Below are positions 1 through 45,988 of a DNA stretch of 45,988 bases, in pieces; the first letter of the stretch is position 1; each line of letters opens with the position of its first letter. The notes under the pieces are model-generated. The model did not search any database. It worked only from the letters and a program-made list of their open reading frames with translations, and had not been told where the DNA came from. Both the position numbers and the translations under genes were made by a program. Source of the stretch: Chloroflexota bacterium (lineage in GTDB: Archaea > Iainarchaeota > Iainarchaeia > Iainarchaeales > GCA-2688035); the NCBI GenBank assembly GCA_017610335.1, contig JAFCCG010000006.1, positions 1 to 45,988 of the forward strand, read 5' to 3'.

Positions 1-206
1 GCAGCCTTCACATTTTTGTATGGAATGCTTTTTTCACTAATGATTTTTTTAGCTTCTTGCTTTGATCTGGCTTTTAGGGCTTCTGTAGTAATAGTCTCCA
101 ATCGTCCCTTTTCCAGGTTTATTATTACATCAAAAACTTTGCCTTTGTACTCGGCATCGCTAGTGTAAATATCCATTCCAAACAGTTTTGATAAGCGCAG
201 TGTCAT
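1..206 (-). CDS. PRC-barrel domain protein (partial, runs off left edge)
   Basis: The minus strand reads from an ATG at 204-206 to the window edge without a stop, about 68 residues. The start (MTLRLSKLFGMDIYTSDAEY, then KGKVFDVIINLEKG) follows the PRC-barrel pattern: a short beta strand, a 'D-x-x-x-x-G-K-V-x-D-V' turn, and a following strand. PRC-barrel proteins are small beta-barrel domains found in RNA-processing and photosynthetic proteins; in archaea stand-alone copies are common and their role is unclear. A strong ribosome site (AAGGAGGGG) lies a few bases before the ATG, with a TATA box about 45 bp upstream. Only the N-terminal part is visible, so any extra domain is unknown. Confidence 0.75.
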   Translation of the reverse strand, partial: MTLRLSKLFGMDIYTSDAEYKGKVFDVIINLEKGRLETITTEALKARSKQEAKKIISEKSIPYKNVKA

Positions 207-245
207 TTTTGCCCCTCCTTAAATTTTACTATAATAATAATTCCT

Positions 246-259
246 TTAAAGTATATAAG
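246..259 (-). promoter_or_regulatory. TATA-box promoter for the PRC-barrel gene
   Basis: Read on the minus strand, CTTATATACTTTAAAG is a good archaeal TATA box placed about 45 nt before the PRC-barrel ATG, leaving a leader of roughly 20 nt that contains the GGAGG ribosome site. The rest of 207-498 is AT-rich with no further gene I can support. Confidence 0.5.
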
Positions 260-498
260 CGTTTTGGTTGTTCTCCTACCTAAAAACAAGAAGAAGAACA
301 CATTTCTACATAATCTTTTCTTCTCAAATTCATCTACCCCCTACACCAAATATCCCTTATACATAATCTTATTTTTCCCTTATTTTTACATCTATTGCTT
401 CTAATTAACATTTCCCTATTTATACATAAAAAAAGACAGTTTTCATTTTAGGTTTCTTTTAAATTTTTTTTGCTTCCTATTTTTTAGAGTGTGCTGTT

Positions 499-774
499 AT
501 GGTGGTTGAGTTTATACAGGATGGGCTTTTCTTAAGGACAAAACCGGTTAATGCGCTGATTGCCTTAAGCAGAGAAGAACAGGCTTGGTATGCCTCTTCT
601 CTTGCAAAAGAAATTGACTGTACATTTCCTCATATAATCAAACTTCTTTCAAAATTTAAAGAACTTGGGCTTGTTTCATTTAAACCCGAAGGGCGCAAAA
701 AACTTGTTTTTTTAACTCCAAAAGGCCGAAAAATATCAGCAGATTTTTGCAGGCTTTCTGTTAGTTTATCTTAA
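499..774 (+). CDS. Winged-helix DNA-binding protein
   Basis: A 91-residue protein with the layout of a single winged-helix domain. Around residues 25-75, a helix (EEQAWYASSLAKEIDCT), a recognition helix (FPHIIKLLSKFKELGLV) and a wing (FKPEGRKKLVFLTPKGRKI) match MarR/ArsR-type folds, in which 'T-x-x-G' closes the wing. It probably acts as a transcription regulator binding DNA as a dimer. No ribosome site is visible, consistent with a leaderless message, though the TATA box is weak. It converges on the recombinase gene. The effector and target are not apparent. Confidence 0.65.
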   Translation: MVVEFIQDGLFLRTKPVNALIALSREEQAWYASSLAKEIDCTFPHIIKLLSKFKELGLVSFKPEGRKKLVFLTPKGRKISADFCRLSVSLS

Positions 775-861
775 ATTTTGTAATTCTATTCTTAAATTAG
801 TGGAAGTGCGGGGGCTCTCTTTTTCAAATTTTTTCTTTGCCGGCATTTAATGCCAAACTAT

Positions 862-3003
862 TCATAATCGATCTAACGGGCTTTTGACTTTTTTTAATTC
901 TGCTGTGCTTACCCTGGTGTATATTTGGGTTGTACTCAGGTCATTGTGCCCTAAAAGTTCCTGTATTTTCCTGATGTTTTCACCAGCTTCCAGAAGGTGT
1001 GTAGCGTAAGAGTTATGCATAACAAAACCGTCGGCTACAAAATTTTCGTTCTTTTTAACTGAAAAGTCAAATACCTTTGCCCTGCCCTTTTTCTTTAATA
1101 TTTTTTTGATTCTTAACCACTTGAAGTTATCTCCAATCAATGACCTAAGTGCGTAATTCTCTTCTTCAAAACCCTCCATATGCTTGGTTTCGCTCAAAAT
1201 TTTTTCAACAGTTTCTCTTACCGGTGTAATTTTTTTAATGTATCTTTTAAAATGTCTTATTTTTTGCTTGTTTTGTATTTTGTAAATAGCACCTTGTTTA
1301 TCCTCTTTTAACTTTAAGTGTATTTTTTCTAAAACTTTTTGGGCCGGTATTTTTTCTCCAACAAACAACAATTCTGTTTTTAGCTTTTTTAGTGTCGGAA
1401 CCGTTTTTATGAATAAGAGCTGATCTGGTTTATGCAGGATAGCTAAATACAACCTAGTGTGCTTTATTATTTTTCCCTGAGGCAATTTAACCCGTCTGTT
1501 TCTACTATATAAATGGGAATCTATTCCTAAGTGCAATAATAATGCTTGTATATCTTTTAGCAGTTCTTTGCTTGCTGAAAAAAACCTTATTGTTCCTTCA
1601 TTTCCTTCTGCGTCATAAAAACCGGCTAGAAAAAATCGGATTTCCTCAATAGACGATTTGAACAATTCTTTCGGAACCCTTTTCAAAGGGGCTCTTACTG
1701 CCATTCCTTTGTTTTTTAAGTTTTCAACGAGTTTTTTTGAGTAGTGTATTAACTCAAAACTCTTTGAATTTCTATTCCGAACAACAAATGGTTTTTTCCC
1801 TAATTCTTTTTCAAATAGGGTTTGGTAAAATTTTAAGAAAAGTTTGTTTTTATCACTAATAATTATCCCTCTTTGGCTTTCGCTAACTGTTCCGCCCCCT
1901 AAAATATAACCAAGCATTCTCCACCAATCAACCGTTTTTGTGGGTTTTCCCTGTAAGGGTATTTTTTTAAGCCCCAGTACCCAATCTCCTGCCTTTAGGT
2001 CGCCTGCGCAGGCCTCTGCAAGACCGTTTTTACTTGTTGTAAAAAAACGATGTTCGGGGGTGCAGGTAATGCAATACCCCCCTGCCCAAATCTCTAAACA
2101 TTCTTCGGCACCCTGTTTTTCTTTTCCAACAAGAGCGGCATTTATTACTTTGTTAGAATTCCAATCAACGCTTTGGACCAGTGTGGGTTTTTGTTGAAGA
2201 TATAATTCAGACGCAGAAAGAACTCCTTCTTTTGTAAAAACCCTCGTTTTTGATTCTATACAGTGCCGTAAGGTGTGTGGCGTAACCTTTTTTTGAATTC
2301 CTGCTTTTTCTGCTGCTTTTTTTACAACTCTTTGTACAGTGTCTGAGGAAAGTGGTTTCCCATTTTTTTTACTGAAAACAAAAGGGCTTTTGATTTTTTT
2401 CTTTTTGAGATATTTATTTATATGTTTTAACCATTCTTTTGACAAAATTATTATTCTGTCCTTGTTTCCTTTTCCTCCTCTTATTGAGGCAATTCTTTCT
2501 TTAAAATTCAGGTTCTCTGTTTTGAGTTTTACACATTCACTTACTCTGCAGCCTGAGCTGTAAAGAAATTCTACCATTAACCTATCTCTTTTTGCAGGTG
2601 CCGCCTTTATCAAATCTTTTACTTCTCTCTGACTAAGCACCAATGGCAACTTTTTTGCCTTTTTTGCAATTTTTATATCATCAACTATTTTTTTACGCAT
2701 TACTTTATGGAAGAAAAAATGCAGTGCTGCGTGAACTAATGCGAGAGTTGCATTACTTACATTTCCTTTCTCTTTTTTTTCTGCAAGGAATTCAACCAGG
2801 GCGTCTCTTTCTGTTTGTTCAATTGGCTTTTTTAAAAATCTGGCAAACTCGTTAAAATAACACAAATACATTTTTACAGTCCTTAAACTATAGCCGCTTA
2901 CTACCAGCTCCTGTCTTAACTTTTTAGCCCATGCCTCATTTCCAAGCCCTTCTTTAGGCACTTTTTCATTTATTCTTTCAGAAGGTGTTGCGGCATAATC
3001 CAT
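862..3003 (-). CDS. XerA/XerC-D-type tyrosine recombinase precursor with an intein
   Basis: A 713-residue precursor. Residues 1-247 plus 665-713 form a 296-residue tyrosine recombinase: SAM-like N-terminal DNA-binding domain (about 20-105), then the catalytic domain with Arg153 (SSGCRVSE), Lys178 (GGKGNKDR), His243-x-x-Arg246 (HTLRH), His686 (LLGHNDLS) and nucleophile Tyr695 (QIYTRV). The joined length is typical of archaeal XerA, which resolves chromosome dimers at a dif site. Residues 248-664 are an intein lying directly behind the H-x-x-R box, so the recombinase should be inactive until splicing restores [15 protein letters not shown], a perfect family match. Upstream DNA is A-rich with a weak TATA. 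I did not find a convincing dif site. Confidence 0.93.
1012..2262 (-). mobile_element. Intein with a LAGLIDADG endonuclease domain (residues 248-664 of the recombinase)
   Basis: A 417-residue intein. It starts at Cys248 ([13 protein letters not shown], block A), has block B with TPEH at 315-318, endonuclease motifs at 364-371 (LGYILGGG) and 459-467 (LAGFYDAEG), and ends with block F and G (KVFDFSVKK...VADGFVMHN) at His663-Asn664. The next extein residue is Ser665. Thus all the splicing residues are present: Cys1, block B Thr and His, the penultimate His, the terminal Asn and a +1 Ser. In the first LAGLIDADG motif the acidic residue expected before the last Gly is Gly370, so cleavage is probably lost or weak, while Glu466 in the second motif is kept. 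Splicing looks intact; homing looks decayed. Confidence 0.92.
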
Positions 3004-3093
3004 GTTATTATTTAGGCTTCTTTGTTTTTATTTTTTTGCTATGGCAAAAGTAACTCTTTAATATCTTTTCATTCTTATTTTCTTTTGATTAAC

Positions 3094-3321
3094 ATGCCTA
3101 AAAAAGCAAAACTTAAACCTCGGCCAGAAGGAAAGATTGAAAAGTCAGGCGATAAGGAATGGACCGAATGGTATAATGGTCTAGATGTTAAGGAGCATGA
3201 AAAGCACCTTGCTCAATTAGGTCTTGACAAAGATGACATTGAAGAATGGGAGGAGACTGAAGGATTTAAAAAACCTGAAAATAAAAAGAAGGAAAATATT
3301 GCCAGCAAAAGTAATAAATAA
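3094..3321 (+). CDS. Small charged hypothetical protein
   Basis: A 75-residue soluble protein rich in Lys, Glu and Trp (MPKKAKLKPRPEGK..., then EWTEWYNGLDVKEHEKHLAQLG), with a Lys/Asn-rich tail. I do not recognise the family. The ATG at 3094 is chosen over an upstream in-frame start because a TATA-like CTTTAATATC lies roughly 30-40 bp before it and the upstream codons are uncharacteristic. It is divergent from the recombinase gene. Confidence 0.6.
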   Translation: MPKKAKLKPRPEGKIEKSGDKEWTEWYNGLDVKEHEKHLAQLGLDKDDIEEWEETEGFKKPENKKKENIASKSNK

Positions 3322-3430
3322 TTTTACAACCATATCTTTTTCCATGTTGCTTGCAGTTTCAACTGGTTCTTGTTGCCCTTTTGCAGAAACCAAGTTTAGT
3401 TAATTAAAAATTTTATCCCTTTTTAGACAA

Positions 3431-3825
3431 ATGGTTGACGGTACAGAAATAATGTTTCCAAAACCCTTTGACTTAATCAATTTCAATTCTGAGGAAAAAA
3501 TGGCCAAAATCCTTAACCAATTCGGGTTTGTTTCCATCCATTACCCTTTTGGCAAGTATGTTACACGCTATGAGCTGTGGCATTAATCCAAGGGAATTCC
3601 TCCAACTAAAAGGGAAAATAAAGCAAGTGCATGTAAATTCCACGCCTGCGTTTGGAAAGAAAGCAGAGCTCTGTTTCTTGGTCAATTCTTCTTCAGACGC
3701 GGTCACAATGGCAAAGCCTGTTTTGAGGAAACTTAGGGGCTCGGTTTGGGGTTATTGAATCAACATCCAAAGGAAACCCTCGGAGAAAAATTGAAAGAGA
3801 AATTGCTCTTCTCAGGCGTCTGTAA
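3431..3825 (+). pseudogene. Broken gene with two frameshifts
   Basis: Three consecutive frames give one protein-like stretch. The first opens with an ATG at 3431 (MVDGTEIMFPKPFDLINFN...) and stops at TAA near 3586. The second covers about 3560-3735 (NPREFLQLKGKIKQVHVNST...VTMAKPVL). The third runs from about 3735 to TAA at 3823-3825 (ARFGVIESTSKGNPRRKIER...). Each shift moves in the same direction. The sum would be a protein of about 130 residues of unknown family. The pieces could in part be chance ORFs, and assembly indels could mimic this, so the function cannot be given. Confidence 0.45.
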
Positions 3826-3832
3826 ATTTGTT

Positions 3833-4066
3833 CTACTCCGAAATTGATGCGTAATGAATAAGTTGTCTTGCTTGAATTCCTAATACCAATCCACCAATTC
3901 CTGCAAACCAAGCCGCAAAGTAATACATAAAAGCAATTTCGTTTCCACCTGTAGTCATATGCATTAGGATTCCTTGCACCATGCTCCAGACAAAAAGAGT
4001 TGCAAATGCGACACCTAGGATAAAATAGAAGGCGCCCTTCAAAAACATGAATCTTACTTTCTCCAT
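3833..4066 (-). CDS. Small membrane protein with two transmembrane helices
   Basis: A 77-residue protein beginning MEKVRFMFLKGAFYFILG. Two hydrophobic segments, about residues 10-30 and 46-65, are separated by a short loop (HMTTGGNEIAFMYY). The ATG at 4066 is preferred over an upstream in-frame ATG because a TATA box (GTTTAAAAAG on the minus strand) lies about 27 nt upstream, fitting a leaderless message. Unknown family; likely an integral membrane protein of the cytoplasmic membrane. Confidence 0.6.
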   Translation of the reverse strand: MEKVRFMFLKGAFYFILGVAFATLFVWSMVQGILMHMTTGGNEIAFMYYFAAWFAGIGGLVLGIQARQLIHYASISE

Positions 4067-4175
4067 ACTGTTATTTACTAAAAACAATCTCTTTTTAAAC
4101 AGTTTAACTGTATATTAATACAACACGAGTCCTACTTATAAGTGTTTTTTTATAGTATAAACTGAGGTGTGAGAT

Positions 4176-4331
4176 ATGGATATGGGAATAGATGAAGAAA
4201 TGAGACAGCAGTTGCTTGCTGAGGAATTCAAGCTCAGGAAAAAGCAGCCACCTGCATGGACTATGCAGAAATACAGAAAATACGCTAATTTTGGCGCAAA
4301 CAGAAAGAAGAAAGAAGAAACCAAAAACTAA
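4176..4331 (+). CDS. Small basic protein (51 aa)
   Basis: This short gene encodes MDMGIDEEMRQQLLAEEFKL... followed by a basic tail with RKKQPPAWTMQKYRKYANFG. A ribosome site (GAGGTG) sits 6 nt before the ATG and a TATA-like CTTATAAG lies about 40 bp upstream, which supports real expression. One acidic helix is followed by a basic, aromatic-rich segment, as in small nucleic-acid- or ribosome-associated proteins, but the family is not recognised. Confidence 0.6.
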   Translation: MDMGIDEEMRQQLLAEEFKLRKKQPPAWTMQKYRKYANFGANRKKKEETKN

Positions 4332-4475
4332 GCCCACTGGGCATCTACATAATCCTTTTGAGTTTTTGATATTCTTCAAAAATTCTTTTTTTTAAAAAAC
4401 TATTTTAAAAACGGTCTTTGCTTAACTTTAAAAAGCATTTGCTGGAGTAATGTTTTTACCCATAAGGGTGTAAAA

Positions 4476-4562
4476 ATGGAATTAAGGGCAGAAATAAAAT
4501 TACAGTCTTTTTCTGGCATTTTATTTAAAAAGATCTTAATTTCCTTAATTGGAGGTAATTAA
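4476..4562 (+). CDS. Possible 28-residue leader ORF upstream of the TRAM gene
   Basis: ATG at 4476 opens a 28-codon frame (MELRAEIKLQSFSGILFKKI...) that ends at TAA 4560-4562, one base before the TRAM gene start. Its last codons contain the TRAM ribosome site GGAGGT. A GGGTG sequence lies just before its ATG. This arrangement allows translational coupling, but the length is too short to prove coding. Confidence 0.25.
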   Translation: MELRAEIKLQSFSGILFKKILISLIGGN

Positions 4563-4563
4563 C

Positions 4564-5280
4564 ATGGCATATAGTCAGTATAATAGAAGAAGGTTTGAAG
4601 GCGAAAAGCCAGTAAACGAAGGAGAAACATATGATATAGTAATTGATGCTACAGGTGCAAAAGGAGATGGAATTGGCAAAGTCAAGGGCTTTGTTGTAAT
4701 AGTCCCCAATGCAAAACCAGGCCAAACAGTAAAAGTCAAAATTGACGCTGTAAGAGGCAAGGTTGCTTTTGGTACACTTGTTGGTGAAGCAGAAGCTACT
4801 CCTGCTGGAGAAGCGGCTGAAGAAGAAACTCCTAAGGGCGAACAAGCTGAAGAACCTGCTGAGGAAGAAGCAGCAGGCCAAGAAGAACCTGCTGAGGAAG
4901 AAAAAGCAGGCCAAGAAGAACCTGCTGAGGAAGAGCCTGCTGAGGAAGAAAAAGCAGACCAAGAAGAACCTGCTGAGGAAGAGCCTGCTGAGGAAGAAAA
5001 AGCAGACCAAGAAGAACCTGCTGAGGAAGAACCTGCTGAGGAAGAAAAAGCAGGCCAAGAAGAACCTGCTGAGGAAGAAAAAGCAGGCCAAGAAGAACCT
5101 GCTGAGGAAGAAAAAGCAGGCCAAGAAGAACCTGCTGAGGAAAAAGAAGCAGACCAAGAAGAGCCTGCTGAGGAAGAGCCTGCTGAGGAAGAGCCTGCTG
5201 AGGAAGAATCTGCTGAGGAAGAATCTGCTGAGGAAGAAGACGCTGAAGAAAAGCCTGAAGAAGACAAAAAGAAGGAATAA
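4564..5280 (+). CDS. TRAM-domain RNA-binding protein with a long acidic repeat tail
   Basis: A 238-residue protein. Residues 1-75 are a complete archaeal TRAM domain (GETYDIVIDATGAKGDGIGK, then VKGFVVIVPNAKPGQTVKVKI and VRGKVAFGTLV), a small beta-barrel that binds tRNA and other structured RNA; archaeal stand-alone TRAM proteins act like cold-shock RNA chaperones. The remaining roughly 160 residues are almost only Glu, Ala, Pro, Lys, Gln and Gly in repeats such as AEEEKAGQEEP and AEEEP. Stand-alone TRAM proteins normally end near residue 75, so the tail is unusual. The ATG at 4564 follows GGAGGTAATTAAC. Long frames seen in other registers here are shadows of the repeat. Confidence 0.85.
   Translation: MAYSQYNRRRFEGEKPVNEGETYDIVIDATGAKGDGIGKVKGFVVIVPNAKPGQTVKVKIDAVRGKVAFGTLVGEAEATPAGEAAEEETPKGEQAEEPAEEEAAGQEEPAEEEKAGQEEPAEEEPAEEEKADQEEPAEEEPAEEEKADQEEPAEEEPAEEEKAGQEEPAEEEKAGQEEPAEEEKAGQEEPAEEKEADQEEPAEEEPAEEEPAEEESAEEESAEEEDAEEKPEEDKKKE
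4840..5250 (+). repeat. Tandem repeats coding for the acidic tail of the TRAM protein
   Basis: Two nested units alternate: a 33-bp unit (GCTGAGGAAGAAAAAGC... coding AEEEKAGQEEP or AEEEKADQEEP) and a 15-bp unit (GCTGAGGAAGAGCCT coding AEEEP). All units are multiples of 3, so copy-number change alters tail length but not frame. Confidence 0.9.
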
Positions 5281-5389
5281 TTCTATTTTTTTTGGGGCGG
5301 TTTCCCCAATATTTCATTTTTTTAAGTTGTTTTCCAAAACAAATATACTTAAATTTATCATTTCTCTTAATATTGACGAGGTGGGTATT

Positions 5390-5551
5390 TTGTCATTAAT
5401 AACTACTACTGAAAGACGTGTTGGGAATTTTGCGGAAAAAAAGACATGGCGTTGTCTGTATTGTGGAAAGGATATTGAAAATCCAACTGATTTGTACAGC
5501 CGGCGTTTTTGTACTGTTTCTTGCAAGGATGCATATTTCAGTCCCTTTTAA
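5390..5551 (+). CDS. Small zinc-ribbon protein with TTG start
   Basis: A 53-residue protein with two Cys pairs: WRCLYCGKDI (C-x-x-C) and RRFCTVSCKDAYF (C-x-x-x-C), separated by about 18 residues, consistent with one zinc site of the MYM/TRASH-like kind. No ATG is available; TTG at 5390 is chosen because GAGGTG ends 6 nt before it. A TATA-like AATATACTTAAAT lies about 45 bp upstream. Function unknown; possibly nucleic-acid binding. Confidence 0.6.
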   Translation: MSLITTTERRVGNFAEKKTWRCLYCGKDIENPTDLYSRRFCTVSCKDAYFSPF

Positions 5552-5651
5552 TCAATGTAACTTTCTTTAAAAAAAAATTTCAAAAAACAGCTTTAGCCAA
5601 TTCAATTTTCAAAAAAGCAGATTTAAATACTTTGAACGCAGCAATTTTATT

Positions 5652-5936
5652 ATGCCTCATCGTGTAGCAAATTTTTTTGACAAGCTTGTAAAAGCCATTC
5701 CAATAATTCTTACAAAAATCGGCACCATTTTAATGCTTATTTTTGTAGTTGGAATGATTGCAGGTTATCTTGTTTTTGCAATAGGATTAACTCCTGCAAT
5801 TTTTCTAATTCCGATACTTGCAATGTTTGTAATGTGGTACAGGCTTGATGAAGGAGTAATTCTCTTAATCTTGCTTGCCTTACTTGTTATAGTTTTTCCA
5901 GAACTTTTTAATGATTTATTTTCTGCACTTCTTTGA
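5652..5936 (+). CDS. Small integral membrane protein
   Basis: A 94-residue hydrophobic protein with three likely membrane spans: about residues 20-44 (IGTILMLIFVVGMIAGYLVF), 46-62, and 68-88 (VILLILLALLVIVFPELF). A TATA box (TTTAAATAC) about 28 nt before the ATG and no ribosome site indicate a leaderless message. The family is not recognised. Confidence 0.65.
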   Translation: MPHRVANFFDKLVKAIPIILTKIGTILMLIFVVGMIAGYLVFAIGLTPAIFLIPILAMFVMWYRLDEGVILLILLALLVIVFPELFNDLFSALL

Positions 5937-5971
5937 AAACATTTAATTACTTTACCCGATACTAGTTTGTA

Positions 5972-6361
5972 ATGCGCTATTCATTCTCTGCCCCTTGGAC
6001 TGAAAAGACCAAAGAAATAGTAAAAGCACTCGAATTTGACCATATATGTATTGAAAGAATAGCATGTGTTGAAAGTAGTGGCACAAAAACACGCAGGGTG
6101 ATTGCAAGAATTCACACTCTTGGAAAGGTACTACAGCTTGGCATGCAGCAAAAACCCTGTTACGTAATAGAATTAATTACAGAGCAATTTGGAATGCAAT
6201 CTCCTGAAGATCAGACAAAAACAATAATTCACGAGCTATTGCACATACCACACAGTTTTGGCGGAGGCTTCCGACACCACAAGCCATATGTAAACAAAAA
6301 AATAGTAGAAATAGAATTCAAAAGACTGCAAAACACAGTCTTTGAATTTCAAAAAAAATAA
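5972..6361 (+). CDS. Predicted zinc metallopeptidase-like protein
   Basis: A 129-residue protein with an H-E-x-x-H motif at residues 87-91 (IIHELLHIPHSF) followed by a Gly-rich turn and further His at 102-103 (GGGFRHH), a layout like small archaeal and phage putative metallopeptidases. The N-terminal half (residues 1-75) is an alpha/beta region without a known motif (IERIACVESSG...). His87, His91 and one downstream His would bind zinc and Glu88 would activate water. Substrate unknown. It follows the small membrane gene after 35 bp, but a separate promoter is possible. Confidence 0.6.
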   Translation: MRYSFSAPWTEKTKEIVKALEFDHICIERIACVESSGTKTRRVIARIHTLGKVLQLGMQQKPCYVIELITEQFGMQSPEDQTKTIIHELLHIPHSFGGGFRHHKPYVNKKIVEIEFKRLQNTVFEFQKK

Positions 6362-6402
6362 AAAAGTCGCATTGACTCTATTTAACAGAATTGAAGCAAA
6401 AT

Positions 6403-6708
6403 TTACTCTAAAACAGTTAATGTGCCAAATTTACCAGCACTAACCTGTTTGTTTCCTTGGAATTCTGAGCACCAGCCTTTTTCAATTTTTATCTTTGTTC
6501 CGTCCTTAACCTTGTCAATTTCATCATTCCACAAGGAAACAGTTACTTCGTTGCCGTCTGCATCCTTTGCTGCTGCAGAACAAACTTTTCCAGAACTTCT
6601 TTCGTTTGCAAATTCTCTTGTTTCGCCTTTGCTGACAATTTCAAGTTCTATTTCATCAACAGCTGCTCTTGAATAAAACACCCCTGTTTTGATTTTCTTC
6701 AAAAACAT
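6403..6708 (-). CDS. OB-fold nucleic-acid-binding protein, RPA/SSB-like
   Basis: A 101-residue beta-rich protein. The order of strands (REFANERSSGKVCSAAAKDADG, then VTVSLWNDEIDKVKDGTKIKI and KVSAGKFGTLTVLE-like end) matches the OB fold of archaeal RPA subunits, with the signature 'V-x-L-W-x-x-x-x-x-x-V-x-x-G'. It probably binds single-stranded DNA or RNA. A TATA-like TATATAATTAATT lies about 55-65 bp before the ATG, with AGGTTG as a weak ribosome site. Confidence 0.65.
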   Translation of the reverse strand: MFLKKIKTGVFYSRAAVDEIELEIVSKGETREFANERSSGKVCSAAAKDADGNEVTVSLWNDEIDKVKDGTKIKIEKGWCSEFQGNKQVSAGKFGTLTVLE

Positions 6709-7118
6709 GAAAACAACCTGGTCCCCAACAAGTGTGAAAAGGCCATTTCATTGTTTTAATTAATTATATATTGGCGAATAGAATTTAAATACCTTCCCTA
6801 ACCAGATTTCCGGTAAAAAAAGACCTGTCAAATTCATTCCTCTCCAAATTTTTTTTCACTCAGCTCAAAAAACAACAATCCCCTCAAAAAACCAAAATCG
6901 CTTCAAACCCCTTTATATCAAAAGAAACCCATCTTATACATAACCCTTTCTTCATTTTCCTGGCCAAAAAAATTTTTGAAAAATTTTCTCTTTGCGTTTT
7001 GACCTTTTTTGTTTTGAAAACCCCTAACTCTAACTTCTTTAAAGCACAAAGACCGCAAAATGGTTCATTTTTCGCATTTCTTTCTCCCTAAAAGGTTTAG
7101 AATAATAACAACAGCCAC
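6709..7118. other. 410-bp AT-rich gap without a clear gene
   Basis: The right end of the OB-fold gene's promoter lies at about 6760-6775. Beyond it I see long A/T runs and no frame with protein-like composition on either strand. No tRNA-like T-arm was found. Confidence 0.4.
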
Positions 7119-7129
7119 CTAAGTGGCTT
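7112..7129 (-). terminator. Hairpin AGCCAC-CTAA-GTGGCT
   Basis: A perfect 6-bp stem with a 4-nt loop sits at the end of the minus-strand gene remnant and is followed on that strand by a T-rich run. It could be a leftover terminator. Confidence 0.35.
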
Positions 7130-7380
7130 TGCTTTTCATTTTGGGGTTTTTCAGGGCTTGTAAATGGCGTTTCCTGTCTTTTTCTGGCATGTGCAGAAAA
7201 TTGGCCTGGGCTTTTCTTCGCCCGCCGGGATTTTTAGTCAAGTTTTGGCCCTGGCCTGAACCATTTTCCCGGAATTTTTTCCCATAGCTTTTCCACGAGA
7301 GAACTCACTGTTCCAAAACAACTTCCTTCAGTGAACCAGTCAATGAAAAAGGGTTTAAACTCATCTTCTACATAACTGAT
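7119..7380 (-). pseudogene. Possible decayed gene fragment
   Basis: On the minus strand, 7380 down to 7234 reads a protein-like stretch without a start codon (VEDEFKPFFIDWFTEGSCFG...IPGKWFRPGPKL). A second frame from about 7250 to the stop at 7119 continues with GRRKAQANFLHMPEKDRKRH...NPKMKSKAT. Together these resemble a gene that lost its start and gained a frameshift. The family is not recognised and chance cannot be excluded. Confidence 0.3.
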
Positions 7381-7480
7381 TTAGGTTGGTTTTTTGGGCT
7401 TTAAGGTTCAAAACCCTCCCAGGGCTTTGAACTTGCATGGTAGCACTTTAATATTCCTTTTTCCTTAATATTTCTTTACT

Positions 7481-8395
7481 ATGGCTTTTTCTATTGGAAA
7501 TGTTAAAATGAAGAACCGGCTGGTTCTGGCTCCAATGTATAGGGTGACCGATTTGGCTTTTAGGCTTATTTGCAGGGAGCAGGGGGCAGGATTGTGCTAT
7601 TCTGAGATGGTTAATTCCGAGGCCTTGATTAGGAACAATAAGGCGGCTCAGGCCCTTTCCCTTTCCTGCAAGGAGGACAGGCCTCTTGCAATGCAGGTTT
7701 TTGGCGCAAGGGTTGAAAGCATGAAAAAGGCCGCGGAAACCCTTTGCAGGGAGCACGAATTTGACTTTTTGGACCTAAACCTTGGCTGCCCCTCTGATAA
7801 TGTGATTAATCAGGGCGCGGGCTCTGCTTTGCTCAAGCGCCCTAAGAGGATTGCCGAAATTATTGCTTCCTGGCAGGATTTTGGAAAGCCTGTTACTGCC
7901 AAAATTCGTTCAGGACAGAATATTCTGCATTCAATTAAGCTTGCAAAGGAAATTGAGCGGGCTGGGGCAAGCGCTATTGCGCTTCACGCAAGGCCTGTAA
8001 GGCAGAAAAACAAGGGACTGGTTGACTTTGTTGCAATTAAGCGCGTGAAAAAAGCGGTCGGAATTCCTGTTATTGGAAACGGCGGGGTCAAGAGTCAGGT
8101 GGATTTTGAAAGAATGGTTGAAAAAACCGGGTGCGATGCTGTAATGGTTGGAACCGCCGCAATTGGAAACCCTGGAATTTTTGCCGAAATTTTGGGAAAG
8201 AAACCAATTTTCAGAGAACAGGCTTTTTTGCGTTATCTTGAATTATCCCACAAGTTTGGCGTTGATTCCTATTTTGGCAGGATGAAAACACAGGCGGTTA
8301 AATTTTTTGAAAAGGATAAGGAAAAAATGCAACTGTTTCAAAAAACCAAAACATTGGAAGAGCTTACTTTGGTTGCCACCTTGAAAAAGCAATAG
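7481..8395 (+). CDS. dus: tRNA-dihydrouridine synthase
   Basis: A 304-residue FMN-dependent enzyme that reduces uridine to dihydrouridine in the tRNA D-loop. The TIM barrel starts with LVLAPM at 15-19, followed by SEMVNSEAL and AMQVFG. The catalytic Cys103 lies in LNLGCPSDNVINQGAGSALL, and the phosphate-binding end has VIGNGGV and VMVGTAAIGNP. All key motifs are present and the length fits the family, with a short helical C-terminal domain. A TATA-like TTTAATATT lies about 35 bp before the ATG and no ribosome site is seen, so it is probably leaderless. It starts a plus-strand run with the GGDEF gene. Confidence 0.92.
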   Translation: MAFSIGNVKMKNRLVLAPMYRVTDLAFRLICREQGAGLCYSEMVNSEALIRNNKAAQALSLSCKEDRPLAMQVFGARVESMKKAAETLCREHEFDFLDLNLGCPSDNVINQGAGSALLKRPKRIAEIIASWQDFGKPVTAKIRSGQNILHSIKLAKEIERAGASAIALHARPVRQKNKGLVDFVAIKRVKKAVGIPVIGNGGVKSQVDFERMVEKTGCDAVMVGTAAIGNPGIFAEILGKKPIFREQAFLRYLELSHKFGVDSYFGRMKTQAVKFFEKDKEKMQLFQKTKTLEELTLVATLKKQ

Positions 8396-8464
8396 AATTG
8401 CCTTTAACAATTTTTTTCCATTAAAAAGCAATAACCTTAAATTGTTTAACTACGAGATTCTTTT

Positions 8465-9304
8465 ATGCCTCAACAAAAGCCTGTTCCTTTAACCCAGTTT
8501 AGTTTAAGGAGCCAAAAAAAACGCAAGCAGATTAAGCACCCGCTTGTTTTGCTAAAGGGTGTGCGAAAGCTGCGGGCTGCAAGGAAAAGAATGATTGCCA
8601 GGGAATTAAGGGAGCTTAAAAGGCTTAGCAGGGCAAAAGACATCAAAACGGAAGAAATTCTTAGAAAAATTGAGCGGATTCAAACTCTTGAGGAAAAAGC
8701 AGGAATTTTGCTTCGGAAAAGAATCGGGCAAAAGGAATGGATTGCAATGCACGATCCTGAATTTCGAAGCCTTTTCAACAGGCTGTTCTTTTTTCAAAAA
8801 ATGGTGGCAGAGCTTAGGAAAAAAGGCCCACATTCACTTATATACCTTGACATGGATTACCTTAAGCGGGTAAACAAGCGTTTTGGAAGAAAAGAAGGAG
8901 GCCTTGCCTTTCTTACAGCTTTTGCAAAAGCCTTTTCCAAAGCTGTTTCAAGAAAAGGTTTTGCAGGGCATATTGGCGGAGACGAATTTGTTGCTTACCT
9001 GCCAATGAAGGCAGAAGATGCCAAAATCCTTTTGTTTTCCTATTTTGGCGCAAAAAGCACAAAAGTTAAAGAGCTTAAACAATGGAAAAATTATGAAAAT
9101 GCGCGTGCATTGAAAGGAATTTCCCTCACTTTTAGTGCAGGAATAATCCAATTAGAGCCTGGTGCGGATGTAAACAGGGCGGAGTATGCTGCTGATCTGC
9201 TTTGCCAAATGGCTAAAAGAAATAAGAACGTGAATACCGTTTCAATCAGAAACAATTTGGTCAAGTTTGAAAAAGAGCTTGCCAAAAAAAGGGCCAAAAT
9301 TTAA
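8465..9304 (+). CDS. GGDEF-domain protein (putative diguanylate cyclase)
   Basis: A 279-residue protein. Residues 1-90 are very basic and helical with a likely coiled coil. From 95 on a GGDEF fold appears: AMHDPEFRSLFNRLFFFQKM corresponds to the 'D-x-L-T-x-x-x-N-R' start, IYLDMDYLKRVNKRFGRKEG gives Asp129 and Asp131 for metal, and HIGGDEFVAYLP holds the GGDEF signature at 171-175. Known family members make cyclic di-GMP from two GTP. The active-site signature is intact, while the usual Asn-Asp after the metal site is Asn-Lys. No sensor domain or membrane segment is visible. GGDEF proteins are rare in archaea. Confidence 0.82.
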   Translation: MPQQKPVPLTQFSLRSQKKRKQIKHPLVLLKGVRKLRAARKRMIARELRELKRLSRAKDIKTEEILRKIERIQTLEEKAGILLRKRIGQKEWIAMHDPEFRSLFNRLFFFQKMVAELRKKGPHSLIYLDMDYLKRVNKRFGRKEGGLAFLTAFAKAFSKAVSRKGFAGHIGGDEFVAYLPMKAEDAKILLFSYFGAKSTKVKELKQWKNYENARALKGISLTFSAGIIQLEPGADVNRAEYAADLLCQMAKRNKNVNTVSIRNNLVKFEKELAKKRAKI

Positions 9305-9352
9305 TATAAGAAATATTTTTATATACCAACGTTCCTTATATTATTGAATTTT

Positions 9353-9862
9353 ATGTCTCTCAAGAAAAAATCCGCAAAGAAAAAAACCAACCTAAAAAAA
9401 GCCGTTAAAGTCAGGGCAATAAAGGTTGTAAAAGGCAAAAAGCCAAGGGCTGTTAAGTTCAGGTCTGATGGGGGCAAATCAAAGGCTGTAAGGCGCAAAC
9501 CTACTGCGAAGAAAGCAGGTTTTGAGGCAAAAACAGTTTCCTTGCATTCAGAGCTAAGGCTTGTCAGGCAGGCTCTTGAAAAAAATGATTCAGCGCTTTC
9601 AAAAAAAATTGGTGAAAAAATCAGGCTTGAAAATTCCCTGAATTCTTTGCTTAGCAGGAATTTTGCAGCAGAAAAAGAGCTTCTTTTAACTCTCAAAGCA
9701 AGTTCTTTCAAAAAGCAGGATATTTTAAGAAAGGAAATTTCTTCTTTGGAAAAAATTAACAAAGTTTACGAAGAAAAAAAGGCAAGGATTGATCAGGCAA
9801 AAAGTAAACAAAATGCCTTGAAAAAACAGCTTCAGTTGCTTGAAAAAAAGGTAGGTATTTGA
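9353..9862 (+). CDS. Coiled-coil protein with a basic N-terminus
   Basis: A 169-residue protein. Residues 1-55 are strongly basic (MSLKKKSAKKKTNLKKAVKV...), residues 65-165 form a long coiled coil with heptad Leu/Ile (LHSELRLVRQALEKNDSALS, ISSLEKINKVYEEKKARID). ATG at 9353 is used rather than the upstream TTG because a TATA box (AAATATTTTTATATACC) ends about 25 nt upstream. The stop is 2 nt before the next ATG, so the two coiled-coil genes form an operon. The basic end could bind nucleic acid; function unknown. Confidence 0.65.
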   Translation: MSLKKKSAKKKTNLKKAVKVRAIKVVKGKKPRAVKFRSDGGKSKAVRRKPTAKKAGFEAKTVSLHSELRLVRQALEKNDSALSKKIGEKIRLENSLNSLLSRNFAAEKELLLTLKASSFKKQDILRKEISSLEKINKVYEEKKARIDQAKSKQNALKKQLQLLEKKVGI

Positions 9863-9864
9863 AT

Positions 9865-10911
9865 ATGGCGCAAGAAAAAATTAAAGGTATTAAGAAGAAA
9901 ACAGCAATGCTTGAAAAGGAAATCCTGGAAAGGCACAAAAAATCACTTGCACTTACAAGAAAAGCAATTTCCCTCGAAGACAGGCTTAACGCCATTCTTT
10001 CAAAACAGCTTGTCATTGAAAAGGCAAAGATTGCAAAAGCAAAATCCGTCTCAAAAAAAATTGAAAAAAAGCTTGTGGAAAAAGTCAATGCACTTAAAAG
10101 AAAAAGAAAGAATTATGAGAAAAAGCGCGAAATGATTAAACGCGTTAAGGAAAAAACCGCAAAAATTAAATCCGAATTGAATTCTCTTGAATCAAATATA
10201 TACAGGGAAACAGCAGAGCTTTACAAAATCAACGCCTTCAAAAAGGCAATTCAAAAAAAGCCCAAAGTTGTTGTGAATCCAAAGGCGGTTGCAAAACCGA
10301 AAGTTGCTGCGAAGCCAATGCCTGTTGCAAGGGCAAAGCCTGCAAAAAAACCAGCTAAATTAAAGCATTTTACAGTGCCAAAAGAAGCAAAGCCAGAAAG
10401 TGCTTTCAAACCATGGGAAAAAAAAGAAACCAAAGAAGAAAACGTCTTTTCTTTAAAGCCCGAACCAGAAAAAATGGAAGAGGCAAACCCCTGGGCAAAA
10501 TCCGAAGAGCCTAAAGAAGAAATAACGGAAGAAATTCCAAAACCTTTTGAACAATTTGAAGTGTCCAAAGAAAAGGCTGCAGAAGACCCTGAAGAAGAGC
10601 GTGTGCCAAAAGAAGAAAAGGAAGCGCTTTTTGAAAAGGAAGGGCCTGTTGGGGAAGAAAAATCTGCCGAAACAAAGGCTGGAAAGCAAGGCTTTGAAGA
10701 AAAGCCAGAGGAAGGGCTTGAGCCATTGCATTCTTTGGATGAAAAAAAAGAGCCTGAGAAGAAACCTCCTTGGGCTTCGTTTGAGGAAAAGCCTAAGGAA
10801 GAAGCTCTTGGCACAAATAAAGAGGGTGCCGAAACAGGAAAAACTGAGAAAAAAGAAGAATCCAGCTTGTTTAAGAAAAAAGAAAAAAAAGAAACCGATT
10901 CAGAAAACTAA
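9865..10911 (+). CDS. Coiled-coil protein with a Pro/Glu/Lys-rich tail
   Basis: A 348-residue protein. Residues 1-125 form a coiled coil like that of the preceding gene, residues 130-170 are a basic Ala/Pro/Lys linker (PKVVVNPKAVAKPKVAAKP), and 175-348 are a disordered acidic tail with repeated 'PW-x-K/F-E' modules (FKPWEKKE, NPWAKSEE, PPWASFEE). The ATG lies just after the preceding stop with AGGT as a weak ribosome site. The pair may work together as a scaffold; no enzymatic motif is present. Family not recognised. Confidence 0.65.
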   Translation: MAQEKIKGIKKKTAMLEKEILERHKKSLALTRKAISLEDRLNAILSKQLVIEKAKIAKAKSVSKKIEKKLVEKVNALKRKRKNYEKKREMIKRVKEKTAKIKSELNSLESNIYRETAELYKINAFKKAIQKKPKVVVNPKAVAKPKVAAKPMPVARAKPAKKPAKLKHFTVPKEAKPESAFKPWEKKETKEENVFSLKPEPEKMEEANPWAKSEEPKEEITEEIPKPFEQFEVSKEKAAEDPEEERVPKEEKEALFEKEGPVGEEKSAETKAGKQGFEEKPEEGLEPLHSLDEKKEPEKKPPWASFEEKPKEEALGTNKEGAETGKTEKKEESSLFKKKEKKETDSEN

Positions 10912-10955
10912 TTGCCGGTTTTTTCCGTTCAGGCCTTGTCGAAATAAAATACAAT

Positions 10956-11417
10956 TCATTCTTTTTTCCAAATGCAGCCTTTTCCCTCAGTAGCCTTTTC
11001 TTCGGCTTTGCCAAAAAGGCCCGACATTGAAGTATCTGGTTCAAATTCAAATGCAAAAGCAAAACCTTCTTCTACAAGAACAAGGTTTACAAAAATTCCG
11101 TCAACATAAGCAAAGCGCACAAGCCTTCCATATTTATCTCTGTGCGATTTGTCTTTATACAGCAAAACTTCCTTGTCTAAAACAAGTTCCTGCAGCCTAT
11201 TTTTCGCTTCTTCAAAACATATTTCTCCTCTTTCAGGTGTATCAATACCAATTAATCTTACTCTTTCTTCATTTTCCAGAACAAAAGTATCGCCGTCTAT
11301 TACTCTTACAACAGATTCTTTTTCCAATGCTTCAAATTCATTCTGTTCTGCTTCAAATTTCACACACCCGGTTAGTACAATTGTTAGCAAAATCAAAAGC
11401 AAAACAAATTGTTTCAT
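10956..11417 (-). CDS. Staphylococcal-nuclease-like (thermonuclease) lipoprotein
   Basis: A 153-residue protein with a lipoprotein signal (MKQFVLLLILLTIVLTGC, lipobox LTGC) followed by an SNase domain. VRVIDGDTFVL carries the first calcium-binding Asp; VRLIGIDTPERG gives the Arg, Asp and Glu equivalents of Arg35, Asp40 and Glu43; DKYGRLVRFAYVDG gives the Arg87 equivalent. It should be an extracellular, membrane-anchored, calcium-dependent nuclease of DNA and RNA, possibly for nucleotide scavenging. All catalytic residues are present. Confidence 0.9.
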   Translation of the reverse strand: MKQFVLLLILLTIVLTGCVKFEAEQNEFEALEKESVVRVIDGDTFVLENEERVRLIGIDTPERGEICFEEAKNRLQELVLDKEVLLYKDKSHRDKYGRLVRFAYVDGIFVNLVLVEEGFAFAFEFEPDTSMSGLFGKAEEKATEGKGCIWKKE

Positions 11418-11464
11418 AATTTATGCCTTGTTTAAAACTGCTTTTTTAATCTTGCTTTACTGCG

Positions 11465-11731
11465 CTAATCAACGAAGCAGGACCGGAGTTGCAAAACTGG
11501 GAATGGTATTGTGTTTGCCGGGACTGCTGTTGTGTTTACTGGAACTGTAGTGGTCGCTTTTGAAAAAACAAGGTTTGTTTTTTCCCCATTTAAAGATTTA
11601 AATGGTTTTTTTTTCAAACCGTTTTTTTTTCCAAGTTGTCTTGATTGAAATCCAAACCACTCACTTCCTCTATTTTTCCTCGCTGGCAGGCGTTTGCTTA
11701 AATTCTTTTCGCTCTTTTTCTTTCTGTACAC
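11465..11731 (-). CDS. Possible small basic protein (GTG start)
   Basis: An 88-residue frame with protein-like composition: a basic N-terminal half (VYRKKKSEKNLSKRLPARKN) and a C-terminal Thr/Val/Pro segment (KATTTVPVNTTAVPANTIPF). It lacks an ATG near the start, has no obvious ribosome site, and no family is recognised. It may be a gene fragment; the opposite strand also reads open here. Confidence 0.3.
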   Translation of the reverse strand: MYRKKKSEKNLSKRLPARKNRGSEWFGFQSRQLGKKNGLKKKPFKSLNGEKTNLVFSKATTTVPVNTTAVPANTIPFPVLQLRSCFVD

Positions 11732-11762
11732 AAGAGAGAGAAAGAGAAAAGAGTTGTTTTGA

Positions 11763-11963
11763 ATGAAGTGTGCAAAATGCGGAAACCAAGCGTCAAAGTA
11801 TAACAAGGAAGGCTTTCCTGTGTGTGCAAGGCATTTAAAAATAAAAATAAAGCCACCTAAGTGTCCTAATTGTAAGCTTGAAATGGTTGTCAGAGAGGGA
11901 AAGTTTGGAAGATTTTGGGGATGTCCTGCTTTTCCAATGTGCGACGGACTTCAGAGCTTTTAA
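11763..11963 (+). CDS. Topoisomerase-type zinc-ribbon protein
   Basis: A 66-residue protein with two zinc-binding modules: MKCAKCGNQASKYNKEGFPV then VCARH, and CPNCKLEMVVREGKFGRFWG then CPAFPMC. The second matches the C-terminal zinc finger of DNA topoisomerase I (C-P-x-C-x14-16-W-G-C-x-x-x-P-x-C). The protein is likely a stand-alone nucleic-acid-binding zinc ribbon. Promoter signals are weak. Confidence 0.75.
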   Translation: MKCAKCGNQASKYNKEGFPVCARHLKIKIKPPKCPNCKLEMVVREGKFGRFWGCPAFPMCDGLQSF

Positions 11964-12020
11964 TTCTGCTATTGCTTTTATTGTTTACAGCTTCTTGTAC
12001 TGCCATTTTTTCAAAAAGAT

Positions 12021-12725
12021 TTAGCATATTTGTGTTTCAATGCAGTTTGAGCCCATTGTTAAAAGAACACATTCCTCTGACATAGCACTTGGCGCCACAA
12101 GAGGGCATTGCACTTCGTCACCCCAGCTGCCGTCTGCTTCAAGCTTGTAAAATGTTGATCCTCCTCCTTCCAGCGAGCTTACTGTTCTTGCATATTCCCC
12201 GCATACATAAACAGCTGCTACATTGGGCTGTCCGCAGAATGCCTGTGCATAGTATTCAGTTCCTTCAATAGGTGGCTCGCATATTTTTTCAACACAATTT
12301 TCTCCCTGAAAAAAGGTTTTACATTTTACTGACATTGCACCAGATTCATCAGGACATTGCACTCCTGCATCCAGTGCCCCGTCTTTAACAGTATAATATG
12401 TGGATTCTCCGCCAATCAATTTGCTAACGACCTGAATATAGTTTTCACATACATAGATTGTATCGACATTTGGTTTATTGCAAAAGCCACCGGCTAATTG
12501 TTCAAGCTCTTGTGTTTCATCACATTCCTCTTCCCATTCTCTTATGCATTTTTGTTTTGGTTCGCACCATGTGTAGCCTGCTGATGGTATGCATCCATAT
12601 TCATCTACGTCCCCGCCGACTATTGGTGCCGGAGTTGGCGTTGGGGCTGGAGGAGTTGGCTGAACGCAGCCACTTAACAACAGCATTGCTAAAACTAAAG
12701 CGATTGCTATATAAGTAATTTTCAT
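12021..12725 (-). CDS. Cys-rich lipoprotein with a GGDxDExGC module and a duplicated domain
   Basis: A 234-residue exported protein. MKITYIAIALVLAMLLLSGC is a lipoprotein signal (lipobox LSGC). A Pro/Thr linker leads to GGDVDEYGCIPSAGYTWC...KQKCIREWEEEC, a four-Cys module that recurs twice more in this window. Then two copies of a roughly 65-residue domain follow, one starting FCNKPNVDTIYVCENY and one FCGQPNVAAVYVCGEY, each with about six Cys. The ATG at 12725 is chosen over an upstream one because it begins the signal peptide and has a TATA box (CATATATATTGG) about 25 bp upstream. Surface-anchored; ligand unknown. Confidence 0.8.
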   Translation of the reverse strand: MKITYIAIALVLAMLLLSGCVQPTPPAPTPTPAPIVGGDVDEYGCIPSAGYTWCEPKQKCIREWEEECDETQELEQLAGGFCNKPNVDTIYVCENYIQVVSKLIGGESTYYTVKDGALDAGVQCPDESGAMSVKCKTFFQGENCVEKICEPPIEGTEYYAQAFCGQPNVAAVYVCGEYARTVSSLEGGGSTFYKLEADGSWGDEVQCPLVAPSAMSEECVLLTMGSNCIETQIC

Positions 12726-12819
12726 TTGTTTTAGTTTAAGAATAATCCAATATATATGTCTTTCCTTTTTAGAAATCGTACTTTTAAAATTTTCCGAAAA
12801 TCGCGCAAACCATTTTTTT

Positions 12820-12942
12820 TTAGCCAAACAGGCATTCTTCTTCCCCTGGTCTTATGCATTTTTGTAGCGGAGCACACCATTCATATTCTGTGTCAAGGTT
12901 GCATCCATGCGAGTCTACAAGGCTTTCTTTATTTGGTTTCAT
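12820..12942 (-). CDS. 40-residue protein consisting of the four-Cys module
   Basis: The frame encodes MKPNKESLVDSHGCNLDTEY...WCAPLQKCIRPGEEEC and ends two residues later. All four Cys of the GC-x9-WC-x5-C-x6-C module seen in the neighbouring lipoprotein are kept, but there is no signal peptide. The TATA box at 12957-12974 lies about 23 bp upstream, giving a leaderless start. It may be a partial copy of the lipoprotein module that still has a promoter, or a real minimal protein. Confidence 0.5.
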   Translation of the reverse strand: MKPNKESLVDSHGCNLDTEYEWCAPLQKCIRPGEEECLFG

Positions 12943-12956
12943 CTAAAGTACAAACT

Positions 12957-12974
12957 GCTATATATATATCTTTA
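12957..12974. promoter_or_regulatory. Bidirectional TATA box
   Basis: GCTATATATATATC is nearly symmetric and lies about 23-25 bp from the ATG of the minus-strand 40-residue gene and from the ATG of the plus-strand GIY-YIG gene. One box could serve both leaderless genes. Confidence 0.45.
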
Positions 12975-12989
12975 GCCCTTTTTTTGTCA

Positions 12990-13253
12990 ATGCAGTTTTA
13001 TGTTTACCTGCTTGAATGCAGTGACAAAAGCCTTTACTGTGGCTGGACAATTAATTTGAAAAAAAGGCTCAAAGCCCACAATTCAGGAAAGGCAAGCAAG
13101 TATACAAGGGCAAGGCTTCCGGTCGAGCTTGTCTTCTTTGAGGGGGCAAAAACAAAGTCTGCGGCACTGAAGCGCGAATCCGAAATAAAGTCTTTTTCAA
13201 GGAAGAAAAAGCTTTCTTTGGCTGTGGCAAGCCACTGGCTTGGAAAGAGTTAA
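12990..13253 (+). CDS. GIY-YIG nuclease-family protein (UPF0213/YhbQ-like)
   Basis: An 87-residue protein with one GIY-YIG domain: QFYVYLLECSDKSLYCGWTI (the Y-V-Y ... Y-C-G form of GIY-YIG), NLKKRLKAHNSGKASKYTRA, then PVELVFFEGAKTKSAALKRE with the catalytic Glu, and the YhbQ-like end EIKSFSRKKKLSL. Members are single-domain nucleases thought to act in DNA repair. The ATG at 12990 is favoured by the TATA box 25 bp upstream and because the longer frame has no family similarity. Confidence 0.85.
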   Translation: MQFYVYLLECSDKSLYCGWTINLKKRLKAHNSGKASKYTRARLPVELVFFEGAKTKSAALKRESEIKSFSRKKKLSLAVASHWLGKS

Positions 13254-13280
13254 ATACTTCTTTTGCTTTTCTTATTCGGT

Positions 13281-13898
13281 ATGCTAACAGAACGGCAGGA
13301 AACTTCGTTTATTACAACAAAGCGCTTTGAGGCATTGGTTGATGCAATATTCGGGGTGGCAATGACTATTCTTGTCCTTTCCTTTTCAATTCCGTTTTTT
13401 ACAGAACTTCCTTCAAACCAGGCGCTTTTGAATTCCCTTGCTCAAATGTCACACCAGTTTGTCATATATATTTTTGCCTTTGTTCTCCTTGCAACGTTTT
13501 GGTACCACCACCATGAATTCTTTTCTATTATCAAGAAGGCTGATTATGCCTTCTTTTGGATAAACGTTTTCTGGCTTATGCTTATTGCCATCGTTCCCTT
13601 CTCTGTTTCTTTAACCAGCGGTTTTGGTCCTTTTGAGCTTTCGGCAATCATCTTTCATACAAACATGCTTATCATAAGCCTGCTTTCATACCTTTCAATA
13701 ACCTATGCAATCAGGAAAGGCTTTACTCTCAGCAGGCGTAGGGCAAAAAAGATTCAAATAGCCTGCCTCTCTCTCCCATGCGCGGCAATTGTTGCCATTG
13801 CCCTTGCCTTCTTTACCCCCAGATTTAGCTATCTTGCATACTTCTTGGTTTTTGGCTTTGACTATTTGATTCCGAGAATTTTGCCAAAAGGTAAATAG
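13281..13898 (+). CDS. TMEM175-like potassium channel (DUF1211)
   Basis: A 205-residue protein with six likely membrane helices. The first helix region TKRFEALVDAIFGVAMTILV matches the TMEM175 pattern R-x-E-A-x-x-D-x-x-x-x-x-x-x-T-L-L-V. The typical FSD of the family is LVD here. HQFVIYIFAFVLLATFWYHH and the following helices also fit. Prokaryotic members form tetrameric K+-selective leak channels with a pore lined by helix 1. The TATA box (GTTAAATAC) lies at the end of the preceding gene about 30 bp upstream, giving a leaderless message. Confidence 0.8.
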   Translation: MLTERQETSFITTKRFEALVDAIFGVAMTILVLSFSIPFFTELPSNQALLNSLAQMSHQFVIYIFAFVLLATFWYHHHEFFSIIKKADYAFFWINVFWLMLIAIVPFSVSLTSGFGPFELSAIIFHTNMLIISLLSYLSITYAIRKGFTLSRRRAKKIQIACLSLPCAAIVAIALAFFTPRFSYLAYFLVFGFDYLIPRILPKGK

Positions 13899-13924
13899 GT
13901 CTAAAACAGAAAGGCAAATAACCA

Positions 13925-14680
13925 CTATTCTTCAATCCTGTTAAAAGCCAAGATTGCGATTGCAATGAATGCAATTGTAAAGGCCGAGATTACGGCAAAG
14001 CATGTTGCAAAAGGGACCTCGGAATATCCCAAAAGAATAAACCTAAGCCCGTTTACCCCGTATGTTAACGGGTCAAACATTGACGCAGCCTTTAGAATTT
14101 CGGGCGCGGTTGAAAGCGGAAACAGGGCTCCGCTTAAGAAAAACAAGGGCATGATTAAAAAATTCATGATAATCTGGAAGCCGTGCATGTCCTCCATTTT
14201 TGACGCAATTGTAATTCCCAAAGAAACAAACATTACTGAAATCATGAACATGAACACAAGCAGCAATACCGCGTTTCCAATCTGAAAATTGACCCCCAAA
14301 AAGAAGGCGATTAGCATTATGATAATCCCCTGAAACATTGCTGTTGTTGCCCCTCCCAACGCCTTTCCTATTACAATTGAAGTCCTGCTTACAGGCGCAA
14401 CCAATGTTTCTTTCAAAAAGCCAAACTGCCTGTCTATTAGCACAATGATGCCTGAAAACATTGAGCCAAACATCAAAACCATTCCTATTATGCCAGGGGT
14501 AATAAACTCCAGGTAATTGCCTTCCATTGGCAGGGCAAAGGCATTGCTCAGCCCTGTTCCGAGGATTGCAAGAAAAAAGAACGGCATTCCAAGGCTTCCG
14601 ATAACGCGGCTTTTTGCCCTAAAAAACCTTATCAGCTCACGCTTCCAAAGGGCGTAAATTGCCTCAATTTCGCGATTCAT
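13925..14680 (-). CDS. ABC-2-type exporter permease (DrrB-like)
   Basis: A 251-residue membrane protein with six predicted helices and the ABC-2 membrane signature region (LMFGSMFSGIIVLIDRQFGF, then LKETLVAPVSRTSIVIGKAL). It starts MNREIEAIYALWKRELIRFF, typical of DrrB/NodJ permeases. It lies directly downstream of its ATPase gene, so the two subunits probably make a drug, lipid or polysaccharide exporter. GGGGGCAGAAAAG before the ATG serves as ribosome site and is repeated 35 bp upstream. Confidence 0.9.
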   Translation of the reverse strand: MNREIEAIYALWKRELIRFFRAKSRVIGSLGMPFFFLAILGTGLSNAFALPMEGNYLEFITPGIIGMVLMFGSMFSGIIVLIDRQFGFLKETLVAPVSRTSIVIGKALGGATTAMFQGIIIMLIAFFLGVNFQIGNAVLLLVFMFMISVMFVSLGITIASKMEDMHGFQIIMNFLIMPLFFLSGALFPLSTAPEILKAASMFDPLTYGVNGLRFILLGYSEVPFATCFAVISAFTIAFIAIAILAFNRIEE

Positions 14681-14728
14681 CTTTTCTGCCCCCGAATGCT
14701 TGTTTCCCTGTTCATCTTTTCTGCCCCC
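14676..14728 (-). repeat. 35-bp tandem duplication at the ATPase/permease junction
   Basis: The 18-bp core TTCATCTTTTCTGCCCCC occurs at 14676-14693 and again at 14711-14728. Each copy holds a GGGGGCAGAAAAGATGAA segment on the minus strand. In the upstream copy the ATG overlaps the ATPase stop (ATGA) and opens a dead-end frame, MNRETSIRGQKR-stop, that mimics the true permease start MNREIEAI. Confidence 0.85.
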
Positions 14729-15710
14729 AGGCCTTTCTCCTAAGCCTCATTGCCGCCCCAGGGCTTGCTTCCTGCTCTCTAATGGTTCTCCCTGTGTAGT
14801 GGATAAACACGTCGTCCAAAGAGGGCTTTCTCAGGCTGACAGATTTAACCATTATGCCTTTTTTGGCTGCAAATGCAAGAATTTTTGGAATCTTTTCCTC
14901 GCCCTTTTCAACCCTGGCGTCCACGGTCCCGCCATGCTTTACCGCATTTTTTACCCATGCAAACCCTTCAAGCTGTTTTCTGCATTTTTCAGAATTGGCA
15001 CATTCAATTGATACAACGTCGCCGCCCAGTTCGTTCTTCATCTGTTTGGGCCCCCCTTCCGCAATTATTTTTCCATGGTCTATTATTGCAACCTTTCCGC
15101 AGACACTGTCGGCCTCGTCCATGTAATGTGTTGTCAGAATAATCGTAATTCCCTTTTCCCTGTTTAGCTTTTTAATGTAATCCCAAATGCTTGTCCTTGT
15201 CTGCGGGTCCAGCCCGATTGTTGGCTCGTCCAAAAACAAAATCTTCGGGTGGTGCACCAGGCCTCGTGCAATCTCAAGCCTTCTCTTCATTCCGCCTGAA
15301 AAAGTTTTCACTTCCTTATTCAGCTGTTCTTCCAATCCAACAAGCTTTACCATGCCCTCAATTCTTTTTCTTCTTTCTCCTTTTGGCACATTGTACATTG
15401 CCGCATGCATTTCAAGATTTTCTTTTGCAGTTAATTCGTCATCAAGACTTTGATCTTGGAAAACAATTCCAATGCTTTCCCTGACCTTTCCTGCTTCCCT
15501 TTCGATATCAAAGCCGTTTACTTTTGCACTTCCGCCTGATGGCTTTCGCATTGTAACAAGCATTGAAATAAGCGTTGTTTTGCCTGCCCCGTTTGGTCCA
15601 AGCAGGCCAAAAATAGTTCCTTTTTCAACAACAAGGCTTACTTTGTCAACTGCCTTCAGTTCTTTGTAGTTTTTGCTTAATTCCCTTGTTTCAATTGCGT
15701 TGGAAGCCAT
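14712..15710 (-). CDS. ABC exporter ATPase (DrrA-like)
   Basis: A 332-residue ATPase. Walker A GPNGAGKTT, Q-loop VFQDQSLDDELTA, signature FSGGMKRRLEIARGL, Walker B ILFLDEPTIGLDP and the switch His in TTHYMDEAD are all intact. The C-terminal 80 residues (IECANSEKCRKQLEGFAWVK to VSLRKPSLDDVFIHYTG) are the DUF4162-like extension of the DrrA family. It powers the ABC-2 permease encoded next. The TATA box (TTTTTAAAAG) lies about 30 bp before the ATG. The final residues WGQKR overlap the duplicated junction sequence. Confidence 0.93.
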   Translation of the reverse strand: MASNAIETRELSKNYKELKAVDKVSLVVEKGTIFGLLGPNGAGKTTLISMLVTMRKPSGGSAKVNGFDIEREAGKVRESIGIVFQDQSLDDELTAKENLEMHAAMYNVPKGERRKRIEGMVKLVGLEEQLNKEVKTFSGGMKRRLEIARGLVHHPKILFLDEPTIGLDPQTRTSIWDYIKKLNREKGITIILTTHYMDEADSVCGKVAIIDHGKIIAEGGPKQMKNELGGDVVSIECANSEKCRKQLEGFAWVKNAVKHGGTVDARVEKGEEKIPKILAFAAKKGIMVKSVSLRKPSLDDVFIHYTGRTIREQEASPGAAMRLRRKAWGQKR

Positions 15711-15858
15711 AATTACAGAATAAAGTCCATTTAGCTTTTAAAAACTTTCCAAACCGCTGGCATTTTTTTTTGCATCACTTGCAGCCGCAAGACAAAAGAA
15801 AAGGACAACTTTCTCAAAAAAATAATGGTTTAAATAGTAAGAAATATAAGTGTTTATT

Positions 15859-16737
15859 ATGGCAAAAGGCCCTGCTAAGACGAAAAGGATTGCAAAGCAT
15901 TTGAGAAGGAATCCTGAAGCGCCTCACGTCAAGGCTTGGCATGCTTACAGGGAAAAAAAGGGAAAACCAAAAGCAAAGCCGAAAACTGGCCATGGGCAAC
16001 CTTTGACTTTGGAGCGATACAAAGCATTGATTAAAGATTACCAAAAGCGTGCAAGTGATGCCCTTTATTTAAAAAACAAGCCAGCTGACGCAGAGGTAAA
16101 TGCTGGAACAACCAGACTTCGACGAATAATAAAGAAGCCACATATGTCATTAACTGATTTTTTTAAGACATCAGACCGACTTAAAAAGGTTGAGGAAAAC
16201 ATTCGGAGAAAATATGGATTGCCTTCACAATCTGGTGTTTCAGGTCCAAAATTAGGTTATAAGATTGCCAGTGAAATAATAACTGATTTCGGGAGAACAA
16301 AGGGTTTGAATGTCTTTGGTTTTGGAGTTGGTTATGCGCAATTGTCATTTTTTTTGAAAAAATTTATGGGAGCAAAAACTAAGGGCGTTGAAATGTATGG
16401 TTATTCGCAAAAATTCACGCGAGATAAAAAACTTGGTATCAAGCACGGGATAAATGCAGGAGATCCTATTTTAAAAAAAATGGGAAAATTTGATGTAACT
16501 TATTCAATAAACACAGTTCAAGAAGGAGTCATTGACCGTAAAACTGCCCAAAAAACATGGGATAATTTGGCTTACATGACGCGAAAAGGTGGCAAAAGTT
16601 ATCACATATTTACCTCGCAAAATGAGGCGTTAGTAATGATTTCAAGGAAAGAACTTGAAAAAAGGGGCTTTAAGATAGATTCCTGGGAAGAGCTCGGTTA
16701 CCATTTTTTCATCAAGTTAACAAAAGTCAAAGACTGA
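15859..16737 (+). CDS. Methyltransferase-like protein with a basic N-terminus
   Basis: A 292-residue protein. Residues 1-50 are basic (AKGPAKTKRIAKHLRRNPEA). The C-terminal half, from about residue 135, resembles a Rossmann methyltransferase: LNVFGFGVGYAQLSFFLKKF in the SAM-loop position, KTKGVEMYG with the acidic residue at the end of strand 2, FDVTYSINTVQEG as motif IV, and SYHIFTSQ as strand 5. The glycine loop is G-F-G-V-G, weaker than E-x-G-x-G-x-G. Substrate unknown. TATA (TTTAAATAG) lies about 30 bp before ATG 15859. Confidence 0.55.
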   Translation: MAKGPAKTKRIAKHLRRNPEAPHVKAWHAYREKKGKPKAKPKTGHGQPLTLERYKALIKDYQKRASDALYLKNKPADAEVNAGTTRLRRIIKKPHMSLTDFFKTSDRLKKVEENIRRKYGLPSQSGVSGPKLGYKIASEIITDFGRTKGLNVFGFGVGYAQLSFFLKKFMGAKTKGVEMYGYSQKFTRDKKLGIKHGINAGDPILKKMGKFDVTYSINTVQEGVIDRKTAQKTWDNLAYMTRKGGKSYHIFTSQNEALVMISRKELEKRGFKIDSWEELGYHFFIKLTKVKD

Positions 16738-16787
16738 ATAAATTTGCAGAAGCCACTTTACGTGCAAAGCTGTCTTAAACAAAAGGT

Positions 16788-16840
16788 TTAAATATAAGAT
16801 GTGATATATATCTAACATGGTGTTAAGTAATTCTAACATG
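16788..16840 (+). promoter_or_regulatory. Promoter with possible XRE operator
   Basis: A TATA box (TTTAAATATAAG, 16788-16799) is followed by TCTAACATG at 16811-16819 and again at 16832-16840, 21 bp apart, or two helical turns. The first copy is part of a perfect 13-bp inverted repeat TAACATGGTGTTA (16813-16825). This lies over the expected transcription start of the membrane-protein/XRE operon and is a good candidate for self-regulation. Confidence 0.45.
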
Positions 16841-16876
16841 ATTTTTTTGTTTGAATAATAAAAAAGAGGTGATATA

Positions 16877-17221
16877 ATGAAGAGTGCATTTTGGTATCTT
16901 GGTTTTCTTTCCCTGCTTAGCCTTTTGTTTTTTGCCGAGGGCAAGGTTGGATTTTTGGGATTTCTTGGATTTATTTCGTTCTTTTCAGTGTACAAGATTA
17001 GTGACGAAATGCTGGAGGTAAACATTGGCAGGGCTTCGAGGAACGCTTTCCTTTTTGCAATGTTTTTTGGCTCGGCTTCACTGGCCTACCTGTATTTGGC
17101 AAACGTCTTGGAATTGCTTCCAATTGCTTTTGTTATTTTGTTTGGCGGAACCCTGCTGGTTTGCCTGCTTTCCCTGTTTTATTATCAAAAGGTTGGGCAA
17201 GTGCATAAAGTCAAAAATTAG
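16877..17221 (+). CDS. Membrane protein resembling DUF3796, paired with an XRE regulator
   Basis: A 114-residue protein with four hydrophobic segments, starting MKSAFWYLGFLSLLSLLFF, with the Gly/Phe-rich KVGFLGFLGFISFF that recalls DUF3796 proteins. These are often encoded beside a small XRE-type regulator, as here. A textbook ribosome site (AGAGGTGATATA) precedes ATG 16877. Its last codons (VHKVKN) are repeated as the start of the downstream gene. Function unknown; possibly a membrane stress or toxin-like component controlled by the regulator. Confidence 0.6.
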   Translation: MKSAFWYLGFLSLLSLLFFAEGKVGFLGFLGFISFFSVYKISDEMLEVNIGRASRNAFLFAMFFGSASLAYLYLANVLELLPIAFVILFGGTLLVCLLSLFYYQKVGQVHKVKN

Positions 17222-17284
17222 AGCCAAAGGCAGATATAAGATTAAAAATTAGGGCAGGGAAAGTGCATGAAATCAAAAATTAAG
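17199..17284 (+). repeat. Diverged 61-bp tandem duplication at the membrane-protein/XRE junction
   Basis: GTGCATAAAGTCAAAAATTA (from 17201) and GTGCATGAAATCAAAAATTA (from 17262) are 18/20 identical. The upstream copy, read in the regulator's register, gives [15 protein letters not shown]-stop, a decayed version of the regulator start [15 protein letters not shown]. The duplication separates genes that probably once overlapped. Confidence 0.7.
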
Positions 17285-17458
17285 GAATTGAGGGCAAGGT
17301 ATAATTTGACACAGGAAGACCTTGCCAAAAAGGCCGGCGTTCGCAGGGAAACCATTGTCTTCCTTGAAAAGGGAAAGTACAACCCTTCCCTGAGGCTTGC
17401 CCACGATGTTGCAAGGGCTCTCAAAACAAGCGTTGACGACTTGTTTGAATTGGATTAG
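17267..17458 (+). CDS. XRE-family helix-turn-helix regulator
   Basis: A 63-residue protein that is a single HTH_3 domain: [20 protein letters not shown], then [20 protein letters not shown] and [18 protein letters not shown]. This is the compact YozG-like type, with the recognition helix around residues 27-37. It probably represses its own operon through the inverted repeat at 16813-16825. The ribosome site is weak (GGGAAAG), consistent with a junction rebuilt by duplication. Confidence 0.9.
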
Positions 17459-17482
17459 ATTGAATGCCCACTATTTTTTCCT

Positions 17483-18013
17483 TCAGCCCATTATGAGCTC
17501 GTGCGAGTAATAGCTTTCTTCCGCGTATTCTGACAGCATTTCGCCATGGCCTTTTTCAAATTCTGCCAATGCCTTGAAAAATTCTTTTGCCTGCGCGTCC
17601 TGCACGCTTTTGGCAATTCCTTCATAGAATTCCTGTGCCTGCTTTTCTTTCCATAGGGCAAAAAGTATTGCTGTCAGCCCTTCCAAATCTTCCTTGCCCC
17701 AGTCTTTTTTTGCGAAAATTTCAGGCCTTTCCTTTCCTGAGAGTTCCGGATTTATCCATTCTCCTTCCTTTTCCAGGGATTCCTTTAAGGCGTTTATTGC
17801 CTCAAGATGGTCTTTTTCCTGGTTTGCAAGAAACTTGAAAAACGCTTCCTTTTCGGTTCCCTTTGCCTTTTTTGCCTGGGCAGAATAGAAGGAGATGCTT
17901 TCCTGTTCAATTTCAAGGGCAATTCCAATGCCTTTTGCCGCTTCCGAAGCATTTCCCGAGCCTATTTGTTCCAATGCCTTTTCAAGCTCTTTCGAGCCGA
18001 TTGTCTTTTCCAT
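17483..18013 (-). CDS. Ferritin-like/rubrerythrin-like diiron protein
   Basis: A 176-residue helical protein with two repeats of the ferritin-like ligand pattern: Glu residues in IALEIEQESISFYSAQAKKA and E66-x-x-H69 (NQEKDHL), then WKEKQAQEFYEGIAK and E153-x-x-H156 (EFEKGHGEM). Four helices in this order bind two iron ions. It probably handles iron or peroxide, as in rubrerythrins, although no rubredoxin domain is present. It converges on the XRE gene with a 24-bp gap. Confidence 0.82.
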   Translation of the reverse strand: MEKTIGSKELEKALEQIGSGNASEAAKGIGIALEIEQESISFYSAQAKKAKGTEKEAFFKFLANQEKDHLEAINALKESLEKEGEWINPELSGKERPEIFAKKDWGKEDLEGLTAILFALWKEKQAQEFYEGIAKSVQDAQAKEFFKALAEFEKGHGEMLSEYAEESYYSHELIMG

Positions 18014-18105
18014 CCTATTAACTTAGGTTCAAACTCTTATTTTAGGGTTCTGTTCAACCCCTCTCTTACCCTTTTTAAAGCTTTAGGGTACCCCATTATT
18101 GTATT

Positions 18106-18129
18106 CACCTGCTGCAAAAGTGGCAGGTG
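18106..18129 (+). other. Hairpin in the 5' leader of the CxxC-x17-CxxC gene
   Basis: CACCTGC and GCAGGTG form a perfect 7-bp stem around a 10-nt loop, located just after a TATA-like CTTTTTAAAG and 15 nt before the ribosome site AAAAAGGTGA. It could regulate translation or be a chance stem. Confidence 0.35.
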
Positions 18130-18160
18130 TTTTAATCAAAAAAAAGGTGAAAAAATTCAA

Positions 18161-18331
18161 ATGAGTGACGATAAATTTGGCAGGGAAATGCATAAGGTAA
18201 ATTGTTCAGACTGCGGAAAGGAAACAGAAGTTCCCTTTAAGCCGGACGGAGACAGGCCTGTGTACTGCCGAGACTGCTATCAAAAGCACAAAAAGCCTTC
18301 TTTCAACAGAGGCGGAAGAGACCGATACTGA
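18161..18331 (+). CDS. CxxC-x17-CxxC zinc-ribbon protein
   Basis: A 56-residue protein with CSDC, 17 residues (including PFKPDGDRPVY), and CRDC, then a basic tail (QKHKKPSFNRGGRDRY). This spacing defines the CxxC-x17-CxxC zinc ribbon domain family, whose function is unknown but is probably nucleic-acid binding. A paralogue lies at 38642-38797 with nearly the same ribosome site (AAAAGGTGAAAAAAT). Confidence 0.85.
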   Translation: MSDDKFGREMHKVNCSDCGKETEVPFKPDGDRPVYCRDCYQKHKKPSFNRGGRDRY

Positions 18332-18456
18332 TTTTTAAAAAAATCAATTTCAAAAAATTCTTCAAATTTGTTTCTAATTCTTTTTTTTTCTTAAATTACA
18401 GCCTTTGGCATTGCCTGACTAACTTTTTCCTTTTTCACAATTTTTTCCAGCCAGCA

Positions 18457-19424
18457 TTACTCAATGCAGTTTTCGCCTGCAACAAGGCTGTCTTCAAAGT
18501 CTTTTATAGAACCATTTCTTTCCTGTGTTTCGTACAAGACCTGTGGGTTCTACCAGAATGATGTTTCTATTCCGCTGTTGGTCACGCACACATGGCCTGA
18601 TTCAACAAGGTCGAAGACGTTACTTAGTTCACTTACTTGGGTTTGTTCGCCGCCGCTGTTGTAAACCATTCCAGAAATACCGCCAAGGCTGGTACTGGTG
18701 GGCTGGTCTGAATCAGGAGTCAGGAAAGAAAGGCTGTCCGGGTAAGAGGATTTTAAAGAGAACTGGTTTCCAACAGGTGTGTAAAAGGCTGTTTTGAGGT
18801 AAACATCTCCGCTGTAATCTGCTTTGCTCCAATCCACTCCATATAGGAATTCTGGATTTGGCACAGGGTCTGTCTGGTTTGCTCTCCTATCAGGAGTATA
18901 ATTGAATGCTTCAAATACCGGTACTCCGTCAAAATCCAGGCAGGCGCCGGCTCCTGTCCAAAATGTGAGATTTTCTCCAACATCCTGCGGAACGCCCTGT
19001 TCGTGCGGGATGTAAAATGCCTGGAAGGGCTCTGTGTCCTTTCCGTGTTCCATTTTCATTACAACAGGAGTGGCATAGTTTGGATAGAAAGAAAGGTTGT
19101 TTATGTTAGGGGATTCTCCCTCGGTTACTTTCAACAAAAGGCCCCTGTTTGAGTAAGTGCTGTTTATTTTCCTGAAGTCGTGCTCTGTTTTTGTCACAAT
19201 TGTTTCAACCGGTTCAGACCCCGGAATCTCCGCAGTTGTTATAAAATTCCCTAATCTTGTTATAACAATTTCTGCATCTTTGTTAAAGTAGTTTACTCCA
19301 TAGCCTTGCCTTCTACTTTGTTCAATTCGTTTAACTGCTCACTTGTCATCAATTGGGCTGCATAAGCAAACTGAATAAAAATAACTGCGATAAGAAGTGA
19401 AATGCAAACAATTTTTGCCCTCAT
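18457..19424 (-). pseudogene. Exported protein gene broken by a frameshift and a nonsense codon
   Basis: The ATG at 19424 starts a signal peptide (MRAKIVCISLLIAVIFIQFA, then YA|AQLM) and reads to a TAA near 19296. Another frame takes over at about 19310 (GYGVNYFNKDAEIVITRLGN) and continues through KTEHDFRKINSTYSNRG to SGIETSFW, where TAG at 18550-18552 interrupts it. In the same frame NPQVLYETQERNGSIKDFED and ...GENCIE follow to TAA at 18457. The intact protein would be about 320 residues, secreted, with Cys near the end. It lies 1 nt after the upstream lipoprotein stop, so both shared an operon. Confidence 0.7.
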
Positions 19425-19425
19425 T

Positions 19426-19872
19426 TTAAACACCGCACAGGGTTTTAATTATTGTTCCATCTGCTGCAACAGTGAAAACTTCTTCGTCATTTGTGTCATT
19501 ATATGCGAACACATTAAAGAAGACTTTGTGCGCTTCGTCGCCCAAATTTACTGCCCTTTCTACATTGGTGTATTCTGAACCTGTGCTTTGCACATAGTTT
19601 TGCACAAGGTTGATTGCATCCTGTTTGCTTGCAACAATTGCTGTTCCTTCAACCAGAACAGGGCTTGGAAAGTTTCCTTCGTCGCACCAGCATAGGTCTA
19701 TCATGCAGTCAAACAAGGCGCATACATCATCACCACTTTCCCTGCACTCCTGTGGTATTTCTGCTGTTGCAATTCCCTTGTAAAGTTTTGAGCCGTTGCC
19801 ATTTACTGGCGGTTCAAGGCAGCCACTAATCAAAACCAGTGCAAGCACAGCCAACAAAATTATTGCTTTCAT
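19426..19872 (-). CDS. Lipoprotein with a Cys-rich middle
   Basis: A 148-residue lipoprotein: MKAIILLAVLALVLISGC (lipobox ISGC), then CRESGDDVCALFDCMIDLCW with C-D in a dense Cys cluster, then a domain similar to a PepSY/peptidase propeptide-like fold (EGTAIVASKQDAINLVQNYV, VFTVAADGTIIKTLCGV). The family is not certain. A TATA-like TTAAAATAG lies about 30 bp before the ATG. It is the first gene of the operon that contained the broken exported protein. Confidence 0.7.
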   Translation of the reverse strand: MKAIILLAVLALVLISGCLEPPVNGNGSKLYKGIATAEIPQECRESGDDVCALFDCMIDLCWCDEGNFPSPVLVEGTAIVASKQDAINLVQNYVQSTGSEYTNVERAVNLGDEAHKVFFNVFAYNDTNDEEVFTVAADGTIIKTLCGV

Positions 19873-20040
19873 ATACTTTCATTAACTATTTTCTACTATT
19901 TTAACCTTTACCCTGCAAAAAAAAAACAAAAAAATTAAATTGACATAGAATTATCCTATGACGTCAAAAGAATGAGTGAACGGTTGAAAAAAACAATGCT
20001 TGTTTTTTTATCCTTTTTATGCTAATTTATTCTTTTTATA

Positions 20041-20613
20041 TTAATTGCCTGATTTCTGCATCTTTTTGGCAAGCACTCTAGCCCTTGCCCTAATTCTTTC
20101 AGGGCATCTATCACTTTTAGTTGAAATCCATTCAAGAAAAGGAACGCATGCTCCAAGGTTGTATTCAAAAATCATGTTTAATGCCTTTTTCTTTACTTGC
20201 ATTGATAGATTTGAAATCAGCATTTTTTCCAAAATGGGAATAACTTGTTTCGCTTGCTTTGAATTGGGTAAAAAGCCCCTCTTCATGAACTTGTCCAAGC
20301 GCGACAGGCCCCTGAGGCAGATATCTGTATTTGGAATTTGTGACATATCCAAAACGTCCTTGTTTTTGACTCTTGTTGGAAGAACAGAAACCAGTTTGGC
20401 AAGGCTCTGGGAGTCGAGTCTTTTTACCTGGTCCTCAACATTTAAGCGCTTTAACGCAACAACTTGCCTGATAACCCCTCTTTGCCGCGCAATAGTTCTA
20501 GGCGATATATTACCGGCTGCAAGCTTTTCTTTAAGGTGTGTTAGGTATTCTTTTTTTCCGGAAAATCCCTTGGCGCCTGCAATTGTTCCGTTCAATGGTT
20601 TTTTCTTTGGCAT
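20041..20613 (-). CDS. Helical repeat-like hypothetical protein
   Basis: A 190-residue protein starting MPKKKPLNGTIAGAKGFSG. The C-terminal part (KQVIPILEKMLISNLSMQVK, KALNMIFEYNLGACVPFLEW) looks like HEAT-type helical pairs. Residues 20-55 carry a basic helix (ISPRTIARQRGVIRQVVALK). ATG 20613 is used because the codons before it are in an AT-rich promoter-like stretch. Function unknown. Confidence 0.55.
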   Translation of the reverse strand: MPKKKPLNGTIAGAKGFSGKKEYLTHLKEKLAAGNISPRTIARQRGVIRQVVALKRLNVEDQVKRLDSQSLAKLVSVLPTRVKNKDVLDMSQIPNTDICLRGLSRLDKFMKRGFLPNSKQAKQVIPILEKMLISNLSMQVKKKALNMIFEYNLGACVPFLEWISTKSDRCPERIRARARVLAKKMQKSGN

Positions 20614-20767
20614 AATAAACAAATATGGAATTGAATGAATTTAATCCTTTGCATTTTGCTAATCCTTTGCATTTTGCCACTGGCAAAATTAAGAAAACAG
20701 TGAAATTTTTTTTATTTCTTTATTCCTTTACTTCTTTTATTTTTATAATTTTCAGGAATTTGACAAA

Positions 20768-21205
20768 CTATCTTAAGTGTTCAATTAGCTTCAATTCTAA
20801 TTTAAGCGCCCTTAGCTTTTCCTCCAAATTATGTTCTTTTCTTGGATCCCTCTCAGGCCTATTTTCTCCGGGCCGAACAGGATTATCATGCATCCTGAAC
20901 AAAACATTTAGATCGCGTTCAGCTTTAGCAATTTTTTCTACAAGTTGGTAATACCTCTCTGTACGAAACCGTTTCAATGCAATGTGGTCAGATTCCAACC
21001 TTGTTAAAGCCTTTTCAAATTCAGTAAGGGTTTTTTTTGTATGAGCAACCATTCTGTTGCGCTTATTATTAATCCTGATAGCAGCCTCTTTAGCTTTTGC
21101 CTCAGCAATTCTTTTGCTTTTTTCAGCCTTTGCTTTTGCCCTAATCTTTGCACTTTGCCTGATAAGCCTTGCCCTTTTTGCCTTAAAATTCACAGTAGGT
21201 TTCAT
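20768..21205 (-). CDS. Basic coiled-coil protein
   Basis: A 145-residue, very basic helical protein (FKAKRARLIRQSAKIRAKAK, then EFEKALTRLESDHIALKRFR). Residues 20-100 could form a coiled coil. No catalytic motif. A TATA box (TTTATATACTGG on the minus strand) lies about 28 bp before the ATG, so the start is well supported and leaderless. Family not recognised. Confidence 0.6.
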   Translation of the reverse strand: MKPTVNFKAKRARLIRQSAKIRAKAKAEKSKRIAEAKAKEAAIRINNKRNRMVAHTKKTLTEFEKALTRLESDHIALKRFRTERYYQLVEKIAKAERDLNVLFRMHDNPVRPGENRPERDPRKEHNLEEKLRALKLELKLIEHLR

Positions 21206-21387
21206 TTCAACTAAATAAATTATAGTACTTAACCAGTATATAAATTTTCACTATAAAAGTTACTGGATGGTTTTTGGAAAGTTAACAATTCTGTTTTAAA
21301 ATTTCTGGCAAAATACCACACTGCCTTTTTTGCAGGTAAGCGAAACTTTAAATATATTGAATGAATTTATTTTATTGCTGATTTAAA

Positions 21388-21540
21388 ATGTCAAAAGCAA
21401 AACTTTACACAGGCTTAAAAAGGAGAACAAAGCCAAAAAAGCTGGAATGGTTTAAGGGAAAAAAAGTCTTAGGCAGGCAAACCATTTGGAAAACGCAAAA
21501 AAGTTTGCCGAAGGGCTCAAGGCATAATTCCTTGTGCTGA
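21388..21540 (+). CDS. Small basic protein (50 aa)
   Basis: MSKAKLYTGLKRRTKPKKLE, WFKGKKVLGRQTIWKTQKSL and a short tail make a 50-residue protein with pI well above 10. A TATA box (CTTTAAATATATTG) lies about 35 bp before the ATG. It may bind RNA or be a ribosome-associated peptide; no known family is recognised. Confidence 0.5.
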   Translation: MSKAKLYTGLKRRTKPKKLEWFKGKKVLGRQTIWKTQKSLPKGSRHNSLC

Positions 21541-21608
21541 AAAAAGTTTTGAAAAGAAAAAGATTGAAAAGGGGGGTGTTCAAACCCTTTTCATTTGAAT
21601 TTGTTTGC

Positions 21609-22136
21609 TTAAAACACCCATGAAAATAGTGCCTGAAGCAATTGTTTAAACCAGTTTAATGTTTGGATTGGCATAGGGTTTGCTGTTGGCGCAGTGACTG
21701 GTGTATTTTTTGTTCCATTGCTTTGCATGTCTTGCACTATAGCTGTTTCAGATTTTGTTGGAGCAGCTATTCCAATTAATTGAGAGTGGTCATAGTCTTC
21801 TTCTTCAACATCGCCTGTTTCCATATTTGTTCCGTCAGAAGCAGTGTTTATTGGCTTTGGAACAATATTCCTTTCACCGTTTGAAGCATCGTGCTCTATT
21901 ACAACATTTGCTTCAATGTCCTCTTCCCAGGGCCTTACACATACCTGTTTTTCTTCAGACCAGATATAGCCAGCTGTTGCAATGCAACCATGCTCGTCCA
22001 TGTCTCCGCCTACAAGTTCTTCCGCAGGTGCTTCGTGAACTTCTTCAACCATCATTGGTTCTGCTACAGCGTTTTGGACAAAAATTGCAAACGCAACCAT
22101 TACCAGCAAAAATGCCGAAATACTTTCTTTCCTCAT
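21609..22136 (-). CDS. Exported protein with a GGDxDExGC module lacking two Cys
   Basis: A 175-residue protein with a cleavable signal (MRKESISAFLLVMVAFAIFV then QNAVAEP). It continues with GGDMDEHGCIATAGYIWSEE and KQVCVRPWEED, the module also found at 12021-12942, but with the second and fourth Cys replaced by Ser and Ile. A low-complexity acidic, Thr-rich middle follows, and it ends with a hydrophobic NWFKQLLQALFSWVF. A strong ribosome site (AAAGGAGGTGAAAAA) precedes the ATG. Confidence 0.7.
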   Translation of the reverse strand: MRKESISAFLLVMVAFAIFVQNAVAEPMMVEEVHEAPAEELVGGDMDEHGCIATAGYIWSEEKQVCVRPWEEDIEANVVIEHDASNGERNIVPKPINTASDGTNMETGDVEEEDYDHSQLIGIAAPTKSETAIVQDMQSNGTKNTPVTAPTANPMPIQTLNWFKQLLQALFSWVF

Positions 22137-22323
22137 TTTTTCACCTCCTTTAATGGATTTTATCTAAAAATAATTACTGCAGTGATTTCCTTTAAGTTTC
22201 CGAAATTGTAAGTAAAAAGCCTAAGTAACGGTTTCGGGCAGAACCCGGGAAATTTCTCTGCAAAAAGGTTTCACTGGGGGCAAAGGAAAACTTCTTTTAA
22301 GGAATTAAACATCTAATTGTTTT

Positions 22324-22836
22324 ATGCCTGCAAGAAAGCCTGTTAGGAAAAACCTTGTCTTTGATATTGGAGCAGGTTCAGGCGCCTTCACAAGGCTTTT
22401 ACAGGAAAGAAACCCAAAAGACAAAGTTGTTGGAATTGACCACCTGTCAAACACCAACGGCCTTGTAAGGGAAACAGGCGGAAGCTATTTCAGGCACCGT
22501 TTAAAAGAGCCTGAAAGGGTCAAAAGCGTTTGGGCAAACCACATTAACATAATTGAAAGTCGCTGTTTCATTGACTTCCTTGCAATTGTTGAAAAAGTTC
22601 CAACCAGCACGCCGTTTGTTCTCACAATGAGAAAAGAAAACCTTGACAGTGTCAGAAATGCTTTAGACTATGCTGGCCTTAGAATAAGGCCTGAAAAGCA
22701 GTGGAGCCCAAAAATGCTTGGAAGCCCTTATACAAAAAAGTTTTACAAAGAAGCCTTGCAGGGAAATTCTAACAAGCAGCCAATCAGAATAGTTGCAGTA
22801 AAGCCAAACAACTGGATTAAACCAAAAGACATTTAA
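22324..22836 (+). CDS. Methyltransferase-like protein
   Basis: A 170-residue Rossmann protein. VFDIGAGSGAFTRLLQER is a clear SAM-binding motif I, and VVGIDHLSN supplies the acidic residue after strand 2. ANHINIIESRCFIDFLAIVE covers motif IV and PFVLTMRKENLD strand 5, followed by GLRIRPEKQ. It is probably a SAM-dependent methyltransferase of unknown substrate. A TATA-like AATTAAACAT lies about 25 bp before the ATG. Confidence 0.65.
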   Translation: MPARKPVRKNLVFDIGAGSGAFTRLLQERNPKDKVVGIDHLSNTNGLVRETGGSYFRHRLKEPERVKSVWANHINIIESRCFIDFLAIVEKVPTSTPFVLTMRKENLDSVRNALDYAGLRIRPEKQWSPKMLGSPYTKKFYKEALQGNSNKQPIRIVAVKPNNWIKPKDI

Positions 22837-22949
22837 CTGCCGCAAAACAAAATTCATTTTTGAAATTTTCCCGCAAAAAAGCGCTTGCAATGCGGCGCAA
22901 GCAATGCTTGTAAAAAGGCTTTTAAATGATTAAGGCAGTAAATTGTTTT

Positions 22950-23312
22950 ATGGTAATGGCTTCTTCCAGGAAGAAAAAGACAAAGGCAAATTATTTTGCG
23001 CATTCTTCAATTGTGCCGCAGGAATTTCCTCCACGCAAGGGCTTGTCAGATAAGAAAAGGGGCCCTCTAAAGGGAAAGCCTGAGCCCAAGGTCTCCAAGG
23101 AGGGATTTTTTTATTCTTATGCACATCTTACAAAAGACGGAAGACATTATACTTTTCAAGCCGACAAAATAAGGACGCAACTGTCATCTCTCAACTTGGA
23201 TAAGAGGAAAAGGGACACAATAATGGCCTTTTGCAAAAACTGGTACATTAAAAAGAAAACATTACCAAGCATGAAGACTTTGCGAAGGCTGTTTCAACTG
23301 CCAAAGCAATAG
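22950..23312 (+). CDS. Basic hypothetical protein
   Basis: A 120-residue basic protein (MVMASSRKKKTKANYFAHSS, then GFFYSYAHLTKDGRHYTFQA, ending LPSMKTLRRLFQLPKQ). The start at 22950 is favoured because the TATA box (TTTTAAATG, about 22919-22927) lies 25-30 bp upstream; an in-frame ATG at 22926 would overlap that box. No known motif is seen. A SET-domain relic follows directly in the same frame after the TAG stop. Confidence 0.55.
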   Translation: MVMASSRKKKTKANYFAHSSIVPQEFPPRKGLSDKKRGPLKGKPEPKVSKEGFFYSYAHLTKDGRHYTFQADKIRTQLSSLNLDKRKRDTIMAFCKNWYIKKKTLPSMKTLRRLFQLPKQ

Positions 23313-23618
23313 TGGCAAAAACACTTCTTCAAATTCCTGAAAGAATTCAACGGCGAAAACATTGTCCTTGTTACAATGGAAAGGGTATAAAAAGACTTTT
23401 GTGACTTTGCAAAAAGAGACATCCAAAAAGGAGAAGAAATTACCTCAGACTACTCAACAGTGCCAGAGCCAAACATGAACATGAAATGAACCTGCGGATG
23501 TAAAAAATGCAGGGGAATAATAAAAAACACAGCCATATACGTCAACGAAAGCCAGAAAAAACACTGGCAAGTAAAAAAACCAGTTCAAGCACAAACCACA
23601 CTGCTAAACTGTAACTGA
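23313..23618 (+). pseudogene. SET-domain protein relic (C-terminal part)
   Basis: One frame reads QKHFFKFLKEFNGENIVLVT, stop TAA, KDFCDFAKRDIQKGEEITSD, YSTVPEPNMNMK, stop TGA, then TCGCKKCRGIIKNTA to TGA at 23616-23618. RDIQKGEEITSDY is the SET-domain core before the substrate tyrosine, and C-G-C-x-x-C-R-G is the post-SET zinc cluster, whose first Cys pair begins right after the TGA. The N-terminal half, including NHSC, is missing. The gene was a protein-lysine methyltransferase, now truncated with two nonsense codons. Confidence 0.75.
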
Positions 23619-23634
23619 TTTGGACCAGCGGACG

Positions 23635-23654
23635 CCTGTCGCTTCAGCGGCAGG
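23635..23654. other. GC-rich hairpin
   Basis: CCTGTCGC-TTCA-GCGGCAGG folds into an 8-bp stem with one G-U pair and a 4-nt loop. It lies between the SET relic and the next gene, without a T run, so it is not a convincing terminator. Confidence 0.35.
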
Positions 23655-23698
23655 TAGTTCACAAACTATTAAAAGCCTGGGTTGGGTATATTTTATTT

Positions 23699-24429
23699 AT
23701 GGCAAAGCCAAAAATTGTAAAAGGAAAAAGGAGGTCTAAAAGTGTTTCTCAGGAAACTCTTTCTAATATTTTAAAAAAACTGTCTTTTGGCAACAAGTAT
23801 AAAAGGGCGCAGGCCTTATATAAGTTGTCTGGTTCTAAAAACAAAAATGTGTTATTGGCAGTTAAGAAAGCCGTTTTTGATTTTGACAAGGAACTAAGAA
23901 AATATGCAACCTATTCGCTGGCAGCTATTCACTGGCAAAATCTATTGGCTGGAAAAAGACTATTGAATTTATTAAAATCAGGTTTAAAAAGCCAGGTAAT
24001 ATTCCCTCAGCATTCTTTTTAGGCTACTACGCGTCTGTTGGAGGCGAAGCAGAGGTTAAAAGATGGAGAAAACAAGACTGGAAAAGCATAAGATTGCATG
24101 CCCTAGATCTTGCAAAAAAGAAAAACCTGGATAGAATGGTCGGCAAAAACGGAAAGCCGTTTTCAGTCAACGGAATTCCTGTCTTTTTAGACCACGTGAA
24201 AAAAAACCAAGGAGGCCTTTACGAAAACGGGCTTTTAACAGTTGACAAAAAAATTTATTCAGCAGACAGGGAACTTGTCGCCTGGCATGAATTTGGAGAA
24301 ATTTTCTCACACTCTGTTGGCCTGGCTTTTGAAATAGATTTGCTGCAAAAAAGTGGCAGGCTTCAAAGTTATATAAAAAGGCACAAAAACAGGGAATTTA
24401 GCCTTAAAGAAATCATAAAAAACTGGTGA
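23699..24429 (+). pseudogene. Gene disrupted by a 14-bp tandem duplication
   Basis: The first frame from ATG 23699 (MAKPKIVKGKRRSKSVSQET...) runs to KYATYSLA and then off frame to a stop at 24022. The second frame continues the protein exactly: KSIGWKKTIEFIK...GGEAEVKRWRKQDWKSIRL and LVAWHEFGEIFSHSVGLAFE to TGA 24427-24429. The shift is explained by CTATTCGCTGGCAG followed by CTATTCACTGGCAA at about 23911-23938; removing one copy restores a protein of about 238 residues. The N-terminal half resembles HEAT-type helices; the C-terminal half carries an HEFGE motif that could be metal binding. Confidence 0.75.
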
Positions 24430-24693
24430 AAAGACCACTGCCTAATCATTTCCCATCAAAACTTTACTTGGCCTCTTCCCCTTCCTCATTCTAGCCGCAA
24501 CTCAGCTCTTTCCTTTCATCACGCTTACCGGGCGAATGTGGTGGCGTGGCAATTCAATTTTTTTGTTTTGTTGGTTGAAATTATTAAGGAAATGGTTTCC
24601 AAAAAAGGAAAATAACGGTTTTTCAGGCAAAAAATTTTTTTTGAGTAGGGAGCGGCTGAGACCTTTATTTTAACTTAATTTACTTATTTTTCT

Positions 24694-25629
24694 TTAGAAC
24701 TTTTTGCATTTTTTTTTTGGCATTTTTTCCAAAACCCCGTTTCCAAGGCCGACTATTCCTGTTGTGCCAATGTCTTTTGCAAATTTTGTCGGAATTAGTA
24801 TCATTAGGCTGTTTTGTTCGGCTCCAATTTCCTGCCAGGTCTGTAATTGCCTTAGTTGCATTCCGGCAGGGCTTTTCATCATGATTCTGGCGGCTTGCTC
24901 AAACTTTGTTGCAGCCTCAAATTCAGCGCTTGCTTTTATTATTCTTGCCTTCTTTTCCCTTGAGGCTTCGGCCTCTTTTGCCATTGCCCTCTTAAGCATT
25001 TCCGGCAGGATAACATCCTTTATTTCAACACTTATTACCCTTATTCCCCAGGGGTCTGTTGCCTTGTCCAAAATTACTTTGATGTCGTGTCCGATTTCCT
25101 CTTTTTTTGTCAACAGCCTATCAAGGTCGGATTTTCCAATAATGTCCCTTAAAGTGGTTTGAGCCATTTTTACAGAAGCCATAGCAAAATTTTCAACATT
25201 CATTATTGCCTTTTTTGGATCAATAATCTGGTAGTAGACAACTGCGTCAACCTGTACTGGTGCAGAGTCAGCGCTCATTATTTCCTGCGGCCTCACATCC
25301 CAGACTCTTACCCTCAAGTCAACTTTGTAGGTTGTTTCAAAAAACGGGATAATCCAAAACAAGCCAGGGGTTACAAGCCTGCTGTACTTTCCAAGCCTTA
25401 AAACAACCACTCTCTCCCACTCTGCGGCAATTCTCACAGAAAGCATTATAAAAAAGCCAATTAAAATGAATATGATTGGAATCAAAAAATTTTGGAAAAG
25501 AAAACCGATTAAGAATCCAAAAATAATCACAGCAATTCCAATCACAACCCCAACAGGCATCGGACTCTTGTTGCCACCGCCATATTCAGAGTTTGGATTG
25601 TTCCAATACTGCCCAAATTCTCCAACCAT
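24694..25629 (-). CDS. SPFH/Band 7 (stomatin-prohibitin family) membrane protein
   Basis: A 311-residue protein. Two hydrophobic segments at about 25-45 and 47-64 anchor the N-terminus, followed by the SPFH domain: ERVVVLRLGKYSRLVTPGLF, WIIPFFETTYKVDLRVRVWD and VQVDAVVYYQIIDPKKA. The helical stretch MLKRAMAKEAEASREKKARI and the end LPTKFAKDIG-like segment are typical of slipins. Such proteins form large membrane rings that organise lipids and proteases. The usual NfeD partner gene is not adjacent. Confidence 0.9.
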   Translation of the reverse strand: MVGEFGQYWNNPNSEYGGGNKSPMPVGVVIGIAVIIFGFLIGFLFQNFLIPIIFILIGFFIMLSVRIAAEWERVVVLRLGKYSRLVTPGLFWIIPFFETTYKVDLRVRVWDVRPQEIMSADSAPVQVDAVVYYQIIDPKKAIMNVENFAMASVKMAQTTLRDIIGKSDLDRLLTKKEEIGHDIKVILDKATDPWGIRVISVEIKDVILPEMLKRAMAKEAEASREKKARIIKASAEFEAATKFEQAARIMMKSPAGMQLRQLQTWQEIGAEQNSLMILIPTKFAKDIGTTGIVGLGNGVLEKMPKKKCKKF

Positions 25630-25760
25630 AATAAACCAATTAAAATAATGTTTTTCAATTATAAAAATCTATCTAAAAGGCATTAATGCCTTCTTCGTTT
25701 CCAACCCTTGCCTGCGTTCCCGTTTTCGCCGCACTTTCCATTGAGGTCGCCAGACCTGCG

Positions 25761-25797
25761 AATGCTGTGTTAATTTCAATTTTTTTTGTTTTTTTTG
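25761..25797. repeat. 37-bp direct repeat, copy A
   Basis: Sequence beginning AATGCTGTGTTAATTTCAAT and continuing into a T-rich run is found again at 26810-26846 with one mismatch in about 37. It lies just past the 3' end of the transglutaminase-like gene. A weaker related stretch occurs near 24558-24580. Confidence 0.7.
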
Positions 25798-25826
25798 AGG
25801 AAGGTGGGTTTGGTAAATGGTTGGGT

Positions 25827-26636
25827 TTATTTAAGTGCTTCAAGTATTGCTTCCTTTTCTTCCTTTGCTTTTGTTGCAAGCCTGTTTTTTTCTTTTCTGT
25901 ATCCTTCAAAGCTTTTGTTGAAGTCAAACAGGCTGTTGCCTTCTATCCAAAGCCCTAGTTTTTTTAAAATGTTGACTTTTTTAGTCAGCTCGCCTTTTAA
26001 GGGCGCAAGTGTCTTGCTGGTTAAGAAAATCTGCCCGTTGTTAAAGGGGTCTGCCAGAAAAAATCCTTTTCCATGTATTTGAAAGGTCGCCAAAGAGTGC
26101 GCAACCAATCCTAATTTGTTGGTTGTTTGGAAAAATATTGGCACAGCAACCCTCACATGTTTAATGTTGTTAATTCCCCTAACTGTTTTAAGAAGGGCAA
26201 TAAACGCGTCAACCTCCTGCCCGCATCCAAAAAGAGGATCTCGATTTGAATCAAGGATTGTCGGAATCTTTTTTTTAACAAGAATGTCTTCTGCGTTAAG
26301 TTTTCCATACATTAAAACAGCAAACTCAATGCTTTCGCCAACGTATTCAATGTTTTTGTTCATCCAATTCAAAATCCTTTGGACAAACTCTTTATTTGGC
26401 GCCCCCCTTAATGGAAATTGTTTTTTTGAAATATTGAAAACAGTTCTAGTTGCATTGGAAGGGTTTTTCAAATTTGTCTTTATTTTGGCAAGCTCTTCAG
26501 TGGTTTTCCTTCCTGCTTTAAAGTTTCCGTAATGCTTTTTATACAACTCGAGCCTTTTAGAGCGCACTTCATTGGCAAAATAATCGACCGAGCTGCTTAA
26601 AGGGCTTTTTCTCCTAACAAAACGATGTCCTGGCAT
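25827..26636 (-). CDS. Transglutaminase-like cysteine protease-fold protein
   Basis: A 269-residue protein. A catalytic triad layout is visible: Cys138 in LFGCGQEVDAFIALLKTVRG, His180 in LVAHSLATFQIHGKG and Asp196 in FFLADPFNNG, with VRVAVP between. This order and spacing match the transglutaminase-like superfamily (C ... aLLR ... R-V ... H-a ... v-D-P). The N-terminal 70 residues are basic. It may be a protease or an amidase. It is flanked by a 37-bp direct repeat. Confidence 0.6.
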   Translation of the reverse strand: MPGHRFVRRKSPLSSSVDYFANEVRSKRLELYKKHYGNFKAGRKTTEELAKIKTNLKNPSNATRTVFNISKKQFPLRGAPNKEFVQRILNWMNKNIEYVGESIEFAVLMYGKLNAEDILVKKKIPTILDSNRDPLFGCGQEVDAFIALLKTVRGINNIKHVRVAVPIFFQTTNKLGLVAHSLATFQIHGKGFFLADPFNNGQIFLTSKTLAPLKGELTKKVNILKKLGLWIEGNSLFDFNKSFEGYRKEKNRLATKAKEEKEAILEALK

Positions 26637-26809
26637 TAATGAATTTAACCATTGGTTATTATTATATTTTTTACTCCTATGACTTGTTCCATTGCTCTTG
26701 CAAATCTTTAAATCAAGCCAGTTTTAAAAAACAGTAAAAAGGTTTTTCTGCCAAGGTTTGTGCATAACAAAATTGCTTTCGCCCTTTCCTTCCTTCATTT
26801 TTATCGGGC

Positions 26810-26846
26810 AATGCTGTATTAATTTCAATTTTTTTTGTTTTTTTTT
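26810..26846. repeat. 37-bp direct repeat, copy B
   Basis: Near-identical to 25761-25797 in the same orientation. Together the pair brackets the transglutaminase-like gene, as expected of a transferred segment or a past duplication of a promoter/terminator region. The rest of 26637-26900 holds promoter-like DNA for the helicase gene only. Confidence 0.7.
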
Positions 26847-26900
26847 ATTTTGGTGTCCATTTTCAACCGCTTTTAATACTTTTCAGTAGTTAATTTTTTC

Positions 26901-28904
26901 ATGCCTGAAGTGTCTGAATTATCTGAAGTGTCTGAAGAACTTGAAGATTCTGAGAAGTTGGAAAAGTTCATGTCCTTTTTTCCTTATCCTGAGTTTAAGC
27001 CACAGCAGTTGCCTGTGATGGAGTTTGTTTCAGAGGTTGTTGAAAAAGAGGAAATTGGGTTGGTTGAAGCCTATTGTGGTTTTGGAAAGACTATTTCGAC
27101 CTTTGCACCGGTTTTTGAAGCCGGAAAAAAGGTTTTACTGCTTTCTCCCACTCACACCGCAAGAAATGCAGGAATAGCAGAAGCTCTTAGGATAAATAAA
27201 GTGAATGGAAAAAAGCTCATGGTAGCTGACTTGCGTTCAAAGTCAGCAATGTGTTTTATGTTTCCTGGAAAACGGTTTAGTTACGAGGCTTGCTGGAAGG
27301 TAAGGAAATTCAGGCAATGTCCTTTCTTTAAATCAACCTATTATGGAAAAGACCTTTCTCAAAAAGCCCAAAAAGCAATTAAAGAAGCAGAAGACCTTGT
27401 TTTTAACAATCCTGAAAAGATTTTTGCAAACGAGAATATGAACAAAGAACCTGATTTTTTTAAAACCTTTGAAGAAATTTCTGAAGAAAACGGAGTGTGC
27501 TTTTATGAAACAATGAAACACGTTATTCAAAAGGCTGATGTTGTAGTATTGGATTACTACTGGTGTTTTACTGAAATATTTGCTTTGCTCAAAATGCTAA
27601 TAGACCCAAAAGACTTTGTTTTACTAATTGATGAAGCAGATTTACTGATTGACAGGCTATACAACAATCTTCACGCAAAGTTAACCTTTCAGGGAGCAAA
27701 GGATTTGCTAAGTCAGTCAAAAAAAATCATAAAAAGTGAAGAAAATCTTGAAGACGCCCAAAAAACACTACACAAGGTCGATTTGGGGTTTTTAAAAGAA
27801 TTTTCAGATTATACTGTTGAAATTTTAAGATTTCTTCCGGCAGAAAAACCGCTTTTACCGGAAAAACTAATGTGGCACTACATTAGTGGATTTAAAAAAA
27901 GCTCTCAGGCCGCAGGTTTGGAGAGAGTAATAGAATTTGATGGCATTGTAAAAAATATTGAACGAATAACGGAAACAATTGATTCCAGCAGCGATTCTGA
28001 AAAAGTAAGATTCAGACCACACTTGTTTTTGGAAAAACTCACTCAAATAAGAGGCTCAAGCCAACATCTGACATTTATTCCAAAATCACAGGAAGAAATT
28101 TGCATTAAGCCATTTGAAATAAATTCCGAAACCCTTTCAAGCGGTCTTACAGCTGTTGAAACACTGGAACAGTTTCATAGTACAATCTTATTTTCTGCAA
28201 CAATAGGGAATGAAAACCTGTTTATGGAAGAATTTGGTTTAAACAAACAACAAACAAAGGTCTTCAAGTTAAGCCATTTACCCCATGAAAACCTTGTTTT
28301 AATAATTGACACAGAACTTGATTCAACATTTAAAAAAAGAATGGAAAATGCTTCAAAATACGCAGAAAAAGTAAAACTCTTACTTGAACAGGATTCGTCC
28401 CTATTAGTAAGTTGTTGCAATCAATTTGAAACAGATCAATTGATTGAAGCAATTCCACAAATGGAAAGCGGACAAGAGAACGAAAATCTTGCAGCAGAAA
28501 AACCATATGCAATAAATATCAGAACAAGACATGCAAGAAGTACAAACAAAGCAAGCAAAGTAAGAAACTGCATTGTAATAGGATTGCCATTGCCAGATTA
28601 TTCAGATTTCTATTTTGAGCAAAGAAAACAGTATTTGGAAAAAAAATACGGAAAAAAACACGCAGGAAAGCTAATTAACAGAAAAGCAGTAGATTTAGCA
28701 ATACAATTACTAGGAAGAATCACAAGAGATTTAAAAAACCCCAAAGTACTTGTGCTGGCAGACAAACGCTACAAAAACGATTACTTCCTGCAGGATTTCT
28801 ATTACGAAATAATTCCAAAATACTTCAAGCCCTATATTAAAATTGTTAAAAACAATCAGGAATTAAAAAAAGAACTAAACGCATTCTGGAAAAAACTCAA
28901 GTAA
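26901..28904 (+). CDS. XPD/Rad3-like Fe-S helicase
   Basis: A 667-residue superfamily 2 helicase. FFPYPEFKPQQLPVMEFV is the Q-motif-like start. Walker A is VEAYCGFGKTIST (residues 55-67). Four Cys at 118, 131, 140 and 200 (MCFMFPG, ACWKV, QCPFF, VCFYE) fit the 4Fe-4S site of XPD. Motif II is LLIDEAD (244-247) and the C-terminal motif VI region is AIQLLGRITRD. XPD-type enzymes unwind DNA 5' to 3' in repair. The Walker A differs from the usual 'P-T-G-x-G-K-T' and the motif V region (GLPLPDY after RTRHARSTNKAS) has lost the typical G-x-x-x-E-G-(I/V)-D. Confidence 0.82.
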   Translation: MPEVSELSEVSEELEDSEKLEKFMSFFPYPEFKPQQLPVMEFVSEVVEKEEIGLVEAYCGFGKTISTFAPVFEAGKKVLLLSPTHTARNAGIAEALRINKVNGKKLMVADLRSKSAMCFMFPGKRFSYEACWKVRKFRQCPFFKSTYYGKDLSQKAQKAIKEAEDLVFNNPEKIFANENMNKEPDFFKTFEEISEENGVCFYETMKHVIQKADVVVLDYYWCFTEIFALLKMLIDPKDFVLLIDEADLLIDRLYNNLHAKLTFQGAKDLLSQSKKIIKSEENLEDAQKTLHKVDLGFLKEFSDYTVEILRFLPAEKPLLPEKLMWHYISGFKKSSQAAGLERVIEFDGIVKNIERITETIDSSSDSEKVRFRPHLFLEKLTQIRGSSQHLTFIPKSQEEICIKPFEINSETLSSGLTAVETLEQFHSTILFSATIGNENLFMEEFGLNKQQTKVFKLSHLPHENLVLIIDTELDSTFKKRMENASKYAEKVKLLLEQDSSLLVSCCNQFETDQLIEAIPQMESGQENENLAAEKPYAINIRTRHARSTNKASKVRNCIVIGLPLPDYSDFYFEQRKQYLEKKYGKKHAGKLINRKAVDLAIQLLGRITRDLKNPKVLVLADKRYKNDYFLQDFYYEIIPKYFKPYIKIVKNNQELKKELNAFWKKLK

Positions 28905-28956
28905 CTGCTACATAACTGGTGTTGCTGTTTCTTGTTTTTGTTTAGTGGATGATATG

Positions 28957-29691
28957 TTATTTTTTTTTGTTTACTTTTCGTAGGACGTTTTTTTCCAACA
29001 TTAGGATTGTTTCTTTTGGGTAGTTGTCCAGGAAAGACCAGTATATTTCTTTTTCCCGTTTTTGTTGTTGTCTTTGGTTTAATTTTAGGGCGTGAGCTTC
29101 GAGTTTGGCAAGAGATTGAGCTGCTTGGTAAATATCCATCAAAATGTTTGTTCCTTTTGTAATATTCTTTTCCGAAAGACTGGCTCTTCCAAAATCAAGC
29201 AATATCACGTTTCCTTTGTCTGTAAGAGCGATATTGCCTATGTGTAAATGATTGTGGGTTATTCCTAAAGAATGCATTTTTTTCATAATCTTGCCAATTT
29301 TTTCAACATTTTTTTCCCGATTTTTCATATAAAGTTTTATTCCTTTAACTGAGTCCAGGCTATTCCCTGTTTTTTCAAAAAGAAATTTTCCATTTTTCAG
29401 GTCCTGAATTGCTTTTTCTACTTTTATTCCATTTTTTTCAAGAATGTTTCTAATCTTTTTTGTTTTTGGACTCAATGGTTTGATAAAGTAATTTGAAGCA
29501 TGAGCGATTTTTTTTAGCCAAATAAATTGTTCTTTTGGCGAAAGTCCTCTTGGCATTTTAGTGCCTCTTTCAACAAAAGCCTTTGTTTTGTCGGGTCTTA
29601 GGGCAACCCTAGTTATTTTACCATTTAACTTGCCTCTAACAGTTGAACTAACTGTTTTTGGAACCAAAATTTTCTTTACCTTTTGAACCAT
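28957..29691 (-). CDS. Protein-kinase-like (Bud32/RIO-type) protein
   Basis: A 244-residue protein. The catalytic loop reads SLGITHNHLHIGNIALTDKG and the metal motif is VILLDFGRAS, in the spacing of Bud32/RIO kinases. The loop Asp normally found in 'H-x-D-L-H-x-x-N' is His here (HNHLH), which would impair phosphoryl transfer, while the N and DFG are kept. The N-terminal half (1-110) is basic and lacks an obvious glycine loop. It may be a pseudokinase or atypical kinase. It converges on the helicase gene. Confidence 0.6.
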   Translation of the reverse strand: MVQKVKKILVPKTVSSTVRGKLNGKITRVALRPDKTKAFVERGTKMPRGLSPKEQFIWLKKIAHASNYFIKPLSPKTKKIRNILEKNGIKVEKAIQDLKNGKFLFEKTGNSLDSVKGIKLYMKNREKNVEKIGKIMKKMHSLGITHNHLHIGNIALTDKGNVILLDFGRASLSEKNITKGTNILMDIYQAAQSLAKLEAHALKLNQRQQQKREKEIYWSFLDNYPKETILMLEKNVLRKVNKKK

Positions 29692-29756
29692 AGTAAATTT
29701 ACGCTTTCAAGGTATTTAATTTTTTCCGACAATTCAAAATTTGTTTCTTTAATTGC

Positions 29757-30545
29757 CTACTTTCCACACTTGCCTTTGAATACTGCTGCTCCAATTGCTG
29801 TAGCATGTTTTGCGTGTTTTGGAAATTCTGCTGAAAGATTGTAGTATTTGAGAATCCTTTTCAGTGTCTTTTTTACAACAGGAAAGGAATGTGTTTTTCC
29901 AATAAAGACAATTTTCTTATGGCCTGTTTGTTTTGCTGCAAGCGCTACCATAACAGCGTTTGCTTCAGCAACCATCTCCTGTATTCCAAAAGCAATGTCT
30001 TTTTTTGAACCGCCTGCTTTTGCAAAATTGCTGGCGGTTGCACTGCCTGGCACAAGGCCTATTCCTGAGCCAATTGCTTCTTTTACACTTAAGTCAACTT
30101 TTTCTTTTTTGCCGTTCAAAGCAAGTTTTGAAAGAGATTTAATGTTTGCTGTTCCAACAAGCCTTTTTGATAAACCAAGAACTGTTCCGCCTCCAAGGCC
30201 TGTTCCTCCAATATGTTTTGCTTTTCCGTTTTTAAAAGAAACAATGCAGGTTCCTGTTCCCATTGAAACAACCAGCGCAGATTTTGCTTTTAAAAGGCTT
30301 GCTCCGCCAAATCCAATTGCATCAATTTCTCCAACTTTTGAAAACTTTTTTCCAAGAATCTTTTTTAGTGAATGATTTCCGCCTGTTACTGCAATTTTGT
30401 CAACTTTGTTAACGTCAATTCTTTTTTTGCGCAATGCTCCTGCAAGTGGTGTTCCTGCTTCAATATAAACTGCCTTAATTATTTTGCAGTTTTTTACAAC
30501 AGCAATATCAGTTGTGCTTATTCCAAAATCTATTCCAAGAATCAT
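29757..30545 (-). CDS. coaW: Type II pantothenate kinase (CoaW/Fumble family)
   Basis: A 262-residue ASKHA-fold kinase that phosphorylates pantothenate in CoA synthesis. MILGIDFGISTTDIAVV is the phosphate-binding loop, followed by KIAVTGGNHS, GEIDAIGFGGASLL, VSMGTGTCIVSF and HIGGTGLGGGTVLGLSKRL, all typical of CoaW enzymes. The C-terminal part has VFIGKTHSFPVVKKTL. The length fits bacterial and related archaeal-acquired CoaW. It forms a pathway with PanE and PanC encoded upstream in the same strand; the ATG lies inside a 23-bp tandem repeat. Confidence 0.87.
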   Translation of the reverse strand: MILGIDFGISTTDIAVVKNCKIIKAVYIEAGTPLAGALRKKRIDVNKVDKIAVTGGNHSLKKILGKKFSKVGEIDAIGFGGASLLKAKSALVVSMGTGTCIVSFKNGKAKHIGGTGLGGGTVLGLSKRLVGTANIKSLSKLALNGKKEKVDLSVKEAIGSGIGLVPGSATASNFAKAGGSKKDIAFGIQEMVAEANAVMVALAAKQTGHKKIVFIGKTHSFPVVKKTLKRILKYYNLSAEFPKHAKHATAIGAAVFKGKCGK

Positions 30546-30596
30546 TCAAATATCCTCATAACAATTATTCAAACATCTTCCTAAGAATCATTCAAA
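30528..30596 (-). repeat. Three 23-bp tandem repeats over the coaW start
   Basis: On the minus strand three 23-bp units begin with TTTGAATGATTCTT, TTTGAATAATTGTT and TTTGAATGATTCTT. The last contains the coaW ATG, and TTTGAATAATT is also the end of panC (stop TAA). The units are diverged copies. Confidence 0.75.
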
Positions 30597-30662
30597 CTTC
30601 TTATTATCAATTAATCTTGTTTTTTAAAAAATTACTGCAAGTCCTAATTATGTTTTTTTTTA
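30587..30662 (-). pseudogene. Remnant copy of the panC 3' end
   Basis: This 76-bp stretch aligns with 34031-34107, the end of panC, at roughly 80% identity (shared blocks AATCTTGTTTTT and TACTGCAAG). It reads through frameshifts as a decayed form of NRIGLAVFFGKTRLIDNRGF. It shows that panC once lay directly before coaW at this position. Confidence 0.7.
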
Positions 30663-33600
30663 CTTAATTCCTTTATGATATTCCTGCAGTGATTTTACTG
30701 TTCCTTTGTCGTTGATGTATTCTTTTATTCCTTCAGCAGCTGCTTTTGCTGCTGCAGTGGTTGTAATGTAGGGAATTCCATTTTTGATTGCAGCTTTTCT
30801 GATGTATGAATCATCGTGTTTGCTTTCTTTTCCAATAGGAGTGTTTATTATCAGGGCTATTTCTTTGTTGTTTACTGCGTCAATAATGTTTGGATTTCCT
30901 TCATGCATTTTTTTAATAAATTCTGTTTCAATTCCATTTTCTTTAAGAAAGTTTTTTGTTCCCTCTGTTGCCATTAATTTAAATCCAATTTCCTGCAGGG
31001 TTTTTGCCGCTTCAACAATATATTTTTTGTCTTTTGGTGCGATTGTAATAAGCGCTGTTCCTTTTGTTGGCAATGCCTGTTTTGCTGCTTCCTGTGCTTT
31101 AAAGAATGCAAGTCCAAACGAGTCTGCAATTCCCAAAACTTCTCCTGTTGATCTCATTTCCGGTCCGAGTACCGGATCAACTGCCGGAAACATGTTGAAT
31201 GGAAAAACCGCTTCTTTTATGCCAACGTGTTTGTATTTCTTTTTTGTAAAATTCATGTCTTTTATTTTTTTTCCAAGCACTGCCTTTGTTGCCATTCTTG
31301 CCATTGAAACTCCTGTTATTTTTGATACCAGTGGAACGGTTCTTGAGGCTCTTGGATTTGCTTCAAGAATGTATACTTTATCATCTGCTATTGCATATTG
31401 TATGTTCATTAATCCTATAATTTTCAGTTCTTTTGCAATCTTTTGAGTGTATTCTTCCATTGTTTTAATGTGTTTTTCTGAAATTGTTTTTGGCGGAATG
31501 GAACAAGCGCTGTCGCCTGAGTGGATTCCTGCCAGTTCAATGTGTTCCATTACACTTGGAATAATTACTTCGTCTCCATCCGCAACTGCGTCAACCTCTG
31601 TTTCGATTGCGTTTTCGAGAAATTTGTCAACAAGTATTGGTTTTTCCGGAGAAATTTCCACAGCAACTTTTACATAATTGCTTAACATTTCTTCGTCGTA
31701 AACAATTTTCATTCCGCGTCCTCCGAGAACATACGAGGGCCTTACCATTAGAGGGTATCCAATTTTTTTTGCAATTTCTAATGCTTCATCCAACGTACTT
31801 GCTGTTCCGCTTTCTGGTTGTGGAATTCCAAGCTTTTGCATAATTTCGCTAAATCTTTTCCTATCTTCTGCCAAATCAATGCTTTCAGGGCTTGTGCCAA
31901 GAATTTTTACTCCTGCTTCTTCAAGTTCTTTTGCTATATTCAAAGGAGTTTGTCCTCCAAACTGTACTATTGCCCCAATTGGTTTTTCATTATTGTAAAT
32001 GCTTAGCACGTCTTCTACTGTAAGCGGTTCAAAATAGAGCTTGTCAGATGTGTCATAGTCTGTTGACACTGTTTCAGGATTGCAGTTTACCATTATTGAT
32101 TCATATCCCTCGTTTCTTAGGGTAAAGGCTGCGTGAACGCAGGTGTAATCAAATTCTATTCCTTGTCCTATTCTGTTTGGTCCTCCTCCCAAAATCATTA
32201 TTTTTTTCTTACTGCTTACTTTTACTTCGTTTTTGCCGTTGTATGTTGAATAGTAATACGAGGCGTTTTCAACTCCGCTTACAGGAAGGTGTTGCCATAC
32301 TTCAACTTTTCCAAGCTTTATTCTTTTTTCTCTTATTTCTTGTTCTTTTACTCCAAGAATCTGGGCAAGGTACTTATCAGAGAAACCGTCTTCTTTTGCT
32401 TTTATTAGCAATTCGTTTGGAAGTTCTTTTCCCTTAAATTTTATTATTTTTTCTTCAAGTTCTACTAATTCTTTCATTTGTTCAATAAACCATTTTTTTA
32501 TTTTTGTAAGTTCAAAAAGCTCGTCAACTGTTGCGCCTTTTCTAATGGCTTCGTACATTATAAATTGTCTTTCACTTGATGGCTTTGCAAGCATTTTTTT
32601 CAAGTCTTCAAGGGAAAGTGCATTGAAATTTTTTACAAATCCTAACCCATATCTTTTTTTCTCCAAAGACCTTATTGCTTTTTGAAAGGCTTCTTTGTAA
32701 TTTTTGCCAATGCTCATTACTTCTCCTACGGCTTTCATTTGTGTGCCTAACTCATCTTCTGCTTCTCGAAATTTTTCAAAAGCCCATCTTGCAAACTTTA
32801 CTACAACATAATCCCCCCATGGCGTGTATTTGTCAAGCGTTCCTTTTCTCCAGTAAGGAATGTCTTTGAGGGTTAAGCCCCCTGCAAGTTTTGCTGAAAT
32901 TAATGCTATTGGAAAGCCTGTTGCCTTTGATGCCAGAGCAGAGCTTCTTGATGTCCTTGGATTAATTTCAATTACTACAAGTCTGCCATCTTTTGGATTG
33001 TGTGCAAATTGCACATTTGTTCCGCCTATTACTCCTATTGCTTCAACAATTTTGTAAGAATAATCCTGCATTTTTTGTTGCAGTTCTTTTGAAATTGTAA
33101 GCATTGGTGCAGTACAATAGGAGTCACCTGTGTGAATTCCTAAAGCGTCAACGTTTTCAATAAAGCATACTGTAATTTTCTTATTGTCAGCATCTCTTAC
33201 AACTTCTAATTCAAGTTCTTCCCATCCAATAATTGCTTCCTCTATTAAAATCTGTCCAACCATTGAAACAGCAATTCCTCTGCTTGCAATTGTTTCAAGC
33301 TCTTTTTCATCGTGTGCTATGCCTCCTCCTGTTCCTCCCATTGTGTAAGCAGGCCTTACGACTACAGGAAAACCTAATTCTTTTGCAATCTTTAATGCCT
33401 TTTCAACAGAGTATGCCGGATCGCTTTTTGGAAGCTCTATTCCAAGTTTGTTCATGGCTTTTTTAAATTCGATTCTGTCCTCTCCTCTTTCAATAGCGTC
33501 TGCTTGGACCCCGATAATTTTTACATTTTGTTCTTTGAGAAACCCGCTTTTGTGAAGTTCTGCTGCAAGGTTTAGTGCTGTTTGCCCTCCCAAATTTGGC

Positions 33601-33860
33601 AATAATGCGTCAGGCTTTTCTTTTTCAATAATTTTTTGAATTGTTTCAACATTTAATGGCTCAATATATGTTGCATCAGCCATGCTTGGATCTGTCATTA
33701 TTGTTGCAGGATTTGAATTTACCAAAACTATTTTGTATCCTGCTTCTCTTAATGCTTTACATGCTTGTGTTCCAGAATAATCAAATTCACATGCTTGCCC
33801 AATAATTATCGGCCCTGATCCAATTATCAGTACCTTGTCTATTCCTTCTATTTTTGTCAT
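30660..33860 (-). CDS. carB: Carbamoyl-phosphate synthase large subunit
   Basis: A full-length, 1066-residue CarB, making carbamoyl phosphate for pyrimidine and arginine synthesis. The start MTKIEGIDKVLIIGSGPIII and the two homologous ATP-grasp halves are clear: NSNPATIMTDP and GGQTALNLAAEL in the first, NCNPETVSTDYDTSDKLYFEPL and FGGQTPLNIAKEL in the second; the C-terminal allosteric domain has TKGTALITIAPKDKKYIV. No carA is in the window. It lies between panC and coaW. A GGAGG ribosome site sits about 11 nt before the ATG. Confidence 0.97.
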   Translation of the reverse strand: MTKIEGIDKVLIIGSGPIIIGQACEFDYSGTQACKALREAGYKIVLVNSNPATIMTDPSMADATYIEPLNVETIQKIIEKEKPDALLPNLGGQTALNLAAELHKSGFLKEQNVKIIGVQADAIERGEDRIEFKKAMNKLGIELPKSDPAYSVEKALKIAKELGFPVVVRPAYTMGGTGGGIAHDEKELETIASRGIAVSMVGQILIEEAIIGWEELELEVVRDADNKKITVCFIENVDALGIHTGDSYCTAPMLTISKELQQKMQDYSYKIVEAIGVIGGTNVQFAHNPKDGRLVVIEINPRTSRSSALASKATGFPIALISAKLAGGLTLKDIPYWRKGTLDKYTPWGDYVVVKFARWAFEKFREAEDELGTQMKAVGEVMSIGKNYKEAFQKAIRSLEKKRYGLGFVKNFNALSLEDLKKMLAKPSSERQFIMYEAIRKGATVDELFELTKIKKWFIEQMKELVELEEKIIKFKGKELPNELLIKAKEDGFSDKYLAQILGVKEQEIREKRIKLGKVEVWQHLPVSGVENASYYYSTYNGKNEVKVSSKKKIMILGGGPNRIGQGIEFDYTCVHAAFTLRNEGYESIMVNCNPETVSTDYDTSDKLYFEPLTVEDVLSIYNNEKPIGAIVQFGGQTPLNIAKELEEAGVKILGTSPESIDLAEDRKRFSEIMQKLGIPQPESGTASTLDEALEIAKKIGYPLMVRPSYVLGGRGMKIVYDEEMLSNYVKVAVEISPEKPILVDKFLENAIETEVDAVADGDEVIIPSVMEHIELAGIHSGDSACSIPPKTISEKHIKTMEEYTQKIAKELKIIGLMNIQYAIADDKVYILEANPRASRTVPLVSKITGVSMARMATKAVLGKKIKDMNFTKKKYKHVGIKEAVFPFNMFPAVDPVLGPEMRSTGEVLGIADSFGLAFFKAQEAAKQALPTKGTALITIAPKDKKYIVEAAKTLQEIGFKLMATEGTKNFLKENGIETEFIKKMHEGNPNIIDAVNNKEIALIINTPIGKESKHDDSYIRKAAIKNGIPYITTTAAAKAAAEGIKEYINDKGTVKSLQEYHKGIK

Positions 33861-34031
33861 TTTAATCCAGCCTCCACTCTTTTGTCATGTTGGGTTAACA
33901 CTCTTTTTTTATGTTTTTCAATCAAATAAAAAAACGGGGTTAGAATTAGGGTTTGTTTCCCGTTTTTCTTTAACATTAAAAAATAATTAAGAACAGAAAA
34001 GAATAACAAGGTTTCTTCACTGCCAAAAAAA

Positions 34032-34868
34032 TTATTCAAACCCTCTGTTGTCAATCAATCTTGTTTTTCCAAAAAATACTGCAAGCCCTATTCTGTTTCT
34101 TTTTTTAATTTTGTTAACTGGCTTTAGCGACGCAGAGTCAAATATTTCAACATAGTCAATTTTTCCACTTGTTTCAGAGATTTTGTCAGAAACTGCCTGT
34201 CTTACCGTTTCTGCATCTTTTTCGCCTTTTGAAAACATTTCCTCTGCAAGTGCAAGAGATTTGTTCAAAACAACTGCCTCATTTCTTTCCTGTTTTGAAA
34301 GATAGGCATTCCTACTGCTCATTGCAAGCCCATCCTTTTCTCGTATAATAGGGCAGCCAATAATATTAATGTCAAAGTTCATGTTTTTAGTCATTTTTTT
34401 TATTATTACAAACTGCTGAAAGTCCTTTAAACCAAAGTATGCAGAATCAGGAATTACTGCTTTAAACAATTTTGTGACAACTGTTGCAACTCCTCTAAAG
34501 TGTGCTGGTCTGCTTTTGCCACATAAAACCTGTCCTATTTCTCCAACTTCAACAAATTTTGTTTTTCCTTTGTATATTTCTTCAGCGCTTGGATAAAATA
34601 TTACGTCTACGCCCTCTTTTCTGCACCGTTCTGAGTCTTTTTCAAAATCGCGAGGATATGACTCAAAGTCTTCATTTGGAGCAAACTGTGTCGGGTTTAC
34701 AAAAATGCTTACAACAATCATGTCACATTCTTGCTTGGCCTTTTTTACAAGGCTTAAGTGGCCTGCATGCAAAAATCCCATTGTTGGAACAAATCCAATG
34801 GTTTTTCCTTCTGCCTTTTTGGCTTTGGAAAATTTTTGCATTTCTTCAATTGTTTTAATTACCTGCAA
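34032..34868 (-). CDS. panC: Pantothenate synthetase (TTG start)
   Basis: A 278-residue enzyme joining pantoate and beta-alanine with ATP. PTMGFLHAGHLSLVKKAK carries the HIGH-like HAGH, FVNPTQFAPNEDF the substrate loop, FGLKDFQQFVIIKKM and MSSRNAYLS the KMSKS-like end. No in-frame ATG fits the family start, but TTG 34868 gives MQVIKTIEEMQKF, the standard PanC beginning, preceded by AAGGTGAAACAAA. The start lies inside the end of panE. PanC belongs to the bacterial-type route; most archaea use pantoate kinase and phosphopantothenate synthetase instead. Confidence 0.93.
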   Translation of the reverse strand: MQVIKTIEEMQKFSKAKKAEGKTIGFVPTMGFLHAGHLSLVKKAKQECDMIVVSIFVNPTQFAPNEDFESYPRDFEKDSERCRKEGVDVIFYPSAEEIYKGKTKFVEVGEIGQVLCGKSRPAHFRGVATVVTKLFKAVIPDSAYFGLKDFQQFVIIKKMTKNMNFDINIIGCPIIREKDGLAMSSRNAYLSKQERNEAVVLNKSLALAEEMFSKGEKDAETVRQAVSDKISETSGKIDYVEIFDSASLKPVNKIKKRNRIGLAVFFGKTRLIDNRGFE

Positions 34869-35754
34869 TTTGTTTCACCTTTTTTACTTCTAATTCTTTT
34901 TTTTTGTTTTTTTTTACTTCTAATTCTTTTTTTTTGTTTTTTTTTACTTCTAATTCTTTTTTTTTGTTTTTTTTTACTTCTAAGATGTAATCTATTTCTG
35001 TTTTTTTGTTATTTCTAATATCCTGCAGCATTGAGGAAAGGTTTTCTGAAAACTTTATTTTGCAAATTTCTTCATATTCTTCTTTGTCAAATATTATTCC
35101 TTCTTTGTCAAGCACTAGTTTGACTTCGTTTAAAATCCCTTTCATTTCCTTTTGGTGTTCTATAACTTCACTGTTTTTTATTCCGTATATTGCTGTTAAA
35201 GGATTTAGTACACAGTTTACAAGCATTTTTTTCCAAACGTCTTGTTCTATGTTTTTCGAAACTTCTGCATTCAGCCCGCATTGTTTTAAATCTTCAACAA
35301 TTTTTTCAGATTCTTCACTTTTTTCAATCTTAAGATATCCATTGTAAGAAATTTTAATTCTGCCGAATTCTTCAAAAATAATCGCCTGGTTTGTTACAGC
35401 CCTTAATACCTTGCAGTCAACCAAACTTCTAACAAGTTCTTCTATTCCATAACCATTCTGCAGGCATATAATAATCGTGTCCTCTTTTACCTTGTTTTTA
35501 ATTGACAAAACAGCATTGTGTGAATCTATCACTTTTGTAGTCAGGAATACAACAGTGTTTTCTTTTATTTCTTCAACCTCTGTTACTGCCTTTACTTTGA
35601 AAATTCCTTTCTTGCTTCCGTCAATCTTTAATCCCTGGCTGTTTATTGCGTTAACATGTTCTTTTCTTCCAATAAGCAGTACGTTACACTGTCTTGAAAG
35701 CATTGCTCCATAATAGCTTCCAATTGCTCCTGCTCCTAAAATAATGTAATTCAT
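34855..35754 (-). CDS. panE: 2-dehydropantoate 2-reductase with a repeat tail
   Basis: A 299-residue NADPH-dependent ketopantoate reductase. MNYIILGAGAIGSYYGAMLS is the nucleotide-binding start, IICLQNGYGIEE and NQAIIFEEFGRI follow, and KKMLVNCVLNPLTAIYGI with SSMLQDIRNNKKTEIDYI form the catalytic domain. The expected C-terminal part after T-E-I-D-Y-I (about 35-40 residues with the G-x-P-T-P-x-N segment) is absent and replaced by lysine-rich repeats ELEVKKNKKK. ATG 35754 is chosen for the GGAGA 8 nt upstream. It overlaps panC by 14 bp, so the pair is translationally coupled. Confidence 0.85.
   Translation of the reverse strand: MNYIILGAGAIGSYYGAMLSRQCNVLLIGRKEHVNAINSQGLKIDGSKKGIFKVKAVTEVEEIKENTVVFLTTKVIDSHNAVLSIKNKVKEDTIIICLQNGYGIEELVRSLVDCKVLRAVTNQAIIFEEFGRIKISYNGYLKIEKSEESEKIVEDLKQCGLNAEVSKNIEQDVWKKMLVNCVLNPLTAIYGIKNSEVIEHQKEMKGILNEVKLVLDKEGIIFDKEEYEEICKIKFSENLSSMLQDIRNNKKTEIDYILEVKKNKKKELEVKKNKKKELEVKKNKKKELEVKKVKQIAGN
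34886..34982 (-). repeat. 30-bp tandem repeat at the panE 3' end
   Basis: The 30-bp period (ACTTCTAATTC plus a T-rich run, plus strand) is repeated exactly three times from 34886 to 34975 and partly again. It codes for ELEVKKNKKK units and ends just before the panC ribosome site. The period is a multiple of 3, so it keeps the frame. Confidence 0.9.
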
Positions 35755-35891
35755 TTTCATTTCTCCAATAATATACTTAATACTCAAGCTTTTTTATTTC
35801 AACTCTATGTCTCTTAAGAGGGTGTTATCAATTTAGTCTTTTACCTGCCAATTTGCTCTGTTTTAAATAATTTATTGCATTAATATTTGCA

Positions 35892-36374
35892 ATGAAAGAA
35901 ATACTTTTTTTGGGATTATTGCTTGTAGTAGCCATTGCCTTAAGTGGTTGTCTTACAGATGTTGCTTTTACTGATATAAGTGGGCCAACAGAACCTGTGC
36001 TTGACACAAGTGTTTTTCTTGAACAAACTTGTGATGCATTAAATGATTGTCCTCAGGGATATTCTTGTGGCAATTTTTTGGGGCAGGACCCAAAATGCTA
36101 TCCTGCAAATATGCAGCCTTGTAACATCCTAACATGTCCTGCAACAGTTCCATGTGTTGTGAGAGAATCCTGTCCAATACAGGTTGCCTGTGATTTTTCC
36201 AACAAGGCTGGCTGTAATGATTACGATGCAGAACAATGTCCTTCTGATTGTGTTGTTTGTCCTCCTTGTGAAGCATGCAGTTCAATAACCTGCCAAAATG
36301 AGTCGTTTTGTACAAGCATTGGCTTTGACAAAGATTGGTATGCAAGTGTCACCCCCTTAAGTCACCCCTCCTAA
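35892..36374 (+). CDS. Cys-rich lipoprotein
   Basis: A 160-residue lipoprotein with signal MKEILFLGLLLVVAIALSGC (lipobox LSGC). The mature part holds about 18 Cys in short pairs (CDALNDCPQGYSCGN, CPATVPC, CPSDCVVCPPCEACSS), ending CTSIGFDKDWYASVTPL. It likely folds through disulfides on the cell surface. Family not recognised. It has no clear ribosome site, and a TATA-like TTAAATAATTT lies about 25 bp before the ATG. Confidence 0.7.
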   Translation: MKEILFLGLLLVVAIALSGCLTDVAFTDISGPTEPVLDTSVFLEQTCDALNDCPQGYSCGNFLGQDPKCYPANMQPCNILTCPATVPCVVRESCPIQVACDFSNKAGCNDYDAEQCPSDCVVCPPCEACSSITCQNESFCTSIGFDKDWYASVTPLSHPS

Positions 36375-36475
36375 GAAGCACAAATTTTAGGACAGTTTCT
36401 GACTAAAACACTGCTTATACTTTTATAATTTCTTCTTATTTCAATCATAATCACTTAGGAAAGGGGGAAACTTGA

Positions 36476-37429
36476 ATGAAGAATTTTGCTGATAAACTGA
36501 TTGAATCTATTATAAATAAAAAAAGTGTTTCAGTTGTTGGACTGGATCCAAGATTGGAACAGATTCCTGCATTCTTAAAGGAAGAGGCAAAAAAAGAATT
36601 TGGGAATGGTTTTGAAGCAGCAGGAAGTGCCTTTTTTGAGTTTAATAAAAGAATAATTGACGCAGTTAAAGAACAGGTTCCTGTAATAAAACCGCAAATG
36701 GCTTTCTATGAACAATATGGTAAAGCAGGAATTGAAGCATTTGACAAAACTGTTAAATACGGGCAAAAAAAGGGTCTTTTGGTAATAGCAGATGCTAAAA
36801 GAAACGATATTGGTTCAACAGCAAAAGCTTATGCAGCAGCGCACTTGGGCGAAGTTGAATTGACAGATGGAAAAAAATCATGCTTTGATGTAGATGCATT
36901 AACAGTAAACGCTTATTTGGGAACAGATGGAATAAAACCTTTTACAGAAGCATGCAAGCAATTTGAAAAAGGAATATTTATACTGGTAAAAACAAGTAAT
37001 TCTTCTTCTGGAGACATTCAGGACAAGGAATTAAAGGAAGGAGGGGCCGTTTTTGAATTAATGGCTGAGTTTGTTAAAAAATGGGGTAGTGACCTAGTTG
37101 GAGAAAAAGGCTATAGTTCTGTTGGAGCAGTAGTTGGAGCAACTTACCCTGAACAGGCAAAAAATCTTAGAGAAATAATGCCACAATCTTTTTTTCTGGT
37201 TCCAGGCTATGGGGCACAAGGCGGCGGAGCAAAAGATGTTTTGCCATGCTTTAACAATGACGGGTTTGGGGCAGTAGTAAATTCTTCAAGGGGAATAATT
37301 TTTGCATTTGAAAAAGAAGAATTTGGCTGCAAGGAAACAGAGTTTGAAAAAGCAAGCCAGAAAGCGGTTGAAAAAATGAATAATGACATAAATACTGTTC
37401 TAAAAGAAAAGGGTAAGATTCCTTGGTAG
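36476..37429 (+). CDS. pyrF: Orotidine 5'-phosphate decarboxylase (long bacterial form)
   Basis: A 317-residue OMP decarboxylase, the last step of UMP synthesis. SVVGLDPRLEQIP holds the first catalytic Asp, VIKPQMAFYEQYG and LLVIADAKRNDIGSTAKAYA carry the Lys-x-Asp charge cluster (A-D-A-K-R-N-D), and DVDALTVNAYLGTDGI with GATYPEQAKNLREIMPQSFF and LVPGYGAQGG complete the site. The length and the DAKRNDIGSTA motif define the long subfamily of bacteria; archaeal PyrF is usually about 220 residues. A ribosome site (AAGGGGG) lies 8 nt before ATG. Confidence 0.95.
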   Translation: MKNFADKLIESIINKKSVSVVGLDPRLEQIPAFLKEEAKKEFGNGFEAAGSAFFEFNKRIIDAVKEQVPVIKPQMAFYEQYGKAGIEAFDKTVKYGQKKGLLVIADAKRNDIGSTAKAYAAAHLGEVELTDGKKSCFDVDALTVNAYLGTDGIKPFTEACKQFEKGIFILVKTSNSSSGDIQDKELKEGGAVFELMAEFVKKWGSDLVGEKGYSSVGAVVGATYPEQAKNLREIMPQSFFLVPGYGAQGGGAKDVLPCFNNDGFGAVVNSSRGIIFAFEKEEFGCKETEFEKASQKAVEKMNNDINTVLKEKGKIPW

Positions 37430-37443
37430 CAATTTAGCCAAAA

Positions 37444-37950
37444 CTATTTTTTCTTTACAAGCTTGCTTCCGACAAAGCCGCCTGCAAGTCCTATTGCAAA
37501 ATTAAGTACTGCAATAAAAATACTGCTAAAGATTACTGAAGCAATTACCATTGACTTGTAGTCTGCCAAAGACATTGTTGCAAAGAACTCAACACCGTAA
37601 TCTGCAAGTTCATCCATTTGCGTCTGCCATGCTGCATCAGTCATTAACAAAAGTGCTCCAGTACTAAAAAGCATTAATACAAGGCCCCCAATTGCTGCTC
37701 CCAAAGCAGGAAGAAAAATAATATCCTTTATGTCCTTTGTTTTTTTTGCAATAAGATAACCGCTTGGAATGCATCCAACTAATGGCGGCAAAAAAAGTGC
37801 TATAATTGAAAAAAGCATTATACCTCCTGAAAGCGTTAAATCCTCAGGTGTTTCCGGAACAAAAATGTTTCCAACAAAGTCCATTGCTGTAAAAAGCACC
37901 ATTGTAAGGACAGCTGCTAGTAAAATTTCTTTCCAAAACTTCTTAAACAT
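37444..37950 (-). CDS. Four-helix membrane protein
   Basis: A 168-residue membrane protein with hydrophobic segments at about 10-30 (ILLAAVLTMVLFTAMDF), 42-68, 80-105 (PALGAAIGGLVLMLFSTGAL) and 138-160 (MVIASVIFSSIFIAVLNF), ending with a basic KLVKKK. Gly-rich helices resemble DUF5518-like archaeal proteins, but this is not certain. It converges on pyrF. Confidence 0.6.
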   Translation of the reverse strand: MFKKFWKEILLAAVLTMVLFTAMDFVGNIFVPETPEDLTLSGGIMLFSIIALFLPPLVGCIPSGYLIAKKTKDIKDIIFLPALGAAIGGLVLMLFSTGALLLMTDAAWQTQMDELADYGVEFFATMSLADYKSMVIASVIFSSIFIAVLNFAIGLAGGFVGSKLVKKK

Positions 37951-38063
37951 TCAAATAAAATAAAGTGCAAAGTAGTATTTTATTGTATCTATGAAATTGC
38001 AGTGTGGTGGCAAAGGGCGTGAAAGGGAAAAATAGTTGACATTTCGCAGGAAGCATACATTTG

Positions 38064-38435
38064 TTAAAGCAGATTCTGTTGTTTGGCTTGCTTGACCGCA
38101 TTGACAAGCAGCTTCATTTGTCTTAACGCAGCCCTTTCCTCTTTTGGAACCATTGCTTCAAAAGGGGTTTCTTCTGTTGCCTGTGCACTGTATCTGTTGA
38201 TAAAATTCATATAGTTATCAAGCAAAAGATTGCATTTTCCCAAATGAACGCCATTTTTAAACAAAAAATTAATCAATTTGATTTTTCTTTCTTTAGACAG
38301 GTTTTTCATGTTAATGCGTAAAGAAGTCATTTTTCCTGAGAATTCCACCACCTGCTTTCTCCTGCCATCAGCAACCGTCTTTTGCCTTTTGACGCGCGTT
38401 GCCTGTTTTCTAATAGGCGTGTGTCCAGAAGCCAT
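38064..38435 (-). CDS. Basic helical hypothetical protein
   Basis: A 123-residue protein: basic N-terminus (MASGHTPIRKQATRVKRQKT), then helical segments (LSKERKIKLINFLFKNGVHL) and a C-terminal helix (RAALRQMKLLVNAVKQAKQQ). ATG 38435 is used because the TATA-like stretch TTTTAAGG lies about 22 bp upstream and the preceding codons have no family support. No function can be given. Confidence 0.55.
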   Translation of the reverse strand: MASGHTPIRKQATRVKRQKTVADGRRKQVVEFSGKMTSLRINMKNLSKERKIKLINFLFKNGVHLGKCNLLLDNYMNFINRYSAQATEETPFEAMVPKEERAALRQMKLLVNAVKQAKQQNLL

Positions 38436-38641
38436 AACTAACTTAAACGCCTTAAAAGAATAAAAACCAATTGCTAAAGAGGACCCAAATGACAAACAAC
38501 ATAAATTTTAGGACAGCTATTTTTTGCCCAAAAGCCTCTTTCAACGCGCTTTTAAACCCCTGCTAGTAAATAATTTTTATTACTTGGCTTATTTTTGCGA
38601 ATTGGTTTAAGTAATAAAACAAAAAAAGGTGAAAAAATACT

Positions 38642-38797
38642 ATGGCTGATGATCAGTATGGTAGGGCTATGCACAAGGTAACTTGTTCTGAGTGCGGAAA
38701 GGAAACAGAAGTTCCTTTCAAACCAGACGGAACAAGACCTGTTTACTGCAAAGACTGCTATATGAAACATAAGAAACCAAGAAACGACAATTACTAA
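38642..38797 (+). CDS. CxxC-x17-CxxC zinc-ribbon protein, second copy
   Basis: A 51-residue paralogue of the protein at 18161-18331: MADDQYGRAMHKVTCSECGK, ETEVPFKPDGTRPVY and CKDCYMKHKKP. CSEC and CKDC are separated by exactly 17 residues, as in the first copy; the two share about 75% identity. The ribosome site AAAAAAAGGTGAAAAAAT is also the same, suggesting shared translational control. Confidence 0.85.
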   Translation: MADDQYGRAMHKVTCSECGKETEVPFKPDGTRPVYCKDCYMKHKKPRNDNY

Positions 38798-38892
38798 TTC
38801 CAGTAATTGGTTCGGAATTCTTCAAAAACTATTTCTATTTTTTTTTATTTTTATTACACCCCAGCGAAAGCCATCGAAGGTTTTGGGGTTGT

Positions 38893-39438
38893 TTAACAGT
38901 CTACGAATTCTAATTCTGCTGGTTTTCTGAATCCTCTTTTTAGCAAAATGTCTCTTTCTTTTAGTAAGCAGCTTCTGTTGTGGGCTATGGCTTTGTTTAG
39001 GTTTCCTTTTTCCCAAGCCTGCATGCAGAGAAATCCTTTGTCGTTGAATGGGTCGCCATATTGTGGAATGCCAAGCAGGTTGACCACTTTTTTCTTTGCC
39101 TCAAACTTTTCTTTGTTTAGCTCTCTTTCGAATAAAAACCTTGCTTTTAGGTTATGGAACAAAACACCCATTTCAAAATCGCAGTTGAAGGCATGAAAAG
39201 GCTTTTCTAAACCGTTTAGCAGAGAATAAAGCCTTTCCTTTAACGTGGTTAAGTCCCTAGTTGTTTGCGCAGTAAGAATTTTTAGCTCTTGCCCGTTAAT
39301 ATACCCAAATATCACTGGCTGAATATTGGCATACTGTCTTGAATCACTAAAATTTCGGGAAAATCCTCCAATGGTTTCAATGTCAATAATCGTTCCATCA
39401 AAACCAAACTCGTTGTTTTCCCTGTGCTCTAGAATCAT
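38893..39438 (-). CDS. RNase H-like/DnaQ-type predicted exonuclease
   Basis: A 181-residue protein with an RNase H-like layout: GTIIDIETIGGFSRN (D-x-E metal motif), QPVIFGYINGQELKIL (strand pair), KPFHAFNCDFEMGVLF (second motif with Asp), and IAHNRSCLLKERDILLKRGF (third helix with Asp). This order fits the YprB-like RNase_H_2 family of predicted DNA exonucleases. A TATA-like GTTTTAAAGC lies about 30 bp before the ATG. Confidence 0.65.
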   Translation of the reverse strand: MILEHRENNEFGFDGTIIDIETIGGFSRNFSDSRQYANIQPVIFGYINGQELKILTAQTTRDLTTLKERLYSLLNGLEKPFHAFNCDFEMGVLFHNLKARFLFERELNKEKFEAKKKVVNLLGIPQYGDPFNDKGFLCMQAWEKGNLNKAIAHNRSCLLKERDILLKRGFRKPAELEFVDC

Positions 39439-39541
39439 TTTGCAACCGCCAATTAAATCAAAAGAGTCAAAGCTTTAAAACAATTTTGGCAACCGCTTTT
39501 GTTAGAATAAACCCGTAAAAAGGTTTTTTTGGGGGGGGATA

Positions 39542-39619
39542 CTACAGTTCTTTGTATAGGTAATTTGCAAATACTCCTATTATTACTAAAAGAACGAGGG
39601 CTGCAACCGCTATTATCAT
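39542..39619 (-). CDS. 25-residue single-span membrane peptide
   Basis: The frame MIIAVAALVLLVIIGVFANY followed by LYKEL is one hydrophobic span ending with a charged tail. It starts 3 nt after the stop of the upstream small membrane gene, so the two are likely co-translated. Too short for certainty. Confidence 0.4.
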   Translation of the reverse strand: MIIAVAALVLLVIIGVFANYLYKEL

Positions 39620-39622
39620 TAT

Positions 39623-39850
39623 TTAGGGAAAAGATTCAATAGGTGATTTAAATTCACATCCCTTTGTAACAACACATGAACCCAGTCCTCCTAATAAAGC
39701 GGCAACAAACAAACCAGCTGCTTCTACAAATAGATTTTTTGCTTCTTTCTGCCAATTTTCTTTTTCTGTTTTGATTCTATTCTTTTGAGCATTTGAAAAA
39801 AGAAATTTCGTTGCTCCCTGACTTAACTTTCCAAACCCCCCTTTTCCCAT
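39623..39850 (-). CDS. Small membrane-associated protein
   Basis: A 75-residue protein with a basic N-terminus (KFLFSNAQKNRIKTEKENWQ) and one hydrophobic segment (LFVEAAGLFVAALLGGLGSC), ending CVVTKGCEFKSPIESFP. It lies directly before a 25-residue membrane peptide on the same strand. The family is unknown; a peptide pair of this kind can form small channels or toxins, but nothing here proves it. Confidence 0.5.
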   Translation of the reverse strand: MGKGGFGKLSQGATKFLFSNAQKNRIKTEKENWQKEAKNLFVEAAGLFVAALLGGLGSCVVTKGCEFKSPIESFP

Positions 39851-40005
39851 TTTCCGCCATTTTATTCCAATCCGAATTCCAAACCAAGGCTTTTAAGGGA
39901 AAGAATCACCGGAAACCTGGACTATCCAAAGCGCTTTAAAAAGCAGATTCTTTATCTTAATGAGCAGGTTCATCAACACAGTTGCTTGTAGGAGTTGATA
40001 AAGAA

Positions 40006-40713
40006 ATGATTTCAGAAGAAAGAATAATGGGGTTTGTGGAAGGGGAAGGGTGCTTCAATATCGCAATCCAACGGTATATTGACAGGAAATCAAGGAAAAC
40101 AAGCAAAAAATGGGGGCACACTAATGCTCACTTGTTTCATATAAGGCCTTCTTTTAGGGTAGGTGTATGTGAAGCAGATCGTTGGATTCTAGATGAGATA
40201 AAAAACACTTTAGGTTTTGGAGCAATTTATTTGCAGAAAAGGTCTTTAAAAAATCCACGCGAACAAGATTTTGCACAGTATTATACAAAGAGTTTTGAAG
40301 AATGCTTGAAAACAAAAAATTTCTTTCAAAAACAGACATTTTATACTAGAAAAGGCCATGATTTTCAGCTATGGTGCAAATGCCTTCAAATTATAGACTC
40401 TGGCAATCATTTGAGTAAAGAGGGTATTTTGGAGATTTGTAAAATTCGTGACCAAATGAATTATTTGAAAACAAAAAACAAACGCAGTACGATAGAAATA
40501 AAAAAAATTCTTGAACTGAAACCATTGCATCTTATATCCCATTTTGACGAAAAACAAGAGAAACTTATACATAACAAAAACTTCAATCAAAAGACCTGGC
40601 TTGCCTCAAAACAAGGCAATCACCTAAAAGGTCGCTTAGAATCGAATGTGGAGGAAAAGCTAGCGGAAGTGGCAGAAACGGCAAATACTAATCAAAATAA
40701 TAGTGGAGGTTAG
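40006..40713 (+). CDS. LAGLIDADG homing endonuclease (single motif, free-standing)
   Basis: A 235-residue protein. RIMGFVEGEGCFNIAIQR near the start is a LAGLIDADG helix with its acidic residue, followed by PSFRVGVCEADRWILDEIKN and KNTLGFGAIYLQKRS and YYTKSFEECLKTKNFF, all typical of LAGLIDADG_1 enzymes of the I-CreI/intron type, which cut as dimers. ATG 40006 is chosen because GGAG lies 11 nt upstream. I see no rRNA or tRNA exon at its flanks, so it appears to be free-standing, perhaps beside a past insertion site. Confidence 0.85.
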   Translation: MISEERIMGFVEGEGCFNIAIQRYIDRKSRKTSKKWGHTNAHLFHIRPSFRVGVCEADRWILDEIKNTLGFGAIYLQKRSLKNPREQDFAQYYTKSFEECLKTKNFFQKQTFYTRKGHDFQLWCKCLQIIDSGNHLSKEGILEICKIRDQMNYLKTKNKRSTIEIKKILELKPLHLISHFDEKQEKLIHNKNFNQKTWLASKQGNHLKGRLESNVEEKLAEVAETANTNQNNSGG

Positions 40714-40915
40714 TCTAAAAACTCGTAAAATGGCTTCTAGAGGCGGATATGCTGTGTCCTGAGCATTATACTGCAATTTTGAGACATAATAGCATTTATA
40801 CCGAATCTCCACGTCTAGAACTTTTCAAAAAACGTTTATTTTGACCCTAATAATTGCAATGGTAGAAGTGTGGGTGGCGTCAATTCTAAGGTGGCGCAAG
40901 AGCCACAAAGACCTG

Positions 40916-41322
40916 TTATGTAGAAGTCACTGCCTGTTTCTCCTTGCTGAGCACTATTTTCTCGCCATCTTTGACTGAATTCAAAGCTTACATATCAAGG
41001 CTTCCTGAAAGCCTGGCAAAGAAATTGTAGGTGGAATATGCCTTTGGCCTGCTTCCTGTGCTGACAGGTGTTTTTCCAAAGAAAATGGCTATGGCAGGGC
41101 AGTCGGGTCAGATCCAATTTCGCCAGGCTAACACTACTGCCTGCCACGCTCTTGGGCTATACTAAAGCCCACCAAAAAGTAGATTTTCTCGTCTCATCTT
41201 TGGGATGTTCCCCGAATCGGCAGCGGCAGCTGTTCCAAGACCTTTTTCGCGGTCTCTGGATTCTCATCAGAGATTTCCACCAGCATCTCCAATTTCCCGA
41301 TTTTTATCCTGATTTTGTCCAT
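40916..41322 (-). pseudogene. Cyclophilin-like (DUF369-type) pseudogene
   Basis: From ATG 41322 the frame gives MDKIRIKIGKLEMLVEISDE and PETAKKVLEQLPLP, then hits TGA exactly where the family has W-x-D-E-x-Y-F (the next codons read DEKIYF). After several stops and shifts, AIFFGKTPVSTGSRPKAYST and YNFFARLSGSLDM appear in another frame near 41100-40970, then a further stop and KDGEKIVLSKEKQ to TAA at 40916. These are the typical N- and C-terminal halves of archaeal cyclophilin-like proteins of about 130 residues. Confidence 0.8.
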
Positions 41323-41440
41323 TGTTTGCCCTAGCCCTCTAATGCTGCAAAATTTACTAAAACAAGCACATATTATGTAGCATATAGCTACATAACCTAT
41401 TTTTCTGTTAAACTGTTCATCCAAAAAATCCAAACAAGAC

Positions 41441-42094
41441 TTATTTCAGCTTCACCCTTCTTTTCGGCGTTTTCTTCTTCTTTTTCCTTGCTCTTTTTAT
41501 TGCCTCTATTTGTGCAGCAATCTTCATCTTTTCCAGCTTGGTGTTGACGATTTTTTCAATGTCTATGTTCGATCTTTCGAAGAAATTTTTCGCAAGCTTT
41601 ATGTCGTCATTTGAGTACCCTATCGCTCTGAACTTTTCATGTATTTGCTCTAGGGTCAGTGGAAGATTTGCCGCAAGGTAGTACATTGCATATGAACCGC
41701 TTGTATGCCATCCTCCAAAGCAGGCTATTAGGAAGTTTTTTCTTGTAATCCTTGCTTCGTTTAGGAACGACTCATAGGTCCTGAATTCTTTCATATGTTT
41801 TGGGCTGATTAGCAGTGAGCTTGTTCCAATACCATGTGCCCTAAGCCTTGCCGGAAACAGTGGGTTAACGCCTCTCCTGTGAAAAAGTTCCTGCACTGTG
41901 ATGTCTCCTGTTTTTGCATCCTTTGGCTGGCCGTCAAACTGCTTTTGTGTAAGCGGGAATGTACAGAACACCTTGGTTATCTGCTCCCTTTTCAGCATTT
42001 CGATTGTTTTCCTGTCGGCAAGGTCAAGGTGTGTTAATCCGCCAATAAAAATCCTTGTTCCAGGGAGCCTCTTAAGAAGCAATTTTGAATCCAT
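41441..42094 (-). CDS. Phosphatase-like hypothetical protein
   Basis: A 217-residue protein starting MDSKLLLKRLPGTRIFIGGL. The segment NFLIACFGGWHTSGSYAMYY resembles the active-site loop of dual-specificity phosphatases (C-x5-R) preceded by a strand, with helices after it (LTLEQIHEKFRAIGYSNDD), but the Arg is Thr here. KVFCTFPLTQKQFDG precedes it. The C-terminus is very basic (ARKKKKKTPKRRVKLK). The resemblance is weak. TATA (GGTTTAAAAAG) lies about 27 bp before ATG 42094, supporting this start. Confidence 0.5.
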   Translation of the reverse strand: MDSKLLLKRLPGTRIFIGGLTHLDLADRKTIEMLKREQITKVFCTFPLTQKQFDGQPKDAKTGDITVQELFHRRGVNPLFPARLRAHGIGTSSLLISPKHMKEFRTYESFLNEARITRKNFLIACFGGWHTSGSYAMYYLAANLPLTLEQIHEKFRAIGYSNDDIKLAKNFFERSNIDIEKIVNTKLEKMKIAAQIEAIKRARKKKKKTPKRRVKLK

Positions 42095-42181
42095 TTCCAA
42101 ACTAATTGTGCTTTGCTTCTTTTTAAACCAATTTCTCTCAGGGCAAACCTTATTTAACCACCTAATCACACAATCTTTTCT

Positions 42182-43141
42182 ATGCCAAGGAAACAAACCA
42201 ATAGGTCTAAAAAGGTGGTCGGGCGCCAGAAACGAATGAAAAAAAAATGGGCTCATTCAAAACCTTCTAAGCAAAAACCTGTGAAAAAGTCAAGGCCTCG
42301 GCCTACAAGAAAGAAAGCTATTTTGTTAAAAAAATCCAAAAGCAGGGTTTCTCCTTGGAGGAGAAGGCTTGCTGCGGCTGCTCTTATTGGGGCGGTTACT
42401 TTTGGGTCTTTCGGTTGCAGCTATGTTGAAAGCAAAGCAAAAAGTGAGTTTACTTATTCAAAGTTTAGAGATGAGGCTGAAAAAAGTGCTGGCAGGGCGT
42501 TGGCGGGCGTTACAGGCGTTGTTCCTGGTGGCAGCAGTATTGGTAAGGACATTGGTTCAAAGGCTGTTGAGCTTGTTTTGGGTCCCAATCCTGAAAAGGT
42601 AATTAGGGGGATGAAAGGCAAGGTTCGTTTTGATTATTCTAAAGAAGGGCTTCCGGTCAAAAAAAATTTTTGGTTTAAGGCTATTGGCCTGAATCCTAAG
42701 AATAAACTGGACCAGAATGTAATTGATTATGTTGAAAGGGTTGAGAGAAACACATCGCTTTTTCCAGAAGAAATTATGCTTATTGTTGGTGTTAATGCTC
42801 ATTTAAGCCCTTATAATTTGAGGAAAAAGGTGCAGGTTCTTAAGGGTTTTCTTAGAAACCACTCTGCAACAATTTCTGCTCTTGGAAAGGATGCAAAGCG
42901 CTTTAAGCCAAAACTGAATCGCAAAAGAGAGATTATATTGGAGCAGTTAAGTGAAACCTTTTCTTCAAGGGACCAGATTGCCTGTGAGTTTCTGGGTCTT
43001 GACGGTATTCTCAGACTTATGTTTTCTTACCCGGAAGAATTTAACCATCTTATGGCAATCGGGCGCGCGAATTTTAATCCCGCCACCTGCAAAAGAGATT
43101 TGAACAATTATTATCTTGAACTCGCCAAAAAAAGGAATTAA
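42182..43141 (+). CDS. Basic membrane-anchored hypothetical protein
   Basis: A 319-residue protein. Residues 1-60 are strongly basic (KKVVGRQKRMKKKWAHSKPS), residues 62-82 are a hydrophobic span (RLAAAALIGAVTFGSFGCSY), and the rest is a soluble helical domain (YSKFRDEAEKSAGRALAGVT, FPEEIMLIVGVNAHLSPYNL). The basic stretch before the span suggests an N-in membrane anchor. The Cys is not in a good lipobox. TATA (CTTATTTAACC) lies about 28 bp upstream. Family not recognised. Confidence 0.6.
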   Translation: MPRKQTNRSKKVVGRQKRMKKKWAHSKPSKQKPVKKSRPRPTRKKAILLKKSKSRVSPWRRRLAAAALIGAVTFGSFGCSYVESKAKSEFTYSKFRDEAEKSAGRALAGVTGVVPGGSSIGKDIGSKAVELVLGPNPEKVIRGMKGKVRFDYSKEGLPVKKNFWFKAIGLNPKNKLDQNVIDYVERVERNTSLFPEEIMLIVGVNAHLSPYNLRKKVQVLKGFLRNHSATISALGKDAKRFKPKLNRKREIILEQLSETFSSRDQIACEFLGLDGILRLMFSYPEEFNHLMAIGRANFNPATCKRDLNNYYLELAKKRN

Positions 43142-43226
43142 ATTCCCAATTAAACTTTTTTTTGCCTGTGCTCAATTCACTGCTTCATGCAAACTTTTTT
43201 TAACAACCTTTCCCTAATTACTTTCT

Positions 43227-44297
43227 ATGCAAAGGAAAAAAAATAAAATTTCCAGGAGAAAATTCCTCAAAGACACCACCATAGCCACAGGCACTATGGC
43301 AACCGGCCGCCTTCCTGCTGCTTTTGCAAGCGGAAAAAAGCCCTCTGGGAAACAGCCTCAAACTAGTGCCTATAAGGGAAGGTACAAATCCGACTGGAAA
43401 AAGCTCTTCGAGTGCTATCCTGACTGGCAGAATTCAGTCAAGGGAAAGCGATGCGTCAAGTTAACGGACAGGGCGGCAGATTACTCTTGGGTCAGTCCGG
43501 AGTACGTAATTGACTATGTCAAGAGAGCCAGGGTCTCAGAGTCAACCTACGCCAAGATTGGCAAAGATCTTAAAAGCGTCAACAGGGCGCAGTCAAACAT
43601 TAAGGATTACTCCACTGAAAGCGGCAGAAAGCGCTACCAGCAGCTTGAGACCAGGAAAAAAGAGCTTTTGAAGCAATCTAGCATTATGCGCACACTGCTT
43701 GACGCCAACCTGGTGCGCAGCACTTTTTCAGACCTGCCAGCTCACGAGCTGCCGCCAAGCGGAACAGAGCTTTCCTCAGCGGTAATGGAAAGAAGCACTA
43801 CTGCAAGAATCAGCAGGCCGGCTGCAGGGAGCGAGGGCAAATCCATTTTTGACAGCATAAGGGACTGGCTTGGCTCCAAGCAGGAACCGTCACAGCCGGT
43901 CGAAAGACACCAAAGAATCCAAAGAGATGTGGCAAAACTCAGTCCTGGGTCAACCCTCAGGCAACCCATGCCCGAAACCACTAACAGCAGGTGGCTTGAC
44001 GTCTTCAAAACCTATCCCGGCTTGCGCCAAGGACTGAACCAGCCAAGGTACGCCAGGAACGCCAAGGCGGCTATTACTCTTGTTGACAGGGTTGCCACAA
44101 GCACCGGGGCAACTCCTATGGATGTGATTGCCGTTAGGAGAAAGTACGCTATAAGCAACTATGCCCTGCCTAAATACAAAAACATTACCCGGGCAGAGCG
44201 AAAGATATTCGATGCCCTGCTCAAAGAACAAAAGTCAAACAAGCAGGCCTTTGATTACATGGTAAGGGCAACAAGGTCCTGGTTCGCAAACAACTAA
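43227..44297 (+). CDS. Tat-signal exported protein with a duplicated domain
   Basis: A 356-residue protein. KNKISRRKFLKDTTIATG holds S-R-R-x-F-L-K at residues 9-15, an exact twin-arginine consensus, followed by a weakly hydrophobic stretch to about residue 36. Two similar domains follow: WKKLFECYPDWQNSVKGKRC at 57-76 (through VSPEYVIDYVKRARVSESTY) and WLDVFKTYPGLRQGLNQPRY at 256-275 (through ATPMDVIAVRRKYAISNYAL), separated by a charged and Pro/Ser-rich linker. It should be exported folded. Codon use is clearly GC-richer than the neighbours, suggesting transfer or different selection. Confidence 0.65.
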   Translation: MQRKKNKISRRKFLKDTTIATGTMATGRLPAAFASGKKPSGKQPQTSAYKGRYKSDWKKLFECYPDWQNSVKGKRCVKLTDRAADYSWVSPEYVIDYVKRARVSESTYAKIGKDLKSVNRAQSNIKDYSTESGRKRYQQLETRKKELLKQSSIMRTLLDANLVRSTFSDLPAHELPPSGTELSSAVMERSTTARISRPAAGSEGKSIFDSIRDWLGSKQEPSQPVERHQRIQRDVAKLSPGSTLRQPMPETTNSRWLDVFKTYPGLRQGLNQPRYARNAKAAITLVDRVATSTGATPMDVIAVRRKYAISNYALPKYKNITRAERKIFDALLKEQKSNKQAFDYMVRATRSWFANN

Positions 44298-44330
44298 GGC
44301 AAAACACAATTAGTTATGTATAAGAAATCC

Positions 44331-45020
44331 TTATTTTTTCTTTTTCTTCTTCATTTTTTCCTTTTTTGTCCTTCCACCGCGGCTTTTCTTTCTTTTGAGC
44401 TTTACTGTTCTTGCCATTGACCTTCTCGATGCTGTGCTTCCAAAGATTGTAGCACCTTCTCCCCTTTTGCTGCTTGACTTTCCAGACCCTTTTTTGCTAA
44501 CCCTTTTCGCAACAAATGTTTCTCCAACAAGTTTTTTTCCGGTAAGAACTTTTCTGTCAGGTCCGTAATCATAAATTATGTCGCCCCACGCGTCTGTTTC
44601 AATTTCTCCAAGCCAATTTCTTCTAGCCACCCTTTCCCCTGGCCTCATTTCTGTTCCCATTTCATAAACCGGCCGCGTTCCCCTCCTAGTATACCTGCTT
44701 GCCTTTCCCGGCTTTATTGTTCCGTCAGGCATTTTTCTTCCAACTGCCATGCTGAGCCTTGGTTGCTCGTATCCCAAAAACTTTGTCATTGCCGCCCTTT
44801 CAGACCTTCTGCCTGCCGTTGTCTTCTGCAGCCCTGCCTTTTGTAAAGATTCTCTGAGTTTTGCCCTCTGTGTCTGCGTTGGCTGCTTTGGCTTATTTTT
44901 AGTTTTACTGTGGAGGGTTTTCTTTTTTGAAGGCATTCCTATTGGAAAGTCTGTAAAGCCCACGATTGCCTTGTTTATTTTTCTTTTCGTTGCTCTTCGC
45001 ATTTGTCCTGGTTTTCTCAC
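44331..45020 (-). CDS. Very basic hypothetical protein
   Basis: A 229-residue protein with pI well above 10. The N-terminal part is RKPGQMRRATKRKINKAIVG; TDAWGDIIYDYGPDRKVLTG lies in the middle; the end is a Lys-rich tail (KLKRKKSRGGRTKKEKMKKK). GTG 45020 is chosen because AGAGGTTGATT lies a few bases upstream; an in-frame TTG at 45029 falls inside that site, and an ATG at 45002 is a fallback. Probably nucleic-acid binding. It converges on the Tat protein gene. Confidence 0.5.
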   Translation of the reverse strand: MRKPGQMRRATKRKINKAIVGFTDFPIGMPSKKKTLHSKTKNKPKQPTQTQRAKLRESLQKAGLQKTTAGRRSERAAMTKFLGYEQPRLSMAVGRKMPDGTIKPGKASRYTRRGTRPVYEMGTEMRPGERVARRNWLGEIETDAWGDIIYDYGPDRKVLTGKKLVGETFVAKRVSKKGSGKSSSKRGEGATIFGSTASRRSMARTVKLKRKKSRGGRTKKEKMKKKKKK

Positions 45021-45145
45021 TGAAATCAACCTCTTGAATAATTATTTCTTTTTCATTCCTTTTAATGCTTTCCTTTTTTTTTAGTTTGAAACTCTTTTTT
45101 TTGCATCTTAATAATTTAAATACCATTTAAGTCCTATATATAACA

Positions 45146-45682
45146 ATGTATTCAAAAATCGGGTGGACTGCAACAATTGTTGTGATTGCTTTAGCTGCAA
45201 TTGTTTTGTTTTATCCACCAGTTCTGCAGGATGACAACCAGACAGGGTTTTTTACGTTATATTTTGCATGTAATAACAATGGCTCTTGTCAATCAGGTTC
45301 TGGGGAAACCTATGCAAACTGCCCTAATGACTGTTGCAATGTAGATTGTTCTGCTAAAGATGATACTATATGTCATTCTGCTTGTGCTGGTTTTGCAGGC
45401 TGTTCTGCTGTTATTACTGGTTGTGATGACCTTGCTACTGGGGCCAGAATCTGTCTTAATGCAATAACTTGGACCCAATGCTGTTCTGGTGCTCCAACAA
45501 GCTGTTCGGTAGGAGAGTATTGTACTGCTGGTTTTTGTGGAGGCTGTTCAATTGCCTGTGACAATTTTTGTGAAAGCGCTGGCTGTTTTGGTGTAGATCC
45601 GGATTGTGATGTTTTGGGAGACGCAACAGGGGAATGCTGCGGAAATGGCGTTTGTGATGGAACAGAGAAATGGCGTTTGTGA
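45146..45682 (+). CDS. Cys-rich surface protein, N-terminal part before a duplication-induced frameshift
   Basis: A 178-residue frame. MYSKIGWTATIVVIALAAIV and LFYPPVL is an N-terminal anchor or signal. The rest has about 30 Cys (NCPNDCCNVDCSAKDDTICH, QCCSGAPTSCSVGEYC) ending at CCGNGVCDGTE, after which a duplicated 25-bp block shifts the frame to KWRL-stop. Deleting one copy joins it to the next frame. TATA (TTTAAATACC) lies about 33 bp upstream. Function probably adhesion or surface structure. Confidence 0.7.
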   Translation: MYSKIGWTATIVVIALAAIVLFYPPVLQDDNQTGFFTLYFACNNNGSCQSGSGETYANCPNDCCNVDCSAKDDTICHSACAGFAGCSAVITGCDDLATGARICLNAITWTQCCSGAPTSCSVGEYCTAGFCGGCSIACDNFCESAGCFGVDPDCDVLGDATGECCGNGVCDGTEKWRL

Positions 45683-45691
45683 TGGAACAGA
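45642..45691 (+). repeat. Perfect 25-bp tandem duplication in the surface-protein gene
   Basis: GAAATGGCGTTTGTGATGGA plus ACAGA occurs at 45642-45666 and again, identically, at 45667-45691. A length of 25 is not a multiple of 3, so each copy gained or lost switches the frame. Confidence 0.95.
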
Positions 45692-45988
45692 TGATTGTAT
45701 AACCTGTCCTGCAGACGGCTGTCCTGGGAGTGTTGTTTGCAGTGTTGATGTTGATTGTGATGATTCCAATTCTTTAACCACTGACACTTGCAGTAATCCT
45801 GGTGCCTGTGATTCAAGTTGTAGTAATGTTCCTTGTGTTGTTGCTTGTTCTGTTGCTGGTGATTGTGATGATTTTAATTCTTTGACTATTGATTCTTGTT
45901 CTGATGGTGGTACTTGTGCTGCTGTTTGTTCTAGTGTTCCTTGTGCTGTTGTTTGCAGTGTTGATGTTGATTGTGATGATTTTAATTC
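45657..45988 (+). CDS. Cys-rich surface protein, downstream frame (partial, runs off right edge)
   Basis: The frame opened after the duplication (NGVCDGTDDCITCPADGCPG) continues to the window end with tandem repeats of about 35 residues containing VDVDCDDSNSLTTDTC, AGDCDDFNSLTIDSC and VDVDCDDFNS. Each repeat has a D-x-D-C-D-D-x-N-S-L-T-x-D loop, as in calcium-binding surface repeats of adhesins, and a S-C-x-x-V-P-C spacer. An in-frame ATG at 45657 exists inside the duplicate, but the natural start is the upstream frame. The open end hides the full length. Confidence 0.7.
   Translation, partial: MEQRNGVCDGTDDCITCPADGCPGSVVCSVDVDCDDSNSLTTDTCSNPGACDSSCSNVPCVVACSVAGDCDDFNSLTIDSCSDGGTCAAVCSSVPCAVVCSVDVDCDDFN

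Follow-up and report, generated by a model that had tools for sequence, protein, structure and literature searches.

A putative class 1 intein lacking one endonuclease acid divides the active site of an archaeal XerA recombinase

It is well established that inteins can occupy the active sites of DNA enzymes. In the 45,988-nucleotide stretch of DNA analysed here (the window; JAFCCG010000006.1), which is one contig of a 1.29-Mb archaeal assembly (95 contigs, 87% complete), a gene for a XerA-like tyrosine recombinase appeared to be interrupted among its catalytic residues by an element of this type. We asked whether such a gene could still yield a working recombinase, how and when the insert reached it and whether the insert could still move. 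Taken as a whole, our data make it highly probable that a homing intein able to splice arrived late in the xerA gene of this lineage and then lost the first catalytic acid of its endonuclease.

The interrupted gene is one open reading frame encoding both exteins and the insert (Table 1). The original prediction had placed an intein from Cys248 to Asn664, directly behind the H-x-x-R box, and expected a recombinase of ordinary length after its removal. These boundaries were found to be exact to the base. A chance match can be dismissed, since the xerA gene of the nearest relative, G002 (contig DAOWAC010000068.1), lies in the same gene neighbourhood and is uninterrupted, and its protein is 93% identical to the joined exteins with no gap at the site. 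Excision of the 417 residues from the 713-aa precursor leaves a 296-aa XerA that keeps all six catalytic residues and scores above the cut-off of the archaeal XerA equivalog model NF040815. With the insert included, the precursor also matches this model (247 bits against a cut-off of 220 bits), whereas the main DNA segment alone reaches 203 bits because the intein splits XerA. Pfam matches on the precursor comprised Phage_integrase in two stretches (1.5e-40), Intein_splicing (2.3e-17), LAGLIDADG_3 (1.5e-12) and a SAM-like N-terminal domain; as for NCBIfam, intein_Cterm matched and intein_Nterm was slightly under its cut-off.

Table 1. Features of the interrupted xerA gene, in window coordinates; residues in precursor numbering unless marked as intein numbering
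Feature	Position	Strand	Evidence or remark
xerA precursor, 713 aa (N-extein, intein and C-extein)	862-3003	-	ORF; Pfam and NCBIfam matches
N-extein, residues 1-247; SAM-like domain and first part of catalytic domain, ending in HTLRH	2263-3003	-	
Intein, residues 248-664 (417 aa), class 1 layout, Cys1 to Asn417 in intein numbering	1012-2262	-	
C-extein, residues 665-713 and stop, with His686 and nucleophile Tyr695	862-1011	-	
Cys248, intein residue 1, N-terminal splice nucleophile	2260-2262	-	
Block B TPEH (Thr315-x-x-His318)	2050-2061	-	Sequence; conserved in G026
LAGLIDADG homing endonuclease domain, approximately residues 353-537	1393-1947	-	Pfam LAGLIDADG_3, model, Foldseek
Block C motif LGYILGGG	1891-1914	-	Gly370 codon GGC at 1894-1896, in place of the catalytic acid
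Block E motif LAGFYDAEG	1603-1629	-	Acidic Glu466 at 1606-1608
Block G His663-Asn664, penultimate His and terminal Asn	1012-1017	-	Sequence, TIGR01443; Asn664 codon at 1012-1014
Ser665, +1 extein nucleophile, codon TCT	1009-1011	-	
Catalytic H-x-x-R (His243, Arg246), directly before the insertion	2266-2277	-	Invariant in 30 sequences
Catalytic Tyr695, separated from H-x-x-R by the intein	919-921	-	Invariant in 30 sequences
Candidate co-conversion tract, upstream part (-13 to -1)	2263-2275	-	Window-lineage substitution cluster
Candidate co-conversion tract, downstream part (+1 to +9)	1003-1011	-	Window-lineage substitution cluster

The layout of the insert is that of a class 1 intein, with Cys as its first residue, the T-x-x-H of block B (TPEH), a block F of the form VFDFSV...ENFVADGF, and His663-Asn664 of block G before Ser665; all splice residues named in the original prediction are present. 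Block F is without the His common in other inteins (the sequence is KKNENF), and the solved TFIIB intein, which was the top sequence match in the PDB, likewise reads AENF there. An AlphaFold model of the intein gave pLDDT values mostly of 77-92 in the nuclease domain and weaker ones in the Hint part, and its top Foldseek matches were the TliVMA and PhoVMA inteins, PI-PfuI, PI-SceI and I-DmoI. The first four share with it Hint blocks A, B, F and G and an inserted LAGLIDADG nuclease with two motifs, and PI-PfuI resembles it in sequence as well as in fold; unlike them, the present intein is hosted by a tyrosine recombinase and lacks the acid of the first motif. Its identity to the nearest archaeal intein structures is only about 19-22%. 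Judged from these features, the insert is a class 1 intein with a LAGLIDADG homing endonuclease and looks able to splice. After translation, an N-S shift at Cys248, transesterification to Ser665 and cyclisation of Asn664 would let the intein excise itself and would rejoin the exteins into an active 296-aa XerA.

In LAGLIDADG enzymes, the acids of both motifs bind the catalytic metals. The LAGLIDADG fold of the insert was seen both in the Pfam match and in the Foldseek matches to I-DmoI and PI-PfuI, and the second motif is intact and keeps Glu466, whereas the first motif carries Gly370 (GGC), as had been predicted, at a column occupied by Asp in 17 and by Glu in 1 of the 18 other inteins compared. 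I-DmoI has a similar nuclease-domain fold (target TM 0.6-0.7), and the acid of its second motif is also Glu (E117); the equivalent of Asp21, the acid of its first motif, is Gly in the window. The remainder of the nuclease can be compared with the XerA intein of G026 (L008), an archaeon of the same order and another family. This element has the same insertion point and size class (415 versus 417 aa) and is 53% identical to that of the window; it differs in keeping an intact LGDG and in its host, whose XerA exteins are 60% identical to ours. Identity between the two inteins is 47% and 62% in the nuclease halves and 56% and 47% in the Hint parts. Since the remaining nuclease is thus as similar to G026 as the Hint parts are, one recent damaging change fits these sequences better than a long decay. 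The open frame through the nuclease should not be taken as a sign of selection on this domain, since any stop codon there would also destroy XerA. The Gly370 codon depends on a single base of one incomplete assembly and might reflect a consensus error or a polymorphism.

Could the endonuclease still be working? Either tolerance of Gly370, an assembly error or activity as a nicking enzyme would leave the element mobile, and several observations agree with this: the rest of the nuclease domain is conserved like the splicing domain (47-62% versus 47-56%), the second acid is in place and GGC is a single transition away from the Asp codon GAC. However, an acid in all 18 other inteins at that column and the general role of both motif acids in metal binding make a working enzyme unlikely. 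In the reading that we prefer, the endonuclease would formerly have recognised the empty xerA site, which codes for a nearly invariant protein segment, and the first acid (Asp or Glu) would since have been replaced by Gly370, so that cutting and homing are probably gone. The intein would persist because precise removal seldom happens and because splicing gives back an intact XerA. The earlier proposal that the need for XerA maintains splicing while homing has decayed stood in part: constraint on the exteins (see below) and the missing acid accord with it, but what looks like a fairly recent arrival, with a single hit in an otherwise conserved nuclease, does not accord with long decay.

The insertion had also been regarded as unfamiliar in a Xer recombinase, with a search of archaeal XerA proteins proposed for the same insertion point. 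A search of the open-access literature gave no report of a XerA intein or of an intein at this bond of a tyrosine recombinase. A review of archaeal tyrosine recombinases does not mention inteins, and the inteins of phiCbK lie in TerL and the RNR alpha subunit rather than in its tyrosine recombinase. On the other hand, the sequence comparison indicates that the insertion point is not unique, as the same peptide bond is filled in two other archaea and empty in G002. Besides G026, an archaeon of another phylum (G524; L097) carries a 346-aa insert at the identical bond, where HTLRH is followed by C...N and then S. BLAST gave no significant match between this insert and the window intein, and the two also differ in that the G524 insert is shorter, ends with GN instead of HN and has a weak Intein_splicing score, so that its status as an intein rests mainly on placement and splice residues. 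Thus, at least two apparently unrelated inserts occupy the same XerA bond in two phyla.

No further occupied XerA was found among the matches listed in 1,679 genome searches (some genomes being searched more than once); about 150 matches were listed per search, and weak occupied cases may therefore be missed. A scan of genome contigs gave only the empty allele of G002. Several long recombinase frames were ruled out as intein-bearing: one is an ordinary XerA within a long frame (G238), three run on into an HsdS-like frame (G889, G860 and G910) and four have a long N-terminal frame and an uninterrupted box (G1388, G1404, G1442 and G1452). In G001, xerA is broken across two contigs near the site, and intein sequence was present on neither end. 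These ends (L038 1-191 in C54 and L039 3400-3791 in C116) overlap near the site with a few bases different, and one of them has Thr rather than Ser at +1; a strain mixture is suspected.

Several lines of evidence bear on the time of arrival. The intein is absent from the sequenced congeners of the window, and in the extein tree the window is nested with the intein-free G002, G003 and G005 with starred support, so that at least three changes are needed to place the intein on the tree. When the window and G002 are compared, no other run of 12 codons in the gene diverges as much as that at the junction (11 of 12 changed; rank 1 of 260), part of this divergence falling on the G002 branch. The +1 Ser codon is TCT in the window and AGT in G002, G003 and G005, the intein-free congeners with a complete xerA. 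When window-specific substitutions were defined as positions at which G002 and G003 agree against the window (n=49), 7 of the 30 positions within 15 nt of the junction had changed, compared with 42 of 858 elsewhere (p = 8e-4). All seven lie between -13 and +9 and none from -14 to -90, and the other two branches had no such enrichment. The signal depends on seven substitutions and on branch polarity, and it weakens when the stretch is widened (p = 0.013 at 24 nt and 0.04 at 30 nt); the cluster is therefore suggestive, not decisive, of the trace expected from homing with a very short co-converted tract.

Together, these sequence comparisons suggest a lineage-specific and fairly recent acquisition, and the loss of the nuclease acid is therefore probably recent as well. 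We infer that the homing endonuclease carried the element horizontally into this lineage after its split from the congeners, bringing a very short tract of flanking DNA with it. A donor was sought and none was found: plasmids gave one weak match (24% identity), phages gave only ordinary integrases among the matches listed plus one weak match to the intein region, and viral contigs gave only distant Hint matches, the junction pattern being without a match there; the G026 intein is too divergent to be the donor. An insertion into an ancestor shared by the whole order, or by several archaeal phyla, followed by vertical descent and loss almost everywhere would be compatible with the host-like codon usage of the intein and with the identities to G026 (53% for inteins and 60% for exteins), in which there is no excess similarity demanding a recent exchange. 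We nevertheless consider such an old insertion quite improbable, given that, among the matches listed, the intein occurs in only 2 of the phylum's 87 genomes, that the window lies inside an intein-free genus with three changes forced, that the substitutions cluster at the junction in this lineage only and that precise loss of inteins is generally rare.

The host protein bears on the question of splicing. In an alignment of 30 XerA proteins, Arg153, Lys178, His243, Arg246, His686 and Tyr695 (precursor numbering) are invariant, and the intein is inserted directly after His247, itself invariant, and ahead of the +1 Ser. The extein shares this R-K-H-R-H-Y set with the archaeal XerA of P. abyssi (4a8e) and T. 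acidophilum (5hxy), and the intein-free XerA of G002 matches 4a8e at 7e-56; unlike those proteins, the window XerA has an intein separating H-x-x-R from the final two catalytic residues. Before splicing, the active site is therefore divided, and the precursor would be inactive. The role of published archaeal XerA in resolving chromosome dimers (PMC2958812) makes it most likely, by analogy, that the host enzyme is the one separating joined chromosomes in this archaeon. No second strong XerA could be identified in the assembly of the window (87% complete), where scores drop from 203 bits to 83 bits for the next match, although a second copy may lie outside the assembled part. In the comparison of the window with G002, xerA has a dN of 0.036 and a dS of 0.85 (dN/dS of about 0.04), and on the window branch 3 nonsynonymous codon changes stand against 29 synonymous ones. 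By these measures, xerA is under strong purifying selection, although part of the dN/dS divergence may predate the insertion. The low dN relative to dS indicates that the spliced product is very probably functional, and the single strong XerA together with this selection suggests that splicing is probably efficient.

Does splicing also regulate the enzyme? It had been proposed that conditional splicing might act as a switch on chromosome resolution. In a fuller form of this reading, the intein would be retained because temperature, redox or bound dif DNA controls its splicing and thereby the activity of XerA. The divided active site of the precursor would allow this, Cys67 and Cys85 of the window intein (intein numbering) are also present in that of G026, and conditional splicing has been shown for the RadA intein of P. 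horikoshii (PMC5790916), which likewise occupies the active site of an enzyme of DNA recombination; RadA, however, is a RecA-type ATPase with a mini-intein, and regulation was shown for that intein. Against the proposal, the distribution is sporadic, the sister species is without the intein, a search for a conserved regulatory feature gave none, and the AlphaFold model of the whole precursor (mean pLDDT of 59) is too weak for intein-extein contacts. We found no regulatory evidence for a switch and regard it as very improbable; if it were true, XerA would represent a new class of splicing-regulated DNA enzyme, and the H-x-x-R site might be a recurrent intein target as delayed activation of XerA is tolerated or useful. 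That xerA is a pseudogene or its intein dead for splicing, as might be supposed from a block F without the common His, is least credible in view of one open frame through 713 codons, the low dN/dS and few nonsynonymous changes, the full set of splice residues and the similar block F of the TFIIB intein.

XerA, the archaeal chromosome resolvase, can be added to the list of intein host proteins; both the host family and the insertion site are new for inteins, and the site is filled in at least three archaea. The element itself is a parasite of an ordinary kind, and it is the host gene that is unusual. The window with its damaged nuclease, G026 with intact acids and the empty allele of G002 form a convenient series in which homing and its loss could be studied. 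They also offer a natural way of testing whether chromosome resolution is affected when an intein sits in a recombinase active site.

Some other observations were made in the window and related genomes. Two further inteins are present in the same genome (L001 919-3246 in G000:C78 and L004 952-3273 in G000:C81), the hosts being a Cdc48-like AAA ATPase and the archaeal release factor aRF1 (eRF1 domains), and the aRF1 intein also contains an HTH_3 domain. The window itself has a free-standing LAGLIDADG_1 endonuclease ORF of 243 aa (39982-40713, plus strand; Pfam 1.1e-12); the window was searched for an RNA that might be its intron host, and neither a tRNA nor an Rfam RNA was detected. A TRAM-domain protein (4549-5280, plus strand) has a long acidic repeat of the EEPAEEE type that gives rise to long spurious ORFs in other frames, and an ORF resembling ketopantoate reductase by sequence (34855-35787, minus strand) ends in a tandem EVKKNKKKEL repeat. 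The sister contig DAOWAC010000068.1 (L037) is titled 'Chloroflexota bacterium', which is probably wrong, its xerA and synteny being those of the archaeal genus of the window. Finally, some tyrosine recombinase frames of archaea from another phylum (L111 108-1577, L112 541-2394 and L113 3028-4974) run on into HsdS-like frames and lie near type I restriction genes, possibly reflecting specificity switching by recombination.
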